From Rubellimicrobium arenae (GTDB lineage Bacteria; Pseudomonadota; Alphaproteobacteria; Rhodobacterales; Rhodobacteraceae), in NCBI RefSeq assembly GCF_017916275.1, contig NZ_JAFMST010000006.1, positions 186,001-250,000 of the forward strand: a stretch of DNA of 64,000 nt. The letters are read 5' to 3'. Under the pieces are notes generated by a model, which did not search any database, was not told where the DNA came from, and worked only from the letters and a program-made list of their open reading frames with translations. This document shows, piece by piece, positions 1-64,000 of this stretch; positions within the stretch are counted from its first letter, which is position 1; each line of letters starts with the position of its first letter. The translations under genes were made by a program, and so were the position numbers.

Positions 1-165
1 CCTGCGGCTCCGGGCGCGGCAGGGATGTATTGTCGTGGGGAGAGGCCCCGGGCTGATGCCGGGGCGCGCAGGAACCGACGGGCATCTGGGTGCGCGGCCC
101 TTCGCGAACCACGGCCGGAGGCAGGCTCACCGCTGACCGGACCGCACCTCAAGCTTCGTCCCCCC

Positions 166-354
166 TCAAATGTTCTCGGGGCACAGGGCTTGAGGGTCCG
201 GGTAGGGCACAAACCAGCTCGGCTCGCTCTTATCCCTCGTCCGCCGGGACGTGAGCTTGCCGTTCGGCCCTTTCTGGGCGCGAGCCGGTTTCCCGGCGAG
301 GACGGAGGTCTCCTCCGCCGCAGCGAAGAAAAATTCTTCAATAAAAAGATTATG
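166..354 (-). pseudogene. Possible 3' fragment of an unknown gene
   Basis: On the minus strand an open frame of 62 codons ends in TGA at 166-168. Its codons are strongly G/C at the third position, as in real genes here, and the C-terminus reads ...SWFVPYPDPQALCPENI. There is no usable start codon before the frame runs into the AT-rich patch, where it closes with TAA at 355-357. It could be the tail of a gene whose 5' part was replaced by the AT-rich DNA, or a chance frame. The family is not recognised. Confidence 0.25.
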
Positions 355-598
355 TTACAAATGATACTTCACATAACACATTTAGTGACGGCCCTAAGCT
401 GCCGAAGAAGCAGGCAAAAAGGGCCCTCTGTCCTTCTATAACAACTAATTCTATATGTATAAGGAGTAAAAGAGAGTCCCAGAGGGCCTCACACACCACC
501 TCATGTATAGAGACACATTTTCCGGTCAGATCCGTTGCCGGCGTTATAAGCCAGGTAAGTATCTGGAAATTCTGAGGATTTTTGTAACAAAAAGGCGT

Positions 599-618
599 AC
601 GCCCGGCGATTCGGGCGT
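599..618 (-). terminator. Hairpin, possible terminator on the minus strand
   Basis: ACGCCCG and CGGGCGT form a perfect 7-bp stem around a 6-nt loop. Read on the minus strand, the stem is followed after about five bases by a run of five T. This fits a weak intrinsic terminator, although no clear gene ends just before it. Confidence 0.35.
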
Positions 619-830
619 TATGGGCCGCCCGAGGGGACCTGTCGAGCAGGGCCCCGGCCAGAAAGGTCGGGGGCGGCTTTCGCAGGCCAGGCGGTCAGCC
701 GCTTTTATGGACCAGGCCGCGTTGCGATTGGCTTGAGGGTCTCTCCGAAGCGAGCCCCGTCGTCGCGCGATGTCAAGGCACATTCGGCGTCGGCCTCCGG
801 ATGGCTTGCCCCCGCCGGTGACTCCCCGGG

Positions 831-1110
831 CCCCCGGCGTCGGCCACCAGATGGGGCTGGGGCCGGTCGATTCCGTGGACCCTCACGAGGCAGGGCGCTG
901 CGCCGGAGGCCGCGATTTCCTGCCGGCGGGAGGAGCGCGGTGTCGGACCGACGGCCACCCGGACAGTGGTGCCGCAGCGGCACCAAACCGGCGGCGAAAC
1001 GGTCGCCGCCGTCACCCGCGCCATCGCGGCGGGGCCGCGGAACCGCCCGATCGGTGACCAGGAAAAAAGTTGCGATGGGTGAAAAAGAGCCGGCACGATT
1101 TTCGCAACCT
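831..1110. repeat. 280-bp perfect direct repeat, copy 1
   Basis: Identical over 280 bp, with no substitution or indel, to positions 8429-8708 (constant offset 7598). Similarity decays abruptly on the left. On the right it continues as imperfect similarity into the 5' end of the winged-helix gene at 1175. The block ends about 65 bp before that start codon, so it probably carries the promoter/leader. Perfect identity next to diverged coding sequence points to recent gene conversion or selection on the DNA itself. Confidence 0.95.
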
Positions 1111-1174
1111 GCCTCTAGCCTCAGCGTATCGACAACAAGGCCACGGCGCGCGCCGGGCAACACGAGGGACAGAA

Positions 1175-1696
1175 ATGCGTGAATCTGCCAATGAATACAA
1201 CATCCGCTTCGTCGCGGGCCTGCTTGACGAGACCGCCCTGCGGGCGCTCCTTGAACAGGAGTTCGACGTCAACCGCTGCTCGATCGAGCGCGCGCCCTGG
1301 TCGGCCGTCGAGACGCCCCGCAAGGCCATGACGGTCCGCAAGGCCGTGACGCGCCGGCCCGGCCGCGAGAAGGCCAAGACGGCCCAGCCCGAGCGCCGGA
1401 ACGCTATCCAGGTGGCCCTCGACCCCGCCGAAGTGGCGAAGAGCTTCCCGATCCTCCGCGGGAAGATCGTGCAGGAGCTCGCGCGGGTGGGCGAGGCCTC
1501 GACGGAGGAGATCAGCTCCGTGCTCAAGGCGCGCGGTGTCCGGAGCGCGGACCACACGCGGGTCCACATCCAGCGTCTCCGCGAGAAGGGCTTCCTGGTG
1601 ACCGTCCGGGGGAAGCCGGGCAACCGCCACCACCTGACGGAACTGGGCGAGAGGCTCCACCAGGAGCTCCGCCGCCTGAACGACGAGGCGCGCTGA
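1175..1696 (+). CDS. Winged-helix DNA-binding protein, paralog A
   Basis: 173 aa of unknown specific function. The N-terminal third (about residues 10-47, containing RFVAGLLDETALR and CSIERAPW) is shared almost word for word with the protein at 8772-9275. A basic linker rich in Arg/Lys/Pro follows (about residues 48-75). The C-terminal 90 residues look like a MarR/ArsR-type winged helix, with a recognition-helix-like DHTRVHIQRLREKGFL and a wing ending in RHHLTELGERL. The ATG at 1175 was chosen because homology to the paralog begins there; the frame is open further upstream, into the repeat. The first domain has no family I recognise. It is likely a nucleoid-associated or regulatory protein (inference). 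Confidence 0.75.
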   Translation: MRESANEYNIRFVAGLLDETALRALLEQEFDVNRCSIERAPWSAVETPRKAMTVRKAVTRRPGREKAKTAQPERRNAIQVALDPAEVAKSFPILRGKIVQELARVGEASTEEISSVLKARGVRSADHTRVHIQRLREKGFLVTVRGKPGNRHHLTELGERLHQELRRLNDEAR

Positions 1697-1771
1697 AGCA
1701 CGGCACCCGGCTCCCCCAGACCTGAGACAGGGTCGGGGGAGCCCAGCCACCGGCCCGGAGAGAGATAGACG

Positions 1772-2200
1772 ATGATCGACGAACCCTCTGACCGCGAACT
1801 CGGTGACGTCGAGCCCATGCGTGAGGCGGTGGCCCGGAAGCGCAGTGAGGTGGCGCTCGGGGCAGGCAACCTGCACCTCGCGCCCGCGGAGCGAAAGCGG
1901 GTGGTCCGCAAGAAGGCAGCGCCCTCGGTCCGCAACTCCGAGTGCCGCTTCGAAGGTCCTGCCTCGCGCTTGCAGATCCGGGGGCAGGGACGCCGCCCCT
2001 TCCACCTAGCGGCCTGCTGCCTCCGAAAGGTTATCAAGCGCGGTCCAGAGGACGGAGAAGGACCACTGACGCGGCGCCGCTCTTCAAGCGCTGTTCCCTT
2101 GACGGAAAGCGCCGTCCACAACTTCATAGAAGTCGTGCTGCCGCGACAGCTTTCGGTGTTCCGGAACCCCGCCAGAGTGGCGCTGGAGACCACAAGGTGA
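1772..2200 (+). CDS. Hypothetical protein, possibly degenerate
   Basis: 142 codons opening 75 bp after the winged-helix gene, with a purine-rich GAGAGA before the ATG. The first 65 or so codons have the G/C-rich third positions typical of real genes here; the rest does not, so the frame may be broken near 1970. The product is basic and has no recognised domain. It may be the remains of a gene once co-transcribed with the upstream paralog, or not a gene at all. Confidence 0.3.
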   Translation: MIDEPSDRELGDVEPMREAVARKRSEVALGAGNLHLAPAERKRVVRKKAAPSVRNSECRFEGPASRLQIRGQGRRPFHLAACCLRKVIKRGPEDGEGPLTRRRSSSAVPLTESAVHNFIEVVLPRQLSVFRNPARVALETTR

Positions 2201-2227
2201 CCGCTCTCCCTCGCGGCGGAGATCGCA

Positions 2228-2470
2228 ATGCCCCTGGACCAGACCAACGCTGAACCCCCGTGCGCCCGCGCCCAAGTCGCCGAGCTCATGATCGAGGTCG
2301 CAGGCGGCGAGATGATCCGGTCCTTCACGGAGGATGGCGAGCGAGGCTTCATCGTCCTGATCCACGGCGGCAGGATGGAGTTCGTGGGCGTCGACGCCTT
2401 CTTCCACTTGGCCCAGGGCGCCATGTTCGCCTCGGGCACTTCACCTACTGGGAGTGCTGAACGGAGGTAA
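2228..2470 (+). CDS. Small hypothetical protein
   Basis: 80 aa. A GGCGGAGA ribosome-binding site lies a few bases before the ATG. The middle of the protein (MIEVAGGEMIRSFTEDGERGFIVLIH in pieces) has the alternating pattern of a small beta-rich domain, and codon use is like neighbouring genes. No family is recognised. It has the same orientation as the genes at 1175 and 1772. Confidence 0.4.
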   Translation: MPLDQTNAEPPCARAQVAELMIEVAGGEMIRSFTEDGERGFIVLIHGGRMEFVGVDAFFHLAQGAMFASGTSPTGSAERR

Positions 2471-3887
2471 CGTTCCGGCCTGACCTGTCCCCGAACATGG
2501 GCGTTGTCAGGCGCCGCGGAAACGTTCGTCCTCGCGGCTCTTGCCCGGAACTTCGCAAGATTGGCGAAGCCGGTCCTGGCACCGAACCAGGGCCGACAGC
2601 CGGGAGTGCGGCCGGCGAACAAGATTTCCCTTGGCGCCTCCAGCGACCCGCTAGCACCTTGCCCGCCGGGTCACGAAATCTCGCGGCCCAACTGCCTCTT
2701 CGTTGTCGGTCGGATTGGTTCCGGCAGTTGATCATCAATGCAGATGCGAAGTTCGAACTCCTAGGCGGCTTGTTGTTGCCACGGTTGGGCCGAGGTCGAT
2801 GAGGCGGCACTCGCCGCCCTCGCCAGCGCGCGTTCAAGACTGAGCCGGCAGCGCATCCGCGCTGACAGAAGGATGGTTGAGGCGCTCCGGGTCTTCGCAA
2901 ATCGCCGCGCGTTGGAGAGGCGTGGGCCAACGTCAGGGAAGCCGGAGCGCAGATTGGAGGGCTGCGCCAGGAGCCGCATTGGCAGACCCGCGAGAGCTGG
3001 GCGGATAGGAGCCATGACTTGGCGGAGACGGACCAGCACGTCCGCAGCCGACCTCGCCCCCTCGCGAGAAAAGGCAGCCCGAGACGGCCAAGCACATGCC
3101 GCTCCTCGGCCTCGGGTCCAGACGGTGGGGGAGTAGGGCCCACTAGCGCGGCACCGACGTGCTCCTCCCGGCGAGCTGCCGTTCGCTCGCCCGGACCCTC
3201 CATGCGAGAAGCCCGAGCACCGCAGGACCGACAGAGGCCATAAGGAAGCGGTGAGGTCGGGTCCTCTCACTGTCATCTCAAGAAGCGCATCACGCGAGCG
3301 GTCGGCTCCGGTCCGTAGCTTCTCGAAGATGGTGAGGATAAACTCGCTGTCTTTCGGGCGGGCGGCGTCCGAAGCGGGCTGAAGTCCTAAGCGCCTCCGT
3401 TGAGGCGATGAGGCCAACCTCGGCTGAGGAATCGCCGACCGCTGTCTCGCTCCTTCGCTTAGGGCATCGCAGGCGACCTAGTTAAGGCGGGAAAGACGGT
3501 GTCGGTCGGCTTAGAGCCGCGCCACACCTCGAAACCCATATATTGTCGAAAGAGAGTAAGGGGATGTCCACTCCCTGGAAAAATCCCGGCGGGAGTCTCC
3601 GCGAGTGGTCCGACGTCGCCGGAGGCATCCCTCCCAAGGCCTGCCGGGCCCATCTATGCGTTTCCCGACCGACTCCGGGCGCGATCTGCCATTTCTCATA
3701 TCGCAAACCGGCAGGGAAACTGGACATGGCAAACGCCATCGCGGCCGCAAGGCCATCGGGTCGCACGGGGCTGAAAAGCAGCCCTGCCGCGGCCAGGCTG
3801 GAGCTGCCCCGGCCGTCTGATCTCTCGACAGAGGCTGCCGTGTTATGGGAAGCTCCCGGATTGGCGCGACGTGAGACGAGGAGCGGC
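2471..3887. other. Long stretch without a confident gene
   Basis: No intact recognisable gene. Two hints of broken coding sequence were seen. On the minus strand, around 3420-3270, a frame with TTG start contains PKDSEFILTIFEKLRTGADR. After a shift near 3265 it could continue into a hydrophobic tail (MASVGPAVLGLLAWRVRASE) ending near 3145. On the plus strand, around 2780-2900, a frame reads EVDEAALAALASARSRLSRQ. Neither can be assigned to a family. Confidence 0.3.
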
Positions 3888-4358
3888 ATGACCAATCGGG
3901 TTCCCGACGAGATACCGGCGTCGGCCCCCGCGCCGGAGGGCGCGTCGAGTCCAAGGGAGGCCGTGGCCGATGGCGAGGCTACGCGGCCGATCGAGGAATT
4001 GCCGGTCTGGGCCGCGAACTTGCAGCACCTGACCCGGCGCAGCGGCCTCACGCAGGCAGAACTCGCGCGCCGTGCCGGCCTGCAGAGAGATGCATTCGGG
4101 CGCTATCTTCTCGGTCGGACGCGACCGCCGCCGGCCAAGCTCGTGGCCATCGCCAAAGCCTTGGGGGTCCGACCGGCGGACATCGACCCCGAGCGGGGCG
4201 ACCTCGAGGAGGTGCCACCCCCGGAGCAGGGCCGGGTGCCGTTCCGGATCACCCCCGCCTACGGTGGGGGCCGGGGCCGGGTGTTCCTCGAGGTCGCGGC
4301 GGAGATGGACATCGCCGACGCGCTCCGGATCGTCGAGCTGATGACGAAGGAGAAGTAA
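3888..4358 (+). CDS. XRE-type helix-turn-helix protein
   Basis: 156 aa putative transcriptional regulator. Residues about 45-110 form an HTH_3/XRE domain: LTRRSGLTQAELARRAGL, then RYLLGRTRPPPAKLVAIAKALGV. A C-terminal extension ends in VAAEMDIADALRIVELMTKEK. The ATG at 3888 is preceded by GAGGAG; the frame stays open upstream to 3543, but that part has poor composition. It is unlinked to an obvious target and lies upstream of the tRNA. Repressors of this size are common on prophages and plasmids. The exact role is unknown. Confidence 0.75.
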   Translation: MTNRVPDEIPASAPAPEGASSPREAVADGEATRPIEELPVWAANLQHLTRRSGLTQAELARRAGLQRDAFGRYLLGRTRPPPAKLVAIAKALGVRPADIDPERGDLEEVPPPEQGRVPFRITPAYGGGRGRVFLEVAAEMDIADALRIVELMTKEK

Positions 4359-4359
4359 T

Positions 4360-5004
4360 CTAGGCCACTGGAGGACCCGCCCGAGACTTGGCTGTCGGTC
4401 GTCGACGGAGCTTCGTGCGCGCCTGCGGCACGGCCCAAGCTCCTGGACCGGTCGCAGGACGCGCTCGCGCGTGGCGCGGGACGGTGGGAGCGGCTGGGCT
4501 CGAACCAGCGCCCTCTCGCTTATAAGGCAAGCGCTCTGCCGCTGAGCTACGCTCCTGAGGTTGCCGCCAAGCTTGACTCGTTCTCCTCTTTTCGTGGGGC
4601 CACTGTCCTAGTCGCCGGGCGTCATATCGAGGGCCGTCCGGGGCGGGACGACCTAGATGATCTGGAGCGGCACCGAGATTGGTCATCGATGAACAAAATC
4701 GGCCTCGAATTCTCCCGAAAGGGCCATCCGTGACCAAAACGGTGGCGGCCCAGGAGGGCTCCCGGAGGTCGTCGGCCCTGGCTCCGAGGAGATGGAAGCG
4801 GGCTGCGCGCCGGCCCGTGGGATCGACCTGCCCCTGCTTGGCCGCCGCGCCGACCACGGCCGCCGCAAGCAGACGCGCCACGCTACGGGGCCGTGCGACC
4901 CCCGCGGCGATAGTGGCCTTCTCGCCCACGGTGACCGGCCAGCTGCCGATCCGGAGCGGCGACACTAGCGTAGGTTCGCCCTCGATGCGCCGCGCGACCT
5001 TCAC
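4360..5004 (-). CDS. Hypothetical frame overlapping the tRNA; only the 5' part is likely real
   Basis: A GTG start at 5004 follows closely on the end of the upstream open frame (stop at 5001). The first 85 or so codons have coding-like composition and a hydrophobic stretch (SVARLLAAAVVGAAAKQ). The last third runs antisense-free but directly through the tRNA at 4485-4556 on the same strand, so the frame cannot be real to its end. A frameshift near 4750-4680 is likely. No domain is recognised. It may be the last gene of the ATPase operon. Confidence 0.25.
   Translation of the reverse strand: MKVARRIEGEPTLVSPLRIGSWPVTVGEKATIAAGVARPRSVARLLAAAVVGAAAKQGQVDPTGRRAARFHLLGARADDLREPSWAATVLVTDGPFGRIRGRFCSSMTNLGAAPDHLGRPAPDGPRYDARRLGQWPHEKRRTSQAWRQPQERSSAAERLPYKREGAGSSPAAPTVPRHARARPATGPGAWAVPQARTKLRRRPTAKSRAGPPVA
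4485..4556 (-). tRNA. tRNA-Ile (anticodon UAU), putative
   Basis: A 72-nt cloverleaf on the minus strand. The 7-bp acceptor stem is AGGAGCG/CGCTCCC with a mismatched A1-C72. The D arm is GCTC-AGCGGCA-GAGC. The anticodon arm is CTTGC-CTTATAA-GCGAG, giving anticodon UAU. A 5-nt variable loop follows, then the T arm GCTGG-TTCGAGC-CCAGC and discriminator A. The genomic bases after the discriminator are CCG, so the CCA end is not fully encoded. UAU would read AUA isoleucine codons, which most bacteria read with a lysidine-modified CAU tRNA. UAU tRNAs are typical of phages and other mobile elements. Confidence 0.7.
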
Positions 5005-5062
5005 GGGCCTGTACCGCTCCTAGCCCTGCAGCCTGGCGAGGTGAGGCTCCAAGCTAATCGGC

Positions 5063-5462
5063 TCACCGCCTCGCGGTCGCGCAGGCGTCGCAGAGCGTCT
5101 GCAGATAAGGTTGGTCGGTCCGGAGCTCGCCTAGGCGGCCGCAGGTCTCGCAAGTCCGCGCGCGCGGCGCGCGCCTCGGCGCGGACGATGGCGGCCTCCA
5201 CCGGATCCGTGTAGGGGTGGACGTAGACCCTCAGGCCCTCGTACTTGTCCTTGACCTGCAGGATGTGGATGCCCCCGACGCCCTCCTTGCGCACGAGGAC
5301 GGCGAGCTCCTCGAGGAGGCCGAGGACGAGGGGCCGCCAGCCTTCGCCGACCATGAGGCCCCAGACCATGCAACCGGTCCGCGCGTCCCAGCGCCCCGAC
5401 CCAAAGAGCTCGGGGAAGGCGCTCATCACGCGCAGGTCACGCTCACTCAGCAAGCTGCTCAT
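5063..5462 (-). pseudogene. Small zinc-ribbon protein, frameshifted
   Basis: The open frame runs from ATG 5462 to 5001. After ...AEARAAR (about 5165), however, the coding signal jumps to the +1 frame, which reads TCETCGRLGELRTDQ and then LCDACATARR before TGA at 5063-5065. The restored protein is about 130 aa: an alpha/beta N-terminal domain (ILQVKDKYEGLRVYVHPY) plus a CxxC...CxxC zinc ribbon. The break lies in a GCGCGCGCGCG tract, so loss of one GC unit, or an assembly error, explains it. It sits 12 bp after the AAA+ ATPase gene, in its operon. Confidence 0.65.
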
Positions 5463-5474
5463 CTCTCCCTCCCG

Positions 5475-6659
5475 TCAGTGCAGGACCGGCCGATTGGCAG
5501 CGGCCTCGGCCGCTTCCACGAGGCGCGCGACCTGGCGCAACCCGAGGTTGGCGCCGCGCTTCAGCGCCCGCTCAACCTCCCCGGCCACGAGCTCGGCCCC
5601 TTCCTCGTCGAGCTTGACCGCCGCCATCCGGCGCGCGGTGGTGACGAGGTCGCGCTGGCCGACGGCGTCGAGCTCGATCACCCGCACCCGATCGAGAAGC
5701 GCCTGCTCGATGTGCATGACACTGTTGGTCGTCATCACCCAGCTGTGGTGGCGCAGGTCGATGGCCACCTCGTAGTAAGGGCACACCCACGCCGCGCCCG
5801 TCGACGGCTCGATCATCCCCATCATCACACGATGGATTGAGGGCGAGCGGCCGCCCCCGTGGACGCCCATGGCGCGGCCGGCGTCGATCTCGTCGACCGC
5901 CACCACCGGGTTGCCGATGCGCGTCGCGAGGAGCGAGCGCGTGATACGCCCCGGGGAACTCCCACCCCATTTGCTGTCGCTTCCCTGCAGGTCCCACACG
6001 CCACCGGCTTGGCCCACGTCTACGGTGACCGTGGGCACGCTGAAGGGTGCTCCGAGCGCCCGCGCGAAGCTGGACTTGCCGCAGCCCGGCGGCCCGAGGA
6101 GGACGACCGGCCCAACCCGGAAGGGCAGGCCGTCTCGGGCCCGCAGCCGTGCCTGATGCCACAGGATCTCCGTCGCCCGGGCTAGCCACGGAAACTCGGC
6201 GTGGATGGCCGCGAAGGCCTCGTCCACTTCGGCCTCGGTCGCGACCCCGCTTAGGCGCATGGCGTGGGTGGCGGCGAAGAGCTCGTCGCGCTCCTCCCGA
6301 GCGATCCGGGTGGGCAGCGGCGTCGGCGGGAGCCGGCGCGCCTCGATCGTCGCCGCGGCGCGCTTGATGCGGGCGCGGTCCGACTCGGGGAGTGCATAGG
6401 CCGCTTGCGGCGGCAGCCAGCGCGGGTCGTCGCGGCTTCCGTCGCCTGCGAGGGACTGCGCGATAAGGGCGGCGCCCCGTCCCTTATCCAACCGGGCGTT
6501 GCGGCGGGTCTGGGCGCGCCAGCGATCGACCTCGGTGTCGCGACGGCGCGCCTCGCGCTCGGCGGCCTCGAGGCGCTGGAGATAAGCGCGGGCGAGTTCG
6601 CCGGGCGCGCGGGGCTTGGGTCGGGCGGTGATGAGCCCGGGGGCGGGGAGGGAGCGCAT
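5475..6659 (-). CDS. AAA+ family ATPase
   Basis: 394 aa. The first 150 residues are basic and helical; the rest is an AAA+ module. Walker A is GPPGCGKSS (Lys195) and Walker B is VVAVDEID (Glu257). A WVMTTNS sensor-1-like segment is followed by ALLDRVRVIEL, with its arginine-finger-like Arg. The layout resembles the Lon-like/MoxR-like single-ring ATPases found on phages and plasmids. The start was set at ATG 6659 rather than at the more upstream possible start (6791), whose extra residues are low-complexity. It is flanked by a coupled pair of small genes upstream and the zinc-ribbon gene downstream, all on the minus strand. The substrate is unknown. Confidence 0.85.
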   Translation of the reverse strand: MRSLPAPGLITARPKPRAPGELARAYLQRLEAAEREARRRDTEVDRWRAQTRRNARLDKGRGAALIAQSLAGDGSRDDPRWLPPQAAYALPESDRARIKRAAATIEARRLPPTPLPTRIAREERDELFAATHAMRLSGVATEAEVDEAFAAIHAEFPWLARATEILWHQARLRARDGLPFRVGPVVLLGPPGCGKSSFARALGAPFSVPTVTVDVGQAGGVWDLQGSDSKWGGSSPGRITRSLLATRIGNPVVAVDEIDAGRAMGVHGGGRSPSIHRVMMGMIEPSTGAAWVCPYYEVAIDLRHHSWVMTTNSVMHIEQALLDRVRVIELDAVGQRDLVTTARRMAAVKLDEEGAELVAGEVERALKRGANLGLRQVARLVEAAEAAANRPVLH

Positions 6660-6809
6660 GACGTCACACGGAAGGGTAGAGTGGGACGGAGGACGCGCGG
6701 TCAGCGCGTGGGGGCGAAGGTCGCGGGCATGCGTATGGTCGTCATGGCGAGCATCGTAGCGAGCGGAGGTCAGTCGTCGAGCGGCGGACAAGTTGGGCGG
6801 TCGCCGAGG

Positions 6810-7193
6810 TCAGCCGCTCTTGGGGGTGAGGAGATCGTGGCGCAGCGCATCGCACCAGAGTTCAGCGCCAAGGAGCGTCGCGACCACGGCGAGCTCACTG
6901 GTGAGGGTTGCATGCGCCCCGAGCTCAACCCAGGCGGCACCGACGAGCCACGCCGCGCTGAGCCTCGGCGCGACAGCCAGGAGCGGGAGGTTCAACCGCT
7001 CCGCCGCGCCGTCGAGATGGCCCTGGATGTGGAGCAGGTCGTGCTCACCCAAGTCGATCTGCCAGCCGTCGAGGACGGGCAGGCGGCCGTTCGGAACGCG
7101 AGGCAGGTGCTCGCTGTCCGCGATGAGGAGGAGCAACTCGCCCAGGGGGATCCGGCCAAGGGCGGGCCGGGCGACGGGGAGCGGCTCCGGCAT
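6810..7193 (-). CDS. Small hypothetical protein of the ATPase operon
   Basis: 127 aa with no recognised family. A textbook AGGAGG lies seven bases before the ATG, inside the end of the upstream gene. The ATG overlaps that gene's stop codon by one base (TGATG), so the two are translationally coupled. The sequence is rich in Leu/Ala with a hydrophobic C-terminal half (AAWLVGAAWVELG, LAVVATLLGAELW), but no clear membrane segment. It ends 150 bp before the AAA+ gene. Confidence 0.65.
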   Translation of the reverse strand: MPEPLPVARPALGRIPLGELLLLIADSEHLPRVPNGRLPVLDGWQIDLGEHDLLHIQGHLDGAAERLNLPLLAVAPRLSAAWLVGAAWVELGAHATLTSELAVVATLLGAELWCDALRHDLLTPKSG

Positions 7194-7396
7194 CACGCAG
7201 CCTCCTGGATCACGACCCACCACCAAGGGCAGGGAGCGGGCCGCTGCCTGCCCGGCCGCGTCAGGTCCGGGCGGTCATGGAGGAACTGGTCGCACGCATC
7301 AAACGCGGCGACGTGAACGCGCGCGGCCCAGATGAACAGGATGGGGTGGCAAGCGGCGAGAAGTCGAAGAATCTGGTAGGGGAGATCGCCAAGCAT
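7193..7396 (-). CDS. Very small hypothetical protein, first gene of the ATPase operon
   Basis: 67 aa from ATG 7396. The N-terminus MLGDLPYQILRLLAACHPILFIWAARVHVAAF is shown here only as positions 1-30: it is hydrophobic and could be one membrane segment or a buried helix. The TGA stop shares its A with the ATG of the next gene, which argues that both are translated. The ribosome-binding site is weak. No family is recognised. An inverted repeat (7647-7665) about 250 bp upstream may be part of the operon's promoter region. Confidence 0.5.
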   Translation of the reverse strand: MLGDLPYQILRLLAACHPILFIWAARVHVAAFDACDQFLHDRPDLTRPGRQRPAPCPWWWVVIQEAA

Positions 7397-8039
7397 GATG
7401 GATCCGGGATGACCCGCCGGCGGAGGACCGGGCGGAAGGGAACACGAGGAGAGCAGCACCGGCGGAGTGGCGGCCGGTGTGTATGTCGTGTCGCCGGAGG
7501 GCCAATCGGGCGCGAGTCATTGGAAGGGATCCTGAGGGCGGTCTAGGCGGTGCCTCGCGACAGTCTGTGCCGAGGGGCGTCATGGCGGAATCATAGAACA
7601 CGGCCTGCGGAAAGGGAAGTATGAATCATGCGAGTATCGCGTTACTGATGTAAAGACGTTACATCGGGGCCGCCGTGCCGAGCTGCCCTTGCAGTCTCCG
7701 CTGCGACGAGCCCGAGCGATAGTCCTCCATGTCGGTGTGGCAAGGACGCGTGTCGGCCGGATCGCACGTGCGGCACCTCCCGCGCAGACGGGCGGGCAAG
7801 GCTTCGCGCAGGCCCGGCCTCAGCTGGGCAGAGGATAAGGCTTCTGTCATCGGGCGGTCTCGTGCCAAGCGGCGTTCCGCGCCGGGAGCAGGCTTCTATT
7901 CGTGCTGCCCGCGGCGGGGCTCACAGGATGCGCTCGGCGTGTGGTCGAGGGGCGTCGATCTTGGCGGCGTCAAAGCTCGTGCCTTGTTGTGAGGATCCCT
8001 CATCCACGTTCCACCCCCGCGGTCGTGCCCCTGTGATGA
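7397..8039. other. Intergenic region upstream of the ATPase operon
   Basis: No gene recognised on either strand. It contains the inverted repeat GATGTAA-agacg-TTACATC at 7647-7665 in a locally AT-rich segment (about 7585-7665), the likely promoter zone of the minus-strand operon. The right part leads into the istB relic. Confidence 0.4.
7647..7665. promoter_or_regulatory. Perfect inverted repeat, candidate operator
   Basis: GATGTAA and TTACATC are exact reverse complements separated by five bases. They lie in an AT-rich pocket upstream of the minus-strand ATPase operon. The size and symmetry suit a dimeric HTH regulator; the XRE-type protein at 3888 is one possible binder (inference). Confidence 0.35.
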
Positions 8040-8428
8040 CGTCTGATCCGACGGTGGCTGGAGAATGGCTCCGGTGTTCGGCGAACCGAAGATCTCGGTC
8101 CACTCGTCGAACAGCCGTTGCTGGTGATCAGCGTGGCGCCGCGCTCGTAGCGTTGGGAGATCAGCTCGAAGTGCAGCTCAGCCCCGGTCGTCGAGAGCGG
8201 CGCGAAGCCAGTTCGTCGATGATCAGCAGCGTGTGGCTGGCGATCCGCTTCTGGAGGCGCATGAGCTGGCGCTCGCCACGGGCCTTCATCAACTCATGCG
8301 AGAGAGCAGCCGTGCTGGTGAAGCCGACAGCGAAGCCCTTTTGGCAGGCGGTCAGGCCAAGCCCGAGGGCGACATAGGTCTTGCCTGTGCTGCTTAGGCC
8401 GAGGGCGATGACGCTCTCACTCCGAGGC
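8040..8428 (-). pseudogene. istB: IS21-family istB (helper ATPase) relic
   Basis: On the minus strand the segment encodes the IstB/DnaC-like ATPase core: a degenerate Walker A LGLSSTGKTYVALGLGL, then LMRLQKRIASHTLLIIDELA. After a one-base deletion near 8207 the signal continues in another frame (FAPLSTTGAELHFELISQRYERGATLITSN), and further breaks follow near FDEWTEIFG. The N-terminal third is missing: homology stops exactly where the 280-bp repeat begins at 8429. It is clearly inactive. It marks a past IS21 insertion that was later cut by the duplication. Confidence 0.85.
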
Positions 8429-8708
8429 CCCCCGGCGTCGGCCACCAGATGGGGCTGGGGCCGGTCGATTCCGTGGACCCTCACGAGGCAGGGCGCTGCG
8501 CCGGAGGCCGCGATTTCCTGCCGGCGGGAGGAGCGCGGTGTCGGACCGACGGCCACCCGGACAGTGGTGCCGCAGCGGCACCAAACCGGCGGCGAAACGG
8601 TCGCCGCCGTCACCCGCGCCATCGCGGCGGGGCCGCGGAACCGCCCGATCGGTGACCAGGAAAAAAGTTGCGATGGGTGAAAAAGAGCCGGCACGATTTT
8701 CGCAACCT
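8429..8708. repeat. 280-bp perfect direct repeat, copy 2
   Basis: Identical to 831-1110. Its left edge truncates the istB relic; its right edge leads into the leader of the paralogous gene at 8772. The abrupt left junction inside istB indicates that this copy (repeat plus gene) arrived second, as a transposed or recombined unit. Confidence 0.95.
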
Positions 8709-8771
8709 CCCCCTAGCCTCATCATATCGACAACAAGCTGAGGCGCGAGCCCAGCAACACGAGGGACAACG

Positions 8772-9275
8772 ATGCGTACGGCACCCCATTTTTACAGCAT
8801 CCGCTTCGTCGCGGGCATGCTCGATGAGACCGCCCTGCGGCGGATGCTCGGAGAGCAGTTCGACATCCCCTGCTGCTCGATCGAGCGCGCGCCCTGGCCG
8901 GCCGTCGAGACGACGCACAAGGCCAAGACGGTCCAGCCCGAGCGCGAGAAGGCCGGGACGCGCCGGCCCGGCCGCCCGCGGGGGAGCAAGCTCGTCCTGG
9001 ACCTCGCCGTCCGGGCCGCGGACTTCCCGCCCCTGCGCGGAATCGTCCTCAATGAGCTCGCCCGGGTCGGCAATGCCTCGACGAACGAGATCAGGCGCGT
9101 CCTCGAGACGCGCAAGGTGCGGCGCGCTGACCTGACCCGGGTCGAAATCGACCGGCTGCGCCAGGAGGGCTTCCTGCGGACGGAGCCCGGTGCCCCCGAC
9201 GACCGCCACCACCTGACGGAGCGGGGGCAGCGGCTCGCCGAGGAGCTCCATCGCCTGCACGGCGAGGCGCGCTGA
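8772..9275 (+). CDS. Winged-helix DNA-binding protein with AT-hook, paralog B
   Basis: 167 aa paralog of the protein at 1175-1696. It shares the N-terminal domain (RFVAGMLDETALR, CSIERAPWPAVET) and the C-terminal winged helix (DLTRVEIDRLRQEGFL, RHHLTERGQRLAEEL). The linker carries RRPGRPRGSK, whose GRPRG core matches an AT-hook minor-groove binding motif; paralog A has only the degraded RRPGREKAK there. The ATG at 8772 is where alignment with the paralog starts. The upstream 280 bp are the perfect repeat. Binding to AT-rich foreign DNA is an attractive role but is only an inference. Confidence 0.75.
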   Translation: MRTAPHFYSIRFVAGMLDETALRRMLGEQFDIPCCSIERAPWPAVETTHKAKTVQPEREKAGTRRPGRPRGSKLVLDLAVRAADFPPLRGIVLNELARVGNASTNEIRRVLETRKVRRADLTRVEIDRLRQEGFLRTEPGAPDDRHHLTERGQRLAEELHRLHGEAR

Positions 9276-9897
9276 CGCCCGCCCTCGGCTTCCCCGGCGC
9301 CCCAACCCAGGGCCCTGGGGAGCCCAGCCAGCCGACCCCTCTCGTATAGGCGAGTTGCCTTGGCGACGACATGATGGCGACTTGCTCGTCAGGGGGCGAC
9401 CGTCTGCCAGCGCTCATCGCAGATCTGATGCACTTGGGGTCCTCATGCTGCAGAGCGCCGCAGCGGGGATCCCAATTAGAGAGGATACTCCACAAGTTGG
9501 GAGCCGAGGAGGATGAGCGCCAAGGACCCCATGCAGCCGCACCATGCGCTCCACCTCACCGCTCAGCGGCTCACCCAGGAGCCGCAGGGCCTCCGTAGCC
9601 GATAAGGCCCAGGACGATGCGATCCCGAGAAAGGCCTGGCACGCGGCGCGGCTCTCCGGTCCAGGATCGGCGGCCGGCGGTGCTGGGATGGCTCGCCGCC
9701 TTGTCTTGCGGACCGGCAGATCGGTCCGTGGCGGCGAGGTGACCAAGGACGAACGCTCTGCGTGCGGAACCCGGCCAAAGTGACTGGCCCGTCCGAGTTC
9801 CTCTGGACCTACCTTCACCCGGGTGACGGCTTCCGATAGATGTCTTCGTGCCCGAGCCAGCCATCCACTCCGTCCTTCTGAACCTCCGAGGTCTGCG
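9276..9897. other. Intergenic region before the histidine kinase
   Basis: No recognisable gene. Open frames on both strands have low-complexity translations. The last 70 bp should hold the kinase promoter; no clear -35/-10 pair was recognised. Confidence 0.4.
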
Positions 9898-12800
9898 ATG
9901 AATGTGAGCAGCATGATGCCGCTGCGGCTTGCCGAGCTCGCCAGCCCTGCGAGCCTCACCCGTGTCCTGCTGGACAAGATGACCGAAGGTGTGAGCCTTT
10001 CACGCGAGGACGGCACGATCGTCTACACGAACCCGGCCGAGGAACGGCTGTTTGGCTACGGGCCCGGCGAACTCCTGGGCCAGCACGTCTCGTTGCAGAA
10101 CGCCTACTCGCCTGAGGAGAACACTCGGGTTGTCGAAGAGGTCATCGAGGAACTCAAGCGTTCGGGCACCTGGCAGGGCGAGTGGCGCAACCGGCGCAAG
10201 GATGGGTCGGAGTTCACAACCCGCTCGCGCATCAGCAAGGTCGAGATCGCTGGCGAGCGGCACTGGCTCTGCGTTCAGGAGGACGTGACGGACGAGCAGG
10301 AGATCGCGAAAGCCCTGCACGACGAGCGGGCCCGGCTCAAGCTGGCCACCGAGGCCGCCGGCATTGGCATCTGGGATCTGGACGTCCTGACGGGTGGGAT
10401 GACCTACTCGCGTCGCGCCAAGGCCATCCTTGGTCTTCCCGAAGAGGAAGCAGTCACGCCCGAGCGGATCCTCTCCGTCATCCATCCCGACGACCGCGCT
10501 CATGTGGAGGCGCTCTATCATTCGGCGCTCGACCCGAATGAGCGCTGCCGCGACCCCTTCGAGTACCGGGTCTTGCTCGAGGATGGCTCGATCCGCTGGA
10601 TCCTCGGTTTTGGAGAAGCAATCTTCGAAGAGGTGGACGGCAAGGCTCGAGCCGTCCGCTATCTCGGCACGATCCAGGACATCACCTCTCGTCGCGAGGC
10701 CGAACAGGCCGAAAGCCAGGCCGCGCAACGCCTGCGTCTGGCGGTCGAGGCTGGCCGGATGGCGGTATGGGATCTCGACGTCGCCACCAACACCGTCACC
10801 GGCTCGCCGGATGTGAGCCGGCTCCTTGGCTTCCCCGAAGGCGAGCCGATTGACGCTGAGGCGGCTCGCCTTCGTTACTGCCCCGGCGAGTACGAGCGGA
10901 TCTCGGCGGAGCATGCGGCGGCTATGGCGCGAGGGCAGACCTCGTATGACGCCGAGTTCCGCTACCAACACCCCGAGCTCGGAGTCCGTTGGCTTCGGTT
11001 GCGCTACGATCTGCTCTTCGATGCCGAGGGGCAGCCGACCCGCATCATCGGTGTCATGTCCGACGAGACCGAACGGATGCACGCGCATCTGTCGCTGAAG
11101 GAAACCGAGGAGCGGTTCCGCCTCATCGCGGACAGCGCTCCCGTGATGCTCTGGATGGGCGACCCCAAGGGCAAGTGCCTTTACCTCAACCACGCCCAGC
11201 GGGAGTTCTGGGGCGTGGCCGAGGAGGACATCCCTCGCTTCGATTGGACCCCCACCATCCATCCAGACGACGTCGTCGCACTGTCTGAGCCCTTTGGCCG
11301 GGGGATGCGGGACCAAACGGCATTCACTGTTGAAGCCCGGTATCGGCGAGCGGATGGCGAGTATCGCCTGCTCCGAACGGATGCGCGTCCACGGTTCAAC
11401 GCGGTAGGCGAGTTCCTCGGAATGACCGGGGTCAACGTGGACGTCACCGAGCAGCGGCGAGCGGAGCAAGCCTTGCGGCGCGAAACCCGGGCGCTCGCTA
11501 TCGTCAACGAGACGGGTGCCGCCGTCGCGGCCGAGCGGGATCTCGAGCGCATCGTGCAGATGGTCACGGATGCGGGACGGGAGCTCACGGGAGCCGAGTT
11601 CGGAGCTTTCTTCTACAACGTCCTGAACGAACAGGGCGAGCGCTTCATGCTCTATGCCCTGTCAGGCGCGAAGCGGGAGGCCTTTGCCAACTTCCCCATG
11701 GTGCGCTCCACAGCGCTCTTCCACCCCACGTTTCAGGGGGAGGCGGTCGTTCGTTCCGATGACGTCCTGTCCGACCCACGCCATGGGATGAATGCCCCTT
11801 ACAACGGAATGCCAGATGGGCATCTGCCGGTTCGCAGCTACCTGGGCGTCCCTGTGATCTCGCGCTCGGGCGAGGTGCTGGGCGCACTGTTATACGGCCA
11901 CGGTAAGCCCAATGTATTCCGAAGCGAGCACGAGACCCTTCTGTTAGGGATCGCCGGTCACGCCGCAACGGCCATCGATAACGCCCGCCTGTTCCAGGTC
12001 AACGAATGCGAACTGGCGGAGCGCCGGAAGGCCGAAGCTGCTCTGCAGGCGCTCAACGAGACGCTGGAACAGCGCGTGGCCGCCGAGATCGTCGCGCGGA
12101 CCGAGACCGAGGAGGCTCTGCGCCAGGCACAGAAGATGGAAGCCGTGGGCCAACTCACGGGCGGCATTGCGCACGACTTCAACAACCTGCTCGCAGGCAT
12201 CGTGGGCTCGCTTGACCTCATGCAGACCCGGATCGCGCAAGGCAGGACGGCGGGGCTCGACCGCTATGTGGGCGCGGCGATGACCTCGGCGCAGCGCGCG
12301 GCGGCGCTCACCCACCGCCTTCTGGCCTTCTCGCGCCGCCAGCCGCTTGACCCCAAACCGGTGGAAGCCAATCGCCTGGTGGCCGACATGGAAGACCTTC
12401 TGCGGCGCACGCTCGGGCCTGCGATCTCCCTTGAGATGGTGATGGCCGGCGGCCTCTGGCGCACGCTGTGCGACCCCGTGCAGCTCGAGAGCGCACTTCT
12501 GAATCTTTGCATCAACGCGCGTGATGCCATGCCTGACGGAGGGCGGCTGACCATTGAAACGGCCAATGCTCATCTCGACGACGCCTACGCCGCCGCCCAG
12601 CGCGACGTGACACCGGGCCAGTATGTCGCCATCTGCGTGACAGACACCGGGATGGGCATGTCGCCTGAACTCGTCTCGCGTGTCTTCGAGCCGTTCTTCA
12701 CCACAAAGCCCATCGGGCAAGGCACGGGGCTTGGCCTGTCCATGGTCTACGGCTTCGCCAAGCAATCGGAAGGGCACGTCCGAATCTACTCGGAGGAGAG

Positions 12801-13275
12801 GCAGGGCACGACGGTCAAGCTTTACCTGCCGCGCCATCGAGGGCAGGAGGAGAGCGCCGAGGCTGAAGCCGGAGTGGTCGAGCTTGCCCGAGCGGAAGCC
12901 GGGGCGACGCTGCTGGTTGTCGACGACGAGCCTGTGGTGCGCGGCCTGATCGTCGAAGTGCTGGGCGATCTGGGCTACCATGCGCTCGAGGCGGGGGATG
13001 GTCCATCGGGCCTCAAGATCCTGCAGTCGAAGCGTCGCATCGACCTGCTGATCACCGATGTCGGCCTGCCCGGCCTGAACGGTCGCCAAATGGCGGACCA
13101 AGCGCGGGAGCGACGTCCCGACCTCAAGGTTCTTTTCATCACCGGGTACGCCGAGAACGCCACGTTGGCCAACGGTGTCCTGGAACCCGGCATGGCTATG
13201 CTCACCAAACCCTTCGCGGTAGACGCGCTGACGCGCAAGATCGGGCAACTCCTTGAGCACCCTGCGTCGGGATAG
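9898..13275 (+). CDS. PAS/GAF hybrid sensor histidine kinase-response regulator
   Basis: 1125 aa. Four PAS domains (about residues 20-135, 150-265, 275-400 and 405-525; the later ones are PAS_3 type with IHPDD motifs) are followed by a GAF domain (about 540-700) and a short coiled coil. HisKA carries GGIAHDFNNLLAG (phospho-acceptor His759). HATPase_c has the N box NLCINARDAMPDGG and G boxes DTGMGMS and GTGLGLSMVYG. The C-terminal receiver domain has phospho-acceptor Asp1054 in LLITDVGLPGLNG. No transmembrane segment, so it is a soluble sensor of an unknown cue. ATG 9898 follows GAGGT. It stands alone, with no adjacent DNA-binding regulator, so its output partner is elsewhere. Confidence 0.93.
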   Translation: MNVSSMMPLRLAELASPASLTRVLLDKMTEGVSLSREDGTIVYTNPAEERLFGYGPGELLGQHVSLQNAYSPEENTRVVEEVIEELKRSGTWQGEWRNRRKDGSEFTTRSRISKVEIAGERHWLCVQEDVTDEQEIAKALHDERARLKLATEAAGIGIWDLDVLTGGMTYSRRAKAILGLPEEEAVTPERILSVIHPDDRAHVEALYHSALDPNERCRDPFEYRVLLEDGSIRWILGFGEAIFEEVDGKARAVRYLGTIQDITSRREAEQAESQAAQRLRLAVEAGRMAVWDLDVATNTVTGSPDVSRLLGFPEGEPIDAEAARLRYCPGEYERISAEHAAAMARGQTSYDAEFRYQHPELGVRWLRLRYDLLFDAEGQPTRIIGVMSDETERMHAHLSLKETEERFRLIADSAPVMLWMGDPKGKCLYLNHAQREFWGVAEEDIPRFDWTPTIHPDDVVALSEPFGRGMRDQTAFTVEARYRRADGEYRLLRTDARPRFNAVGEFLGMTGVNVDVTEQRRAEQALRRETRALAIVNETGAAVAAERDLERIVQMVTDAGRELTGAEFGAFFYNVLNEQGERFMLYALSGAKREAFANFPMVRSTALFHPTFQGEAVVRSDDVLSDPRHGMNAPYNGMPDGHLPVRSYLGVPVISRSGEVLGALLYGHGKPNVFRSEHETLLLGIAGHAATAIDNARLFQVNECELAERRKAEAALQALNETLEQRVAAEIVARTETEEALRQAQKMEAVGQLTGGIAHDFNNLLAGIVGSLDLMQTRIAQGRTAGLDRYVGAAMTSAQRAAALTHRLLAFSRRQPLDPKPVEANRLVADMEDLLRRTLGPAISLEMVMAGGLWRTLCDPVQLESALLNLCINARDAMPDGGRLTIETANAHLDDAYAAAQRDVTPGQYVAICVTDTGMGMSPELVSRVFEPFFTTKPIGQGTGLGLSMVYGFAKQSEGHVRIYSEERQGTTVKLYLPRHRGQEESAEAEAGVVELARAEAGATLLVVDDEPVVRGLIVEVLGDLGYHALEAGDGPSGLKILQSKRRIDLLITDVGLPGLNGRQMADQARERRPDLKVLFITGYAENATLANGVLEPGMAMLTKPFAVDALTRKIGQLLEHPASG

Positions 13276-13712
13276 GACGACAACTCGAGAACAGAGTAGA
13301 GACTGTATTCGGCAGTCGCTGCTTTTCCGTTGGTTGTTGGACATCGAAGGCACCTTCCTGCTCCTCGCTGGAGATCATCGAAGGTGTCTCGCCGCATCGC
13401 GCGGTCCTACAGTCCGAAGGGCCTTGGTGCCTCATCCTGTTCTCGAGGTTAAAGTCTACGCGGCGAACCTCAGTGCCCGAGCCTTCCACGCCCACCTTGG
13501 CTCCACCAAGACTGGAAGGCGCGATAATGGCGACTAGGGCTGCCCTTGGCCGATTCTACACTTTTATCTGTGCGCCTGACCCTTGCTTTAGGTCAGCCTG
13601 ACGCGCGAGGCCCAGCTACCTGCGGAAACCGTGGATGTGTCTGTGGTTGCGCCAAAAGGCCGCAGAGCCTTCAAGATCACGGGTCCGGATGGTGATGAGC
13701 GGGTTTCAAAGC
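13276..13712. other. Convergent intergenic region
   Basis: Lies between the kinase (plus) and the MFS gene (minus). It holds a perfect 11-bp inverted repeat, CTCGAGAACAG at 13284-13294 and CTGTTCTCGAG at 13436-13446. Nearer the MFS end there is CTGACC/GGTCAG around 13585-13605, a possible weak terminator. No gene recognised. Confidence 0.4.
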
Positions 13713-14870
13713 TCACCCTCGCGTCACGGCTCGGGCCGAAAGCGGCACCAGGAGCACCAGCGCGGCCAGGAGCCAGAAGGCCGCCGACAGGCTGGTCGCG
13801 TCCGAGACAAAGCCCATGAGAGCCGGGCCGGCGAGGATGCCCGCGTAACCCGTTGTCGTGACCGCCGCGACTGCCAAGCCCGCCGGCATGATGGTCTGTC
13901 GCCCGGCCCGGCTGAAGAACACGGGCACGAGGTTGGCGGCCCCCAGCCCGATCAGGAGAAAGCCCAGGAGCGCCACAGGCGTCCAGTCGACGGCCAGCAG
14001 CAGCACGAAGCCAGCCATCGTCAGCAGCCCGCCCCAGACGAGCACCCGCAGATCTCCCAAGGCGCTGACCACCCGATCGCCCGTGAGCCGGCCCACGGTC
14101 ATGGCGACGGAGAAGAGCATGTAGCCCACCCCCCCCTGCGCGGCCGAGTCGACCAGGTCGCGGCCAAGGAGCAGCAGCGCGCTCCAGTCGAGGATGGCGC
14201 CCTCGACAAGGAAGATGAGCCCGGACAGGGCCGCAAGCAGGAGCACGATGCCGCGCGGGGCCACAAAGGCCGGGGCCTCGCCGCCTTGAACCTGCAACAG
14301 GCGCGGCCACGCCAGAAGAATGGCCACGAGGGCCAGGGCGCTGCCGCAGAGCGCGCTCGCGAACGGCGAGACTCCTTGAGACAGAAGGAGCGTGATGCCG
14401 CCCGCGCCCACGAAGCCGCCTACGCTGAACATGCCATGGAACCCCGACATGAGCGGCACGCCGGCGGCCTTCTCGACCTCCGTGGCATGGACGTTCATCG
14501 CCACGTCGATGGTGCCCAGCGAGGCCCCGAAGAGAAGGAGCGCGGCGGCGAGCAGGAGCGGACTGCTGACCACGGAGAGGAAGGGCAGGATCAGGACGAG
14601 GCCCAGGCCCCCGGTCAGGATCATGGGCTTGCTGCCCACCTGGGCGCTGATCCAACCGGTAAGCGGCATGGCCAGAATCGAGCCCAGGCCGAGGCAAAGA
14701 AGAAGGAGCCCAAGCTGGCCCTCGTCGGCGCCAACGTTCGCCTTGGCGAAGGGCACCATGGGCGCCCAGCAGGCCATCACGAAGCCGGCGGCAAAGAAGG
14801 ACAGGCGCGTCGCGAGGCGGGTGCCCCCTGTGTCCGCCGACGAAGGCGTGGTCTCAGCGTAAGAGGTCAT
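13713..14870 (-). CDS. MFS transporter
   Basis: 385 aa with about 12 predicted membrane helices. It is of the sugar/fucose-permease-like MFS type, seen in GAGGITLLLSQGV and the symmetric halves; the loop FHGMFSVGGFVGAG is typical of the YbjJ-like subgroup. ATG 14870 is preferred over the TTG at 14882. It lies 30 bp downstream of the DeoR-type regulator on the same strand, so the two form an operon. The substrate is unknown; a DeoR-linked MFS often handles a sugar or sugar derivative (inference). Confidence 0.85.
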   Translation of the reverse strand: MTSYAETTPSSADTGGTRLATRLSFFAAGFVMACWAPMVPFAKANVGADEGQLGLLLLCLGLGSILAMPLTGWISAQVGSKPMILTGGLGLVLILPFLSVVSSPLLLAAALLLFGASLGTIDVAMNVHATEVEKAAGVPLMSGFHGMFSVGGFVGAGGITLLLSQGVSPFASALCGSALALVAILLAWPRLLQVQGGEAPAFVAPRGIVLLLAALSGLIFLVEGAILDWSALLLLGRDLVDSAAQGGVGYMLFSVAMTVGRLTGDRVVSALGDLRVLVWGGLLTMAGFVLLLAVDWTPVALLGFLLIGLGAANLVPVFFSRAGRQTIMPAGLAVAAVTTTGYAGILAGPALMGFVSDATSLSAAFWLLAALVLLVPLSARAVTRG

Positions 14871-14900
14871 GTCAGGGCTCAAGGAAAAGGGAGGAAAGGG

Positions 14901-15686
14901 TCAGAAGTTCGGGGCTTCAGCGATCCGCAGGTCAGCGCCTCTCGCGCGAAGTGCGGAGACGACCTCGGAAGGCGCGTCATGCTCCAGGACGACGTGGGCG
15001 ATGTCCGAGATCGGGCCGATCGCAAACGGAGCCGAGGTCTCCAGCTTGGCGTTGGTCATCATCAGGGCGGTGGCTGAGCTCACCTCAAGGAGGCGGCGCT
15101 TCATGTCCACGTCGTCCATGTCGAAGCCGGCGAGGCCATTCTGGGCCGACAAGGCGCAGGCACCCAGGAAGCAGAGGTCAAAGCGGAAGCGCCCCAGCTC
15201 GGCCAGGGCCCGGGCGTCGACGCAGCCACCAACGGATGGGTTCACGCGGCCGCCGATAAGGATCAGCGAGAGGTCGTCCCGAGTCATCAGCGCCGCCGCG
15301 GCCGGCAGCGAGTTCGTGACCACCCGCAAGCCGAAGTCGCGCGGCAGCAGTCCGGTCAGCTGAAGCACCGTGCTGCCGGTGTCGAGAAAGATGGTCTGTC
15401 CCTTGGAGATCAGGGCCACGGCGGCTCGCGCCAGGGCGCGCTTCCGCGCGGCATCCTCGCCCGAACGGACCTCGATAGGCGTCGAGGCCGGCGAGAGCGG
15501 TAGCGCGCCGCCATAGACGCGTTGGCAGAGCCCTTCCTGCGCCAAAGCCCGCAGGTCGCGGCGGACCGCGTCCTCGGAGACGCCGAACTCCTGCGCGAGT
15601 GCAGTGGCTACCACGGCCTGACCGCGAGCCAGACGATCAGCGATTTGTTGGCGACGACCAAGGGAGAGAGCGGGTGAATCGTGCAT
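14901..15686 (-). CDS. DeoR/GlpR-family transcriptional regulator
   Basis: 261 aa. The N-terminal DeoR winged HTH reads GVSEDAVRRDLRALAQEGLCQRVYGGALP. It is followed by the DeoRC sensor domain with ISKGQTIFLDTGSTVLQL and LILIGGRVNPSVGGCV. ATG 15686 was chosen because the HTH begins about 10 residues later, as usual in the family. DeoR regulators generally respond to a phosphorylated sugar or nucleoside. It very likely controls the MFS gene that follows it by 30 bp. Confidence 0.9.
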   Translation of the reverse strand: MHDSPALSLGRRQQIADRLARGQAVVATALAQEFGVSEDAVRRDLRALAQEGLCQRVYGGALPLSPASTPIEVRSGEDAARKRALARAAVALISKGQTIFLDTGSTVLQLTGLLPRDFGLRVVTNSLPAAAALMTRDDLSLILIGGRVNPSVGGCVDARALAELGRFRFDLCFLGACALSAQNGLAGFDMDDVDMKRRLLEVSSATALMMTNAKLETSAPFAIGPISDIAHVVLEHDAPSEVVSALRARGADLRIAEAPNF

Positions 15687-16068
15687 GAACAAGAGATAAC
15701 AGACCACAATGAGAGTTTCGAGGCCCAACGTGATCGCAACTGCTCCGGTGGGGCAGCTACATACCCAGACTATGCCGTTGTGGGTCTTTCGCTCGTCTGG
15801 CGAACAGCAGTGGCTTAGAAATGCCGCAACTATTCCCCCTCAGCATCCGCACCGGAGCGCTGGACGCATCGTATGAAGCGTGCGCAGGCAGGAAACCTCT
15901 GCGATGCGGTGACACGGACCTGCTTGGAGAGGCAGGCGGACGCTGTGAAAGATGTCTTGTGCCCTGCTCGGCCAGCCATAAGCGCGGTGACGCGCACAAG
16001 CTGGGGGGGCGGGTTCTTCAAGGCGGCCGCAAGGTCATGACGCCAGCGTTACGGGTCTTCGGATTCGC
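15687..16068. other. Intergenic region
   Basis: 382 bp between a minus-strand DUF4396 gene and a minus-strand DeoR gene. It must contain the DeoR promoter at its left end. No gene, repeat or convincing palindrome was seen. Confidence 0.4.
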
Positions 16069-16554
16069 TCAGTGTCCAGTATGATGCTGGTGGACGGCAG
16101 CATGTCCCCGGCCTCGGGCAATGAGCCACCGGTTGACCGGAAAGGCCGCCGCTCCGGCGATCAGCAGCGCCATGGCCAAGCTGCCCCAGAAAAGGCCAGA
16201 GCCGACCCCAGCGTGCATCGCCCCGGGGATGAGGAGCATGATGCCGTTGTCCACGACCTCCATCAGAGTGATGGAGATGGTGTCCGCCGCGAGCGCAAGC
16301 CGGACGGCCGCCCCAAGGGTGAGGCCTGCGCGCAGGAGCGGCAGCATCGTTAGACCATACCCGAAGAGAAAGGCCAGGATGACGGCGAGAGCGATGGTGG
16401 CACCATTGCTCCAGCCTAGCGCGGTACCGATCACAAGGCCCAGCACCTCGCCGATGGCACAGCCGCTGAGGCAGTGGACGGTCGCGCTGAAGGCCAATCG
16501 ATTGAGCGTGGCGCCGGGTGCAGCGTGGTGGTCGTGGTGGCTGATGTGAGTCAT
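16069..16554 (-). CDS. DUF4396 family membrane protein
   Basis: 161 aa. A His-rich N-terminus (THISHHDHHAAPG) precedes four hydrophobic segments, including FSATVHCLSGCAIGEVLGLVIG and ILAFLFGYGLTM, and the C-terminus is again His-rich (AAVHQHHTGH). The pattern and the C-x-x-GCAIGE motif match DUF4396, an inner-membrane family often found near copper and metal genes. The His-rich ends suggest metal binding (inference). ATG 16554 has GGAGAG upstream. It appears monocistronic. Confidence 0.8.
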   Translation of the reverse strand: MTHISHHDHHAAPGATLNRLAFSATVHCLSGCAIGEVLGLVIGTALGWSNGATIALAVILAFLFGYGLTMLPLLRAGLTLGAAVRLALAADTISITLMEVVDNGIMLLIPGAMHAGVGSGLFWGSLAMALLIAGAAAFPVNRWLIARGRGHAAVHQHHTGH

Positions 16555-16787
16555 GGCAGCTCTCCGGAGGTGAACTGCCATGCAAGCTGGCCCTTCCCAT
16601 CATGGGAAGGTCAAGGAGTTTCTCGCCTGCACCTGCGGCGGCTCAGATCGACACAGATCAGCCAGGATGTTTCGGCGAGCTTAAGCACTGCGGATGCCAG
16701 ACCAAGCGCAAATTTGGCAGTGCTCCTGCGCTACGGGTGTTGCCATCTGTCATGCCAGGCAGTGGCACGACCTGTTCCTGGCCCAGC

Positions 16788-17672
16788 TCAACCGCCCTTC
16801 TCGCTCTCTCCCGGCTTTGCCCGCAACCAACTCACAAAGGCGTCCACGGCCGGCCGGCGCGGGCCAGGCAAGGTCACGACCCAGTAGGTGAGCTCGGGCA
16901 GGCCCGGAAAGGGCACCTCGACGAGCCGTCCGGCGGCCAAGTCGGAGGCCACCACAGCATCGGCCGAGAACAGAAGACCATAGCCGGCCAGTGCAGCCGA
17001 GACGGCCAGGGTCGGGTTGTCGATGCCGTTCACCGTCAGCGTCGCCGGATCGATCCCGGCGCCTTGAAACCACAGGGCCTCTTGCGGATCATCTGGTGCC
17101 AGAAGCCACGGCAGGCGCGTGATGTCGCTGTCGCGAGCGAGAAGCTCAGGCGTTCCCACCAGGATGTAGCGTGTCCTCACCAAAGGCTCGGCCACCGTTC
17201 TGGGCCACGACCCTTGGCCGGTCCGGATGGCCACGTCGTAGCCATCCCGGGTCAGGTCGGACACTGCATAATCCGGTGTGATCGAGACAGCCACGTCGGG
17301 GTGGCGGCGCCAGAACTCCCCTAAGCGGGGCAGAAGAACGGACTGGGCGAAGTTGGGTGTGGTGGTCACGCGAAGGCCTCGACGCTTCTCCACCCGTCGC
17401 AGCGCCTCGACCCCGGCGGCGATGGTGCCGAAGCCGTCATGGAGCGCGCGGGCGAGGCGCTCGCCGTCCTCGGTAAGAGTCAGGTCCCGTCCGTAGCGCC
17501 GCAACAGCGTTGTACCGAGTTCAGCCTCAAGGCCGCGGACCGCCTGCCCGATGGCCGCATGCGTAACGTTGAGCACGCGTGCGGCCTCGCTGAAGTTGCG
17601 GTGGCGGGCCGCGACCTCAAAGGCTCGCAGCGCTGAAAGGGAAGGAAGATGCCGCCAGTCGGGTGCCGACAT
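16788..17672 (-). CDS. LysR-family regulator, GcvA-like
   Basis: 294 aa. LysR HTH at residues about 9-68 (LSALRAFEVAARHRNFSEAARVLNVTHAAIGQAVRGLEAELG in pieces), then a LysR substrate domain with a GcvA-like pattern (VTTTPNFAQSVLLPRL, GYDVAIRTGQG). A perfect palindrome (17674-17690) sits two bases upstream of the start codon, a likely autoregulatory operator. Divergent from the small gene at 17771, which may be its target. Confidence 0.9.
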   Translation of the reverse strand: MSAPDWRHLPSLSALRAFEVAARHRNFSEAARVLNVTHAAIGQAVRGLEAELGTTLLRRYGRDLTLTEDGERLARALHDGFGTIAAGVEALRRVEKRRGLRVTTTPNFAQSVLLPRLGEFWRRHPDVAVSITPDYAVSDLTRDGYDVAIRTGQGSWPRTVAEPLVRTRYILVGTPELLARDSDITRLPWLLAPDDPQEALWFQGAGIDPATLTVNGIDNPTLAVSAALAGYGLLFSADAVVASDLAAGRLVEVPFPGLPELTYWVVTLPGPRRPAVDAFVSWLRAKPGESEKGG

Positions 17673-17673
17673 G

Positions 17674-17690
17674 TGAAACCCCAGGTTTCA
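17674..17690. promoter_or_regulatory. Palindrome at the LysR start, candidate operator
   Basis: TGAAACC-cca-GGTTTCA is a perfect 7-bp inverted repeat lying immediately upstream of the minus-strand LysR start codon and about 80 bp upstream of the divergent small gene. The position suits repression of the LysR gene by its own product. Confidence 0.5.
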
Positions 17691-17770
17691 GATCTGAAGA
17701 ATTGCTGATTAGCTCACATCAGGCCTGCAAGCTAGCTTGGCTCCATACCTGCCTTCGAGGAAGCCAAGCC

Positions 17771-18001
17771 ATGTTACAGAGCATCGATCATCACTACTTG
17801 CGGTTGGCCGGCCGATTTGAACGCTTCGAGGCCCATGATCCGGCGGCCATGCACCGGCGCGAGCTGGTCCGTATGCTGCGCCAGGAGAGACGGGCTCGCT
17901 GGTCGGCCCGAAGGCTACGGCTGCGTGAGTGGATCACCAGGTGGTCGTTGCAACGGAAAACAACCGCGCCGGTCGAACTCGAGGAGTGCCGGTCCTGCTG
18001 A
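17771..18001 (+). CDS. Small basic protein
   Basis: 76 aa, very rich in Arg (RELVRMLRQERRARWSARRLRLREW), with an alpha-helical pattern. GAGGA lies upstream of the ATG. It resembles the short basic proteins of the DUF1127 class in size and composition but lacks their LLRDIGL motif. Divergent from the LysR gene across about 100 bp. Function unknown. Confidence 0.6.
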   Translation: MLQSIDHHYLRLAGRFERFEAHDPAAMHRRELVRMLRQERRARWSARRLRLREWITRWSLQRKTTAPVELEECRSC

Positions 18002-18210
18002 GCCGGTGTTAGAGGGAAGCAGGATGGTCCTGGTCCCAGTCCGGACGAAGAAGAACAGGCGGGGCTAGATTGGAGCCACTTGCCTCGCCAATGCTATAGC
18101 GTCGCGACCCTACCCCTTGGGCTGATCGGCACCTGCAGATACCCTGTGACCGTGGGAGAGCATCGTTCCTGCTGAAGTTTTCGGAGGAAGCGCTGGACCG
18201 TCTGTCTGTC

Positions 18211-19086
18211 ATGAGGGCCTTTTGCCGGATCGTGGAGCGCGGCAGCATCGCACGAGCCGCCGAGGACCTCGCCGTCTCCCCAGGGCTGCTCAGCCGCGAG
18301 CTCAAGCTCCTTGAGACAAGCCTGGGCTGCTCGCTTCTCAGCCGCACGACGCGGCGGATGTCCCTGACCGGGCATGGTCAGATCTACTACGAGGACGCAC
18401 GTCAGATCATTGACGATCTTGCCCGGGCTGAAGAGCGGGTGCGGGCCGGCGCCGGAGTGATTGGCGGGCTGCTGCGGGTGAATGCCCCGCACTCCTTTGG
18501 CACAACAGTGCTCTCGGCGACCCTTCCACAGTTCCTCGCGCGCTACCCGGAGGTGCAGCTCTCGCTGTCCTTCGACGACCATGTGATCGACATGATCGAA
18601 GGTGGCTTTGACCTCTCGATCCGCATCCGCGCAGAGCTTCCCGACTCCGGGATCGTGGCGCGAAGGATCGGCGGCGTCCGGCAGGGGCTGTTCGCGGCTC
18701 CTGCCTATCTCGAGACCCGTGGCAGTCCCACCTCTCCGGAGGAGCTGCACGCGCACGACCTTGTCGCCTACGCTCTCTCGGACACCCCAGGAAGCTGGAT
18801 GCTGAGAGGCGCCGAGCGGACCGAGGCCGTCGAGATCAGCCCCAGGCTCCGGCTGGGCAGCAGCGTCGTGCTCCGGGACATGCTCGTCGCAGGACAGGGC
18901 ATTGGGGCATTGCCGGATTTCCTCTCGACCCCGGCGGTCGAGGCCGGACGGCTTATGCGGGTTCTGCCGGGCTGGGAGATGCCGGAACGCACGATCTACG
19001 CGGTGACCGCCTCTCGGCTGGGGGCCGACGCGAAGACACTCGCTTTCATTGATTTCCTCCGATGCGTTGTGAGTCCCCACTCGTGA
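18211..19086 (+). CDS. LysR-family regulator
   Basis: At least 291 aa. The HTH (MRAFCRIVERGSIARAAEDLAVSPGLLSRELK in pieces) is followed by a LysR substrate-binding domain of the CrgA/YafC type (LRVNAPHSFGTTVLSATLPQFL, GFDLSIRIRAELPDS). The natural N-terminus in this subgroup is MDRLSVMRAF; those residues are encoded here from a CTG at 18193, with GGAGGA at 18183-18188, so a non-ATG start at 18193 is likely. It heads a run of plus-strand genes (WrbA, DsbA-like, DUF1127, EamA) that it probably regulates. Confidence 0.9.
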   Translation: MRAFCRIVERGSIARAAEDLAVSPGLLSRELKLLETSLGCSLLSRTTRRMSLTGHGQIYYEDARQIIDDLARAEERVRAGAGVIGGLLRVNAPHSFGTTVLSATLPQFLARYPEVQLSLSFDDHVIDMIEGGFDLSIRIRAELPDSGIVARRIGGVRQGLFAAPAYLETRGSPTSPEELHAHDLVAYALSDTPGSWMLRGAERTEAVEISPRLRLGSSVVLRDMLVAGQGIGALPDFLSTPAVEAGRLMRVLPGWEMPERTIYAVTASRLGADAKTLAFIDFLRCVVSPHS

Positions 19087-19182
19087 CGCCAGCTCACGAA
19101 TGACGTTCGCGCAGCCGGGTTAATCCGGGCCGTCCATCGCGCCATCCTCCGGGTCATCGCATCCAGACAACCGGTGGATCCC

Positions 19183-19806
19183 ATGACAAAGGTTCTCGTT
19201 CTCTACTACTCTAGCTACGGCCACATCCGCGCCTTGGCGCAAGCCGAAGCCGGAGGTGCCGGCTCCGTGCCTGGCGTCCAGGTCGACCTCCGGCGCGTGC
19301 CGGAGACCGTGCCGCAGGTGGTGCGGGACAGCGCGGGCTACATGCTTGACGACACGCCGGAAGCTCGGGTCGCCGACCTGCCGGACTACGACGCCATCAT
19401 CCTGGGCACGCCCTCGCGCTTCGGCAACATGGCCGGACAGATGAAGCAGTTCCTTGACCAAGCCGGCGGGCTTTGGGCCCGCAATGCGCTCGTGGCCAAG
19501 GTCGGGGCGGTCTTCACCTCGTCCAGCACCCAGCATGGCGGACAGGAGGCGACGGTGCTGTCGGCGCATGTGCCGATGCTGCACTTCGGGATGCTCATTG
19601 CGGGGCTCCCCTACAGCTTCGAAGGCCTGCATCGGACCGATGAGATGGTGGGCGGATCGCCCTACGGCGCTGGCACGATCGCTGGGGTAGACAACTCACG
19701 GCTACCCTCAGAGATCGAACTGGCCGGCGCCTGGTACCAGGGCCGCCATGTCGCTCGGATTGCCGCGCGGCTCGCCTCCGGCGCCGTCCAGAGGGAGGCT
19801 GCGTGA
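19183..19806 (+). CDS. wrbA: NAD(P)H:quinone oxidoreductase, WrbA-like flavodoxin
   Basis: 207 aa. Flavodoxin fold of the WrbA family: FMN-binding VLYYSSYGHIRALAQ near the N-terminus, GTPSRFGNMAGQMKQFLD (about 75-92) and SSSTQHGGQEAT. WrbA carries out two-electron reduction of quinones, avoiding semiquinone radicals. ATG 19183 is preferred over GTG 19174. Its stop codon overlaps the next start by one base (TGATG), which couples it to the DsbA-like gene. The context suggests a redox-stress operon under the upstream LysR. Confidence 0.9.
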   Translation: MTKVLVLYYSSYGHIRALAQAEAGGAGSVPGVQVDLRRVPETVPQVVRDSAGYMLDDTPEARVADLPDYDAIILGTPSRFGNMAGQMKQFLDQAGGLWARNALVAKVGAVFTSSSTQHGGQEATVLSAHVPMLHFGMLIAGLPYSFEGLHRTDEMVGGSPYGAGTIAGVDNSRLPSEIELAGAWYQGRHVARIAARLASGAVQREAA

Positions 19807-20444
19807 TGCCTCGCCTGACCATCGACTTCTTCCATGACGTCGTCTGCGGCTGGTGCTTCAACATCTCGCCACGTCTGCGCGCCTTGGCCGACGAGTTCGA
19901 CCTCGCGGTCCATCACCGGACCTTCGTTCTCCAGGACAGCCGCGAGCGGATGATTGAGGTCTGGGGCTCCATTGCCGCAGCGAAGGAGACCATCCTCGGC
20001 CATTGGGAGGCCTGCCGCCGGGCCAGCGACACCCCGGAACTGTTCAACCTCGACGGTATGAGGGCTGCCCCGTTCGAGTATCCCTTCGGCCTGCCCGCGG
20101 CACTCGCCTGCAAGGCTGCAGAACGGATCGGCGGCCCTGCTGCGCACTGGGACATGTTCGACCGGCTTCAGAAGGCGCACATCACCGAAGCCCGCAACGT
20201 TGCCGACCCCGAGGTGCTGATCTCGATTGCGAAAGAGGCGTGGTACGACCCGGCTCACTTTTCTGAGGTGATGGCCGAGTTTGGCACCCGTCGCGCTGTG
20301 GAAAGGGACCGTCAGTACGCGCACCGGCTCCAGGTGCGCTCGGTCCCGACGCTGGTCGTGCGCGAGACGGGCGCCCGCCTGATCAACGGACCGGTCGAAG
20401 ATCTGCGCGCTCAGTTGCGCGTGGCCCTGAAGCTCGTGGCCTGA
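19806..20444 (+). CDS. DsbA-family (FrnE-like) thioredoxin-fold oxidoreductase
   Basis: 212 aa. Thioredoxin fold with a helical insert. The N-terminal active site is DVVCGWC (CxxC), and a cis-Pro region lies in VRSVPTLVVRETG. It belongs to the DsbA/2-hydroxychromene-isomerase superfamily, FrnE-like. There is no signal peptide, so it is cytoplasmic. Start and stop both overlap neighbours by one base (TGATG at 19804-19808 and 20442-20446), giving tight coupling to WrbA and the DUF1127 gene. Confidence 0.88.
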   Translation: MPRLTIDFFHDVVCGWCFNISPRLRALADEFDLAVHHRTFVLQDSRERMIEVWGSIAAAKETILGHWEACRRASDTPELFNLDGMRAAPFEYPFGLPAALACKAAERIGGPAAHWDMFDRLQKAHITEARNVADPEVLISIAKEAWYDPAHFSEVMAEFGTRRAVERDRQYAHRLQVRSVPTLVVRETGARLINGPVEDLRAQLRVALKLVA

Positions 20445-20662
20445 TGGAGAGCGTCATGGCCCCGACCCTTGCCCGACTTGCGTCAACTCCTTCCACGCTG
20501 ATTGCCCGAACCCTGCGGAGCTGGTTGGTCCGCCACCATCGCCGTCGCGAGGAAGAGCGGCTCGACGCTGCGACCCGGCACCTGCCGCACAGGCTCTTGC
20601 GCGACATCGGCCTTGAACCCCACCCGGACGACTTCGGTGCCCGTCTCCGCCGCTACCTGTAA
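20444..20662 (+). CDS. DUF1127 (YjiS-like) small protein
   Basis: 72 aa. The C-terminal half carries the DUF1127 signature (HLPHRLLRDIGLEPHPDDFG) after an Arg-rich helix (RSWLVRHHRRREEERLD). Short DUF1127 proteins in alphaproteobacteria are linked to RNA turnover and to phosphate or stress responses. The ATG overlaps the preceding stop; a second ATG at 20456 is an alternative start. Confidence 0.8.
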   Translation: MESVMAPTLARLASTPSTLIARTLRSWLVRHHRRREEERLDAATRHLPHRLLRDIGLEPHPDDFGARLRRYL

Positions 20663-20711
20663 CCTCGCGGTCGGACGCTCGACCGACCCGCCCCGTGCTT
20701 CGGTGCTTCGC

Positions 20712-21584
20712 ATGACCCGCTCGACCGACCTTGTTCTGACCGTCTTGGCGCCTGTCGTCTGGGGCAGCACCTACTACGTCACCACCGAGTTCCTGCCCCA
20801 CGGCTATCCTGTAACTATCGCAGCGCTCCGTGCGCTGCCTGCGGGACTCCTGCTTCTTGCCGTCACGCGCCGCCTACCGGAGCGAGAATGGCTCGGCCGG
20901 ATCTTCATCTTAGGCGCGCTCAACTTTGCCGTTTTCTGGATTTGCTTGTTCGTCGCAGCCTATCGTCTGCCAGGGGGCGTTGCCGCCACCCTCGGAGCGA
21001 CCCAGGCGCTCCTAGTGATCGTGCTGGCGCGCGGCCTTTTGGGCATGGCCATCAACCTGCCCGCCGTGGCGGCAGCTGCCACTGGTGTGGGCGGCGTGGC
21101 ACTTCTGGTGCTTGGCCCTGAGGCAGCGCTCGACCCCGTGGGGATCGCTGCAGGCCTTGGCGGGTCCGCCTCGATGGCCGCCGGCACGGTCCTGAGCCGC
21201 AAATGGCAGCTGCCCGTATCCGCGCTCACCGTGACCGCATGGCAGCTGACAGCAGGCGGACTAATCCTGGTTCCCTTCGCGCTTGTGGTCGAGCCACCAC
21301 TTCCCCCGATCGAGGTGCGGCATCTGGGTGCTGTGGCCTACCTTAGCCTGATCGGCGCGGCAGTGTCTTACGTCCTCTGGTTCCGTGGCCTCGCCCGGCT
21401 CGGGCCCGCACCTCTCTCGATGCTGGGGATGATGAGCCCGGTCACGGCCGTCCTTCTGGGCTGGGTCCTACTCGGACAGGAGCTGAGCCCGGTGCAAATG
21501 ATCGGTGCCGTCATCGTCTTGAGCTCGATCTGGGCTGGACAACACGCTGCAACCCAGCCTCGATTAAGGATGCCGGCTCACTGA
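20712..21584 (+). CDS. EamA/DMT-superfamily permease
   Basis: 290 aa with ten hydrophobic segments in two EamA repeats. The first contains APVVWGSTYYVTTEFLPHGYPVTIAALRALPAG in pieces; the second has YLSLIGAAVSYVLWFRGLARLGPAPLSMLGMMSPVTA. These features are classic for drug/metabolite exporters of the RhaT/YdcZ group. ATG 20712 is 49 bp after the DUF1127 gene and is the first start before the first helix. It is probably the last gene of the LysR-WrbA run. Substrate unknown. Confidence 0.9.
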   Translation: MTRSTDLVLTVLAPVVWGSTYYVTTEFLPHGYPVTIAALRALPAGLLLLAVTRRLPEREWLGRIFILGALNFAVFWICLFVAAYRLPGGVAATLGATQALLVIVLARGLLGMAINLPAVAAAATGVGGVALLVLGPEAALDPVGIAAGLGGSASMAAGTVLSRKWQLPVSALTVTAWQLTAGGLILVPFALVVEPPLPPIEVRHLGAVAYLSLIGAAVSYVLWFRGLARLGPAPLSMLGMMSPVTAVLLGWVLLGQELSPVQMIGAVIVLSSIWAGQHAATQPRLRMPAH

Positions 21585-21885
21585 GCTAGATGGCTGCGCT
21601 CCTCATGGCGGCAGGCTCGCTGGAGCCGGATCTCTGCTGGGATTATCGACGCCATTCTGGACGAAGCTCTTGCGAGAACCGAGGACGGCAGAGCCAAGGC
21701 GGCAGGAAGCTCCTCAGCATTTTCAGACTGCAACGTTTTTCAAGCAAGGCTCACTGAGTGTATCTCCCGAATGACGCACTGGCGGGTAGATCTCACCCTA
21801 CGAGTTCAGGAACCGGGAGTGGCGGCCATAGCCGGTATCATGCCATGATCGGATAATACGTTTCTAATGATCCGGCTGCCCGTCC
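21585..21885. other. Intergenic region
   Basis: 301 bp with no recognisable gene or repeat; an AT-richer stretch near 21835-21870 probably carries the promoter of the DUF2568 gene. Confidence 0.4.
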
Positions 21886-22248
21886 ATGCTCCAGGCCTTT
21901 AACCTTGCCCTGCGCTTCGTGCTCGAACTCTTGGCCCTGGTGGCCGTAGGTTATTGGGGCTTCACTCTCTCTGCCCCGCTCGGTGTGAGGTTACTCGGAG
22001 GGCTCGGGCTGCCGCTCCTGCTCGCCACAGCCTGGGCCGTGTTCCGCGTGCCGGGTGACGGAGGCGAGCCAATCGTGGTGGTCAGCGGGGCGGCGAGGCT
22101 CCTGCTCGAAGCTGCCGTCTTCAGCATCGCCATTGCGCTTCTGCTCGCGGCCGGCGCCCCTCGACTCGCTGGAGCCTTCACGTTGGTCCTGCTCCTGCAC
22201 TACGGGATTGACTATCAGCGAGTGGCCGTACTGCTACGCAGGGCGTAA
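21886..22248 (+). CDS. DUF2568 (YrdB-like) membrane protein
   Basis: 120 aa with four membrane helices and conserved features of DUF2568: NLALRFVLELLALVAVGYWGF at the start, LLLATAWAVFRVPGD in the middle, and LHYGIDYQRVAVLLRR at the end. The length is typical. Function unknown. It is convergent with the GNAT gene at 22286. Confidence 0.8.
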   Translation: MLQAFNLALRFVLELLALVAVGYWGFTLSAPLGVRLLGGLGLPLLLATAWAVFRVPGDGGEPIVVVSGAARLLLEAAVFSIAIALLLAAGAPRLAGAFTLVLLLHYGIDYQRVAVLLRRA

Positions 22249-22285
22249 TGTAAGGCTAGGCCTTCCGCCTGTGCGCTTTAGACCG

Positions 22286-22825
22286 TCAGGTCGGTCGGAG
22301 CAGAGCAAGGTAGATCGAGTCTGCCCACTCCCCGTAGACGAAGAAGGTCCGCGCGGCGCGTCTTGTTACCTGAAAGCCAAGCTTTGTCAGCAGCTGAAGC
22401 GAGGCCTCGTTGCGCGGGTCAACATCAGCTGTGAGTTCCGGCACGTCCGTCGTCGCGAACAGGTGGGTGATGACAGCGCGGAGCGCCTCGTCCATCAGAC
22501 CGCGTCCCCAGTGTTCGCGACTGAGCAGGAAACCGATCTCAGGTGTGCTCCAGGCCCCGGCCTTGCCGATGATGCGTCCATCCACCTCCAGCATGAAGTC
22601 GAGCCCGCGGTGAGCCTCGCCGACCATAGCCGCCAGGTAGCGCTCGGTCTCCGCCCGGTCGCGGTGTGCTTCCGTCGACCAGAAGCGCATCACGGCTGGG
22701 TCCGACATGATGGCATGAAGGTCATCGAGGTCTGACATCCGCGCTGGACGCAGAAGGAGGCGGGCCGTCTGGATCGCCGTGCCCGCCGTCCCGTCGCAAA
22801 TAACAAGCCGCTCCTCTTGCTCCAC
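22286..22825 (-). CDS. GNAT N-acetyltransferase (RimJ/RimL-like)
   Basis: 179 aa. Acetyltransf_3 pattern: TARLLLRPARMSDLDDLHAIMSDPAVMRFWS, then the acetyl-CoA loop in SREHWGRGLMDEALRAVITHLF and NEASLQLLTKLGFQ. Its type acetylates protein N-termini or small amines. It follows the membrane protein at 22841 by 15 bp on the same strand. Target unknown. Confidence 0.88.
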   Translation of the reverse strand: MEQEERLVICDGTAGTAIQTARLLLRPARMSDLDDLHAIMSDPAVMRFWSTEAHRDRAETERYLAAMVGEAHRGLDFMLEVDGRIIGKAGAWSTPEIGFLLSREHWGRGLMDEALRAVITHLFATTDVPELTADVDPRNEASLQLLTKLGFQVTRRAARTFFVYGEWADSIYLALLRPT

Positions 22826-22840
22826 TTGTCAGACCCAGAC

Positions 22841-23527
22841 CTACCCTGCGGCGGTTTGTGAGAGTGATGGACCGGCGGCTTGAGCCACGCGGGACGCGTC
22901 CACCCGGCGCTCCGACCAGAGGGCATAGCCCAGCCAAGCAAAGGCAAGCCCCATCGGCACGGCCGCAAGCCGCTGGACCTCGTGCGGCAGCAAAGCGGCC
23001 AGGGGCGTCAGCAGGGCCGTGATGGCGAGAAGGCCTGCCGGCCAGCGCGGCAGGACGCCAGCCCGGAAGGTGGCAATGCCCAGGCACAGGCCTCCGAGCA
23101 GATAAAGGATGCCGAGCACTCCATAGACCGGTCCGAGAGCGCCGATGGCCATCTCGCCCGGTCTCCCATTCACGATGCCCAGGAAGCTGTCGACGAACGA
23201 AGGTGCCGCGGTCGCCATCGCCGGTAGGATGAAGAGTTCGGTAAAGACATAACCGATCTGGAGCATCCAGCAGAGGCTGAACAGGAGGGCTCCGGCCAGC
23301 CCCAGCCATCCCGCCTCCTCAAGCTGCCTCGCGTAGAGGCCTGCAATGGCAAAGAGGAAGAGGAAGCACATGACGAGCTTCAGGACCATGATGACCGTCC
23401 AGTAGCTCGAGGTGACCGATGCCAGCACGTCGGCTGGGTGGATTGGCTGGATGGCCGCGAAGATGATCCCGGCCATGATGGCGGCCAGACCCGTCGCGCG
23501 AATGAGGCTGGCTCCTGTGATCGTCAT
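22841..23527 (-). CDS. Multi-pass membrane protein, unknown
   Basis: 228 aa with about six hydrophobic segments (LAAIMAGIIFAAIQPIHP, TVIMVLKLVMCFLFLFAIAGLYA, GLAGALLFSLCWMLQIGYVF, and others). AGGAG precedes the ATG. No family is certain. It resembles short proteins often found beside DUF4386 genes, and a DUF4386 gene does lie upstream on the same strand across 145 bp. Confidence 0.75.
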   Translation of the reverse strand: MTITGASLIRATGLAAIMAGIIFAAIQPIHPADVLASVTSSYWTVIMVLKLVMCFLFLFAIAGLYARQLEEAGWLGLAGALLFSLCWMLQIGYVFTELFILPAMATAAPSFVDSFLGIVNGRPGEMAIGALGPVYGVLGILYLLGGLCLGIATFRAGVLPRWPAGLLAITALLTPLAALLPHEVQRLAAVPMGLAFAWLGYALWSERRVDASRVAQAAGPSLSQTAAG

Positions 23528-23672
23528 CTTACTCTCCTGGGCCTGAGGGATTGCATTTGCAGTGCTTGGGATCTGCGCGCCCGAGCGGAGGCGGTGGGGC
23601 TCCCGGTTCCAGCTTGGTGGTCGCCTCGGCTCTCGGGAGCGCCCACCATCCTTAGTCCGGCGTGGGCGGACA

Positions 23673-24482
23673 TCACGGGCGGGGTTCGTGCAGCGCGGCC
23701 AAGGCGGTCGGACTGAAGCCCTTCACCAGCAGCCAGATGCCGAGCGACAGCTCCCAGAAGAACTCCGGGATGGTGGCGATGATCTGCGCGGTGGAGCCGG
23801 CCTCGATGAGCCCGAACACGATGGAGATGCCGGCCAGGAGGAGCGCGGGACCCCCGATCAGGCCCAGAACCGACATGGCGCGCGGGACGAGCCGGGTTCT
23901 CCACAGCATCCAGCCGAGGATCAGGCCGTTGCCGACGCCGACGACGACGCCCGGCCCGAGGTTAAAGGTCCAGTCGTGGATCGCGACCAGCGACTGGCCG
24001 ACCACGAGGAGCGACGCCTCGTCAGCATCTCCGGCCTCGAGCCGCAGCGTGTTCAGGGCCAGCATGGTGATGATGCCGACGGCGATGAACACGCTCTCGG
24101 TGATGCGCGCGGCCACGAAGCCCAGCGACAGGACCTCGAAGCGTCTCCGCAGCACGGGATAGAGCGCAAGCGCCGAGCCGATGTTGGCGATGATCAGGAT
24201 AAGCTCGAGGAACGCGCCCCAGGAGACGCCCCGATCGAAGCCGCCGCCGAGGATGAAGGTGGGGTCGCTGAGCGCCGGCACGTAGAGGGAGAGAGCGGCG
24301 GGGATCGAAGTGGCATAGGTGATAAGGAACAGCAGGCCGGTCAGGCGGGCCAAGCGTTGGTCCTCTGCGAGTTGGTCCTGACGGACCCCAGCTTGGCTCG
24401 CCAGCCGCCCTAAGGCACTTGGGCTGACATCAGGTTGAGCGATCAAGTCTGCTGCGGAAGCGGGCGTGGTGATGCTTTCCAT
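23673..24482 (-). CDS. DUF4386 domain membrane protein
   Basis: 269 aa. After a 45-residue polar N-terminus comes the DUF4386 pattern: RLARLTGLLFLITYATSIPAALSLY, then helices including VAARITESVFIAVGIITMLALN and FWELSLGIWLLVKGF at the end. ATG 24482 with AGAGG upstream was chosen over the upstream 24530 possibility. Function unknown. Situated after a LysR gene on the same strand, 101 bp apart. Confidence 0.82.
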   Translation of the reverse strand: MESITTPASAADLIAQPDVSPSALGRLASQAGVRQDQLAEDQRLARLTGLLFLITYATSIPAALSLYVPALSDPTFILGGGFDRGVSWGAFLELILIIANIGSALALYPVLRRRFEVLSLGFVAARITESVFIAVGIITMLALNTLRLEAGDADEASLLVVGQSLVAIHDWTFNLGPGVVVGVGNGLILGWMLWRTRLVPRAMSVLGLIGGPALLLAGISIVFGLIEAGSTAQIIATIPEFFWELSLGIWLLVKGFSPTALAALHEPRP

Positions 24483-24577
24483 AGGAGCCTCTTGGCTGGG
24501 GTGGCGGGCAGCACCCTCTGCACTAGGCACTCGGCGTCGGTTGCGGAACGCGCGTCGTTTGCACTCTGTCCGTGCGC

Positions 24578-24592
24578 CTGACGCTACGTCAG
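24578..24592. promoter_or_regulatory. Palindrome at the end of the LysR gene
   Basis: CTGACG-cta-CGTCAG is a perfect 6-bp inverted repeat that overlaps the LysR stop region and lies about 100 bp upstream of the DUF4386 start. It could be an operator for the DUF4386 run or a short transcription-stop hairpin. Confidence 0.3.
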
Positions 24593-25522
24593 ATCAGGCA
24601 GGCCGTCCAGCATCTCACCATGGCGGGTGCCGCATGCCGAGCGCACGCAGCCCCGCAACCAGCGGTGCGCGAGATCACCATCCATGCGTGGATGCCACAG
24701 CATGGAGATGGTGAACGAGGAGATCGGGACCGGGAGAGGGAAGCTGTCCATCCCCTTGCGCAGGCCCCTGGTATGCCGCTCCGGCACGGTGGCCACGAGC
24801 TGCGCGTCCCGAGCCAGCGCGAGCGCCGCGGCAAAGCCGCCTACGATGGTCACGACCCGCCGCTCAAGCCCGGCGGCCCGCAGGGCGTCGTCGATCTCGC
24901 TGCTGTGGAGACCTCGCCGCAGGACCACGACGTGGCCTGCGCCGGCATACCGCTCGCCTGATACGGTGCCTTGGGCGAGGGGATGGCCAGCCCTGACCAC
25001 GCCGACCCAGCGATCCTCGAAGAGCGGGGAGGCCCGCAACTCGGGCGCGGTCGTTGCGTCTATGACGCCCGTCTCGATGTCCACCTCTCCTTCGCGCAGC
25101 GGGGCGCTCTCCTTGTCCGGCTTGGGCAGGAACTGCAGCGTCACGCCGGGGGCCTGATCGGCGACAAGGGCCAGCAGCCGCGGCCCGAAGGTCTCGACAA
25201 AGCCCTCGCTGGTCCGAAGCGTAAAGCGGCGCTGTAGGGTCGCGAGGTCCAGCGTCTCGGCCGGCCGCAGCACGGCGCGGGCGCTCTCCACCAGCGCCCC
25301 GACCTGCGACCGCAGCTCGACCGCACGTGGCGTGGGAACGAGGCTGCGGCCCGCTCGCACTAGCAGCGGATCACCCGTGACCTCGCGCAGCCGCGCCAGG
25401 GCCCGGCTCATGGCGGATGGACTGAGGCGCAGTCGGCGAGCCGCGCCGGCCACGCTGCCTTCCGCGAGTAGGACATCGAGCGTCACCAGAAGGTTCAGAT
25501 CGGGCACTGCAGACCTCAGCAT
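24584..25522 (-). CDS. LysR-family regulator
   Basis: 312 aa from ATG 25522. A GTG at 25543 is an alternative but would overlap the palindrome. HTH: LNLLVTLDVLLAEGSVAGAARRLRLSPSAMSRALARLRE in pieces; then a NodD/NahR-like substrate domain (GEVDIETGVIDATTAPELRASPLFEDRWVGVVRAGHPLA in pieces). Divergent from DUF2798-MFS, with a palindrome between, so it probably controls that pair. Confidence 0.9.
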   Translation of the reverse strand: MLRSAVPDLNLLVTLDVLLAEGSVAGAARRLRLSPSAMSRALARLREVTGDPLLVRAGRSLVPTPRAVELRSQVGALVESARAVLRPAETLDLATLQRRFTLRTSEGFVETFGPRLLALVADQAPGVTLQFLPKPDKESAPLREGEVDIETGVIDATTAPELRASPLFEDRWVGVVRAGHPLAQGTVSGERYAGAGHVVVLRRGLHSSEIDDALRAAGLERRVVTIVGGFAAALALARDAQLVATVPERHTRGLRKGMDSFPLPVPISSFTISMLWHPRMDGDLAHRWLRGCVRSACGTRHGEMLDGLPDLT

Positions 25523-25539
25523 GACAGATGGCGTGGGAT

Positions 25540-25563
25540 GCACTGACTACATGCGATCAGTGC
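25540..25563. promoter_or_regulatory. Inverted repeat between LysR and DUF2798, candidate LysR operator
   Basis: GCACTGA at 25540-25546 and TCAGTGC at 25557-25563 are exact reverse complements with a 10-bp centre. They lie 18 bp upstream of the LysR ATG (25522) and 60 bp upstream of the divergent DUF2798 gene, the classic layout for a LysR box controlling both directions. Confidence 0.5.
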
Positions 25564-25622
25564 GCGTTCTGCAACGACTCTCCTACATCTATGTGGCAGG
25601 CATCTCTTCACAGGAGTTGAGA

Positions 25623-25862
25623 ATGCCCGCTCGTTTTGCTCCCGCCCTCTTCGGCTTCGTCCTCTCCGGACTGATGTCGCTCGTCGTCTCCGGCATCGCC
25701 ACCCTTCGCAACGCCGGTCTGGCCGATGGTGTTCTGACGCTCTGGCTCGGCGCCTGGCTGCTGTCTTGGCTGGTCGCCTTTCCCTTCGTACTCGTCGTCG
25801 CCCCGCTCGCCCGGCGTCTCGTGACCCTCGCGGTCGTGGCTCCGGCTGCGCATCAGGGGTGA
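25623..25862 (+). CDS. DUF2798 family membrane protein
   Basis: 79 aa with two membrane helices (APALFGFVLSGLMSLVVSGIATLRN and WLGAWLLSWLVAFPFVLVVAPLARRLV). The LSGLMSL...G and PLAR motifs match DUF2798. AGGAG lies six bases before the ATG. Five bases separate it from the MFS gene, so the two are co-transcribed. Confidence 0.82.
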   Translation: MPARFAPALFGFVLSGLMSLVVSGIATLRNAGLADGVLTLWLGAWLLSWLVAFPFVLVVAPLARRLVTLAVVAPAAHQG

Positions 25863-25867
25863 CCGAG

Positions 25868-27268
25868 ATGCCGACCGAGTCTCATCACAAAGCCAGCTGG
25901 CAGCTTGCGGCCCTCGCCGTGGTGATGCTGCTACCATCACTGGGCACCAGCATCGCCAACGTGGCCCTCCCGACGCTCAAGCTAGAATTTGCCGCTTCCA
26001 GTCAGGACGTGCAGTGGGTGGTCATCGCCTACCTTCTAGCTGTGACCTCCCTGGTCGTGGCCGCCGGGCGCCTGGGTGACCTTTGGGGGCGCAAGCGGAT
26101 GCTTCTTGCGGGCGTCGGTATCTTCACCCTGGCCTCAGCAGGCAGCGCGCTTGCGCCCAGCCTTTGGGCCCTCGTTGTCGCACGCGGTCTCCAGGGCGCC
26201 GGAGCCGCTCTCATGATGGCACTCGCAGTCGCCATGGTGGGCGACTTGGTCCCCAAAGAGCTCACCGGCCGGGCCATGGGACTGCTGGGCACGGTGTCAG
26301 CGGTGGGAACCGCGCTGGGACCGTCGCTCGGCGGCCTCCTGATAGCCTTGTCTGGCTGGCCATCCGTGTTCGCCGTCATGGCGCTCGCGGGCGTTGGAGC
26401 GCTCCTGCTGGCCACGTGGACCCTCCCGGGCAATCTCCTGGTCATTCGCCAGTGGCTTTCCTTGGATCTCCCCGGGATCGTTCTGCTGGCACTGTCGCTC
26501 GGAGCCTTTTCTCTCGCGACGACCCTCGACGCGAACATGTCTGTGAGGGCCGCCCTCGCGGTTGGGTCGGTGCTGGGCCTCATCGCCTTTGTTGCGGTGG
26601 AGGCGCAGGCTGCCTCACCCTTGATCCAGCTTCATCTACTTCGCGACGCAGAGCTGAGCTCCGGCCTCCTCGCGCTGGGGCTCGTCTCCGCCATTCTGAT
26701 GGCCACCCTTGTCGTGGGTCCGTTCTATCTGTCAGACGCTCTGGGGCTCGGCCCAGTGGCTACGGGCCTCGTGATGACCGTAGGGCCCGGCATCGTGGCG
26801 CTGGTCGGCGTGCCTGCCGGCCAGCTGGTCGACCGCTTGGGCTCGCAGGCGGTGACCTTTACAGGCTTGAGCGGCGTCGTGCTGGGCTCGGGGCTCATGT
26901 CATGGCTGCCCGGCCACTTCGGGCTCGGCGGCTACGTCGGCAGCCTCGCACTCATCACTATGGGTTATGCGCTATTCCAGGTTGCGAACAACGCAGCCAT
27001 CATGGGCAAGGCATCAGCCGATCGGCGCGGCGTCACGTCGGCGCTCCTTGCCCTGGCCCGCAACCTGGGACTCGTGACGGGAGCCTCGGCCATGGGTGCG
27101 CTGTTTGCTCTAGGATCGCGGGTCGCCGGGAACCTGGGGGCCGATGCTGTTGAGGCGGGGCTGCAGGTGACGTTCACAGTCGCGGCCAGTCTCGGAGGCC
27201 TGGCGCTCGCCGCCGCATGGTGGAGCCATCGTTCGCAGAATCTGGTCCGCTCGAGTCAGAATCTGTGA
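25868..27268 (+). CDS. MFS transporter, DHA2 (EmrB/QacA) type
   Basis: 466 aa with about 14 helices. Typical DHA2 signatures: LGTSIANVALPTLKLEF near the N-terminus, GRLGDLWGRKRMLLAG (motif A), RGLQGAGAALMMALAVAMV, and GTVSAVGTALGPSLGGLL (motif C). It is a proton-driven exporter of toxic compounds. It forms an operon with the DUF2798 gene and is probably regulated by the divergent LysR. Its 3' end abuts a truncated minus-strand gene. Confidence 0.92.
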   Translation: MPTESHHKASWQLAALAVVMLLPSLGTSIANVALPTLKLEFAASSQDVQWVVIAYLLAVTSLVVAAGRLGDLWGRKRMLLAGVGIFTLASAGSALAPSLWALVVARGLQGAGAALMMALAVAMVGDLVPKELTGRAMGLLGTVSAVGTALGPSLGGLLIALSGWPSVFAVMALAGVGALLLATWTLPGNLLVIRQWLSLDLPGIVLLALSLGAFSLATTLDANMSVRAALAVGSVLGLIAFVAVEAQAASPLIQLHLLRDAELSSGLLALGLVSAILMATLVVGPFYLSDALGLGPVATGLVMTVGPGIVALVGVPAGQLVDRLGSQAVTFTGLSGVVLGSGLMSWLPGHFGLGGYVGSLALITMGYALFQVANNAAIMGKASADRRGVTSALLALARNLGLVTGASAMGALFALGSRVAGNLGADAVEAGLQVTFTVAASLGGLALAAAWWSHRSQNLVRSSQNL

Positions 27269-27413
27269 AGACCAGCATGGCGATCCGCTGGGCGGATCCC
27301 TCCACCGGCGGCGGGACCAAGGTTTGCTCTTGGGCTCGGGCGAGCTGGGGTAGAGCGGGAGCGAGGGTGAGGCCTGCCAGGGCGGCGAGGGCGGTACGAC
27401 GATCGATGGCCAT
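27269..27413 (-). pseudogene. Truncated DJ-1/PfpI-like exported protein (5' remnant)
   Basis: A strong start (AAGGAG seven bases before ATG 27413) leads into a Tat/Sec-like signal, MAIDRRTALAALAGLTLAPA, with Ala-rich cleavage region LARAQ. The beginning of a domain follows, RIAMLVF, the usual first strand of DJ-1/PfpI proteins. The frame then becomes nonsense over the 3' end of the MFS gene (formal stop at 27174). The gene has lost its body exactly at the MFS stop codon. DJ-1-like genes commonly pair with AraC regulators, and one lies directly upstream. Confidence 0.6.
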
Positions 27414-27482
27414 GAATGCTCTCCTTCGAAACGGCAAGAGGGCATCTACGGACCGCGCGGCGCCGTCGCTTGAACGTTCCTG

Positions 27483-28259
27483 CTAAACCATCGCGAGCGA
27501 CGCCGCCTGCACTCCGAACATGCGCATGAAGGTGCGGCTGAAGTGCGCGGAATCGGAGAACCCGGCCAGATGGGCGGCGTCCGTCAGGCTCGCTCCGGCC
27601 CCTCGCGCCTGCATCGCCCGCATCATGCGACGCCAGAGCACCCAACTGCGGAAGGGCAGGCCGGTCTCCTCGGCGAAGAGATGGCTGAAGCGGCTCTCTG
27701 ACAGGCAGGCAACCGATGCGGCCTCCGGCATGGTGACGGCCTTGTCCAGCCGGTCCTCCGCCCAAGCTATGGCGCGCGCGATCCTCTGGTCGATGGGGGA
27801 GGGGGGAGCGGCGGGCCCGAGGAGTTGAGCGAGAATGTCCTGCCCCAGCTCAGCGACACAGGCATCCGGCGGGCGCGGCGTGTCCCATATGGCAGCCAGG
27901 CGTTCCGCCACGTCAGGGAGCCGGTTCGGATCTACGGCCGCCATGGACTTGCCGTTGAGCTCATGCAGAAGCGCGGCGCCCGTGCGGCTTTCGGGTTCCA
28001 CGAAGATCAGGGCGTGCCGGCCCTTGGGTAGAAAGGCGTGTGGCACGTCGGGGGCAACCAGGACGAGCGGCCCCGGAAGGGAGGACGCCTCAGTCTGTAG
28101 CGTGTAGTGCCCGCCGGCCGCAATCGTAAGCTGGATGGCGTGATGGACATGGAGACGGGTGGATTGCGGGGCGGGTGCGGCCCCGCTCGCGTCAAACGCC
28201 CAGAGGCTCGTGCCCTCCCAGACGACGATGCGGCAGTCCTTGGCGACGGTTGTGACCAC
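27483..28259 (-). CDS. AraC-family transcriptional regulator
   Basis: 258 aa. N-terminal cupin-like sensor (HVHHAIQLTIAAGGHYTLQ, APDVPHAFLPKG), C-terminal double HTH (AASVACLSESRFSHLFAEETGLPFRSW and LTDAAHLAGFSDSAHFSRTFMRMFGV). The GTG start at 28259 has a strong GGAGG six bases upstream. Downstream on the same strand lies the truncated DJ-1-like remnant; divergent is the YtkA-like/MauG pair, now its most likely target. Confidence 0.9.
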   Translation of the reverse strand: MVTTVAKDCRIVVWEGTSLWAFDASGAAPAPQSTRLHVHHAIQLTIAAGGHYTLQTEASSLPGPLVLVAPDVPHAFLPKGRHALIFVEPESRTGAALLHELNGKSMAAVDPNRLPDVAERLAAIWDTPRPPDACVAELGQDILAQLLGPAAPPSPIDQRIARAIAWAEDRLDKAVTMPEAASVACLSESRFSHLFAEETGLPFRSWVLWRRMMRAMQARGAGASLTDAAHLAGFSDSAHFSRTFMRMFGVQAASLAMV

Positions 28260-28361
28260 GTTCTTCCTCCCCCGGTCAGGATAGCATCTTCGTTCAAGCG
28301 GCGCCTAGCAGCCGTCCCTTATGTCCCGCCCGTGCTGATTCTCACGGAAAGGACTTCAACA

Positions 28362-28805
28362 ATGCCATTCATCCGCTCCCGCCGCGCCTTCCTGATCGGG
28401 CTTCCCCTCGGCCTTGCCGCTGTCGCCACTGGCGCCATGGCCTTTATGATGCGCCCGCCCTCCGACCTCGACCTGTCGCTCGCCAAGGCGAGCGTGGCCG
28501 GTCTCTACGTCGCCGCTATGGCGCCGGTGCAGGAGCCTGTCACCGTGGGCCCGATGCACGCCTGGGTCGTGACGCTTCAGGACGCGCAAGGACTCCCTGT
28601 GGACGGTGCCGCGATTCATGTCGATGGTGGCATGCCCCAGCATGGCCATGGCCTGCCCACCGCGCCGGCGGTGACCGAGGCTCTGGGCGAGGGCCAATAC
28701 CTTGTTGAGGGCATGAGGTTCAACATGGGTGGATGGTGGGAGATCGACCTCGCCATCGAGGGCACCCCCGGCTCCGACGCCGTCACCTTCAACCTCGTGC
28801 TGTGA
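28362..28805 (+). CDS. Exported YtkA/FixH-like protein
   Basis: 147 aa. Arg-rich N-terminus plus hydrophobic segment (RSRRAFLIGLPLGLAAVATGAMAF), a Tat- or Sec-type signal or membrane anchor. It is followed by a small beta-sandwich of the YtkA-like family (HAWVVTLQDAQGLPVDGAAI, then GGMPQHGHGLPTAP, then MGGWWEIDLAI). The Met/His-rich loop suggests copper binding (inference). AAAGGA precedes the ATG. The MauG-like gene starts nine bases after its stop, so the two act together in the periplasm. Confidence 0.82.
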   Translation: MPFIRSRRAFLIGLPLGLAAVATGAMAFMMRPPSDLDLSLAKASVAGLYVAAMAPVQEPVTVGPMHAWVVTLQDAQGLPVDGAAIHVDGGMPQHGHGLPTAPAVTEALGEGQYLVEGMRFNMGGWWEIDLAIEGTPGSDAVTFNLVL

Positions 28806-28813
28806 GGACAGAC

Positions 28814-30073
28814 ATGCGCCGGCTCTCTTTTCTCGTCGCGGCCTCCCTCCTGCTCTCAGGCGCCACCGTCGCGGGTTACGGCTTGGTGCAGGGGCCGGAC
28901 TGGACCGAGGAGGAGCTGGCGCTCGTCCGCTCCCTCTCGCTCGAGGCACTGCCGCCATTGCCGCCCGATCCCTCGAACCGCGTGGCCGACGACCAGGCGG
29001 CGACCGAGCTGGGCCGGGCGCTCTTCTTTGACACCCGCCTCAGCGCCAACAGCGAGGTTGCCTGCGCCAGCTGCCACCTGCCCGAGCGGCAGTTCCAGGA
29101 TGACCTTCCGCTCGGCCAGGGCGTCGGCACGACGGGACGCCGTACCATGCCCATTGCAGGCATGGCCTATGCTCCGTTCCTGTTCTGGGATGGGCGAAAG
29201 GACAGCCTCTGGGCGCAGGCGCTTGGGCCGCTGGAGAGCCCAGTCGAGCACGGCGGCGACCGCGCCCAGTATGCCCACCTTGTCACCGAGTACTACGCGG
29301 ACGAGTACGAAGCCGTGTTCGGACCTCTCCCCGACCTCGGCGGTCTTCCGTCCCACGCCAGTCCGGTTGCCAACCCAGAAGCCGCTGCGGCTTGGGACGC
29401 GTTGCCGGAGCCCTTACGGGCGGCGGTAAACTCGGTCTTCGCCAACATGGGCAAGGCTATCGCTGCTTACGAGCGGACGATCCTGCCGCCCGAGACCCGC
29501 TTTGATGCTTGGGTCGCCTCGGAGGACTTCCCCGAGGCAGGCCTCCTGTCGAAAGACGAGATCGCGGGCCTGCGCCTCTTCCTGGGCGAGGGCGAGTGCG
29601 TGAACTGCCACAACGGGCCGCTACTGACTGACAACCACTTCCACAACACGGGCGTGCCTTCCGTGCCGGGCTTGCCCGAGGACACCGGTCGCCTGGACGG
29701 AGCACGTCTGGTGATCGAGGACGAGTTCAACTGCCTCGGCTCCTACAGCGACGCCGCGCCTGAAGACTGCGCGGAGCTGCGCTTCATGGCCGAGCCCGGC
29801 CATGACGCCCTGCGTGCGTTCAAGACGCCCTCGTTGCGCGGCGCCGCGACACGTCCACCCTACATGCACGCAGGGCAGATCGGGACTTTGGACGAGGTGC
29901 TGGCCCACTACGCCACTGCGCCAGAGGCGCTGGACGGGCATAGTGAGCTGCGGCCGCTGGACCTGAGCCAGGAGGAGCGGGAGCAGCTCTCTGCGTTCCT
30001 GAAATCTCTGGAGCCGAAGGCCTCGGACCGGGATCATATTGCCGAGGCGCTTTCTCCATCAGAAAGCCCATAA
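28814..30073 (+). CDS. Di-haem cytochrome c peroxidase, MauG-like
   Basis: 419 aa. Signal peptide at residues 1-20 (LSFLVAASLLLSGATVAGYG). Two c-type haem motifs are visible: CASCH at 84-88 and CVNCH at 262-266. LGRALFFDTRLSANSEVACASC and SLRGAATRPPYMHAG are typical of the CCP/MauG family. It reduces hydrogen peroxide or performs MauG-type long-range oxidation of a partner protein in the periplasm. The partner may be the adjacent YtkA-like protein (inference). Confidence 0.93.
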   Translation: MRRLSFLVAASLLLSGATVAGYGLVQGPDWTEEELALVRSLSLEALPPLPPDPSNRVADDQAATELGRALFFDTRLSANSEVACASCHLPERQFQDDLPLGQGVGTTGRRTMPIAGMAYAPFLFWDGRKDSLWAQALGPLESPVEHGGDRAQYAHLVTEYYADEYEAVFGPLPDLGGLPSHASPVANPEAAAAWDALPEPLRAAVNSVFANMGKAIAAYERTILPPETRFDAWVASEDFPEAGLLSKDEIAGLRLFLGEGECVNCHNGPLLTDNHFHNTGVPSVPGLPEDTGRLDGARLVIEDEFNCLGSYSDAAPEDCAELRFMAEPGHDALRAFKTPSLRGAATRPPYMHAGQIGTLDEVLAHYATAPEALDGHSELRPLDLSQEEREQLSAFLKSLEPKASDRDHIAEALSPSESP

Positions 30074-30151
30074 GCTGGATACCGCAGTCCGCGCCCTGGG
30101 CGTATTCTGGCCACCTCACCTCACCTCTCCTCTCCTGACCAACGACCTCTC

Positions 30152-30541
30152 ATGCCCGACCCGATCTTCGACCATGTCTCGCTCGCGGTAATCGACCTCG
30201 ACCGGTCCCGGCGCTTCTACGATGCCGTGCTCGCGCCGCTCGGGGTCGTGCTGCTGTCCTCGAACGAGCGGATCGTGGCCTACCATCGTGGCGGGTCGGA
30301 CGAGTTCCTTCTCATCCGCTCCGAGACGCGACCCGTTCCACTGCAGGGCTCGCATTTCTGCTTCGTGGCGCCGTCCCGCGCAGCCGTACGCGAGTTCCAC
30401 CGCGTCGGGATCGCCGCAGGCGGAACCGACGATGGTCCGCCCGGCCTTCGTCCGCAGTACAGCCCCGACTACTACGCGGCGTTCCTTGTGGATCCCGATG
30501 GTCACCGGATCGAGGCCGTCACCCGCTCAACGGAGGAGTGA
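30152..30541 (+). CDS. VOC-family (glyoxalase-like) protein
   Basis: 129 aa single VOC module: FDHVSLAVIDLDRSRRFYDAVLAPLG at the start, FLVDPDGHRIEAV at the end. Metal-ligand positions include His8 and a Glu near residue 121. This type is often annotated as lactoylglutathione lyase-like or dioxygenase-like; the substrate cannot be read from sequence. The gene stands alone after the MauG-like gene. Confidence 0.87.
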   Translation: MPDPIFDHVSLAVIDLDRSRRFYDAVLAPLGVVLLSSNERIVAYHRGGSDEFLLIRSETRPVPLQGSHFCFVAPSRAAVREFHRVGIAAGGTDDGPPGLRPQYSPDYYAAFLVDPDGHRIEAVTRSTEE

Positions 30542-30842
30542 ACAGCGGTATGTCAGGATGAGGCATGCCGCCTTTAGGCTCGTCAAGCAGCTCTGCCGGC
30601 GCTTCGATGAGCAGATCATCGTAGCCGTTGACATAGGCCGGTAGCGGAACTGCCGGACAAGGAGCACTGTGTTTGCCTCGAGATTGTAGGGCAGCAGCGT
30701 CGCCCCGATCGTAGATTTCGCAGTTCATGGTCTGGCACGCACCATCCAGACGGCGCCAGGCGAATGTGGTCATCTTAAGAGTGTACCAGTCGTCCGAGAG
30801 GGTGCGGACGTTCTGGATCTGGAAACGATCTTTGATGCTCAT
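30540..30842 (-). pseudogene. NUDIX hydrolase (NudK-like) remnant
   Basis: From ATG 30842 the frame gives IQNVRTLSDDWYTLKMTTFAWRR and EIYDRGDAAA, the N-terminal beta domain of NudK-type sugar-nucleotide pyrophosphatases. The signal then shifts frame (YNLEANTVLLVRQFRY) and shifts back (PAYVNGYDDLLIEAPAELLDE). It stops before any Nudix box GX5EX7REUXEEXGU could appear. Two frameshifts plus loss of the catalytic region make it a dead gene. Confidence 0.75.
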
Positions 30843-30984
30843 GAGGTTTTCGAAGGCTGGTTGCCGGCCTAGCTTGCCGCTGCAGCCTAAGTGAGTTGGG
30901 CGGCATAGGGGACGCTGGCCTGACCAGAGTCTGCCGGGATCGGACCCGTGTCGATCGTGTCCGGCTTCGCTTGTGCAGATCGGT

Positions 30985-31455
30985 TCAGGTCTGGGTGTTT
31001 CGATAGAGGTGAAGAAGCGGATAGGGCCGCCCCGCGCCGTCGACAGGCGAGCGGCTCTCGCGGCGGAAGCCCAGTCGTTCGTAGAACGCAGTGGCACGTT
31101 CATTTTGCTCGTTGACGTCGACAGTCAGGCGGGGCTGCCGTGCAGCGGCATGCCTGACCAGGGCTCGCCCCACCCCTCGACCTTGGTGATCCGGGGCGAC
31201 GAAGAGGGCCTCAACGTGCGAGCCTGACTGGCCCATAAAGCCGAGCACCTGGTCCTCGTCGTCCGTCGCAACCCAGAGCGCTGCATGGGGCAGGTAGCTG
31301 TCCCTGACCTCGGCTTCGATGACGGCGAAGTCGGAAGGGCTCAGGAAGCCGTGTGTCGCGAGGACAGCCTGCCGCCAAACGGCCAGCAGGCGGGGCACGT
31401 CGTCAGGCCCGGACTGTCGGATGTGGATGGTCGGGAGCATGGGATCTGTCTGCAT
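30985..31455 (-). CDS. GNAT N-acetyltransferase
   Basis: 156 aa. YjaB-like GNAT pattern: IHIRQSGPDDVPRLLAVWRQAVLATHGFL, acetyl-CoA loop VAPDHQGRGVGRALVRHA, and NERATAFYERLGFR. The start may instead be ATG 31440 (MLPTIHIRQ): a DeoR-type repeat (31451-31467) overlaps the 31455 ATG, which favours 31440. The shared repeat suggests control by the DeoR protein at 31540-32286. Confidence 0.87.
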   Translation of the reverse strand: MQTDPMLPTIHIRQSGPDDVPRLLAVWRQAVLATHGFLSPSDFAVIEAEVRDSYLPHAALWVATDDEDQVLGFMGQSGSHVEALFVAPDHQGRGVGRALVRHAAARQPRLTVDVNEQNERATAFYERLGFRRESRSPVDGAGRPYPLLHLYRNTQT

Positions 31456-31467
31456 GATAATGCACGA
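31451..31467. promoter_or_regulatory. Direct-repeat operator, copy near the GNAT gene
   Basis: TGCATGAtaaTGCACGA: two near-identical heptamers 10 bp apart. The same 17-bp element, with 15 of 17 bases equal, lies in the promoter of the DeoR regulator at 32296-32312. The likely reader is the DeoR protein encoded between the two sites. Confidence 0.5.
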
Positions 31468-31539
31468 GCGGAGTACCGGTTTAGGGGTGATAGATTGGTA
31501 GCGTGCCGTCGCCGATAGCAACGGAGCGATGCCCGGATC

Positions 31540-32286
31540 TCATGGTCCTGCTCCCAAGTGCGCAAGGCCAGAGGGCAACCAGCTTGGCCGTTCTCCCAAC
31601 GTGACGAGCGCCGTGACACTTGCCAAAGGTGCGATCTGGAACGGCGAGGTGGCCCCGATCTTGTCCGGCGTGGCCAGCACGATCGTCTCGGCCGCCGAGC
31701 GGATCAGACGTGATTTGAGTTCAGCTTCCTCTGGGTGGCCGGTCGTCAAGCCCGCCTCGGGATGCACGCCGGTCACCCCCAAGAACAGCAGGTCCGCCGA
31801 GATGCGCCCGAACGCCTCGGCCGTGGCGGCCCCGAGCGCCACCATAGAGAGCCGGAGGAGCGTGCCGCCGATCAGGATGACGTCCACGCGCTCGAAGGGC
31901 TCCAGCGCTGCGGCTATCGTTGGGCTGTGGGTGACAATGGTGGCGTGAAGGTTGCGGGGCAGGGCCTGAACCAGGGCCATGTGGGTCGTGCCCCCGTCGA
32001 GGATGACGATCTGCCCAGGCCTGATCAGTTCGGCGCCCCGCCGGCCAAGCCGGACCTTCGCCTCCGTCTGCATGGCTGAGCGCTCGGCCAGGGGTCGGTG
32101 CGTGGGCGACGCAGGCAGGGCGCCGCCGTGAACCCGGGTTAGCCGCCCCTCGGCCGCAAGCTCGCGTAGGTCCCGCCGGATCGTGTCCTCCGACACCTGC
32201 AACTCGATGGCCAGGGCTGCCGCGACCAGGCGGCCTTCGACAGCAAGGCGGTCGAGGAGCAGGGCTTTGCGCTCACGGGTCAGCAT
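31540..32286 (-). CDS. DeoR/GlpR-family transcriptional regulator
   Basis: 248 aa. HTH VSEDTIRRDLRELAAEGRLTRVHGGALP, then the DeoRC domain with LIRPGQIVILDGGTTHMALV, DVILIGGTLLRLSMVALG and DLLFLGVTGVHPEAGLT. ATG 32286 was chosen from family spacing. Divergent from the DUF4406/deoxyribosyltransferase-like gene; repeats TGCATGA/TGCACGA/TGCATGA lie between. It probably represses itself and both neighbours in response to a sugar- or nucleoside-phosphate. Confidence 0.9.
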   Translation of the reverse strand: MLTRERKALLLDRLAVEGRLVAAALAIELQVSEDTIRRDLRELAAEGRLTRVHGGALPASPTHRPLAERSAMQTEAKVRLGRRGAELIRPGQIVILDGGTTHMALVQALPRNLHATIVTHSPTIAAALEPFERVDVILIGGTLLRLSMVALGAATAEAFGRISADLLFLGVTGVHPEAGLTTGHPEEAELKSRLIRSAAETIVLATPDKIGATSPFQIAPLASVTALVTLGERPSWLPSGLAHLGAGP

Positions 32287-32295
32287 GGTCCAGAC

Positions 32296-32332
32296 TGCAT
32301 GATCTTGCACGATACTGAAGGACATTGCATGA
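32296..32332. promoter_or_regulatory. Three in-phase heptamer repeats, DeoR operator
   Basis: TGCATGA at 32296-32302, TGCACGA at 32306-32312 and TGCATGA at 32326-32332. The offsets are 10 and 20 bp, so all three sit on the same face of the helix. They lie between the divergent DeoR gene and the gene at 32379. Confidence 0.55.
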
Positions 32333-32378
32333 ACCTGTGGGATGTGGCAAGTGGAGATCAGCAACCACGGAGACCCTA

Positions 32379-32759
32379 ATGCTCAAACCCATGATGATCC
32401 TGATCGCCGGCCCGTACCGCTCGGGCACCGGCGACGATCCTGACTTGATGGCCGCGAACCTGCGCCGGTTGGAGGAGGCGGCCTGGCCCATCTTCCAGAA
32501 GGGACATGTGCCCATGATCGGCGAGTGGGTGGCGCTTCCCGTGCTGCACGGTGCGGGTGGAGGGCGGGTGGGCGACGCTCTCTACGACCGGGTGATGCAC
32601 CCGACCGCCCACCGGCTCCTGCAGCACTGCGATGCCGTGCTGAGGCTGCCCGGCGCCTCGACCGGCGCGGACAACGATGTGCGGATCGCACGAGAGAGGG
32701 GTATCCCGGTCTACCACGCGCTCGATGAGATCCCGGCCTATGTGGCCGAAGCTGCTTGA
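32379..32759 (+). CDS. DUF4406/nucleoside deoxyribosyltransferase-like protein
   Basis: 126 aa. MILIAGPYRSGTGDDPDLMAANL opens the Rossmann-like NDT fold. LYDRVMHPTAHRLLQHCDAVLRLPG and ASTGADNDVRIARERGIPVYHAL complete it. This family includes DUF4406 and nucleoside 2-deoxyribosyltransferase-like proteins that cleave or transfer N-glycosidic bonds; the exact substrate is unknown. Divergent from a DeoR regulator with shared operators, which fits nucleoside or sugar metabolism. Confidence 0.82.
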   Translation: MLKPMMILIAGPYRSGTGDDPDLMAANLRRLEEAAWPIFQKGHVPMIGEWVALPVLHGAGGGRVGDALYDRVMHPTAHRLLQHCDAVLRLPGASTGADNDVRIARERGIPVYHALDEIPAYVAEAA

Positions 32760-32784
32760 GGGCCGGCGTGGTGAAGTCGTCGGC

Positions 32785-33732
32785 TCAGCCTGACGTCATC
32801 GCGTCTGCCTTATATCCTCCAGTCGTCTGCTCCGCGGGCCTGTCCATACCGGTGAGCAGGGCGCGCTCGGCTATCAGCGCCTCGCCCACGATGTCGAGGA
32901 ACGCCCGCACCCGGGCCGTGCGCCGCAGGTCGGCGTGGGTGACGATCCAGAGCTCGCGCGCAAGCTCTCGGACAGGATCAAAAAGCCGCACGAGGTCCGC
33001 CTCCGGGTCGCCCAGGTAGCACGGCAGCACGGCCGCGCCGAGGCCCGCCTTGGCTGCGACGAGCTGGTTCACCACGCTGCTGGTCCGGTAGACGATCTGA
33101 GTGTCCGAGACATGGCGGTCCAGCCATTCGGCGGCGTTGATGCCTCGCACGCCGTCCTCCCAGCCGATGACCGGCAGGTGAGACAAGGCCCCGAGGCCGT
33201 CCTCGCCCGAGGCGCCCAACTCCCGGGACGCATAGACCGTCCATGCGATGTCGGCGAGCTTGCGGCCGTGGAGCTCGCCTTCGGTGGGTCGCATGACCCG
33301 GAGCGCGATATCGGCCTCCCTGCGCGATAGACTCAGGACACGGTTGTCGATGACGAGCTCGACGGTGATGCCGGGATGGGCGTCGCGGAAGCGACGGATG
33401 GCTGGGGTCAGAAGGCGGAAGGCCAGCGTCTCGGACGAGGTCACGCGCAGTCGGCCAGTGAGTCGGACATCCTGGCCCGCGATGTCGCGCCCCAGCGCGG
33501 CGGCCTCGGTCTCGATCCGCTCGGCCGCCGCGGCGGCCCGCTCGCCCGCGGCGGTCGCGAGGTAGGTGCCGCCGGGCAGGCGCTCGAAGAGCCGAACGCC
33601 CAAGCGCTGCTCTAGGCTCCCCAGCCGGCGGAACGCGGTCGAGTGGTTGACGCGCAGGACCTCGGCCGCACCGGTGAGGGAGCCGGCCCGGGCCACGGCC
33701 AGCACGAGGCGCAAGTCGTTCCAGTCGTCCAT
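32785..33732 (-). CDS. LysR-family regulator
   Basis: 315 aa. HTH LRLVLAVARAGSLTGAAEVLRVNHSTAFRRLGSLEQRLG in pieces, then the LysR substrate domain (LRVTSSETLAFRLLTPAIRRF, READIALRVMRPTEGEL). Divergent from DoxX-GST-GST-tautomerase, with a perfect 22-bp palindrome 53 bp upstream of its start. Likely regulates that detoxification run. Confidence 0.92.
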   Translation of the reverse strand: MDDWNDLRLVLAVARAGSLTGAAEVLRVNHSTAFRRLGSLEQRLGVRLFERLPGGTYLATAAGERAAAAAERIETEAAALGRDIAGQDVRLTGRLRVTSSETLAFRLLTPAIRRFRDAHPGITVELVIDNRVLSLSRREADIALRVMRPTEGELHGRKLADIAWTVYASRELGASGEDGLGALSHLPVIGWEDGVRGINAAEWLDRHVSDTQIVYRTSSVVNQLVAAKAGLGAAVLPCYLGDPEADLVRLFDPVRELARELWIVTHADLRRTARVRAFLDIVGEALIAERALLTGMDRPAEQTTGGYKADAMTSG

Positions 33733-33784
33733 GGCTGTGGTCCTTCCGAACGGTACCTCATGCTAGTCCAGCCCAGACGGTCCT

Positions 33785-33806
33785 GCGCTTGCAATCCTGC
33801 AAGCGC
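33785..33806. promoter_or_regulatory. Perfect palindrome between LysR and DoxX, candidate LysR box
   Basis: GCGCTTGCA-atcc-TGCAAGCGC: arms of nine bases, exact, with a 4-bp centre. It contains the T-N11-A type core of LysR sites. Located in the 174-bp divergent promoter region. Confidence 0.6.
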
Positions 33807-33906
33807 CCTTTGCCGAACTTGCGATGGATTTGCGCGCCATGGGCCGGCAGATTGCGGTCATCCGAGGCCACGACGGCCTTGGGCCAACCTCGACAGGACC
33901 CCTCCG

Positions 33907-34371
33907 ATGACCTCTCCCCTCGCGCTCGATGCGTGGGCGGGCCGGGCTGGCGTCACCCTCTTGCGGGTGTCGCTCGGCACGATGTTCCTCGCCCACAGCG
34001 TCGTCCTCAAGCTCTTCACCTACACCCTCCCCGGCACCGCCGCCTTCTTTGAGGGCGTGGGCCTGCCCGGCTGGCTCGCCTACGTCACCTTCGCCGCCGA
34101 GGCGGCGGGCGGCCTAGCCCTCGTGCTGGGCATCCAGGCGCGCTGGGTGGCGATGTTGCTCAGCCCCTTCCTGCTGGGCGCCCTCGTGACCGTCCATTGG
34201 GCTAATGGCTGGGTCTTCACCGCCGCGGGCGGCGGTTGGGAGTACCCCGCCTACCTCTTCGTGCTCTGCCTGGCTCAGGCCCTTCTGGGCGACGGCGCCT
34301 GGGCGCTCAGCCCATCTATCTCCCTCGGGCGCCTGTTCGGCCTCGCTCGCCCCCAGCCACGCCTCGGCTGA
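33907..34371 (+). CDS. DoxX family membrane protein
   Basis: 154 aa with four helices. DoxX signatures: VTLLRVSLGTMFLAHSVVLKLF, PAYVTFAAEAAGGLALVLGI-like segment (LAYVTFAAEAAGGLALVLG), and LLSPFLLGALVTVHWANGWVF. DoxX proteins are quinone- or thiol-linked membrane proteins found with oxidative-stress and detoxification genes. It precedes two GST genes in the same orientation. Confidence 0.87.
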   Translation: MTSPLALDAWAGRAGVTLLRVSLGTMFLAHSVVLKLFTYTLPGTAAFFEGVGLPGWLAYVTFAAEAAGGLALVLGIQARWVAMLLSPFLLGALVTVHWANGWVFTAAGGGWEYPAYLFVLCLAQALLGDGAWALSPSISLGRLFGLARPQPRLG

Positions 34372-34425
34372 GCGCGCGGCCGATCCCCTGATCCCGACAC
34401 CCTGTCCAGCATAAGGACTGCATCC

Positions 34426-35046
34426 ATGAAGCTCTACTACTCTCCGGCCGCCTGCTCCTTGGCCGTCCACATCGCCCTGCGTGAGGCGGGGCTGCCCTTT
34501 GATCTCGCCAAGGTCGATCTCGGCCGCCATCGGCTGGCCGACGGCTCTCCGCTCATTGCTGTGAACCCCAAGAACTACGTTCCCGCGCTCGAGACCGAAG
34601 CCGGCGACGTGCTCACCGAGGTCGCGGCGATCCTGCAATGGGTGGCCGAGCAAGCACCTGACCGCCACCTCCTGCCGCCTGCAGGGACTCTGGAGCTCCA
34701 ACGCGCCCGCGAGTGGCTGAACTTCATCGCGACCGAGCTGCACAAGGGCTTCTCGCCCTGGCTCTGGCACAAGGAGACCGAGCCCGCCACGCGCGAGCAG
34801 GTGGTCCAGAAGCTTCATGCCCGTTTGGTGCTCGTCGAGGAGCGTCTGACTGGGCGCGACACCGTGCTCGACCGCTTCAGCGTGGTGGATGCCTACCTGT
34901 TCACCATCCTGAACTGGGCCGGGATCCTCCGCTTCGACCTCTCGGCCTATCCGGCGATCCGCGCCTACCTCGGTCGCATCGCCGCTCGTCCAGCCGTGCG
35001 CGCCGCACTGACCGCCGAGGGGTCACTCAGGGCGCAGGCGGCCTGA
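34426..35046 (+). CDS. Glutathione S-transferase (GstA-like)
   Basis: 206 aa. Thioredoxin-fold N-terminal half (MKLYYSPAACSLAVHIALREAGLPF, with Ser/Cys at positions 9-11, and NYVPALETEAGDVLTEVAAILQW). All-helical C-terminal half (ELHKGFSPWLWH, FSVVDAYLFTILNW). This is the bacterial beta-class pattern with CxLA replaced by ACSLA. It conjugates glutathione to electrophiles in the cytoplasm. Starts 54 bp after DoxX; the second GST follows by 76 bp. Confidence 0.93.
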   Translation: MKLYYSPAACSLAVHIALREAGLPFDLAKVDLGRHRLADGSPLIAVNPKNYVPALETEAGDVLTEVAAILQWVAEQAPDRHLLPPAGTLELQRAREWLNFIATELHKGFSPWLWHKETEPATREQVVQKLHARLVLVEERLTGRDTVLDRFSVVDAYLFTILNWAGILRFDLSAYPAIRAYLGRIAARPAVRAALTAEGSLRAQAA

Positions 35047-35122
35047 AATCGGCACCTCAGCAAAGTCGGGGGTGCGGCCGCCCGCGCTCCCTCCCGTTCA
35101 CCGTACCCTCTGGAGACCTCCC

Positions 35123-35800
35123 ATGCCCCGCCTGGAACTCGTGAGCCACGCCCTTTGCCCTTACGTCCAGCGCGCCGTCATTGCGCTGACTGAGAAGGGG
35201 GTGCCCTTCACCCGCACCGTGGTCGACCTCGACAACAAGCCAGCCTGGTTCTCAGCCCTCTCGCCCCTGGGCAAGGTGCCCCTCCTGCGAGTGGACGACG
35301 CTGTGCTCTTCGAGTCCGCCGTCATCTGCGACTACCTCGACGAGACCCTGGAGCCGCGCCTGCATCCGGCCGATCCGCTGGAGCGGGCGCGCCACCGCGC
35401 CTGGATCGAGTTCGCCTCGACGGTGCTCAACGACATCTGGCGGCTCTACACGGCAGCGGACGAGGCGGGCTTCGACGCGCGCCGGACCGACCTGGCCACC
35501 CGCTTCGATCAGATTGAGGCGGTTCTAAGTGAAGGACCCTGGTTTGGAGGCGAGCGCTTCTCGTTGGTAGACGCGGCCTTTGGTCCGGTGTTCCGCTACT
35601 TTGACGTGTTCGACAGCTTCGTCGACCTCAGGCTCTTCGACGGACGGCCGAAGACGAAAGCTTGGCGCCAGGCGCTGGCAGCCCGGCCCAGCGTGCAGGG
35701 GGCGGTCGCGCCCGACTACCCCGAGCGCCTGCGCGCCTTTGTTGTGCGGCAGGGCGGGTACTTGGGCCAGCTCGCATTGCAAGTCGAGCAGGCCGCGTGA
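35123..35800 (+). CDS. Glutathione S-transferase (omega/stringent-starvation-like)
   Basis: 225 aa. N-terminal ELVSHALCPYVQRAVIALTEKGVPF carries the CPYVQR motif of omega/SspA-like GSTs, in which Cys10 is likely catalytic and can act as a glutathione-dependent reductase. PLGKVPLLRVDDAVLFESAVICDYL binds glutathione; the C-terminal domain holds RFSLVDAAFGPVFRYF. Followed by a strong hairpin at 35828-35849. Confidence 0.93.
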   Translation: MPRLELVSHALCPYVQRAVIALTEKGVPFTRTVVDLDNKPAWFSALSPLGKVPLLRVDDAVLFESAVICDYLDETLEPRLHPADPLERARHRAWIEFASTVLNDIWRLYTAADEAGFDARRTDLATRFDQIEAVLSEGPWFGGERFSLVDAAFGPVFRYFDVFDSFVDLRLFDGRPKTKAWRQALAARPSVQGAVAPDYPERLRAFVVRQGGYLGQLALQVEQAA

Positions 35801-35827
35801 TCCCTTGTTCTGACTGACCTACCCAAT

Positions 35828-35849
35828 GGGCCGCCGGGATCGGCGGCCC
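35828..35849 (+). terminator. Strong hairpin after the GST genes
   Basis: GGGCCGCCG-ggat-CGGCGGCCC: a perfect 9-bp GC stem with a 4-nt loop, 28 bp after the GST stop. There is no U-run, so it may be a stability element or a partial terminator that separates the tautomerase gene. Confidence 0.5.
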
Positions 35850-35886
35850 GCTACACGACCGCTCACCCGACCCAAGGGACCCCTCG

Positions 35887-36291
35887 ATGCCCATGATTAC
35901 AGTCCGGTACGTCACCCCTGAACCTCGGCCCGACCTTTCCGAGCAGATCGCGGCCCTGGCCACCCGTTTGGCGGCCAACCACCTCGGAAAGCGCCCGGAG
36001 GTCACGGCCGTGCTCGTCGAGCCGGCCGCGCCGGGATCGTGGTTCGTCGCAGGTCAGAACCCAACTCAGCTCGGGTTCTCTGTCTTCTGGCTCACCATCA
36101 CGATCACCGCCGGAACGAACGTGAAGGCCGAGACGGCCGCCTTTATCCGGGCCGCCTTCGATGGCATGCAAGACCTGCTCGGTCCGGTCCGTGAGGAGAG
36201 CTACGTTCTGGTGCAGGCGGTGGACGGGGACGCCTACGGCTATGCCGGGCGGACGCAGAGCGCTCGCTGGGCGGACGCCCACCCAGGCTGA
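35887..36291 (+). CDS. Tautomerase/4-oxalocrotonate tautomerase-like protein
   Basis: 134 aa. The start places Pro right after the initiator Met (MPMITVRYVTPE), as needed for the catalytic amino-terminal proline of the tautomerase superfamily; the C-terminal half (VLVQAVDGDAYGYAGRTQ) fits the longer single-chain members. It interconverts keto and enol forms of small acids. Comes after the GST pair. Confidence 0.8.
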   Translation: MPMITVRYVTPEPRPDLSEQIAALATRLAANHLGKRPEVTAVLVEPAAPGSWFVAGQNPTQLGFSVFWLTITITAGTNVKAETAAFIRAAFDGMQDLLGPVREESYVLVQAVDGDAYGYAGRTQSARWADAHPG

Positions 36292-36414
36292 GCGTAAACA
36301 CGGCCGCGCAGGGATGGTGACGCCACCCCAGCGGACCAGACCGATGTTGTAGGGCATGGCCTGCAGGCTACCGGGACGAGTAAACGAAGAGCTGCCGAGT
36401 TCCAAGGATCCGAC

Positions 36415-37149
36415 ATGAGCAACCTGCTGCAGAAAGCCATCGACAACAACGTGGGCCTTTACCGGACCATCCTCGGCCACCTTGGGATCGGCTGGCGCGT
36501 CGAGGCTGACCTGGCCCACACGGATGAGAAGGCTCCTCCCTACTACTCGAACGCAGTCACCCGCTCAGAGCAGTGGCGGCCCGATCACCGGCTCCTGCGC
36601 ATTGCCGAGACCGCCACGAGGAACGGCTGGGCCGACTGGTCGATCAAGGACAGCCACGACGTCCTGGATCTGGCACCGCTTGGCTTCCGAAGGCTGCTTC
36701 GCGCCAACTGGATCCACCTGAACGCGGCCAGCCTGCAGCCAGTGTCCCATGATCTTCGATTCGAGATTGTGGCGGAGGAGGAGGGCTTGGCCCGTTGGCG
36801 GGCCGCCTGGGACCCCGACCTCCAACTGGGTCAGCTGCTCTTCGGTCCGCAGTTGCTGAACGACCCGGATCTTGCCTTTATCGCAGGATACGACGGCGAC
36901 CGCCTGGTCTGCGGCTGCCTTGTCAACCGAACCGACGATGTCCTGGGAATCTCCAACTGCTTCGCACTGGAGGAGCCGAGGGCCTGCTGGGCTGCAATGG
37001 TGCGCTTCATCACTGATCGGCTCGGCCAATCCAGCCTCGTGGGCTATGAACGCGATGCCGCTTTGGCCGACTTCCAGTCGATTGGCTTCGAGCCGATCGG
37101 CAGCCTGTCCGTGTGGCACCGTCCCACAAGCGCGCTTGGATCAGCTTGA
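36415..37149 (+). CDS. Hypothetical protein with GNAT-like fold
   Basis: 244 aa. The second half (LAFIAGYDGDRLVCGCLVNRTDDVLGISNCF, then MVRFITDRLGQSSLVGYER and FQSIGFEPIGSLSVW) resembles a degenerate GNAT acetyltransferase, with beta hairpin and a terminal strand but no clear acetyl-CoA RxxGxG/A loop. The N-terminal half is unassigned. Monocistronic. Function unknown. Confidence 0.75.
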   Translation: MSNLLQKAIDNNVGLYRTILGHLGIGWRVEADLAHTDEKAPPYYSNAVTRSEQWRPDHRLLRIAETATRNGWADWSIKDSHDVLDLAPLGFRRLLRANWIHLNAASLQPVSHDLRFEIVAEEEGLARWRAAWDPDLQLGQLLFGPQLLNDPDLAFIAGYDGDRLVCGCLVNRTDDVLGISNCFALEEPRACWAAMVRFITDRLGQSSLVGYERDAALADFQSIGFEPIGSLSVWHRPTSALGSA

Positions 37150-37249
37150 TCGACGTGCAGAGAATCAATGCTGCGCCAAATGTCGGATAGGCGCAGATCA
37201 TGCTCGGACTGGCGGTCAGGTCCAGACCCCGGTCCTCATGCTTGGGCGC

Positions 37250-37627
37250 TTACTCGTCCTGGCTGCTGATCCTGAGATAGTACCCGTCCGGATCAAGGAT
37301 CCGGAAGTCCCAGGCTCCCCAGGGTTGAAGGGTCAACTCCGTCGATCGCGGCCAGTCCCTCGCTGCGACCCTGTCATACGTCGCTCGGACATCCTCGACC
37401 ATCAGGGCGATCTCCACCCCACGCCCGAGTGGCTCCCCTGGTCGGCTGTGGATGGGGTGCGTGGGGTCCAGGGTGCTTCGCCGGTTCAGCGCGATCACAG
37501 CTTCCCCCTGCGCCAGGGCGATGTAGCCGTCCTCCTTGCGCTTGAGGACCTCGAAGCCCAGCACGCCCGTGTAGAAGGCGAGCGAGCGCTCGACGTCCTC
37601 CACGAAGAGTTCGAGTTGAAGCTTCAC
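37250..37627 (-). CDS. VOC-family (glyoxalase/bleomycin resistance-like) protein
   Basis: 125 aa from a GTG at 37627, which has GGAGG six bases upstream; the frame also has a GTG at 37660 overlapping the previous stop. VOC pattern: LQLELFVEDVERSLAFYTGVLGFEVLKR, then VEIALMVEDVRATYDRV and WDFRILDPDGYYLRIS. Single-module, substrate unknown. Directly downstream of the CadC/TPR regulator on the same strand. Confidence 0.87.
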   Translation of the reverse strand: MKLQLELFVEDVERSLAFYTGVLGFEVLKRKEDGYIALAQGEAVIALNRRSTLDPTHPIHSRPGEPLGRGVEIALMVEDVRATYDRVAARDWPRSTELTLQPWGAWDFRILDPDGYYLRISSQDE

Positions 37628-37656
37628 GCAGTGCCTCCAAAGACGGTCATCATGCG

Positions 37657-39204
37657 TCACGTGATCCCGGCCGCGCGTAGCCCTTCCAAGTAAGCCGGAT
37701 TCCGCTCGGCCACGGCGGGCGGCACGCTGGCCGCGAGCCGCTCCATCGTCAGCCCCGGATGGGCCTCGAGCAGCTTGCGCGCTGCTGCCGTGGCGTTCGC
37801 GACATCACCGATGCGACCATAAAGGCTCGCTAAGGGGCGGTACGCCCAGGTGATCCCCGGCGTGTTCATCAGCGCCTCGTGAATCAGCCGGATTGCCAAA
37901 TCGAGGTGGCCCAGATCGGCTTGGGCCGAGGCAGCACCGATGCGCATGTTGAACAGGAACGGATCGAGCGGGGAGAGCCGGCGGGCGCGCTCGAACTCGA
38001 CAAGCGCCTCGGCCGGTTGCCCGTCATAGAACAAGGCCCAACCCAGGCGCATGCGCCCCCAGGCGTTGTTGGGATCGAGTTCGAGCGCACGCCGCACGAA
38101 GGTCAGAGCCTGAGCTTCGTCCGCGGTCGCCAGAGAGTAGGCTGCGCTGATCGCCACGAGAGCGGGCGCATCATCGTCGACCCGCTCGGCGGCTCGGCCG
38201 GCGAGGCGGAAGGCCTCGGCGCGATCAGCCAATGGATCGCTGGACCACATGTAGCTCGGCTGCTGCGCGACGGCCCAGGCCTTGTAGGCCAGCGCGCGGA
38301 CATGGTTGGCATCGGCCTCGGTCGCGCGCGAAAGCAGCGCAATGGCCTGTGCGTTCTCCTCGCGCCGATGAGCCCAGAAGTGGGGCAGGGCGCGGAGGAC
38401 CCACGCCCGCGCCTCATTGGTGATCTCGCAACTTCCATCCACGCAAGCGATCTCGGCCGCCCTGACCCGGCCGGGCAATTGGCCTGCCACTTGCATGGCG
38501 ATGCGGTCCTGCAGGTCGAAGAGGTCATCAAAATGATCATCGAAGCGGCCCGACCAGAGCGTGTGGCCGCCCGCGTCCAGAAGGCTCACGCCGATGCGCA
38601 GTCGCTCGCCGGCCCGCCGGATGGTGCCCTCGACGAGATAATCCGCCCCGAGGATCTGGGCCGTCGTGCGAGCGTCGGACAGCTTATCCCGGAACACGAA
38701 GGCAGACTGGCGGGCAATGACTCGGAACTCATGAACGCGGCTCAAGGCCGAGGTGATCTCATCGACGATGCCATCGGCCAGAACGTCGTCCGGGCTGTCT
38801 GCGAGATAGTGGAAGGGCAGGACAGCCAAAGCTGGCATGCCATCGGACCAAGAGGGCGCACTGGCCCGCTTGGGCTTGGGCGCAGGATCGACTCGTTCCA
38901 CCTCGACGGGGGCAATCAGGCGAAAGCCCCGCCGCGCCACCGTTTCGATGATCTTCTGCGCCTTGCCGCTGTCGCCCACGGCCCTCCGTGCGGCGTTGAT
39001 GCGGGCGCTGATGGTCGCGTCGGACACGATCAGCCCGCGCCAGACATCGGCCAGCAGAGCATCGTGGGTCACCAGGTCGCCTGCCGATCGGACCAAAAGG
39101 TGGAGGAGATCGAATACCTGCGGCTCAAGACGCAAGACCTTCCCGTCCCGCACGAAGATGTGGCGGTCGGTATCCAGGCTGCAGGTGGCGAAGCGGTAGT
39201 TCAC
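37657..39204 (-). CDS. CadC-type winged-helix protein with TPR domain
   Basis: 515 aa from GTG 39204. N-terminal OmpR/PhoB-like winged helix (LEPQVFDLLHLLVRSAGDLVTHDALLADVWRGLIVSD...KIIETVARRGFRL). A TolB-like/adenylate-cyclase-associated middle region follows (LADGIVDEITSALSRVHEFRVIARQSAFVF). The C-terminal half is made of TPR repeats (ALELDPNNAWGRMRLGWALFYDGQPAEALVEFERARRL). There is no transmembrane helix, unlike true CadC. These proteins are thought to regulate transcription through protein contacts. Divergent from a DUF1127 gene. Confidence 0.88.
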   Translation of the reverse strand: MNYRFATCSLDTDRHIFVRDGKVLRLEPQVFDLLHLLVRSAGDLVTHDALLADVWRGLIVSDATISARINAARRAVGDSGKAQKIIETVARRGFRLIAPVEVERVDPAPKPKRASAPSWSDGMPALAVLPFHYLADSPDDVLADGIVDEITSALSRVHEFRVIARQSAFVFRDKLSDARTTAQILGADYLVEGTIRRAGERLRIGVSLLDAGGHTLWSGRFDDHFDDLFDLQDRIAMQVAGQLPGRVRAAEIACVDGSCEITNEARAWVLRALPHFWAHRREENAQAIALLSRATEADANHVRALAYKAWAVAQQPSYMWSSDPLADRAEAFRLAGRAAERVDDDAPALVAISAAYSLATADEAQALTFVRRALELDPNNAWGRMRLGWALFYDGQPAEALVEFERARRLSPLDPFLFNMRIGAASAQADLGHLDLAIRLIHEALMNTPGITWAYRPLASLYGRIGDVANATAAARKLLEAHPGLTMERLAASVPPAVAERNPAYLEGLRAAGIT

Positions 39205-39376
39205 GGAGACGATCCAGGGCTCGGCGAGGGGCAGCTTATCACAAGCAGCGACAGCACGGTCAGCCCGGACTGAGGCGAAAGGCAAGAGGATCGCAAGACT
39301 TTCGCAAGAGGCGCTTCAAGCCGCGATCCGTTCCTCAGGGCATTGTTGCAGCAGGTCCCAACAAGGAGAGGCCGCC

Positions 39377-39586
39377 ATGCGCTCCGCCCACTCGACAACG
39401 CTGACCACTGTCCCCCTGTCCTCTGCGTCGCTGATACGGCGCCTTGTGATCCGCCTCGTTGAGGCGGATGTCCGTTACCGCCAGGCACGTCGACTCGAGA
39501 GCCTGCCAGAGCATCTGCTGCGGGATATGGGTCTACCCACCTCGACGTCTGCGGGAGGATCGCGCATCTCGCAGACGTGGGGCTGA
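39377..39586 (+). CDS. DUF1127 (YjiS-like) small protein
   Basis: 69 aa. Arg-rich helix then the DUF1127 core LESLPEHLLRDMGLPTS. GGAGAGG precedes the ATG. Divergent from the CadC/TPR regulator. Second DUF1127 protein in the window. Confidence 0.8.
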   Translation: MRSAHSTTLTTVPLSSASLIRRLVIRLVEADVRYRQARRLESLPEHLLRDMGLPTSTSAGGSRISQTWG

Positions 39587-39768
39587 CCAACAAGTGGTCG
39601 GTCGGGCCCGCTCAGATCGTCATCGCTGGGGGGTGGTTTGCAGGCTGGAGCCTGAGCAGGTCGCTTGGCGTCAACGTCGCCTTTCACGACTTTGCCGGTC
39701 CGACACCCGGCCAGCGCCGGGCGAGTGTCCCGCCCTGACCGGAGGCTCCAGCTCTCCTACCCCGGCCG

Positions 39769-41139
39769 TCAGCTCGGCGTCAGCCGCTTTGCAAACCGAC
39801 GTGTGGAGCCGCGAAGTAGAACCAGCCCGGTTGTAACTAACAGGAGCGCATCGGCTGCGGGCTGGGCCAGCCAGATACCGGGCTCACCCAGGACCAGGGG
39901 CAGAGCAAAGCTGAGCGGGATGGCGAAGACATAGGTTCGCGCCAACGACAGGAGCGCCGAACGGCGCGCATCGCCGATGCTCTGGAAGTAGTTCGCGACC
40001 ATCAGGCAGGGCCCGAAGACCACGTAGAGTGCGGCATAGGCCGGCAGGATACGCGCCACCTCAGATGCCACAGCCGGGTCTTCCACAAAGGCCAGCCCGA
40101 TCGTATGCCGCAGCAGGATCAGATCGGCCTCGACCAGGGCCGAGTAGGCGAGGGCGACGACCAGCACGAGCCGCAGCGTGGCGCCCGAGCGCGCCGTCAG
40201 ACCCGCGCCATGGCTGTTGCTGACCATAGCCTGAAGCGCGAGCGCCATTCCAAGGAGCGGGAGGTAGGCGAAGGTCATCAGGCGGGTGATCACGCCGTAA
40301 GCGGCCACGGTTGTATGCTGGTCTGACCCGCCATGGAGGCGCAGTGCTGCGATGATAGCCCCGGAGCCCAAGGCGATGCCGATGAAGCTGAGGCTGCGCG
40401 GGGCGCCCAAGGCCAGGATCTCGCGCCAGCCGAAGTGCCAATCAGTCGCGAATCCCAGGCGGAAGCCGAGAGGTGTCTGACCGCGGGCGCGGTAGGCGAT
40501 GACGACCGTCAGAGCCAGTGCCTGCGCCAAGGCAGTGCCCCAAGCCGAGCCAGCGACCCCGAGGTCGAACCAGGCGATGAGGACGTAGTTAAGCCCGAGA
40601 TTGGCCATCGACACGAGAAGGCCCGCCAGAGCCATGAATCCGATCCGCCCCTCGCTCCGCAGCCCATCGGACTGGAGCGAGAGCAGGAACAGGAACGGCG
40701 AAGTCAGGACTGCGATGCCGAGGAAGGTATGGCCCAGGTTGGCCAGTTCGACTGACCCATTGGCCAGCGCAAGGACGAGGGGCAGGCCCATGACTGCGAA
40801 AAGGGTGAAGGCGGCCGCGCAGACGACGAGGGCAAGCCCGTGGGCGCCGGCGAAGTAGCGGCGCGCCTCGTCAAGCCGGCCTGCGCCGAGTTGCTGCCCC
40901 AGAAGTGTGGCCATGCCACTGGCCACCATGGTAGCGAGCGCGACCAGGAGCATCGAGAGCGGAAACACCAGGGTGACCGCCGCCAGCGCCTCGGGGCCGA
41001 CGAACAGGCCCAGGAGGACGGCATCGGCCACGGTCAGCAGGCCATTGACACTGGTGAGCAGGATGATGGGGAGGGCCGTGCGGGCGAAGGTCGCGGGGAC
41101 GGACCCCTGAAGGTACACATTCTCGGACAAGCGGGTCAT
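39769..41139 (-). CDS. MATE-family efflux transporter
   Basis: 456 aa with 12 helices in two MatE halves: ILLTSVNGLLTVADAVLLGLFVGPEALAAVTLVFPLSM at the start, and GAPRSLSFIGIALGSGAIIAALRLHGG opening the second half. Exports cationic drugs or metabolites using Na+ or H+. Monocistronic. Confidence 0.92.
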   Translation of the reverse strand: MTRLSENVYLQGSVPATFARTALPIILLTSVNGLLTVADAVLLGLFVGPEALAAVTLVFPLSMLLVALATMVASGMATLLGQQLGAGRLDEARRYFAGAHGLALVVCAAAFTLFAVMGLPLVLALANGSVELANLGHTFLGIAVLTSPFLFLLSLQSDGLRSEGRIGFMALAGLLVSMANLGLNYVLIAWFDLGVAGSAWGTALAQALALTVVIAYRARGQTPLGFRLGFATDWHFGWREILALGAPRSLSFIGIALGSGAIIAALRLHGGSDQHTTVAAYGVITRLMTFAYLPLLGMALALQAMVSNSHGAGLTARSGATLRLVLVVALAYSALVEADLILLRHTIGLAFVEDPAVASEVARILPAYAALYVVFGPCLMVANYFQSIGDARRSALLSLARTYVFAIPLSFALPLVLGEPGIWLAQPAADALLLVTTGLVLLRGSTRRFAKRLTPS

Positions 41140-41249
41140 GGAAGGTTGCCTTGCTAAAGGGGGATGCCGACGAGGGAGTCCTGTCAGCCAAGTACGGGAT
41201 GGAACGGGCAGCGGAGCCGCAGTCGGGCCTCAAGGGTGAGGCGGGCCGC

Positions 41250-41687
41250 TCAGGCGCGCTGCAGGCGCATGTGGGGCTCGCCGTTGCCGGTCCGCGCTGG
41301 GGATGTTCCATCCTCGTCGAGCGTCGCGGTCACGCGCCGCCGCATATGGGCATACGGGCTTCCCGCCGTCACGTTGATCGGCGCATCGAACTGCACGGTG
41401 ACGCTGGTCTGCCCGGAGCCCAAGGGCGTTGCAGCCAAGAGGACACCCTCGAAGGGATGGCCTAGATAGGTGCCGGTGACCCGGTTACTCGGGGCAAGGG
41501 GAGTGGGGTCCCGCTCAGGCAGGTGGGCGCAAGCTGTGTTCCAATCACGGAAGCCGTGCCGTCGCGCCACGACCTCGAGCGCGGCCCCGTGCGTGACTGA
41601 CGCGCCCATGGCTTGGCGTTGCCCGCGCCAGGTTCTTGCTTCAGTCTTCAGAAACTCGCGGCTCAGCGCCTTCACATGCGACGTCAT
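41250..41687 (-). CDS. Glyoxalase-superfamily-type small protein
   Basis: 145 aa. N-terminal AxxxLKxEA...THGAALEVVARRHGFRDWNTACAHL matches the short helical domain often annotated as glyoxalase superfamily protein in alphaproteobacteria. The C-terminal half is a small beta domain (GTYLGHPFEGVLLAATPLG, VTVQFDAPINV). GAGGA precedes ATG 41687. Biochemical role unknown. Confidence 0.75.
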   Translation of the reverse strand: MTSHVKALSREFLKTEARTWRGQRQAMGASVTHGAALEVVARRHGFRDWNTACAHLPERDPTPLAPSNRVTGTYLGHPFEGVLLAATPLGSGQTSVTVQFDAPINVTAGSPYAHMRRRVTATLDEDGTSPARTGNGEPHMRLQRA

Positions 41688-41954
41688 GGTCGTCCTCACA
41701 TTCGTGAGGCGGATCATCTCATGGGGCCCGCGTTGCCATGAACCGCCTCGGAGGAGGTACGATCAGGTCCGTCGAAACTGACTTCACCATCGGATGAACC
41801 GGCGAGCGGCGGGCGTCAGCAGCCGCACGCTCCATGCCGGATCGGCAGGTGTTCGTCAAGGCGGATCCGGGCCGCCCTAGGGCTCATCGTTGCCGAATGG
41901 CGCAAACATCATTACCACTGGCAGCCAGATCAAGAGACAACACCCTCAGCAGAC

Positions 41955-42389
41955 ATGAAGCTCGTTACACAGCGGATTCTGCTTTATTCGCCAGAGCGCG
42001 TTTGGTCCGTTTTGGCTGATTTCGAGCACTACTCTGACTGGAACCCGCTGAACGTGTCCGCGATTGGTAAGGCCGGGTTGGGCGCCAGGGTGCCGATGAC
42101 GTTCATGAACCCGGGCAGGCCAGGAGCGACCATCAAGCAGACCGTGACCGTGGTGGCCTTTGACCCACCCCGGTGGCTGGCCTGGCGCGGGCACATCCCG
42201 GTGCTGTTCACAGGTGTCCACTTCTTTGAACTTGCGCCATCGCAGGACGGAACCGAGCTTCACCATGGCGAGGTACTGTCAGGCCTGGTGCCATTGACCT
42301 GGACACGCGAACGGATGGCCAAGCAGACGGCGGCTTACGAACGGATGAACGACGCACTGGAGCAGCGCCTTGCTCGGATCAGCATCTGA
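41955..42389 (+). CDS. SRPBCC-family (START-like) protein
   Basis: 144 aa. SRPBCC/polyketide-cyclase-like pattern: SPERVWSVLADFEHYSDWNPLNVSA, then DPPRWLAWRGHIP, GTELHHGEVLSG, and a long final helix (MAKQTAAYERMNDALEQRL). Binds a hydrophobic ligand in a helix-grip cavity; ligand unknown. Convergent with the SH3 protein at 42535. Confidence 0.85.
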   Translation: MKLVTQRILLYSPERVWSVLADFEHYSDWNPLNVSAIGKAGLGARVPMTFMNPGRPGATIKQTVTVVAFDPPRWLAWRGHIPVLFTGVHFFELAPSQDGTELHHGEVLSGLVPLTWTRERMAKQTAAYERMNDALEQRLARISI

Positions 42390-42501
42390 GACAGGCAGGG
42401 GGCCGCTAAGCTCATCCGTGGACGCGTCCTGGAAAGCATAAGGATTTGTGGACTGCGGGCGCGTGGTCAGGTTCCGACAGCTGTCCCCGGGGACGCGTTG
42501 A

Positions 42502-42522
42502 GCCGGGCCGTCGTGGCCCGGC
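42502..42522 (-). terminator. Hairpin between convergent genes
   Basis: GCCGGGCC-gtcgt-GGCCCGGC: perfect 8-bp stem, 5-nt loop, 13 bp beyond the stop of the minus-strand SH3 gene. A second palindrome GTCCCCGGGGAC lies at 42483-42494. No U-run, so termination would be weak or bidirectional. Confidence 0.5.
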
Positions 42523-42534
42523 CCGGTCCAATTG

Positions 42535-43044
42535 TCACTGCCCGCTGAGATAGCGGCGGTTGACCCAGCCCTCCCAGCCGCCGGCGCGCACCTTTTGCCA
42601 ACTGCCGACAGCATAGGGCAGAAAAGCGATGTCACATTCGTTGGGCGCGAGTTCCGTCAGGATCCGGGAGGTTGCGGCCGGCCAGGCTCGCAGGTTGAGG
42701 ACGTCCCACTCCGCCACGCCTGTGACGCAGTACATGGCCGGCGAGACGGCGGCGAGGTAGCGCCGATGCGCCCAGCCCCGGTAGTGCCCATTCTCGACGG
42801 GGCACCAGTCGACCTGACAGTCGTCCATCAAGGTGACACCGCAGGCGGCATAGGGCAGGCGGGTCAGGACCCGCGATCCGGTGCCCGGTCCTTCCCGCAG
42901 GTTGAGCGTATCATCGGTGGCAATGTTGATGACGCAATGCTCTCCTCCGGAGACGAGCGGGTCGGCCGCAGCTCTGTCGGGCAGGAGCAAGGGGGCAAGT
43001 GCCATCGACAGGGCCGCAAGGAGGGAAAAGGTAGTGCTACGCAT
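42535..43044 (-). CDS. Secreted protein with two bacterial SH3 domains
   Basis: 169 aa. Signal peptide at residues 1-27 (TTFSLLAALSMALAPLLLPDRAAA). Two SH3b-like repeats follow: LNLREGPGTGSRVLTRLPYAACG...CPVENGHYRGWAHRRYL, and LNLRAWPAATSRILTELAPN...GGWEGWVNRRYL. Paired Cys residues suggest disulfides. SH3b domains bind peptidoglycan or target proteins to the cell wall. Starts from ATG 43044 with GAGAGA upstream. Confidence 0.85.
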   Translation of the reverse strand: MRSTTFSLLAALSMALAPLLLPDRAAADPLVSGGEHCVINIATDDTLNLREGPGTGSRVLTRLPYAACGVTLMDDCQVDWCPVENGHYRGWAHRRYLAAVSPAMYCVTGVAEWDVLNLRAWPAATSRILTELAPNECDIAFLPYAVGSWQKVRAGGWEGWVNRRYLSGQ

Positions 43045-43204
43045 CGAATGATCTCTCTCGTGAAGTGATCCCCAAGTGCGGCAGACCACTGCGCAGGCTC
43101 TATGCGCCAAGCCCGAAAGATCCAAGAACACGCGCGCGTTAGCGAATATCCACCACGCCACTGAACCTGTTGCTGACGGGCAGGATGCAGGCGCGAGCGA
43201 TCGC

Positions 43205-43933
43205 TCAGCCGGAAGCAGACCGAGGGAGGAGTTCCGCCGGTTGGTGCGCCTCGGCGCTGTCAGTGACCACGCGCCCATCCTCCAGCGTGATGATACGATC
43301 GGCGAGCTCCAGGATGCGGTTGTCGTGCGTCACCATCACCGTCGTGGTGCCTCGCTCGCGTCCCAAGGCCTTCAGCATGCGCACGACCTGCAGCCCGGCC
43401 TCGCGGTCGAGCGCGGCGGTGGGCTCGTCGGCGAACACCACCTCGGGGTTGGAGACCAGCGCGCGGGCGATGGCCACACGCTGCTTCTGCCCGCCCGAGA
43501 GGTTCTCGGGCAGGTAGTCCACCCGGTGCCCGAGCCCCAGAAGCTGCAGGATGTGCTCCGCGGCCGCGTCCTGTCGGCCCCGGTCGCCCCGGCCGTGGAC
43601 CTCCAGGCCCATGAGCACGTTCTGCCGGGCTGTGAGGCTCTCATGCAGGTTGTGGGCCTGGAAGATGAAGCCGAGCCGGCGGCGGAGCGCGACTTGGCAG
43701 GCGGCCGAGGCGCCGCGGAGCTCCTCGCCCAGAAGCTGCACCGACCCGCCCTGCACCTCGCGAAGACAGCCCATCAGGGTGAGAAGGGTAGTCTTGCCCG
43801 ACCCGGAAGGACCCATCAGGATGGTGAGGCTGCCGGGCTCGATGGAAAGGCTCACGTCGAAGATGGCCTGCTTGCGGGCCTCGCCTGCGCCAAACCAGTG
43901 GTCGAGATGGCGGACCTCGATGGGCGCGAGCAT
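43205..43933 (-). CDS. devA: DevA-like ABC exporter ATPase
   Basis: 242 aa. Walker A GPSGSGKTT, Q-loop near FIFQAHNLHESLTARQNV, signature LSGGQKQRVAIARAL, Walker B VVFADEPTAALD, H-loop VTHDNR. MacB/LolD/DevA type. The ATG overlaps the DevC stop by one base (TGATG). Forms a tripartite exporter with DevC and DevB; in cyanobacteria DevBCA exports glycolipids with TolC. Here the substrate is unknown. Confidence 0.92.
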   Translation of the reverse strand: MLAPIEVRHLDHWFGAGEARKQAIFDVSLSIEPGSLTILMGPSGSGKTTLLTLMGCLREVQGGSVQLLGEELRGASAACQVALRRRLGFIFQAHNLHESLTARQNVLMGLEVHGRGDRGRQDAAAEHILQLLGLGHRVDYLPENLSGGQKQRVAIARALVSNPEVVFADEPTAALDREAGLQVVRMLKALGRERGTTTVMVTHDNRILELADRIITLEDGRVVTDSAEAHQPAELLPRSASG

Positions 43934-45108
43934 CAGAACAACTCCGCCGGATCGGCGCCGCGCAGCCGCTGCGTGGCAATTGCGCCCGAAAGCGCGCAGG
44001 CCAGGATGGTGCCCGCGAACACCGCAGCGGCCCTGAGCGCGGTCATGTCGACCGGCAGCCCGGTCTTCGCGGCCATGGCGGCGTAGATGCCGAGCGAGAG
44101 CATCACGCCGGGAAGGAAGCCCAGCACGGCCAGGATCAGCGCCTCCTCGAACACAAGGCTCAGAAAGAACCGATGAGGGTAGCCCATGGCCTTGAAGGTG
44201 GCGTACTCGCGAAGATGGTCGGCCACATCGGTCGCGAGCACCTGATAGACGATCACGAGGCCCACAAGCATGCCGATGAGCACGCCCATGCCGAAGATCA
44301 CGCCCACGGGGCGCTGCGTGGTCTGGTAGGCGAGATCGGCGGAGGCGGCCTCCTCCAGGGTCCGAACCAGCACGGGCGCGTCGTCCAGCGCCTCGCGCAG
44401 CCCAGCAGCGACAAGGGTAGGGTCCTGTCCCTCAGCCACCCGGACCAGGATGTGGGTCGGTGTCCCCGCGAGCCGCTGGCCGAAGAGGCGTAGGAACGTC
44501 TGGTCCGAGGTGACCATCGCCCCATCGGCGCTGAAGCCACCACCCAACTCGACGGTGTCCACCGCCGTCAGAGCCACGCCGTTGGCCTCGAAGCGCAGCG
44601 GGTGGTCGGGTGAGACGTCGGCAAGGCTCTCCGGGTCCACTCCCCGTGTGCGGAGGTCTAGGAGCACCCGGTCCGCCACGGCAAGTTGTCGGAAGCCGGA
44701 GCCCACCGCAGGACCGGCAAAGCTCTCCGCTTCCGGTGGCAGGCCATAGACCGTCAGGGTCGCCGTCGAGCCGTCGGGGCGCGTCCAGTCCGTTTGCCCC
44801 AGATAGAGCGGCGCCGCGGCCGCCACGCCGGGCTCGGCGAGGGCCTGGAACATGACGCGCCGCGTCAGGGGGGAGCCGTCGGTGAGCGTATTGGCGTCCG
44901 ACGAGGAGATCAGGATGTCGGCCTGCACAAGGGAGTAGGTGGCGCCGATCGTACCCTGCAGGGCCCCCAGCATCCCCAGCTGCACAAAGACCAGGATGTT
45001 GGCGAAGGCCACGCCTGCCATGGCTGCCACGAGCCGGGTGCGGTTGTGCGTGAGTTGCAGCCAGCCGATGGGCAGCCGCCCGAGGAGCCGGTGGAGAAGG
45101 CGTGTCAT
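43933..45108 (-). CDS. devC: DevC-like ABC exporter permease (FtsX-type)
   Basis: 391 aa. One N-terminal helix (RLVAAMAGVAFANILVFVQLGMLG), a large periplasmic domain, and three C-terminal helices (IFGMGVLIGMLVGLVIVYQVL and others) with the FtsX-like ATDVADHLREYATFKAMGYP segment. Start overlaps the DevB stop by four bases (ATGA). Middle gene of the devBCA operon. Confidence 0.92.
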   Translation of the reverse strand: MTRLLHRLLGRLPIGWLQLTHNRTRLVAAMAGVAFANILVFVQLGMLGALQGTIGATYSLVQADILISSSDANTLTDGSPLTRRVMFQALAEPGVAAAAPLYLGQTDWTRPDGSTATLTVYGLPPEAESFAGPAVGSGFRQLAVADRVLLDLRTRGVDPESLADVSPDHPLRFEANGVALTAVDTVELGGGFSADGAMVTSDQTFLRLFGQRLAGTPTHILVRVAEGQDPTLVAAGLREALDDAPVLVRTLEEAASADLAYQTTQRPVGVIFGMGVLIGMLVGLVIVYQVLATDVADHLREYATFKAMGYPHRFFLSLVFEEALILAVLGFLPGVMLSLGIYAAMAAKTGLPVDMTALRAAAVFAGTILACALSGAIATQRLRGADPAELF

Positions 45109-46322
45109 GGCTCTCCCGCCACGATCCGGCCCACGACCTCAAGCCCCGTAAGGCTGCGCGCCCTCTGGGAGGACACCGGGTCGAGCGCCACCGTCACGCG
45201 CACGACGCGGGCGTCGGCATGGGCGGCGGGGTCGTCCGCCAGGACGGACTGGCGTTCTACTTCAAGACCGATGCGGGACACCTCGCCCCGAAGGGGCGCA
45301 TCGAGCGCCTCGGTCGTGAGCTCGACCGGCTGTCCCACATCGACCCGCTGCACGTCGGTCTGGTAGACCTCCAGCTCCGCTTCCATGCGGGCGATATCGC
45401 CGAGCTCCACCACGCCCGCCGCGCCGGGCTTCTCGCCTGGACGGACGTGGAGCCGCAGGATCGTGCCCGCCTGGGGCGCGACGACCACGCCTTTGGCGAG
45501 CTCCTGGCGGGCGCTGTCGAGCTCGGCTCGCGCTGCCTCAACCTCGCGCTGGGCGAGGAGGATGTCGGGCTGGGCGCCCTCGGCTTCTCCTTGGTAGCGG
45601 CTGAGCGTGGCTTCGGCCGCCTCAAGATCGCGCCCGGCCTGCGCGGCCGCCGCCTCGGCCCTCTCGAGCTGCGCTTGGGCGGCGACGCCGCGCTCGGCCA
45701 AGCCTTGGGCGCGAGAGAGTTCGGAGGTGGCCAAAGATAAGGCCGCTGCGGCCCGGTCACGGCCGGCCTGAGCCTCTCGCAGGCTCGCCGCCACGGCGGC
45801 CCGGGTCTGATCGAGCGCCGCCTCGCGGGCGGCCAGCTGCGCCTCGGCGCTGGCGACCCGCGCATGGAGCTGCGGCAGGCTGTCGAGCTCGGCCACGATC
45901 TGACCCGCGTCTACCGCATCGCCTTCCGCCACAAGGAGGTGAGCGACCCGCGCATCCCCGGCCCCATAGGGCAGGGCCAGCGTGACGACGTCGCCCTGGG
46001 GCAGGAGCCGGCCAAGCGCGACGACGTCGCGCGAGACAGCCATAACGGGAGCGGCTGGGGGCGGGGCTGCGACGGCAATGGGGCGCGAGGTGCCGCCCCC
46101 GGGCTCCAGCCCCGTCACGCCGAAGAACACGCGCAGGAGGGGTGGCTGGAAGTAGAGGCCGATCACCGCCCCGGTGAACAGGATCGCCATGACGAGCGGC
46201 ACCCGCCAGAGGCGCAGGCGCCGAAACCGCTCGAACCGCTTCACGGGCCGGGCCACGGCCTTGCCGTTGTCGAGAAGCGGGAGCTTCGGGGCCTCGATGA
46301 TCGTGATGGCTTGGTCTGTCAT
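45105..46322 (-). CDS. devB: DevB-like periplasmic adaptor (HlyD/MFP)
   Basis: 405 aa. One helix near residues 42-60 (LVMAILFTGAVIGLYF), half-lipoyl motifs (DAGQIVAELDSLPQLHARVAS; VVAPQAGTILRLHVRPGE), and a long Ala/Glu-rich coiled-coil hairpin (about 130-235). Links the DevAC pump to an outer-membrane TolC. First gene of devBCA; divergent from tetR across 47 bp containing a perfect operator. Confidence 0.92.
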   Translation of the reverse strand: MTDQAITIIEAPKLPLLDNGKAVARPVKRFERFRRLRLWRVPLVMAILFTGAVIGLYFQPPLLRVFFGVTGLEPGGGTSRPIAVAAPPPAAPVMAVSRDVVALGRLLPQGDVVTLALPYGAGDARVAHLLVAEGDAVDAGQIVAELDSLPQLHARVASAEAQLAAREAALDQTRAAVAASLREAQAGRDRAAAALSLATSELSRAQGLAERGVAAQAQLERAEAAAAQAGRDLEAAEATLSRYQGEAEGAQPDILLAQREVEAARAELDSARQELAKGVVVAPQAGTILRLHVRPGEKPGAAGVVELGDIARMEAELEVYQTDVQRVDVGQPVELTTEALDAPLRGEVSRIGLEVERQSVLADDPAAHADARVVRVTVALDPVSSQRARSLTGLEVVGRIVAGEP

Positions 46323-46339
46323 GGCGGCGCCTAGTTGAC

Positions 46340-46359
46340 TAATGACCCGTTGGTCATTA
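46340..46359. promoter_or_regulatory. Perfect TetR-type operator between devB and tetR
   Basis: TAATGACC-cgtt-GGTCATTA: exact 8-bp arms, 4-bp centre, in the 47-bp divergent gap. Size and position fit the site of the adjacent TetR protein, which would repress both devBCA and its own gene. Confidence 0.7.
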
Positions 46360-46369
46360 AAGCATAGTC

Positions 46370-47047
46370 ATGCCCCTCACGCAAGAACCGTCTCCGAGAT
46401 CCGAGCCTGCTCCCCGCCGCCCGCGCCAACGCCGCAAGGAAGCGCGGCCCGGGGAGATCATCGACGCGGCCCTCGCGCTCTGGGCCGAGCAGGGCTTTGC
46501 GGCCACGCGGCTCGAGGCGGTGGCCACGCGGGCCGGGATCGCCAAGGGAACGATCTATCTCTACTTCCCGTCCAAGGAGGCGCTATTCGAGGCGGCACTG
46601 CGTGACCGGATCGGTGGTACGCTGGCTTCGGTGGGCGCGCAGCTGCCGGAACTGGAGGGAAGCCTTGAGGCGGAGCTCGGTCTGTTGCTCCACGCCATCT
46701 ACGACCGGCTGCTCGAGACCGACAGCGCCGCACTTCTCAAGGTGCTGATCGGGGAAGGGCACCGCTTCCCAGGCTTGGTCGAGCTCTACCGCGAGGTCGC
46801 GCTGGCGAGCGGATTGGGAATGGTCCGGCGCATCCTCGAGCGGGCGGCCCAAAGAGGCGAGCTGCGCCTGCCACCAGAGGCCGTGGACCCGCGCATGGTC
46901 GTAGCCCCCGCGATTGCCGCGGCGGTCTGGCGGATGCTGTTCGGGGTCGGACCCTCCCTGGACCGGACAGCGTACGAGAAGGCACATCTCGATCTGGTGC
47001 TGCGGGGGCTGTTGGTGGAGCCATGCTCGACCACACAGTCACCGTGA
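46370..47047 (+). CDS. TetR/AcrR-family regulator
   Basis: 225 aa. N-terminal HTH at residues about 22-70 (IIDAALALWAEQGFAATRLEAVATRAGIAKGTIYLYFPSKEALFEA in pieces) and a C-terminal TetR ligand domain of the YbiH/AefR kind. Divergent from devBCA, with the operator 11 bp before its start. Very probably the repressor of the exporter. Confidence 0.92.
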   Translation: MPLTQEPSPRSEPAPRRPRQRRKEARPGEIIDAALALWAEQGFAATRLEAVATRAGIAKGTIYLYFPSKEALFEAALRDRIGGTLASVGAQLPELEGSLEAELGLLLHAIYDRLLETDSAALLKVLIGEGHRFPGLVELYREVALASGLGMVRRILERAAQRGELRLPPEAVDPRMVVAPAIAAAVWRMLFGVGPSLDRTAYEKAHLDLVLRGLLVEPCSTTQSP

Positions 47048-47420
47048 GAAGCAGGATCATCGGGGGACAACCGAGAGGCATCAATAAACTTGCCTGCGAT
47101 CGATGAGCCTTCTCGCGTATCGCAGCCTCGGACTGTGAAGCTGACCGCCTGTTGGTCGTTGCCAAGGCAGCTACTCGCGCCCGTTGCTGTCACCGTGTGA
47201 GCCAAAGATGTTGAGTTCGCTTTCTGGGATAGGCTGTGGCAGGAGCAGGCGGGCCTGGTCGGGGCCAGCAGTGCCCCCGCCGCTCGCCGCGCTCGGTGAA
47301 GGGTCCCATGGGTCAAATCTCAGCGGGAACTAGGTGCCCAGCCGGGTCAGTTCTGAGCGAGAATCAACAAGCAATGACGTTCTGAAAGGCGGCATACCAT
47401 GGCAGCATTAGCCCAACTCA
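47048..47420. other. Intergenic region with IS21-type end relic
   Basis: No gene. Two degenerate direct repeats, GGGTCAAATCTCAGCGGGAA at 47310-47329 and GGGTCAGTTCTGAGCGAGAA at 47344-47363 (16 of 20 identical, 34 bp apart), look like the multiple terminal repeats that mark the end of IS21-family elements. The rest of that IS is absent. Confidence 0.5.
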
Positions 47421-48594
47421 TACGGTCTCCGGCTGATTGACTCAGGGAGGTGGGATTCCCAGCGGGAATCGAGAGGTTTACAGTCCTGCGCCAGCACAAC
47501 GCGGGGGCAGACATGGCGCGGGTGGCGGATCATCTGAGCGTGGCAGAGTTGCAGGCGGGCTATCGAGGCAGCAAGGAGGCGACGCTGGCGCGGCATTACC
47601 AGGTTGTCTGGCTGCTGGCGCAAGGGCGGACACGGTGACCGAGACGGCGCGACTGACGGGCTTTGTGCCGCGCTGGGTCGAGCAGCTGCTGGTGCGTTAC
47701 AATCAGCTTGGACCGTCCTCACTCGGTGACCGCCGCCGAGGCAACGGGACCAAGGCGACGATACTGACCCCTTCGGTGCTCGATATGCTGCGAGAGCGGT
47801 TGAAGAGCCCGCCCGAGGATGGCGGGGTCTGGACCTCGAAGAAGGTTGCAGCGCTGATCGCGGCCGAGCTTGGGCTGGCGGCCGTAGCGGAGCAGCGCGG
47901 CTGGGAGGCGCTCCGCGCCATTGGCTGGACGATCCAGCGACCCCGGCCCCGGCACGCCCGGGCGGCGAGCCCCGAGGCACAGGCAGAGTTCAAAAAAACC
48001 TTGCCCAAGCCGTCGCAGAAGAGGCAGAGCGCCATCCCGGCGCAGTAATCGAGACCTTCGCCACTGATGAGCACCGCGTTGGGCTGAAGCCGATCCTGCG
48101 CCGCATCTGGGCCCCGCGGGGCGAGCGGCCCGTCGCGGTCGGTCACCACCGCTTCGAGTGGCTCTATGTCACCGCCTTTGTCTCGCCGAAGACCGGCGAG
48201 AGCTTCTGGTACCTGTCCACCGGCATCTCCAAGCAGGACTTCGAGGACGTGCTGGCCCTCTTCGCGCGAGAAGCAGGCGCGGGCCGGGACCGCATCATCG
48301 TGCTCGTGCTCGACAACGCCGGCTGGCACAGCTCGCTCGGGCTCACCGTTCCGGAGGGGATCCGTCTCGTCTACCTGCCGCCCTATACCCCGGAGCTCCA
48401 GCCCGCCGAGACCCTGTGGGTCCACCTCGACGAGCCCATCGTCAACCGGCACTTCGACAGCCTCGCCGATCTCGACGCGGTCGTCGCCCGCCAGTGCGTT
48501 GCCCTCAACTCAGACCGAGACCGCGTCAGGGGCCAAGCCGGCTTCCATTGGTGGCCAGATCGTGTCGTCCCGAACTGATCACCCGGAGTTGGTA
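47421..48594 (+). mobile_element. IS630-family insertion sequence, defective
   Basis: About 1.17 kb bounded by TA dinucleotides at 47421-47422 and 48593-48594, the target of the IS630/Tc1 group. Imperfect terminal inverted repeats share TAC, CTCCGG and TGAT blocks (about 15 of 23 positions). It contains one transposase coding region broken into three frames. Element size is typical of the family. Confidence 0.75.
47513..48578 (+). pseudogene. IS630 transposase in three frames
   Basis: Part 1 (ATG 47513 to 47638): HLSVAELQAGYRGSKEATLARHYQVVWLLAQG. Part 2 continues in the next frame, TETARLTGFVPRWVEQLLVRYNQLGPSSLGDRRRG, to a stop at 48048. Part 3, in a third frame from the A7 tract at 47992-47998, runs DEHRVGLKPILRRIWAPRGERP, then LDNAGWHSS and PYTPELQPAETLW, to 48578. 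This is the DDE domain with D, D (VLDNAGWH) and E (PAETLW). Both breaks equal a -1 shift. The A7 site could be a programmed -1 frameshift as in other IS630s; the first break (near 47630) is not an obvious slippery site and probably kills the element. Confidence 0.85.
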
Positions 48595-48769
48595 TCACAT
48601 ACACAGTTGCTAGGTCTTGCCTATCGGTGTTGCCCCACCTTGCGGGATATAGGCGGACGAAGACCTGAAGCGCTCGGCTGAGCTGGGAACGGCTTCCCGC
48701 GGTCGAAGGGTCGATCCTCGGGGCCGGCCGTTCTCCCGTCTGATCTGGTTCTGACGTACCGCTGAGGTC

Positions 48770-49288
48770 TCAGCCCGGCTTGGGTAGGGCCTGCACGAGA
48801 CCCACGCCCAGGACCAGCAGGACCGCGGAGGCGGACATTACGCCCAAGCCTTGCAGAAGCGGCAGGTCCGAGACCGCCTCCAGCCGGTGGACATAGCCAT
48901 GGCAGCCCCCGAACATCGCCACGGTGCCGGCGGCTTCCCGCATCGGCAAGCGGAGAGGCACCACCAGGGCACCCGCGATGAGCAGGAGCGATCCCAGGAT
49001 CAGCACATGGACTAGGGCGTCGATGAGCGGGAATGGCGGCTGCCCCGCCGCCAGCACGAAGCCCAAGGGCGTGCCCAGGAGATAGGCGGCCGGCAGCGCC
49101 CATTGCGCCGTCCCGCCCCATTGACTGGCCCAGAGACCCACGCCCAACAAGACCATGAAGTGGTCGAGGCCGAGGACCGGATCGAGGAGGCCCGCCGCGA
49201 GCGCATCCCGCCCCCGGTCTCCCCAGCCCAAGGAGGCCAGCAGCGACATCATGGTGAGAACCGCCGTCATCAGGGCAACGCGTTTCAT
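48770..49288 (-). CDS. HupE/UreJ-family membrane protein
   Basis: 172 aa. Signal or first helix MKRVALMTAVLTMMSLLASLGWG, then the HupE/UreJ hallmark LLDPVLGLDHFMVLLGVGLWAS, and MFGGCHGYVHRLEAV with paired His. Members are thought to take up Ni2+ (UreJ) or support hydrogenase maturation (HupE). No urease or hydrogenase gene is in the window. ATG 49288 is the last start before the signal. Confidence 0.83.
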   Translation of the reverse strand: MKRVALMTAVLTMMSLLASLGWGDRGRDALAAGLLDPVLGLDHFMVLLGVGLWASQWGGTAQWALPAAYLLGTPLGFVLAAGQPPFPLIDALVHVLILGSLLLIAGALVVPLRLPMREAAGTVAMFGGCHGYVHRLEAVSDLPLLQGLGVMSASAVLLVLGVGLVQALPKPG

Positions 49289-49459
49289 GGATCCATCCAG
49301 GGCTTGCCTGGGCCTGAGCATAGATCAAAGCGGATCTCGGGCGAGAGGTCCGCGGCGGCCGGTCTTGCCTTATGGCTGAACCCTTTGCCCCCTTAAGGCA
49401 TTCCCAACCCGTCGCAGATGAGCGAGCCTTGCAAATGCAACCAGCGGGAGGAGAACGCC

Positions 49460-50731
49460 ATGGACCAGGTGTGCCGCGACCCGGCACGGGAGAGACGACC
49501 CACCCCGAGCATGACCTCCCTCTACGGCCGCAAGGGCTATCCCGCCGATACCGGCTCCCGCGACCTTCGCTTCGACTTCCTGCGCGGCTTTGCCATGCTG
49601 TCGGTGGTGGCCGCGCACCTCGAGTTCTTCTCCTGGTTCAACTTCCTGTTCTGGGAGCGGCTGGGTTTCATCTCGGCGGCCGAGCTATTCCTGGTGGCCT
49701 CGGGCCTGGTGCTGGGGCTCGTGAACCGCAAGGTGCTCGAGCGTGAGGGCATGGGGAGCGTGACGGAGCGGCTCTGGCGGCGCTCCTTCGTGCTGTGGCG
49801 GGCGCTGGTCGTGACGGTGATTCTGGTCATGATGATCCGAGGCTTGGGTCTCATCGACATGACGATGCTGACGGCCTTCACGGACCGCTTCTCCGGGCAG
49901 AGCTGGCCCATGGTGCCGGCCCCGGAGGTGCCCTGGCGCGACGACCTGGCGCTTATTCTCACCATGCGGGTGTCACCCCACCAGATCCAGATCCTGGGGC
50001 TCTACGTGGTCCTTCTGGCCCTGGCTCCTGCCGCCTTCTGGCTCCTGCAGCGTCGGCTTCTAGGGCCTTTCTTCGCCCTGACCTGGGGGATCTACTTCGC
50101 AGGCTGGCTCATGCCCGTGGACACGCCGCTCATGGCCATGCAGTGGGAGTTCGCCTTTCCCGTGATGATGTATCAGGTCTTCTTCACCCACGCCTTGGCG
50201 GTAGGCTACTTCCGGAGGGAGATCTCGGAGTGGCTGGCCCAGGCGTCACGGCGCATTCTCACAATCGCGGTTGGCGTCGCCCTGGCGCTTCTGTTCCTTA
50301 TCGCCGCGCAGACGACGCCCAACCCGTCCTTCCCGGCCTGGTCGCACCTGGCGTGGCTCCCGGCCGAGCAGTGGCAGGCGCTCTACGACACCTATCTGAT
50401 GAAGAAGCACCCCAGTCCCGTGCGGCTCCTCAACGTGGGCGCCTTCTTCGTCGCCTTTTACGCGGTCCTGACCTACTTCTGGGTGCCCATCAACAAGGCG
50501 CTGGGCTGGCTCCTGATCCCCCTGGGTGAGGCCAGCCTCTACGTGTTCCTGATGCACCTCGTCTTCATCGTGCTCATCGACCAGATCCCCGGTTACTTCG
50601 ACCAGATTCCCGACTGGGCCCACGTCTGGCCCGGGCAGATCTGGATCAACACGGCGCTCTACATCGGCACCATTCTCGGCTTGTGGTTGCTGGTGAAGAA
50701 CAAGGTTTTGTTCGGGGTTGTGCCACGATAG
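49460..50731 (+). CDS. OpgC-like membrane acyltransferase
   Basis: 423 aa with about ten helices. OpgC_C pattern: RDLRFDFLRGFAMLSVVAAHLEFFSWFNFLFWERLGFISAAELFLVASGLVLG in pieces, then VPWRDDLALILTMRVSPHQIQILGLYVV and a C-terminal FLMHLVFIVLIDQIPGY. OpgC succinylates osmoregulated periplasmic glucans; relatives transfer acyl groups to extracellular glycans. GGAGGAG lies just before ATG 49460. It opens the exopolysaccharide locus, so decoration of the glycan is likely (inference). Confidence 0.9.
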   Translation: MDQVCRDPARERRPTPSMTSLYGRKGYPADTGSRDLRFDFLRGFAMLSVVAAHLEFFSWFNFLFWERLGFISAAELFLVASGLVLGLVNRKVLEREGMGSVTERLWRRSFVLWRALVVTVILVMMIRGLGLIDMTMLTAFTDRFSGQSWPMVPAPEVPWRDDLALILTMRVSPHQIQILGLYVVLLALAPAAFWLLQRRLLGPFFALTWGIYFAGWLMPVDTPLMAMQWEFAFPVMMYQVFFTHALAVGYFRREISEWLAQASRRILTIAVGVALALLFLIAAQTTPNPSFPAWSHLAWLPAEQWQALYDTYLMKKHPSPVRLLNVGAFFVAFYAVLTYFWVPINKALGWLLIPLGEASLYVFLMHLVFIVLIDQIPGYFDQIPDWAHVWPGQIWINTALYIGTILGLWLLVKNKVLFGVVPR

Positions 50732-50858
50732 GGACTTGCGTGGCCCATTTGGCTCCCGATGAGCAACTCTGCCACAAGAACGATCATTGGCAGACGTCGC
50801 TTTGCCATTCCTCTCGTCTTGGCTGTGCCCTCCGCCGACCAGCAGCGAGAGGAATCGC

Positions 50859-52652
50859 ATGTCCACGACCGAAGGCACCCAGTCCATCGACCTCGTTCGG
50901 ATTGGCGAGCCGGCAACCACCGAAAGCTGGCTCGTGTCGGACTGGGCGGCGGGGCAGAGCACAATCATGGAATGGTCGCCTGAAAATGTGGTGGAGCAGG
51001 CAGACGGGAGCGTGACCTTCACGCTCGCTGCCGCGCCTGCGGGTTCCGCTTACGCCTACTGCGGCGGTGAGGTGCAGTCCTGCGAGGCGGCCTCGCTCGG
51101 CACCTGGACCTGGACGGCGCAGGCGCCGCAGATGGTGGACGGCGCCGTCTTCGGGATGTTCACCTACCGGGCCGACCACTTCAACGACCCCTGGATCGAG
51201 TTCGACTTCGAGTTCGTGGGCGCCAACACCACGCAGGTCCGGCTCAACATCCACATGGAGACGGCGACCGGCGAGCACGTCACCCTTGAGGACGCGAACG
51301 GGGCGCCGGTCATTGTCGACCTCGGCTTCGATGCCTCCCAGGGCCTCCACACCTATGAGATCACCGTCACAGGGACTGAGGCCATCTTCCTGGTCGACGG
51401 ACAGGTAGTCGGCCGCTTCGGGGCGGCGGACATGCCCTACGGCACTTGGACCACCGGCGACATGAAGGGATTCACCAATCTCTGGTGCGTGGACCCCTCT
51501 CTCGCGAGCTGGGCCGGGACCTACGGAGGTGAGGCGCTCACGGCGACGGTGACTGCCATCGACGTCCTCCCCGGCGATCTTGGCGACTTCGGTCCTGCGG
51601 TGATCGACCCTTCGATCAACGGGGATACCGGCGACAACATCCTGATCGGCACGGATGGCGACGACACTCTCGACGGCCGCGCCGGGAACGACGATCTGAC
51701 AGGTGGAACGGGAAACGACACCCTTCTCGGGGGTGACGGGGACGACAGCCTGAACCTGGACGCCGGAAGCGATGTCCTCGATGGCGGGGCAGGCCTCGAC
51801 TGGGTTCGGGCAGGCGGATCGACGGCGGCCACCCTGGACCTCGCTTTGACGGCCGTGCAGGACACCGGCTTCGGGCTCGACGCCCTCAGGAACATTGAGA
51901 ACGCTGCCGGCGGCACTGGGGGTGACAAGCTCTCCGGCAATGACGGCGCCAACACCCTGACGGGCGGCGCGGGGAACGACACGCTGATCGGCCGGGGCGG
52001 AGACGACCGGCTCGAAGGCGGGGATGGCAGCGACAGCCTCGAGCTGGATGCCGGCAACGATGTGCTCGACGGCGGCGCCGGAGCCGACTGGGTTGCCGTC
52101 ACTGGCTCCGCCGCCGCGACGATCGACCTGGTCAAGACCGGGGCGCAGGCTACCGGCTATGGCACGGACACCCTCACGGGCCTCGAGAACGCCGCTGGCG
52201 GCTCGGGAGCGGACAAGCTCTATGGGACCAACGGCGCGAATGTTCTCCAAGGGAACGCGGGCGATGATCTTCTCTATGGCCGCGGTGGAGCCGATACCCT
52301 CGCAGCCGGGGCTGGTAAGGACACGATCTACGGCGGCGTCGATGGTGTCCGGGACGTGTTCGTCTTCGCCTCTGTCGCGGACAGCCTTGTCGGCGCAAAG
52401 CGGGACTCGATCTACGACTTCGTCTCCGGGATCGACGACCTCGACCTGAGCGGGATCGACGCGAACGCTTCCCTTTCCGGAGATCAGGCCTTCGGGTTCA
52501 GCGGGACCACGGCCGCGGCCAACTCGGTCTGGTTCACCGCGAGCCGGTCCGAGGTCATCCTCAAGGCCGACATGAACGGTGACAAGGTCGCGGATCTCGA
52601 GATCCGCACCGACGGCCTCACATCGCTGAAGGGCGACGACTTCCTCCTGTGA
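50859..52652 (+). CDS. GH16 glycoside hydrolase with RTX calcium-binding repeats
   Basis: 597 aa. N-terminal GH16 domain (about residues 20-235): the catalytic ExDxE is visible as WIEFDFEFVG with Glu114, Asp116, Glu118; also GGEVQS and TYEITVTGTEAIFLVDGQVVG. From about residue 262 to 520 come repeated GGxGxDxL nonapeptides (GTGNDTLLGGDGDDSLNLDAG and so on) that bind Ca2+ and direct Type I secretion. No N-terminal signal peptide, as expected for T1SS. It probably trims or releases a beta-glucan-like polymer, as ExsH does for succinoglycan. Confidence 0.92.
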   Translation: MSTTEGTQSIDLVRIGEPATTESWLVSDWAAGQSTIMEWSPENVVEQADGSVTFTLAAAPAGSAYAYCGGEVQSCEAASLGTWTWTAQAPQMVDGAVFGMFTYRADHFNDPWIEFDFEFVGANTTQVRLNIHMETATGEHVTLEDANGAPVIVDLGFDASQGLHTYEITVTGTEAIFLVDGQVVGRFGAADMPYGTWTTGDMKGFTNLWCVDPSLASWAGTYGGEALTATVTAIDVLPGDLGDFGPAVIDPSINGDTGDNILIGTDGDDTLDGRAGNDDLTGGTGNDTLLGGDGDDSLNLDAGSDVLDGGAGLDWVRAGGSTAATLDLALTAVQDTGFGLDALRNIENAAGGTGGDKLSGNDGANTLTGGAGNDTLIGRGGDDRLEGGDGSDSLELDAGNDVLDGGAGADWVAVTGSAAATIDLVKTGAQATGYGTDTLTGLENAAGGSGADKLYGTNGANVLQGNAGDDLLYGRGGADTLAAGAGKDTIYGGVDGVRDVFVFASVADSLVGAKRDSIYDFVSGIDDLDLSGIDANASLSGDQAFGFSGTTAAANSVWFTASRSEVILKADMNGDKVADLEIRTDGLTSLKGDDFLL

Positions 52653-52847
52653 CTTTTGAAGTGAACTCGGCGGCCATGTCGAGCGAGACGTGGGCGCACT
52701 TGTCGCAGGGGCACCCACACATTCTCACGCGCTCGTGATGACACAATCTCGCCACGATCTGTAAGAGGCGCCATCCCGCACGGACCAGCCTTCGACGAGC
52801 TCCTCTGCTCGGGGAAGAGCCCCCTTTCCACCTAAGGATGCGCGCGT

Positions 52848-54206
52848 ATGGTCACGAAGATCATGGCCCTGGGGGCCTCGAACACCTATGGCATGTACGA
52901 GGACGCGACGTCGCCCGGCGGCTACCGCGGGCCGCTCCAATACATGCTGCAGTCCCAGGGCGTGAGCTATGACTTCGTGGGCCTTGACCGCGACGGTGCC
53001 ATCCCGGATGCCGAGCACAACGGCCATTCGGGCAAGAGGATCGACTGGTACACCAGCCCGGTGAACGAGGGCATCTACGACCGGAACGGCACCTACAGCC
53101 ACACGGTCAACAGTGGAACGCAGACCGCCGTCCAATACATGGTCGACCAGGCCGACCTGGTCTCGACCGACGTGGTCCTGCTGCTCGCGGGAACGAACAA
53201 CGTCATCGCCGGCGAGAGCGCCGAGACGATGCTCACGAAGATGGATGAGCTGCTCCGCCAGATCGTCGAGAGCCCCGAGAGTCCCAACGTTATGCTCATG
53301 AAGCTGCAGTATGTCGGCGGCGACTGGTGGGCGGACGGGGATACGTCCCGGACCAACAACGACACGATCCGGATCTTCAACGAGGGCTTGGAGACACTGG
53401 TCGCGACCAAGTACAACACGAAGGGCGTTACGCTCATCGAGAACGGCACCACGGAAGCCGACCTGTCCTCCGATGGCGTCCACCTCAGCGAAACGGGTTA
53501 CCGCAAGACGGCGGACGCGTGGTTCGACGCCCTGATGGCGAGTGGCGGTCTGGACCTGAAGTCGAGCCTCCCGCAGCTGGCGGCCACCACGGCCCGTGAG
53601 AGCGGGGCCTATGATGCTGTCAACGGCGTGGCGCTGACCGGCACCAAAAAGGCCGACAAGCTTACCGGGACCGCCAGCAACGATAAACTCGACGGCGGCG
53701 CGGGCGCCGACACGATGACCGGCCTTGCGGGCGATGACCTCTACACCGTCGACAACCGGAGTGACGTCGTGGTCGAGCAGGCCGGCGGCGGCGTGGACAC
53801 CGTCCGGACGACGCTCAATAGCTATGCCGCCGGCAGCCACATTGAGAACCTGACCTTCGCCGGGACTGGCAGCGCCACCCTCACCGGCAACGGCCTCGAC
53901 AACATCCTGCGCGGCGGCGCAGGGACGGACGTGCTCAACGGCGGCGCGGGCGCAGACCTCTACTGGGGTGGCGCGGGCGCGGACACCTTTGTGCTGCGCA
54001 AGGGCGAAGCCGCAGGCGACTGCGTGAACCTGGAGACAGGGGATCAGCTGCGCCTGGAGGGCTTCGGCCGTGGCGCCGTGCTGGTCGAGAACGGCGGGAC
54101 CGCTGCGTCAAACGACTGGTGCGTCTCCTACAATGGCGGGGTCGAGGTCCTCAAGATCAACGGGCGCGCGACTCTGACCGAAGGCACCGACTTCATCTTC
54201 GTCTGA
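52848..54206 (+). CDS. SGNH-family esterase with RTX repeats
   Basis: 452 aa. SGNH hydrolase at residues 1-225: block [12 protein letters not shown] (nucleophile Ser11), block [15 protein letters not shown], block [13 protein letters not shown] (Asp209, His212). C-terminal RTX/hemolysin-type repeats ([58 protein letters not shown]). No signal peptide, so Type I secretion is likely. Probably removes acetyl or other ester groups from the extracellular glycan. Follows the GH16-RTX gene. Confidence 0.9.
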
Positions 54207-54335
54207 GGCCGGTGGCCAACTCCCCCACTCTGACGTGGCCGGCGGCAGTTCGCCCCTGTCGGCGGCTGGCTTTCCGTTGCGGAACTCACCGTTTCGCTTA
54301 CGGTTTCCCTGAACACCAGTCGGAGGAGACCTGCA

Positions 54336-55226
54336 ATGAAGCCCGTCACGAAAGCCATCTTTCCCGTCGCGGGTCTGGGCACCCGCTTCCTGCCCGCCAC
54401 CAAGGCGCAGCCCAAGGAGATGCTGACGGTCATCGACAAGCCGCTCATCCAGTTCGCAGTCGAGGAGGCCATCGCGGCCGGGGTGACGCAGCTCATCTTC
54501 GTGACGGGGCGCACCAAGCGCGCCATCGCGGACCATTTCGACGCCACGCCCGAGCTCGACCGCCTGCTGCGGGACAAGGGCAAGGGCGACGTGGCCGAGG
54601 CACTCCGGGGCATCATCCCCCCGCATGTCACCTGCATCTACATCCGCCAGCCGGAAGCGCTCGGTCTCGGGCATGCCGTTTATTGCGCGGCGCCCCTCAT
54701 CGGCGAGGATGAGGCCTTCGCCGTGCTTCTTGCGGACGACCTTATGCAGGGCGAGCCGCCGGTGCTGGCGCAGATGGCCGAGGTGCAGCGCGCCACCGGC
54801 AAGTCGGTCCTCGCGGTCAATCCCGTGCCCTTGGACGAGATCTCGAGCTACGGCGTCGTCGCAGCCCAGGATCCAGGCGAAGGTCGCTCAGCTGCGATCA
54901 CTGACATGGTCGAGAAGCCCCCGAAGGGGGAAGCGCCGTCCAACCTCGCCGTGGTTGGGCGCTATATCCTGACCGGGGACATCATGCGCATTCTCGCCAA
55001 GCAGGAGCCGGGCAAGGGAGGCGAGATCCAGCTCACCGATGCCATCAAGAAGCAGATCCCGACCACGGGCGTCGAGGCCTTCCGCTACCGCGGGCGCCGT
55101 TACGACTGCGGCTCCAAGATGGGCTACCTGGAAGCCACGATGGACATGGGTCTTGCCCATCCCGAATACGGGCCCCAGCTCCGGGCGCGCCTTCAGGGCA
55201 TGCTGGGCGGCAGCGCCGCCGCTTGA
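54336..55226 (+). CDS. galU: UTP-glucose-1-phosphate uridylyltransferase
   Basis: 296 aa, typical length. FPVAGLGTRFLPATKAQPKEMLTVIDKPLIQFAVEEA is the nucleotide-binding start; GLGHAVYCAAPLIGEDEAFAVLLADD, VEKPPKGEAPSNLAVVGRYIL and GGEIQLTDAIKKQI are GalU signatures. Makes UDP-glucose from UTP and glucose-1-phosphate, the donor for the GT2 in this locus. Convergent with the rsbW-like gene (22 bp between stops). Confidence 0.96.
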   Translation: MKPVTKAIFPVAGLGTRFLPATKAQPKEMLTVIDKPLIQFAVEEAIAAGVTQLIFVTGRTKRAIADHFDATPELDRLLRDKGKGDVAEALRGIIPPHVTCIYIRQPEALGLGHAVYCAAPLIGEDEAFAVLLADDLMQGEPPVLAQMAEVQRATGKSVLAVNPVPLDEISSYGVVAAQDPGEGRSAAITDMVEKPPKGEAPSNLAVVGRYILTGDIMRILAKQEPGKGGEIQLTDAIKKQIPTTGVEAFRYRGRRYDCGSKMGYLEATMDMGLAHPEYGPQLRARLQGMLGGSAAA

Positions 55227-55248
55227 GGCCTCAGGCCTGCCTCCTGCG

Positions 55249-55683
55249 TCAGGCGCGCGCCCGTCGCAGGAGCGTGAGCACGTTCTGTCCCTCGTCGCTC
55301 CGGTAGGTCACCTCGTCCATGACCGAGGCGATGAGCGACAGGCCCATCCCTCCTTCGGGGATGTCGAGCAGGTTGGCCGGATCGAAATCGAAGCGACTGA
55401 GGCCGGCGCTGGCCAGGGCCTCGCCCGGAATGGGCCTGCCCCAGTCGCAGATGCGCACCACCACGCCATCCGGGATCTCGGACGCCTCGATGCGAATGGG
55501 CCCGCCCTCGGGCCCGTAGCCGTGGCGGACCACGTTGGTGGCGGCCTCGACAAGGGCGAGTTCTACGTCACTCGCCCCCTCCGCTCCCAACTCCGGCTCC
55601 GCCAGGGATCGAACGACCTCGGAGATGGGGCCGATGTCCTCCAGGCTGCTGCGGTCGAGAACCCAAGTCCGCTCGCTGGCCAT
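55249..55683 (-). CDS. RsbW-like anti-sigma factor/serine kinase
   Basis: 144 aa HATPase_c_2 protein: N box SDVELALVEAATNVVRHGY, G1 ICDWGRPIP, G2 PEGGMGLSLIASVMDEVTY. RsbW-type proteins bind a sigma factor and phosphorylate their STAS partner on serine. Starts 11 bp after the STAS gene, so they are co-translated. The sigma factor or other target is not in the window. Confidence 0.93.
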   Translation of the reverse strand: MASERTWVLDRSSLEDIGPISEVVRSLAEPELGAEGASDVELALVEAATNVVRHGYGPEGGPIRIEASEIPDGVVVRICDWGRPIPGEALASAGLSRFDFDPANLLDIPEGGMGLSLIASVMDEVTYRSDEGQNVLTLLRRARA

Positions 55684-55694
55684 CGCGCCTCGCC

Positions 55695-56033
55695 TTAGCC
55701 CGCCAGTTGCGTGACGGCCGCATCAACGCTGGGGTGCAGCGCAAAGACACGGTCCATGCGGGTGAGCGAGAAAAGGCGCGTCACGGCCCCCTGTGCCCCG
55801 GCGATCGCGAGGGTGCCCTTGGAGCCCAGCCGCTTGACAGCTGAGACCAGCGCGCCGAGCCCTGAGCTGTCGAGGAAATCGGTCTTGGAAAGGTCCAGCA
55901 CGATCTGGCTGTGGCCGGCATCGATGTGGCGCAGAAGCTCCTCACGCAAGGCGGGCGCCCGGGCAGCATCAAGACGGGTCTCGCCCACGCGGAGGACCAG
56001 GATGTTGCCCTGAAGCTCGTCGGTGATGTTCAT
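55695..56033 (-). CDS. STAS-domain anti-anti-sigma factor
   Basis: 112 aa, one STAS domain: NILVLRVGETRLDAARAPALREEL, and IVLDLSKTDFLDSSGLGALVSAVK, where the DSSG serine is the phosphorylation site (about Ser56/57). When dephosphorylated it should bind the RsbW-like protein and free its target. Start ATGA overlaps the stop of the DUF3131 gene by four bases, a strong coupling. Confidence 0.93.
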   Translation of the reverse strand: MNITDELQGNILVLRVGETRLDAARAPALREELLRHIDAGHSQIVLDLSKTDFLDSSGLGALVSAVKRLGSKGTLAIAGAQGAVTRLFSLTRMDRVFALHPSVDAAVTQLAG

Positions 56034-57412
56034 CCGGGTTGCTCCTGCTGCTCTTCGGTGACGCCCGGCAGGCATCGGTTCTGTTGCGAGTCGTTCGTCT
56101 CCACCCAGGCCAGAGGATTCTCCACCAGCTCAAGGATCGGCCCGTTCAACTTGAAGTAGAGCGTCTCCAGCATGATGCCATTGTTGTTGGCAGTGTATTG
56201 CTGGATCGGACCGCTGCCGTTCTCGTAGATGCCTTCGACGTAGCCCAGCTCGGGGTCGAACTGTCCGGCAATGTGCTCGAAGAGCTGCTCGGTGTAGCCG
56301 GTCTCCCACAGGCCCCAGAGACCCAGAGCGCCCTTGAGCGCGACGGCCGAATGCTGCGGCACCCATTCACCCGTGTCGGTGATGGTGGCCCAAGGGCGGC
56401 CGTCGCTGAAGATCGTGTCATAGACGAAGTAGGGCGCGTCCAGGAGCTGATGCTCGGTCCGGGCGGTGAGGATGCCCGTATCTTCGAACCGGCGCACCTG
56501 CGCCTCGTAAATGTTCTGCGCGGCCCTGGCGATCCAGGCCGGGATGTCGTCACCGGAGGGATCCGCGAAGCCGAACTCGATGCCGAGAAGGGCGTAGCTC
56601 TCGGTCACCACATAGTTGTGGGCCCCGAGCACGCGAGGGTCGCGGCTGTCGTAGGGTACCTCCACGCCATAGAGCCAGATCGTGCTGTAGGGCTCGGGAT
56701 CGTAGGCGGCCTCCACGTTGAACCCCCAGAGCGCGAAGGCGGCCGCCCCATACTCCTCGTAGCCGAGCCGCCCCTCCTGGAGATAGAGCGTGGCCCCATC
56801 GGGACCGACCGAGGTGCCCTGCAGCACGCCCGCTTCGGTCACGATGTTACACCAGTTCCAGCGCCGGAGCGTGCGGCGCACCTCGGGCTGGAACTCGGGA
56901 TAGCGCTGCTCGACGACCTTGAGCCAGACCATGAGCCGCGCAATGTCGAGGGCCGAACAGCCGATCTCGCCGGGCTCGTTGGTGTAGGTCGTGGGGAAGG
57001 CCGTCTGGGTGTGATAGACCTTGTTCGGGCACTCGGTCCGGAAAAGCTGAAGGTGCTCGAGGGTGCCCAGGAGCCGGTCGAGCCGATCCCTGACCTCCTG
57101 CTCCTCGATCAGGCCCAGACCCTGGGCCGAGATCATCGCGGCCATGTAGGAGCCGGTGTCCCAGAGCGTCGTCGAGGGATAGGCGTTCACGGCGTTGGTG
57201 AAGCCGGTGTCCGGCTGCCAGTTGGCTTCGAAGTAGCGCCAGGCGTTCCGGGCCATCTCCATCTCGGCCTCGGTGAGCTCGCCATGGCGGGGCTGGGCGA
57301 TCGGCTCCACGGTAGACAGCGGCCGGTCGGGCCAGTGTTCGTCCGCCGAGGCCAGCGGGGCCGAAATGATGCCGAGGAGAGCCAGGAGCGCGGGACGGGC
57401 GGTCGTGGTCAC
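56030..57412 (-). CDS. DUF3131 protein, exported, coupled to the STAS gene
   Basis: 460 aa from GTG 57412 (GAGG eight bases upstream); the frame is open far upstream, but that part is antisense to the divergent DUF3131 gene. Signal peptide TTTARPALLALLGIISAPLASADE. DUF3131 core: EMARNAWRYFEANWQPDTGFTNAVNAYPSTTLWDTGSYMAAMISA, EIGCSALDIARLMVWLKVV, GRLGYEEYGAAAFALWGFNV. This has an alpha/alpha-barrel look with conserved acids (Asp in LWDTGSY). Predicted periplasmic glycan-processing protein (inference). Divergent partner at 57482 is also DUF3131. Confidence 0.88.
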   Translation of the reverse strand: MTTTARPALLALLGIISAPLASADEHWPDRPLSTVEPIAQPRHGELTEAEMEMARNAWRYFEANWQPDTGFTNAVNAYPSTTLWDTGSYMAAMISAQGLGLIEEQEVRDRLDRLLGTLEHLQLFRTECPNKVYHTQTAFPTTYTNEPGEIGCSALDIARLMVWLKVVEQRYPEFQPEVRRTLRRWNWCNIVTEAGVLQGTSVGPDGATLYLQEGRLGYEEYGAAAFALWGFNVEAAYDPEPYSTIWLYGVEVPYDSRDPRVLGAHNYVVTESYALLGIEFGFADPSGDDIPAWIARAAQNIYEAQVRRFEDTGILTARTEHQLLDAPYFVYDTIFSDGRPWATITDTGEWVPQHSAVALKGALGLWGLWETGYTEQLFEHIAGQFDPELGYVEGIYENGSGPIQQYTANNNGIMLETLYFKLNGPILELVENPLAWVETNDSQQNRCLPGVTEEQQEQPG

Positions 57413-57481
57413 GTGTGGAACCTCAAGGCCGGGAACATAGATGGACAACGGGCGGTTCGCTTTCGTTTCGGAGGATAGAGC

Positions 57482-58885
57482 ATGGCTTTCGGTGAACAAG
57501 GAACCCGCGTCCGGCGCCAGGGCCTGTTTGGCGGCTGCGTGGCTCTCCTGCTCGTCCCGCTCGCGGCTGCGGCCCAGGAGAGCGAGCGCCCGCCACCCAC
57601 CTCCAGCGCCGCCTTGGACACGCCCCTGACCGAGGAGGAGCTGGCCTGGGCTCAGGCGGCTTGGGCCTACTTCACCAGCACCGGAGACGCTCCGCCCGCC
57701 GAAGGCGCCCCGCCCCGGCCGCCCTTGGTTCCTGCTCGGGCCGGAGCGCCCATCGCGTCCGCCTGGTCGATGGGCGACCAGCTCGCCGCCACCCTTTTGG
57801 CGCACCGTCTCGGACTCATCGATGACCGCGAGTTCGACCAGCGGTTCACGCGCCTGCTCACCTACATCAGCACCATGCCACTCGCCTTTGGGGAACTGCC
57901 CAACCGCTTCTACAGCACCGACACCGGGGCCATGCTGGGCGAGGACTTCGCCGAGGGCCAGGCGGGCTGGTCGGCGGTGGACACGGGACGCCTGCTGATC
58001 TGGCTCAGGATCGCAGCGGAGCAGCATCCGGAGTTCGCCTCCTTCATCCGCAACGCGGTGGGCCGGTTCAGTGTCTGCGGCGCGATCTCGGACCAGTCCC
58101 GGCTTCAGCGGAGCCGGCCCGGCGAGAACGGGACCGAATACGCGGCCGAGACCTCGCGCGGCTACGACTCCTACGCCGTGCAGGGCTACCGGGCCTGGGG
58201 TCTGGACGCCCCCATTCCCCAGACGGGGCCGGCCAATGCGGAAATTGACATCGACGGCGTCCGCTTCCCCTTGGACGTGGATGTGACCTCGCAGGCGCCA
58301 ATCATGACCACGCCGCCTGCCTACATGGGGCTGGAGTTCGGCTTCCTGACTCTGGGCCCATTGTCCGGCGAGGAGGTGGCCGGCGGGCTGTCCTCAGGGG
58401 ACCTGATGACGGCCGTCTACAACCTCCAGGCCCTGCGCACCACAGAAGCAGGCCTCCCGACGGCTCGCGCCGACTTCCGCCGCTCGGAGGAGCCGTTCAC
58501 GCTGTATGGCACCATCCTCGCCAACGGCTATCCCTGGTCCACGGTCGATCCCGGGGGCACGCTCTATCCCCGGCTGGACCTTATCTCCACGCGGGCCGTC
58601 TTCGCTCTCGACGCGTTCTTCGACGGCGCGGTCATCGACACGCTGACTGCCCTCACGGCGGAGCTCCATGACCCGGCCGCAGGCTGGTATGAGGGGCGCT
58701 ACGAAGCAACGGGGGCCTACGAGGCGACCCGCACCAGCGCCACCAACGCCTTCGTGCTGGAGGCGATCGCTTATCGGCACCTTGAGGCGCTGTTCCCAAG
58801 GACAGCCTGGCCCGAGGAGCTCGGGCCAGCCGCCTCGGTCGGCGGGAGCTGCCGCCTGCCCCTGGCGGTCCCTGCGCCGACCTGA
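57482..58885 (+). CDS. DUF3131 protein, exported
   Basis: 467 aa. Signal peptide with cleavage near LVPLAAAAQ-ES. DUF3131 core: EEELAWAQAAWAYFTSTGD, SAWSMGDQLAATLLAHRLGL, QAGWSAVDTGRLLIWLRIA, and SRGYDSYAVQGYRAWGLD. More diverged than the other two: the WDTG acid region reads WSMGDQ. Divergent from the gene at 57412 (70-bp promoter region) and convergent with the one at 58905. Confidence 0.85.
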   Translation: MAFGEQGTRVRRQGLFGGCVALLLVPLAAAAQESERPPPTSSAALDTPLTEEELAWAQAAWAYFTSTGDAPPAEGAPPRPPLVPARAGAPIASAWSMGDQLAATLLAHRLGLIDDREFDQRFTRLLTYISTMPLAFGELPNRFYSTDTGAMLGEDFAEGQAGWSAVDTGRLLIWLRIAAEQHPEFASFIRNAVGRFSVCGAISDQSRLQRSRPGENGTEYAAETSRGYDSYAVQGYRAWGLDAPIPQTGPANAEIDIDGVRFPLDVDVTSQAPIMTTPPAYMGLEFGFLTLGPLSGEEVAGGLSSGDLMTAVYNLQALRTTEAGLPTARADFRRSEEPFTLYGTILANGYPWSTVDPGGTLYPRLDLISTRAVFALDAFFDGAVIDTLTALTAELHDPAAGWYEGRYEATGAYEATRTSATNAFVLEAIAYRHLEALFPRTAWPEELGPAASVGGSCRLPLAVPAPT

Positions 58886-58904
58886 TGCGGGTGCCACATC
58901 GCTG

Positions 58905-60266
58905 TCAGGGCGTGGCGGCCGACGCGGTCTCGTCCCGCTCCTCGCCGCCCTGCGGATGCAGGATCGGCCCCAGCGCCCAGTAATGCAGCGCTTCCAGGAT
59001 CACCGCGTTGGTGTTGGCGGCGAGAACCGCATTGGGCTCGCCCAGGGACTCGTAGTGTCCCGTCTGCCAGCCGTTCGGCGTCTGCAGGTCCCAGACGGCG
59101 GCGGCGAGTTCTTCGGTGTAGGGCGTGCGGTAGAGCGCGTGCCAGCCCAGCGCTGCCTTGGTGCTGAGGATGCGGAACTCGTCCGCGTCCTCGCCGGTGT
59201 CCGTCTGCACCGCCCAGGGCTCGCCCTCGGCGACGACGGAGCTGAAGATGAAATGCGGGGCGCGGTCGAGGTGGTCCTCGGTGACGGCGGTCAGGATCCC
59301 CGTCTCGGCATGCCGCCGCTCCTGCGCCTGGTAGACGCGCCAGGCGAGATCCCGCAGGCGCGTGTCCCAGCCGAACTCGAGCGCCGCGAGGAGGTAGGGC
59401 TCGCTCAGGGTGTGGGCGTGGGCGCCGAACTCCTCAGGATCGCGCTGATCGACGGGCACGTCCAGGCCCGCCACATCAACCCAGTCCAGATGCGCCTCGA
59501 CGCGGGCGGCCTCACCCACGTCGTAGCCCAGAAGCGCGAAGCCCTTGGCCGAATACTGCTCGTAGCCGAGACGGCCTTCCTGCACGAGCTCGTAGCCCCC
59601 ACCCTCGCTGGGCAGGGCCCCGATCATCTCGCCGTCCTGAACCGCTGAGGCGAGGTCCCAGTGGTCCAGCACTGCGTCCACGCCTGCTGCGTGCTCAGGG
59701 TAGTGACGCATCAGCGCGTCAAACGGGACGAGGATGCGGCCGAGGTCCAGGGCCGACCAGCCGATCCCCGCCTCAGTCGGGGTGTTGGCGTAGTCGGTCA
59801 TGGCGAGGGTCGTCGTGTCGTAGGACTTGTTCGGCAGCCGCCCGTCGTAGAGCGGCAGGCGCGCGAGGCTGTCCAGGGCCTGCGTCATCCGCCGGTCGAA
59901 CTCCTGCCGGGGAAGGATACCCAGCCGCTCGGCCGCGATGGCGGCCAGCAGGTAGCCCCCCGTGTCCCACATGGTCGTGGCCGGGTAGCCTGCGACGGAG
60001 TTGACGAGCCCCGTGTCGGACTGGGTGTTGCCCTCGAAATAGGCCCAGGCGGCGCGCGCAGCCTCGAGCTCATCATCGCCGAGCGGCTCCAGCGGCGGAC
60101 GTGGCGCAGCCGCGTCCGGGTCGGCGGTCCAGGCAGACGCCGTGGACGTGCCCCCGGTTTCCCACTGCTCCAGCCAGTAGACCAGGGCAAAGGCGGAGAT
60201 CAGCGCCAGGAGGAAGACGATGTGCCCACGGGCGCTCCTCCAGCCGTTGTGGGTGGGGGTCGTCAT
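58905..60266 (-). CDS. DUF3131 protein with N-terminal membrane anchor
   Basis: 453 aa. Transmembrane segment at residues about 15-32 (HIVFLLALISAFALVYWLEQ), then DUF3131: ARAAWAYFEGNTQSDTGLVNSVAGYPATTMWDTGGYLLAAIAAERLGI, EAGIGWSALDLGRILVPFDALM and GRLGYEQYSAKGFALLGYDV. Its ATG overlaps the stop of the GT2 gene (ATGA), so it is the direct partner of the synthase. Likely periplasmic face of the synthase complex (inference). Confidence 0.88.
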   Translation of the reverse strand: MTTPTHNGWRSARGHIVFLLALISAFALVYWLEQWETGGTSTASAWTADPDAAAPRPPLEPLGDDELEAARAAWAYFEGNTQSDTGLVNSVAGYPATTMWDTGGYLLAAIAAERLGILPRQEFDRRMTQALDSLARLPLYDGRLPNKSYDTTTLAMTDYANTPTEAGIGWSALDLGRILVPFDALMRHYPEHAAGVDAVLDHWDLASAVQDGEMIGALPSEGGGYELVQEGRLGYEQYSAKGFALLGYDVGEAARVEAHLDWVDVAGLDVPVDQRDPEEFGAHAHTLSEPYLLAALEFGWDTRLRDLAWRVYQAQERRHAETGILTAVTEDHLDRAPHFIFSSVVAEGEPWAVQTDTGEDADEFRILSTKAALGWHALYRTPYTEELAAAVWDLQTPNGWQTGHYESLGEPNAVLAANTNAVILEALHYWALGPILHPQGGEERDETASAATP

Positions 60267-62098
60267 GCAGGAACTCCTTCCAGTTCGTCGTCACCTTCCT
60301 CCGGCTTCCAGAAGGCGGCAAAGATCATGCCGCCCATGGCCAGGATGTTGTTCGCCGCCCAGAACCCGTTGGCCACGATCCCGCCCAGCGTGTAGCCTTC
60401 CCGCCCCAGGGCCCAGGACAGGAGCCCGAACAGGAGCGCGAGCAGCGTCACGGCCACGACGGCGATCTGCGGCGCCACGAGCCGGGCGAAGTTGCCCGAC
60501 TGCCGCACCTTGGGCGTGACCGGGAACTTGATCTTCTCGCCCCGCGCCACGGTCCAGAGCGCGCGCAGGTTGATCGGGAAGAAGGAGATGTACCACAGCT
60601 TGGAGCGGTAGCCGGAGATGCCCCAGGTGCCCACCATGGCGGCGAACTCGTTGAGGATCAGGAACGGCAGGATATGGACGTAGAAGTCCGTCGTATAGGC
60701 CGCGACCGGCGCGATCCCCGTGGTGAGATACACGACCGGCGCCAGGAGGAAGACCACGTTCCACAAGGCGCCGAGATAGGACCAGAAGGTCGCGCCGTAC
60801 ATGACGCGCTGCCAGAACGACATCTTGCCGCGGAACAGCGGATTGTCGTGGAACAGGATGTCGAGGCTGCCGCCTGCGTACTTGAAGCGCTGCACCGTCC
60901 AGCTCAGCAGGTCCTGCGGTGACAGCATCTTGCACTCGATCCAGGGGTGCAGGACCGACTTCCAGCGCCGCACCGGGTCCCCGTGAAGCTCGATGGAGGT
61001 GTAGATGTCCTCGGAGACGTGGAACTTGTAGGGCGTGAACTCCTGCTCCTCCAGCGCGCCGGCCACCAGCGCGGACCGGACCTCCGGGCCAAGCTCCCGC
61101 TCCGAAGTGAGCTTGCGCACGGCCGCTGCGTCCTCTCCCGCGCGGCGCAGCACGTCATCGGCGTAGGCGCCCAGCGCCGCCTGCATGACTGCCTCGCGCC
61201 GGTGGATGGACCCCGCGCCGCAGCAGAAGGACGCGTTGGCCCAGTTCCGCCGCCGCAGGATGACCTGGTAGAACATCTCGGGGTCGTTGAGGAACGGGTC
61301 CTCGCCCACGCGGATGGGCCCAAACACCGCCTCCACCGTCCGCCCGATGCCACGGCCCACCGCGCCGAGCTTTCGGCTCATCGCTTCAGGCAAGGGCGTG
61401 CCCTCGGGCAGGTCATAGAACCACTGCGGTGTCTGCACCCAGGCCACGTCGGGGTCACGGAAATAGCCCAAGGTGCGCTCAAGCATCGTGGGCATCGGGC
61501 GCGTGTCGGCGTCGCAGATGATGATGAAGTCGCCCGCGCTCTGCTCCATGGCGTTGCGGAGGTTGCCTGCCTTGAAGCCCAGGTTGTTGTCGCGGGTGAT
61601 GTAGCCCACGCCCTCCGCCTCGGTCATGGCCCGCATCTCGGGGCGGCGGCCGTCGTCGAGGACGTGGATGCGCAAGTCGATCGCGTGGGGGTAGCGCATC
61701 GCCTTGGCGTCGCGCACGCCCCTCTGCACGATCTCCACATCCTCGTTGTAGGTGGTGAAGAACACGTCCACCACCACCGGCCTGTCGGGGGTGGCCGGGT
61801 CGTCCACGCAGTCGCGGATGGAGGCCGGAGGGGAGAGGACGGGATAGTCCTGCACGCGCCAGAGATTGATCGTGAACAGGATCAGCCCGACAAAGGCCAG
61901 GGTCTCCGCGAGCACCAGCGGGATCGCGAACCACAGCGCCTCCGGGTTGAGGCTCTCGGTCCAGCGCCACCAAAGATACCAAGCGCCCAGAACGAGGCTG
62001 ATGGTCGCAAGGTACTGATAGAGCAGCTCGCGTGCGGGGGAGTGCGGCAGGGGCTCCGGCGGAACGCGGCCCTCATACCGGTCAAAGTAGTAAGCCAT
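60263..62098 (-). CDS. Cellulose-synthase-like family 2 glycosyltransferase
   Basis: 611 aa from ATG 62098 with AGGAAG upstream. Two N-terminal helices, a GT2 domain (about 115-420) and five or so C-terminal helices. Motifs: VVDVFFTTYNEDVEIV (first Asp), ICDADTRP (Asp196, Asp198), SEDIYTS where cellulose synthases have TED (Asp364), and QRFKYAGG at Gln403 where the norm is QxxRW. Polymerises and exports a beta-glycan at the inner membrane, probably from UDP-glucose. The QxxKY variant sets it apart from BcsA, HasA and CrdS. Divergent from the SpoIIE-type phosphatase. Confidence 0.93.
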   Translation of the reverse strand: MAYYFDRYEGRVPPEPLPHSPARELLYQYLATISLVLGAWYLWWRWTESLNPEALWFAIPLVLAETLAFVGLILFTINLWRVQDYPVLSPPASIRDCVDDPATPDRPVVVDVFFTTYNEDVEIVQRGVRDAKAMRYPHAIDLRIHVLDDGRRPEMRAMTEAEGVGYITRDNNLGFKAGNLRNAMEQSAGDFIIICDADTRPMPTMLERTLGYFRDPDVAWVQTPQWFYDLPEGTPLPEAMSRKLGAVGRGIGRTVEAVFGPIRVGEDPFLNDPEMFYQVILRRRNWANASFCCGAGSIHRREAVMQAALGAYADDVLRRAGEDAAAVRKLTSERELGPEVRSALVAGALEEQEFTPYKFHVSEDIYTSIELHGDPVRRWKSVLHPWIECKMLSPQDLLSWTVQRFKYAGGSLDILFHDNPLFRGKMSFWQRVMYGATFWSYLGALWNVVFLLAPVVYLTTGIAPVAAYTTDFYVHILPFLILNEFAAMVGTWGISGYRSKLWYISFFPINLRALWTVARGEKIKFPVTPKVRQSGNFARLVAPQIAVVAVTLLALLFGLLSWALGREGYTLGGIVANGFWAANNILAMGGMIFAAFWKPEEGDDELEGVPA

Positions 62099-62229
62099 GG
62101 ACAGCTTCCTGTGGAGCCCAACGCTTTTGTTCATTGGACAATAGCTTGGAACCACAAGCGGGCCACACTATCAGCCCGCGAGTGCGTTCTCCGCATACCC
62201 TTCCGGCTTTCCTCATAGGGACGTCACCT

Positions 62230-64000
62230 GTGTTCACCATCCGCCAGACCCTGACCGGCCTTTTCCTGCTCCTGGGCCTCGGCCTGTGCGTATCGGTGGC
62301 GATCCAGACCTGGACCGCGTTCGAGCAGTATCGGGAAGCCCAGGACCTGACGGTATCCAACCTGGCGAGAGAGCAGCTCTCGCGCGCGGCGGTGGCCGTC
62401 GCAGAGGAGAGGACCGAAGCGTATCTGTCCCTGCTGGGGAAAGCGGGGGTCGAGCGGACTGCGACGGAGCTCAGCGGCGCAACCGATGCTGCCTTCGTCG
62501 AGGCCGCGGAGACGCTGGCCCGGATCAACGGCGAGACCAGGTCCGCCGTTCTGGAACAGATCGAGCGGACCCTGGACAGCCACCGGAACACAGCGGCCGC
62601 AGCCTGGCTCAGGACGAACCGGGAGGCCCGGACTACGGCCGCAGCCGGGCTCTTGGCCGGCTATACGGCGGTGATCGAGGACTTGGTGACCCTCCGGGTC
62701 TCCCTGCTGGCGCAGGAACACCCGACGGACGCCGGCACGGCCAACGCCTTCCAGCTCCGGCGTTACACCTCCATCCTGCTTGAAGCCCTCATGCAAAACG
62801 AGGCCGTGATCGGCGGCCTTCTGGCGGACCTGCCGCCGGCCGCCGAGCGCGCCGCCTGGGACCAGATCCGCGGCAACTCGGAGCGGGCCGAGCTGGCCTT
62901 CGATCTCATCACCAACAGGTCCGCGGTCGAGGATCGGCCACTCCGCCTCGGGCTGGCCTCTCTGACCGTGGCCTATGCCGACCGTTACCGTCCGCTGGAG
63001 CAGGAACTGATCGCGGCGCTCGCCGACCCGGACCCGGCGGGGGACTCCATCGACTCCGAAGCCACCCGCCTGCTCTGGGACACACGGCAGATCACGCGCA
63101 CCGGCGCCGACCTGCAGGAGAGCCTGTTCACCTATTCCCGGGATCGGCTGGCGCAGCAGCAAAGGCGAGCCTCATGGCTGGCGCTTCTCTGGCTGGGCAC
63201 GCTTCTTATCGGCCTCGGCGCCGTCGCGCGGGGTGCGTGGGTGGTGAGCCGCCGGGTCATCCAGCCTTTGGGTTCCTTGCGCGACAGCATGCTTGCTCTG
63301 GCCGGTGGCGACCTCCAGGTGGCTCTGCCCGAGCGCTCCCGCAAGGACGAGGTGGGCGCCATGTCCGATGCCCTGCGGGTCTTCAAGGCCAACGCCATCC
63401 GCCGGGCCAGGCTGCAAGAGGAGCGCGTGGCTCTGCACGAAAAGCTTCAGGCCGCGCACCAGCAGCTCCAGAAGGACCTGGAAGCCGCATCCGCAGTCCA
63501 GCTCTCTCTTCTTCCTGCGGCCGCACGGCTGGGGGGCGTCCGGTTCACCGGGCGGCTCCAGCCGTCTCACTTCATCTCCGGCGACACCTACGACGTCTTG
63601 CGCCAGCCGAACGGACCCGTCCACTTCTTCCTGGCCGACGTGGCTGGGCACGGTGCGGCCGCGGCCCTCGTGTCGGTGGCCTCGCGCTATGCCGCCGCCC
63701 AGGCGATTCTGCAGCGCCGGGCGGGCGACAGCCTCGCCCACACCATGGCCATCCTAAACGACGACTGGCCCGAGCACCTGCCCTACTTCACCGTGATCAT
63801 GGGCGAGTTGCGCCCCGAGGAGGGGCGGGGAAGCCTTGTTCAGGCGGGCCATCCGCCTCCAGTCCTCCTGCGACGCTCCGGAGCCGTCGAGATGATCGGC
63901 GAGGGTGGATTGCCCATAGGGGTCATCCGAGGGGCCAACTTCGATGAGATCGCCTTCGGCTTCGAGCCCGGTGACCGGCTCCTGATCTACTCCGACGGGC
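62230..64000 (+). CDS. Membrane SpoIIE/RsbU-type serine phosphatase (partial)
   Basis: At least 590 aa, open to the right edge. GTG start at 62230 with AGGGA upstream. N-terminal helix at residues 6-25 (LTGLFLLLGLGLCVSVAI), a helical periplasmic sensor of about 290 residues, a second helix at 315-340 (LLWLGTLLIGLGAVARGAWVV), HAMP to about 390, a coiled coil, then the PP2C/SpoIIE domain: HFISGDTYDVL, FFLADVAGHGAAAALV (Asp471), AGHPPPVLL, LLIYSDG at the edge. Dephosphorylates a STAS protein in partner switching; the STAS at 55695 is the obvious substrate. Confidence 0.93.
   Translation, partial: MFTIRQTLTGLFLLLGLGLCVSVAIQTWTAFEQYREAQDLTVSNLAREQLSRAAVAVAEERTEAYLSLLGKAGVERTATELSGATDAAFVEAAETLARINGETRSAVLEQIERTLDSHRNTAAAAWLRTNREARTTAAAGLLAGYTAVIEDLVTLRVSLLAQEHPTDAGTANAFQLRRYTSILLEALMQNEAVIGGLLADLPPAAERAAWDQIRGNSERAELAFDLITNRSAVEDRPLRLGLASLTVAYADRYRPLEQELIAALADPDPAGDSIDSEATRLLWDTRQITRTGADLQESLFTYSRDRLAQQQRRASWLALLWLGTLLIGLGAVARGAWVVSRRVIQPLGSLRDSMLALAGGDLQVALPERSRKDEVGAMSDALRVFKANAIRRARLQEERVALHEKLQAAHQQLQKDLEAASAVQLSLLPAAARLGGVRFTGRLQPSHFISGDTYDVLRQPNGPVHFFLADVAGHGAAAALVSVASRYAAAQAILQRRAGDSLAHTMAILNDDWPEHLPYFTVIMGELRPEEGRGSLVQAGHPPPVLLRRSGAVEMIGEGGLPIGVIRGANFDEIAFGFEPGDRLLIYSDG

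Follow-up and report, generated by a model that had tools for sequence, protein, structure and literature searches.

Transfer RNAs for isoleucine that carry the anticodon UAU have been described in several settings. According to the excerpted text of one study, Mycoplasma mobile uses tRNA-Ile2(UAU) for the AUA codon and has no tilS (PMC4013482), and Lactobacillus plantarum possesses redundant CAU and UAU tRNAs-Ile, as stated in the title of a paper cited in PMC9976931. A further system, tRNA-dependent lysogeny, is set out in passages of PMC10865867; there a phage tRNA replaces the host tRNA that is cut by integration, and an integrase is present. A literature search found no paper on the locus considered here, a tRNA-Ile(UAU) gene of the alphaproteobacterium Rubellimicrobium arenae, which lies in a 64,000-nucleotide stretch of contig NZ_JAFMST010000006.1 (the window).

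This gene has its anticodon in common with M. mobile, which, as far as the excerpt goes, depends on its UAU tRNA, whereas the Rubellimicrobium genome encodes tilS (above the curated cut-off) as well as a CAU-type tRNA-Ile; lysidine-free decoding of the M. mobile type, which implies the lack of both, is thus not what this genome displays. On the evidence of that title, L. plantarum and the present genome both carry CAU and UAU tRNAs, although L. plantarum is Gram-positive. Nor does tRNA-dependent lysogeny, as those passages describe it, fit the locus, given that the CAU-type Ile tRNA of the host is intact and that no integrase was found. Viral tRNA-Ile(UAU) genes on IMG/VR contigs share the anticodon, and some of them lack CCA and are mismatched at 1-72, but several adjoin other phage tRNAs (L302, L129), whereas the window tRNA stands singly with no recognised phage genes.

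The gene occupies 4485..4556 on the minus strand, with its 5' end at 4556 and the discriminator A73 at 4485. ARAGORN called a tRNA-Ile with anticodon TAT at 4483-4556 on that strand, the single tRNA in the window, and the Rfam tRNA family RF00005 matched 4485-4556 (minus strand) with 63.3 bits (E 2.2e-11, cut-off 29), the window's only Rfam match above cut-off; the genome yielded 45 tRNAs, and by this score the gene ranks 30th of them. The anticodon (4522..4524, minus strand; ARAGORN, gene position 33) sits within a 7-base loop, as expected of a tRNA-Ile(UAU). The preliminary description had proposed a UAU-anticodon tRNA with an A1-C72 mismatch and no encoded CCA, to be given up if covariance models scored it below threshold. 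ARAGORN, Rfam and the sequence itself confirm each of these features, place the gene on the minus strand, which had not been given, and put the score far above the threshold. When folded as a single strand without modifications the sequence yielded no cloverleaf and did no better than shuffled versions (z 0.08), and for this reason it is the covariance model, not folding energy, that carries the case.

In E. coli the isoleucine identity elements are A73, A37, A38 and U12-A23. All of these can be read in the window tRNA, consistent with isoleucine identity, while C29-G41 and C4-G69 of E. coli tRNA-Ile are absent.

The acceptor strands, read from the assembly 5' to 3', are AGGAGCG and CGCTCCC, followed by A73 and CCG. 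By sequence and by the Rfam alignment A1 (4556..4556, minus strand) lies opposite C72 (4486) as the sole acceptor mismatch, and CCG (4482..4484, minus strand) occupies the place of CCA, so that C74 and C75 are encoded and the third tail base is G. CCA is encoded in 44 of the 45 tRNA genes of the genome, the exception being tRNA-Ile(UAU), and the only other non-standard 1-72 pairs among the 45 are the C1-A72 pairs of three initiator copies. By the standard of this host, in which a gene ready for maturation has an encoded CCA and a paired 1-72, tRNA-Ile(UAU) falls short on both counts. The three initiator genes lie at ends of contigs C2, C6 and C35, and tRNA-Ile(GAU) and tRNA-Ala(UGC) were not found in the genome, as if three rRNA operons had collapsed in assembly.

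The new gene is redundant in this genome. The host already reads AUA by means of TilS and a tRNA (L016) that we take, by its sequence type, to be tRNA-Ile2(CAU), and the UAU tRNA is therefore not needed. AUA is also very rare, as the preliminary description had supposed for a GC-rich host: a 400-kb sample of the chromosome, in which this analysis made 323 gene models with 107,229 codons, has 0.55 AUA per 1000 codons, and AUA accounts for 1.2% of its Ile codons. A suggested comparison of the island with the chromosome revealed no enrichment, the window having 0.41 AUA per 1000 codons (50 gene models), and all 5 gene models between 1 and 9500 are devoid of it. The idea that the tRNA serves AUA-rich neighbours likewise found no support, since the two adjacent minus-strand ORFs contain 0 AUA codons and the plus-strand regulator ORF 1.

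Lysidine-free decoding of the M. mobile type would go with an isoleucyl-tRNA synthetase in which the CxxC motif is followed by Arg instead of Trp. The genome has one full copy of ileS, whose product reads KCQRCW and thus retains Trp; it is 73.3% identical to a Paracoccus denitrificans copy and about 56% identical to Rhizobiales copies, which probably puts the host in the same order as Limimaricola cinnabarinus. Among 30 other genomes with UAU tRNAs the motif was readable only in L397, where it is also Trp. Work by Taniguchi in 2013 reportedly found that in E. coli a Trp at this position disfavours UAU.

The anticodon as such is already known, and what is unusual is only the host, because among the matches listed tRNA-Ile(UAU) is common in viral contigs and in Patescibacteria, Planctomycetes and other genomes. 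That it is unusual for this host, as had been supposed, was borne out by a pattern search that requires a canonical D-arm and passes over tRNAs with other D-arms: with the own genome included, it recovered UAU tRNAs in 1 of 101 relatives, 1 of 394 genomes of the family and 3 of 385 of the class. In another alphaproteobacterium (G174; L378, L423:10117-10345) tRNA-Ile(UAU) adjoins a tRNA called Met(CAU) by ARAGORN that resembles Ile2. The gene is also present in the actinobacteria Saccharopolyspora indica and Streptomyces sp. R302 (L226, L249); in L226 it adjoins tRNA-Pro and, by ARAGORN boundaries, has no CCA. Several look-alikes proved to be something else, namely a Methylobacterium plasmid match (tRNA-Val), a Ruegeria phage match (tRNA-Met(CAU)) and a phage 4MG match (tRNA-Ile(GAU)); the best tRNA matches in relatives were Val, Asn, Lys, Pro and Ala, none of them UAU.

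Over 60 structural positions the nearest of all sequences compared was a tRNA-Ile(UAU) of Limimaricola cinnabarinus (86.7%), followed by the tRNA-Ile(GAU) of phage 4MG (85%). The window and Limimaricola tRNAs have in common the anticodon, a 7-base D-loop and 62 of 75 bases over the full length, and their stem differences are paired or G-U exchanges, the exception being 1-72. The Limimaricola gene is present in two copies on scaffold NZ_KZ304988.1 (L292), both with G1-C72 and CCA. The scaffold also encodes HTH_17, Mob_Pre and Rep_1 genes and has the look of a small plasmid of rolling-circle type, or of an integrated copy of one. An 8-kb piece of it contains two diverged units (84% identity across 2157 bases), and in both of them the tRNA separates the HTH gene from the Mob gene; in the units at 927-2674 and 5393-7131 the tRNA overlaps the end of the HTH_17 ORF and abuts the Mob ORF. 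Only 2 of the 75 bases are different between the two tRNAs, and the flanking sequence is 77% identical upstream and 96% identical over the next 300 bases downstream; because the downstream sequence is so similar, we do not argue for selection on the tRNA copies. The window locus, in contrast, is without flanking HTH_17 and Mob_Pre genes; tblastn with the Limimaricola genes found none near the window tRNA, and only the tRNA itself matches the scaffold convincingly. No tRNA-Ile(UAU) lay beside related Mob genes in the 5 regions checked on other plasmids, drawn from eight matching records, and no viral relatives of the Limimaricola Mob protein were confirmed.

Judged from this comparison, in which 1-72 is the one stem pair not preserved and both plasmid copies show G1-C72 and a CCA tail, the two end changes, A1 and CCG, look derived in the window copy.

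Upstream of the tRNA and co-directional with it lie a hypothetical ORF (5001..5462, minus strand), which has related ORFs in the genus-mate G006 and no match in PHROGs or NCBIfam, and a Lon-like AAA ATPase ORF (5475..6659, minus strand; Pfam AAA, with a partial lon match below cut-off), whose homologues in several relatives are 30-37% identical. Facing the tRNA is a Cro/CI-type HTH ORF (3543..4358, plus strand; Pfam HTH_31 and HTH_3, PHROGs repressors). Further out are a fragment of IstB, the IS21 helper ATPase (8073..8424), with 74-80% DNA matches to annotated plasmid istB genes, and a duplicated segment, whose copies at 821..1756 and 8419..9337 are direct repeats (D1-D4) about 7.6 kb apart; one 300-base part of the duplication is 98% identical and the others 69-81%. 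The IstB fragment and the duplication mark the locus as apparently rearranged. Among the matches listed, none of seven genus-mates matched the DNA from about window position -350 to 8083, the tRNA included.

The preliminary description had taken the gene for a mobile-element tRNA. The rarity of UAU, the rarity of AUA and a plasmid-like nearest UAU relative all speak for this, while at the site itself no mobile element could be identified beyond the IstB fragment: no integrase, relaxase, replication, plasmid or phage structural genes were recognised near the tRNA when the ORFs were scanned against Pfam, PHROGs and NCBIfam and searched by tblastn. The possibility that the tRNA is part of an AAA-ATPase-linked element was rejected, as 0 of 14 regions of relatives with ATPase homologues hold tRNA-Ile(UAU). 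In the genus-mate G005 a stretch of 21 bases is identical to the 3' end of the tRNA; this candidate attachment site falls outside any tRNA, in apparent coding sequence, and the match was treated as chance.

On balance we think it rather probable that this redundant tRNA-Ile(UAU) gene was acquired horizontally, was left over in the chromosome and is now weakly functional or silent. It would be a relic of a type of gene that phages carry, as does the small Rep/Mob plasmid-like element of the same bacterial order; with no integrase, phage structural or plasmid gene found nearby, this mobile origin is an inference. Against such an acquisition stands the fact that no recognised mobile-element gene is left next to the tRNA and that, besides the tRNA, nothing matches the Limimaricola scaffold convincingly. 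The 83% similarity of the tRNAs is modest evidence of descent, with the phage tRNA-Ile(GAU) nearly as close, the remaining features of the tRNA are intact, unlike those of an old pseudogene, and the end need not be damage, in that ends of this form are also met among viral UAU tRNAs.

A working accessory tRNA is a possibility that we consider unlikely but deserving of attention. The transcript would be trimmed, its CCA restored by a CCA-adding enzyme and the product charged by IleRS, the 1-72 mismatch being tolerated, and it would add to the capacity for reading AUA, for instance when foreign DNA enters. The body of the tRNA does fit the model well at 63.3 bits, its anticodon loop and A73 are typical of Ile tRNAs (A73 occurs in 113 of 113 parsed viral UAU tRNAs among the matches listed), pairing is kept in the stem differences from the plasmid relative, and the genome encodes a PolyA_pol-family enzyme, the family to which CCA-adding enzymes belong. 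On the other hand, such a tRNA would supplement the reading of a very rare codon that the CAU-type tRNA and tilS already serve, the Trp of the host IleRS would, if the reported E. coli effect holds, disfavour it, and a crude scan found no sigma-70-like promoter from 4201 to 5100.

The imperfect end might instead have been present already in a source phage, with no decay since arrival, a reading that we regard as improbable. Among the matches listed, 113 viral tRNA-Ile(UAU) genes could be parsed of 121 matched, and of these 12 have a 1-72 mismatch, 70 no CCA and 8 both; the corresponding cellular set (79 parsed of 117 matched) has 0 mismatches and 60 genes without CCA, and A1 occurs in 33/113 viral genes against 1/79 cellular ones. 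Since the two sets were gathered by different patterns and are not independent, p-values of this comparison serve as a guide only, but the viral ends do mean that an imperfect end by itself is no proof of a dead gene. Against an unaltered phage tRNA, CC is still encoded, which suggests a former CCA now lost, the nearest UAU tRNA found, which has G1 and CCA, is that of the plasmid-like scaffold, and no phage genes were recognised nearby.

It is very improbable, in our judgment, that the damaged acceptor end was selected, weaker charging taming a harmful incoming UAU tRNA while the fold is kept, or, in a wider version, that tRNA-Ile(UAU) serves small Rep/Mob elements as a helper, or as a decoy for enzymes that cut tRNAs, and that the window gene is a chromosomal leftover of this. 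In M. mobile work, a UAU tRNA with unmodified U34 is said to be able, on certain ribosomes, to read AUG wrongly as isoleucine. Duplication of a host tRNA gene followed by mutation of the anticodon to UAU is scarcely credible, for although the host tRNA-Lys(UUU) shows 79% similarity when the alignment tolerates gaps, no host tRNA among the matches listed reaches at least 73% over the 60 structural positions while foreign UAU tRNAs reach 87%, and the gene is the sole one of the 45 that lacks CCA.

Under the favoured account of an acquired relic, the UAU tRNA would have arrived horizontally and stayed on in chromosomal sequence that is variable and scarred. If intact, such a tRNA would read AUA directly through U34, without lysidine. 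With A1 where the relative has G1 and CCG where it has CCA, the window copy would probably be poorly matured and charged, and its function would require 3' trimming and addition of CCA.

There is no sign that the host relies on tRNA-Ile(UAU), and otherwise little changes. What the gene indicates is that the rare, lysidine-free type of AUA reading can appear as a single spare gene in an alphaproteobacterium that has tilS, and that a small plasmid-like element is a possible carrier of tRNA-Ile(UAU). With an intact tRNA body and a broken acceptor end, it also offers a natural test case for whether such a molecule is still processed and charged.

Follow-up and report, generated by a model that had tools for sequence, protein, structure and literature searches.

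A complete partner switch stands within a conserved glucan gene cluster and probably gates glucan synthesis

Within the 64,000-nucleotide stretch of Rubellimicrobium arenae DNA analysed here (the window), genes for a phosphatase, a STAS protein and a kinase flank those for a BcsA-like glycosyltransferase and three DUF3131 proteins. The minus strand carries the gene for the switch kinase, a HATPase_c_2 protein of the RsbW/SpoIIAB-like serine kinase type (55249 to 55683; PF13581, E 2.9e-24), that for a STAS protein resembling RsbV, SpoIIAA and SypA (55695 to 56033; PF01740, E 3.1e-21, and above the cut-off of TIGR00377), and that for D1, an exported DUF3131 protein (56030 to 57412; PF11329, E 3.8e-116), which begins with a GTG codon at 57412 followed by a signal-peptide-like region. 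A second exported DUF3131 protein, D2, is encoded on the plus strand (57482 to 58885; PF11329, E 8.5e-71) and a third DUF3131 protein, D3, on the minus strand (58905 to 60266; PF11329, E 4.7e-138). The D3 gene overlaps by 4 nt the 3' end of the gene for the family-2 glycosyltransferase, which is BcsA-like, without PilZ (60263 to 62155, minus strand; PF00535, E 1.6e-15), and the true start of which is probably the ATG at 62098. Divergent from the latter is the gene for the RsbU-like membrane phosphatase, with HAMP and PP2C (SpoIIE) domains (62230 to 64000, plus strand, ending at 64224 outside the window; PF07228, E 4e-40, plus HAMP).

In addition to these genes, the plus strand carries a second copy of GalU, the UTP-glucose-1-phosphate uridylyltransferase (54336 to 55226; TIGR01099, 337.9 bits against a cut-off of 326.8), which adjoins the switch genes and occupies the same position in three Rubellimicrobium congeners. 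Further along lie genes for an OpgC-like glucan succinyltransferase (49418 to 50731, plus strand; PF10129, E 3.8e-40), also found in the cassettes of Pantoea, Chimaeribacter and Paracoccus, and for a GH16 glucanase with RTX repeats (50787 to 52652, plus strand; PF00722, E 3.5e-15), which recurs in the loci of relatives and is a probable accessory of the cassette. A GDSL hydrolase with RTX repeats is encoded near GalU (52848-54206), both RTX proteins probably being secreted enzymes of this locus that modify glucan. By predicted gene content, a full RsbU/V/W-type partner switch sits within a glucan cluster comprising the BcsA-like glycosyltransferase, the three DUF3131 proteins, the second GalU, OpgC and the GH16 enzyme.

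The best PDB match of the kinase is RsbW (6m36, E 2.8e-6), and the protein carries both the N-box Glu and Asn residues and the nucleotide-binding motif by which partner-switching HATPases are recognised: E46, N50, H54 and G114 are invariant in 82 of 82 homologues, and G112 is present in 81 of the 82. The STAS protein is of a single domain and has a phosphorylatable Ser in the D-S-S/T-G motif, the phosphosite Ser56 lying within FLDSSGLGAL; among unfused homologues, Asp55 is conserved in 86 of 86 and a Ser occupies position 56 in 85 of 86. The catalytic, metal-binding Asp positions of the PP2C domain, which mark it as a SpoIIE phosphatase, are invariant in 78 homologues. Since the catalytic residues of the kinase and phosphatase are conserved together with the STAS phosphosite, the switch should be live. 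Furthermore, the phosphatase is the sole strong match in a genome search for SpoIIE phosphatases, and the RsbW-like HATPase is the only stand-alone one in the genome, the remaining HATPase matches falling in open frames of at least 400 residues. A model based on four sequences (pLDDT 86.9) predicts an entirely helical sensor region for the phosphatase (62296-63216 in the window). The only PDB structures that this region matches at E below 0.001 are those of NasR, a nitrate-responsive antiterminator (4akk, E 4e-4), which is a weak lead towards a nitrate- or nitrite-like ligand.

An earlier note on this DNA had drawn attention to the STAS and kinase genes as a pair linked to D1, to which it described them as translationally fused. 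The junctions themselves are as it reported: the D1 stop codon (TGA, 56032-56030) and the STAS start codon (ATG, 56033-56031) share an ATGA, and 11 nt separate the end of the STAS gene at 55695 from the start of the HATPase gene at 55683 on the minus strand. The same 4-nt overlap and 11-nt gap are seen in R. mesophilum. 'Translationally fused' is nevertheless too strong a term for separate proteins whose genes overlap by 4 nt; the STAS gene has a Shine-Dalgarno-like AGGAG of its own, 8 nt 5' of its ATG, so that termination-reinitiation is possible, not required. A scan for sigma-70-like promoters, which is of little value for this organism, returned 0 between 55100 and 62400 against 0.5 expected. 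The pair and its D1 neighbour were, moreover, only part of the arrangement, as the third gene of the trio, the HAMP-PP2C gene at 62230, had been overlooked.

From the overlap it had been concluded that D1, as a periplasmic glycan protein, is coupled to the STAS/HATPase switch for fixed stoichiometry. The overlap and the gap are real and recur in R. mesophilum, but of the 101 STAS genes in related loci, 86 have a PP2C phosphatase gene upstream and 2 a DUF3131 gene, the D1-STAS order being confined to the window and R. mesophilum. It is PP2C, not D1, that overlaps STAS in two congeners, R. roseum (G007) and a further one (G003), and a search for D1 gave no match in four other congeners. Among the 86 PP2C-STAS junctions, 25 have an ATG at -4 or -1, and in some vibrios PP2C overlaps STAS by more than 20 nt. 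The D1-STAS arrangement is thus largely absent in close relatives, an outcome that the earlier note had itself named as speaking against its reading; with the AGGAG of the STAS gene also counting against it, coupling for fixed stoichiometry appears highly improbable, and it was rejected on the gene order in relatives. As judged from this gene order, the overlap reflects a local rearrangement that put D1 in the slot usually occupied by PP2C, and it probably gives co-transcription and nothing further. The overlap is peculiar to two relatives; what persists, in many proteobacteria, is the link of the three-protein switch to a glucan cluster.

The extent of this link was surveyed in 80 loci with the closest glycosyltransferases from public genomes and in about 75 further stretches that came from surveying the family and the phylum for DUF3131, four named genomes having been entered twice (identical rows in the tree). 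When the count is limited to loci with flanks of 6.5 kb on both sides, all three switch genes are present in 76 of the 77 loci of the window-type glycosyltransferase clade. The exception, G272 (L115, L154), has PP2C beside the glycosyltransferase, and its STAS-HATPase pair adjoins a DUF3131 gene on a different contig. The linkage spans alpha- and gammaproteobacteria and Desulfobacterota, and the earlier suggestion that glycan and switch genes are joined by more than simple co-location holds in nearly all loci of this clade.

In Vibrio, Photobacterium and Ferrimonas, PP2C is usually followed by STAS, nucleotidyltransferase, HATPase, glycosyltransferase and three DUF3131 genes, and the order PP2C-STAS-nucleotidyltransferase-HATPase-glycosyltransferase-DUF3131 is found in many gammaproteobacteria; many Rhodobacteraceae have PP2C, STAS, HATPase, DUF3131, glycosyltransferase and DUF3131. 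Alphaproteobacterial loci with the switch, including the window, are mostly without the nucleotidyltransferase-LbH gene. Plasmids of Pantoea, Chimaeribacter and Paracoccus carry the cassette too. The phosphatase of many relatives is instead a receiver-PP2C protein, frequently encoded close to a hybrid histidine kinase; the receiver domain was found in the vibrio protein that was scanned and in a Chimaeribacter record. Individual loci show further variants: the STAS-HATPase pair is duplicated in Salipiger mucosus (L067, 4473-4999), tandem SpoIIE domains lie upstream of STAS in G575 (L142, 914-2606), and in Chimaeribacter arupi a globin gene stands between the third DUF3131 gene and a hybrid response regulator (L113, 18140-18589). 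In one proteobacterial family, f77 (L158, L160, L162), the glycosyltransferase gene has a stand-alone STAS gene upstream of it, as its direct neighbour in L158 and L160, with neither kinase nor phosphatase within the fetched stretch.

A second class of DUF3131 protein, lower-scoring and in open frames of about 830-1000 aa (L166-L190), occurs near a different, weakly matching glycosyltransferase. The partner switch is present in 0 of 26 loci of this type, which rules out DUF3131 as what brings the switch.

The output of the switch was sought among neighbouring genes, and neither a local sigma factor nor a local diguanylate cyclase was found in most of the 100 clade loci. A classical anti-sigma arrangement, in which the HATPase would hold an alternative sigma factor encoded elsewhere until STAS frees it for transcription of the glucan genes, draws on the homology of the HATPase to RsbW/SpoIIAB and of STAS to RsbV/SpoIIAA, as well as on a genome set of Sigma70_r2 proteins that we take, from their length, to be RpoD, two RpoH-like proteins and six more. 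A precedent is the HsbR/HsbA partner switch over RpoS in Pseudomonas aeruginosa (PMC6482189). However, a sigma factor gene is near in only 3 of the 100 clade loci and absent from 97, counts that rest on the RpoD, RpoH1 and ECF4-6 queries, the ECF1-3 and RpoH2 queries probably being in the wrong frame. Nor is there any SigB/F/G-type sigma factor above cut-off in the genome (the best TIGR02980 match, at 135 of 234 bits, is a protein of RpoD length), so that neither of the marks of an anti-sigma/anti-anti-sigma system proper, a nearby cognate sigma factor or a SigB/F-type sigma factor in the genome, was found. The HATPase falls far under the RsbW equivalog cut-offs (47.1 of 145 bits and 41.1 of 155 bits; NF003144 and TIGR01924). 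In addition, as described below, STAS persists where kinase and phosphosite are gone, fused to a biosynthetic protein. An anti-sigma function is, on balance, unlikely.

A diguanylate cyclase encoded elsewhere in the genome is the other route to be weighed, as in BgrUVW-BgrR of Sinorhizobium meliloti, which serves mixed-linkage beta-glucan, and in SiaABC-SiaD and HsbA-HsbD of Pseudomonas. The precedents nearest in function lead to a diguanylate cyclase and to exopolysaccharide or biofilm (PMC7647112; PMC8457831), and the R. arenae genome encodes about seven GGDEF proteins. Set against this, the 335-kb contig of the locus has no GGDEF gene, a diguanylate cyclase (GGDEF) gene is near in just 4 of the 100 clade loci, and Pfam finds no PilZ domain in the glycosyltransferase; control through such an enzyme is regarded as quite unlikely.

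The strongest clue to the target of the switch comes from STAS proteins that have become fused and lack the phosphosite, as read from their sequences. In a second, derived group of 23 loci, mostly from roseobacters and with a more distant glycosyltransferase, HATPase and PP2C genes are found in 0 of 23 fetched stretches, several of the genomes encoding a SpoIIE protein elsewhere. In 17 of these 23 loci (L121, L124, L125, L134, L132, L031 and 11 others) STAS forms the N-terminal part of a nucleotidyltransferase-LbH protein, and Pfam confirms STAS together with nucleotidyltransferase and/or hexapeptide domains in six of the fusions. The fused STAS domains retain Ser56 in 0 of 17 and Asp55 in 2 of 17, compared with 85 of 86 and 86 of 86 for the unfused proteins. 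Furthermore, the nucleotidyltransferase catalytic motif is destroyed in 7 of the 17 fusions, which suggests that these seven are pseudoenzymes; with the motif gone, the fused protein may serve as a scaffold or regulator. The glycosyltransferase tree, which was built quickly and contains several long branches and unresolved forks, places the fused loci in a nested position next to G491, which keeps the unfused order STAS, nucleotidyltransferase, HATPase. The simplest reading would be that loss of the switch left STAS attached to the biosynthetic machinery in a non-phosphorylatable form, although a fusion of neighbouring genes may also arise without function.

As for the machinery itself, the glycosyltransferase matches BcsA in the PDB (E 5e-32), and at 218 bits against the CelA cut-off of 699 (TIGR03030) it falls outside the UDP-forming cellulose synthases BcsA/CelA; it has QRFKY in place of the QxxRW motif of BcsA. 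Pfam and NCBIfam give no functional family for DUF3131 other than the family name, and a search of the open-access literature yielded passing mentions alone of any DUF3131 locus. Structural comparison of the AF2 model of D1 (pLDDT 88.5) gives Z 35.8 (rmsd 2.9, 355 residues) for 8wy1, which is the cyclization domain of a cyclic beta-1,2-glucan synthase, and Z about 32 for endo-beta-1,2-glucanases; Foldseek E values for this fold group run from 6e-11 to 2e-8, and phmmer gives a weak match to 8wy1 (E 0.004). D1 is accordingly predicted to be an (alpha/alpha)6-barrel that belongs, by shared fold, with the GH144/GH189 group, and the modelled DUF3131 fold and OpgC would fit a processed, possibly periplasmic, glucan.

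Taken together, the switch probably gates glucan synthesis, STAS acting on the biosynthetic machinery and not on a sigma factor. We favour, with some reserve, the view that the complete partner switch is a standing part of the glucan locus and that unphosphorylated STAS turns synthesis on through that machinery. The membrane HAMP-PP2C phosphatase would sense an envelope signal; the HATPase kinase would phosphorylate STAS at Ser56 and the phosphatase reverse this, so that unphosphorylated STAS would switch glucan synthesis on and the kinase would switch it off. In Vibrio fischeri, SypA, encoded in a polysaccharide locus, is active as Ser56Ala and inactive as Ser56Asp (PMC4517449), and by analogy the unphosphorylated STAS protein is expected to be the active form here. 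STAS would most likely bind the biosynthetic machinery in the cytoplasm, either the BcsA-like glycosyltransferase, which is without PilZ, or the sugar-nucleotidyltransferase, while D1 to D3 and OpgC would process the glucan outside the cytoplasm. As the glycosyltransferase has no recognisable PilZ domain, STAS may replace control by c-di-GMP; and with the nucleotidyltransferase-LbH gene mostly missing from the alphaproteobacterial loci that have the switch, its target there may be the glycosyltransferase, GalU or another protein. A tentative extension is that STAS takes the part played by c-di-GMP and PilZ in cellulose synthase, activating by direct binding either the glycosyltransferase or a scaffold that resembles a nucleotidyltransferase, and that the roseobacter fusions are always on, some of them as pseudoenzyme scaffolds. 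What the sequences show is the presence of the three switch genes, the conservation of their catalytic residues and of the linkage, and STAS fusions that have lost the phosphosite; we infer in which direction the switch works, that STAS binds its target directly and that the product is a glucan.

Partner switches over polysaccharide or biofilm are already known (SypA/SypE, BgrUVW-BgrR, SiaABCD and HsbR/HsbA). In the widespread cassette described here, natural fusions hint at a partner of STAS, which becomes testable through a single residue, Ser56. DUF3131 gains a modelled fold kinship to beta-1,2-glucan-processing enzymes and a tie to a specific synthase.

Parts of what is probably the same cassette have been listed in enterobacterial genomes. 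Klebsiella pneumoniae block 3b includes a cellulose-synthase-like gene, OpgC, an anti-sigma factor/antagonist and three DUF3131 proteins (PMC12974863), and Salmonella SGI3 a cellulose-synthase-like gene, OpgC, an anti-sigma factor/antagonist and a serine phosphatase regulator (PMC3401170), both with other regulatory genes as well. In the excerpts of these two papers the components appear as gene lists, without the partner switch, order, function or fusions, and are not handled as a regulated unit; a search of the open-access literature likewise found no description of the switch, order or fusions of the cassette.

Among characterised systems, Pseudomonas aeruginosa SiaABCD resembles the window locus in having a membrane HAMP-PP2C protein, a kinase and a STAS-like partner that control biofilm (PMC7647112). 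Its SiaC, however, is a DUF1987 protein and its output the diguanylate cyclase SiaD, whereas Pfam gives only STAS (PF01740) for the window protein and the 335-kb contig holds no GGDEF gene. In Sinorhizobium meliloti, BgrU, BgrV and BgrW (PP2C, STAS and kinase) control a mixed-linkage beta-glucan, but act through the diguanylate cyclase BgrR, as cited in two papers (PMC7647112; PMC8457831), and no such gene lies near the window locus. SypA/SypE is similar in that a STAS protein with a regulatory Ser56 is encoded, together with kinase and phosphatase activities, with a polysaccharide locus, its output not being known as a sigma factor (PMC4517449). The two differ in that SypE is a single response regulator with both kinase and phosphatase activity, while separate genes serve here, and in that syp has other polysaccharide genes, as compared with one BcsA-like synthase and DUF3131 proteins. 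Finally, the Bacillus RsbU/RsbV/RsbW and SpoIIE/SpoIIAA/SpoIIAB switches share the same three families and the conserved kinase and phosphosite residues with the window locus, which, in contrast to them, has no sigma factor gene and is held in fixed linkage to the genes for a glucan.
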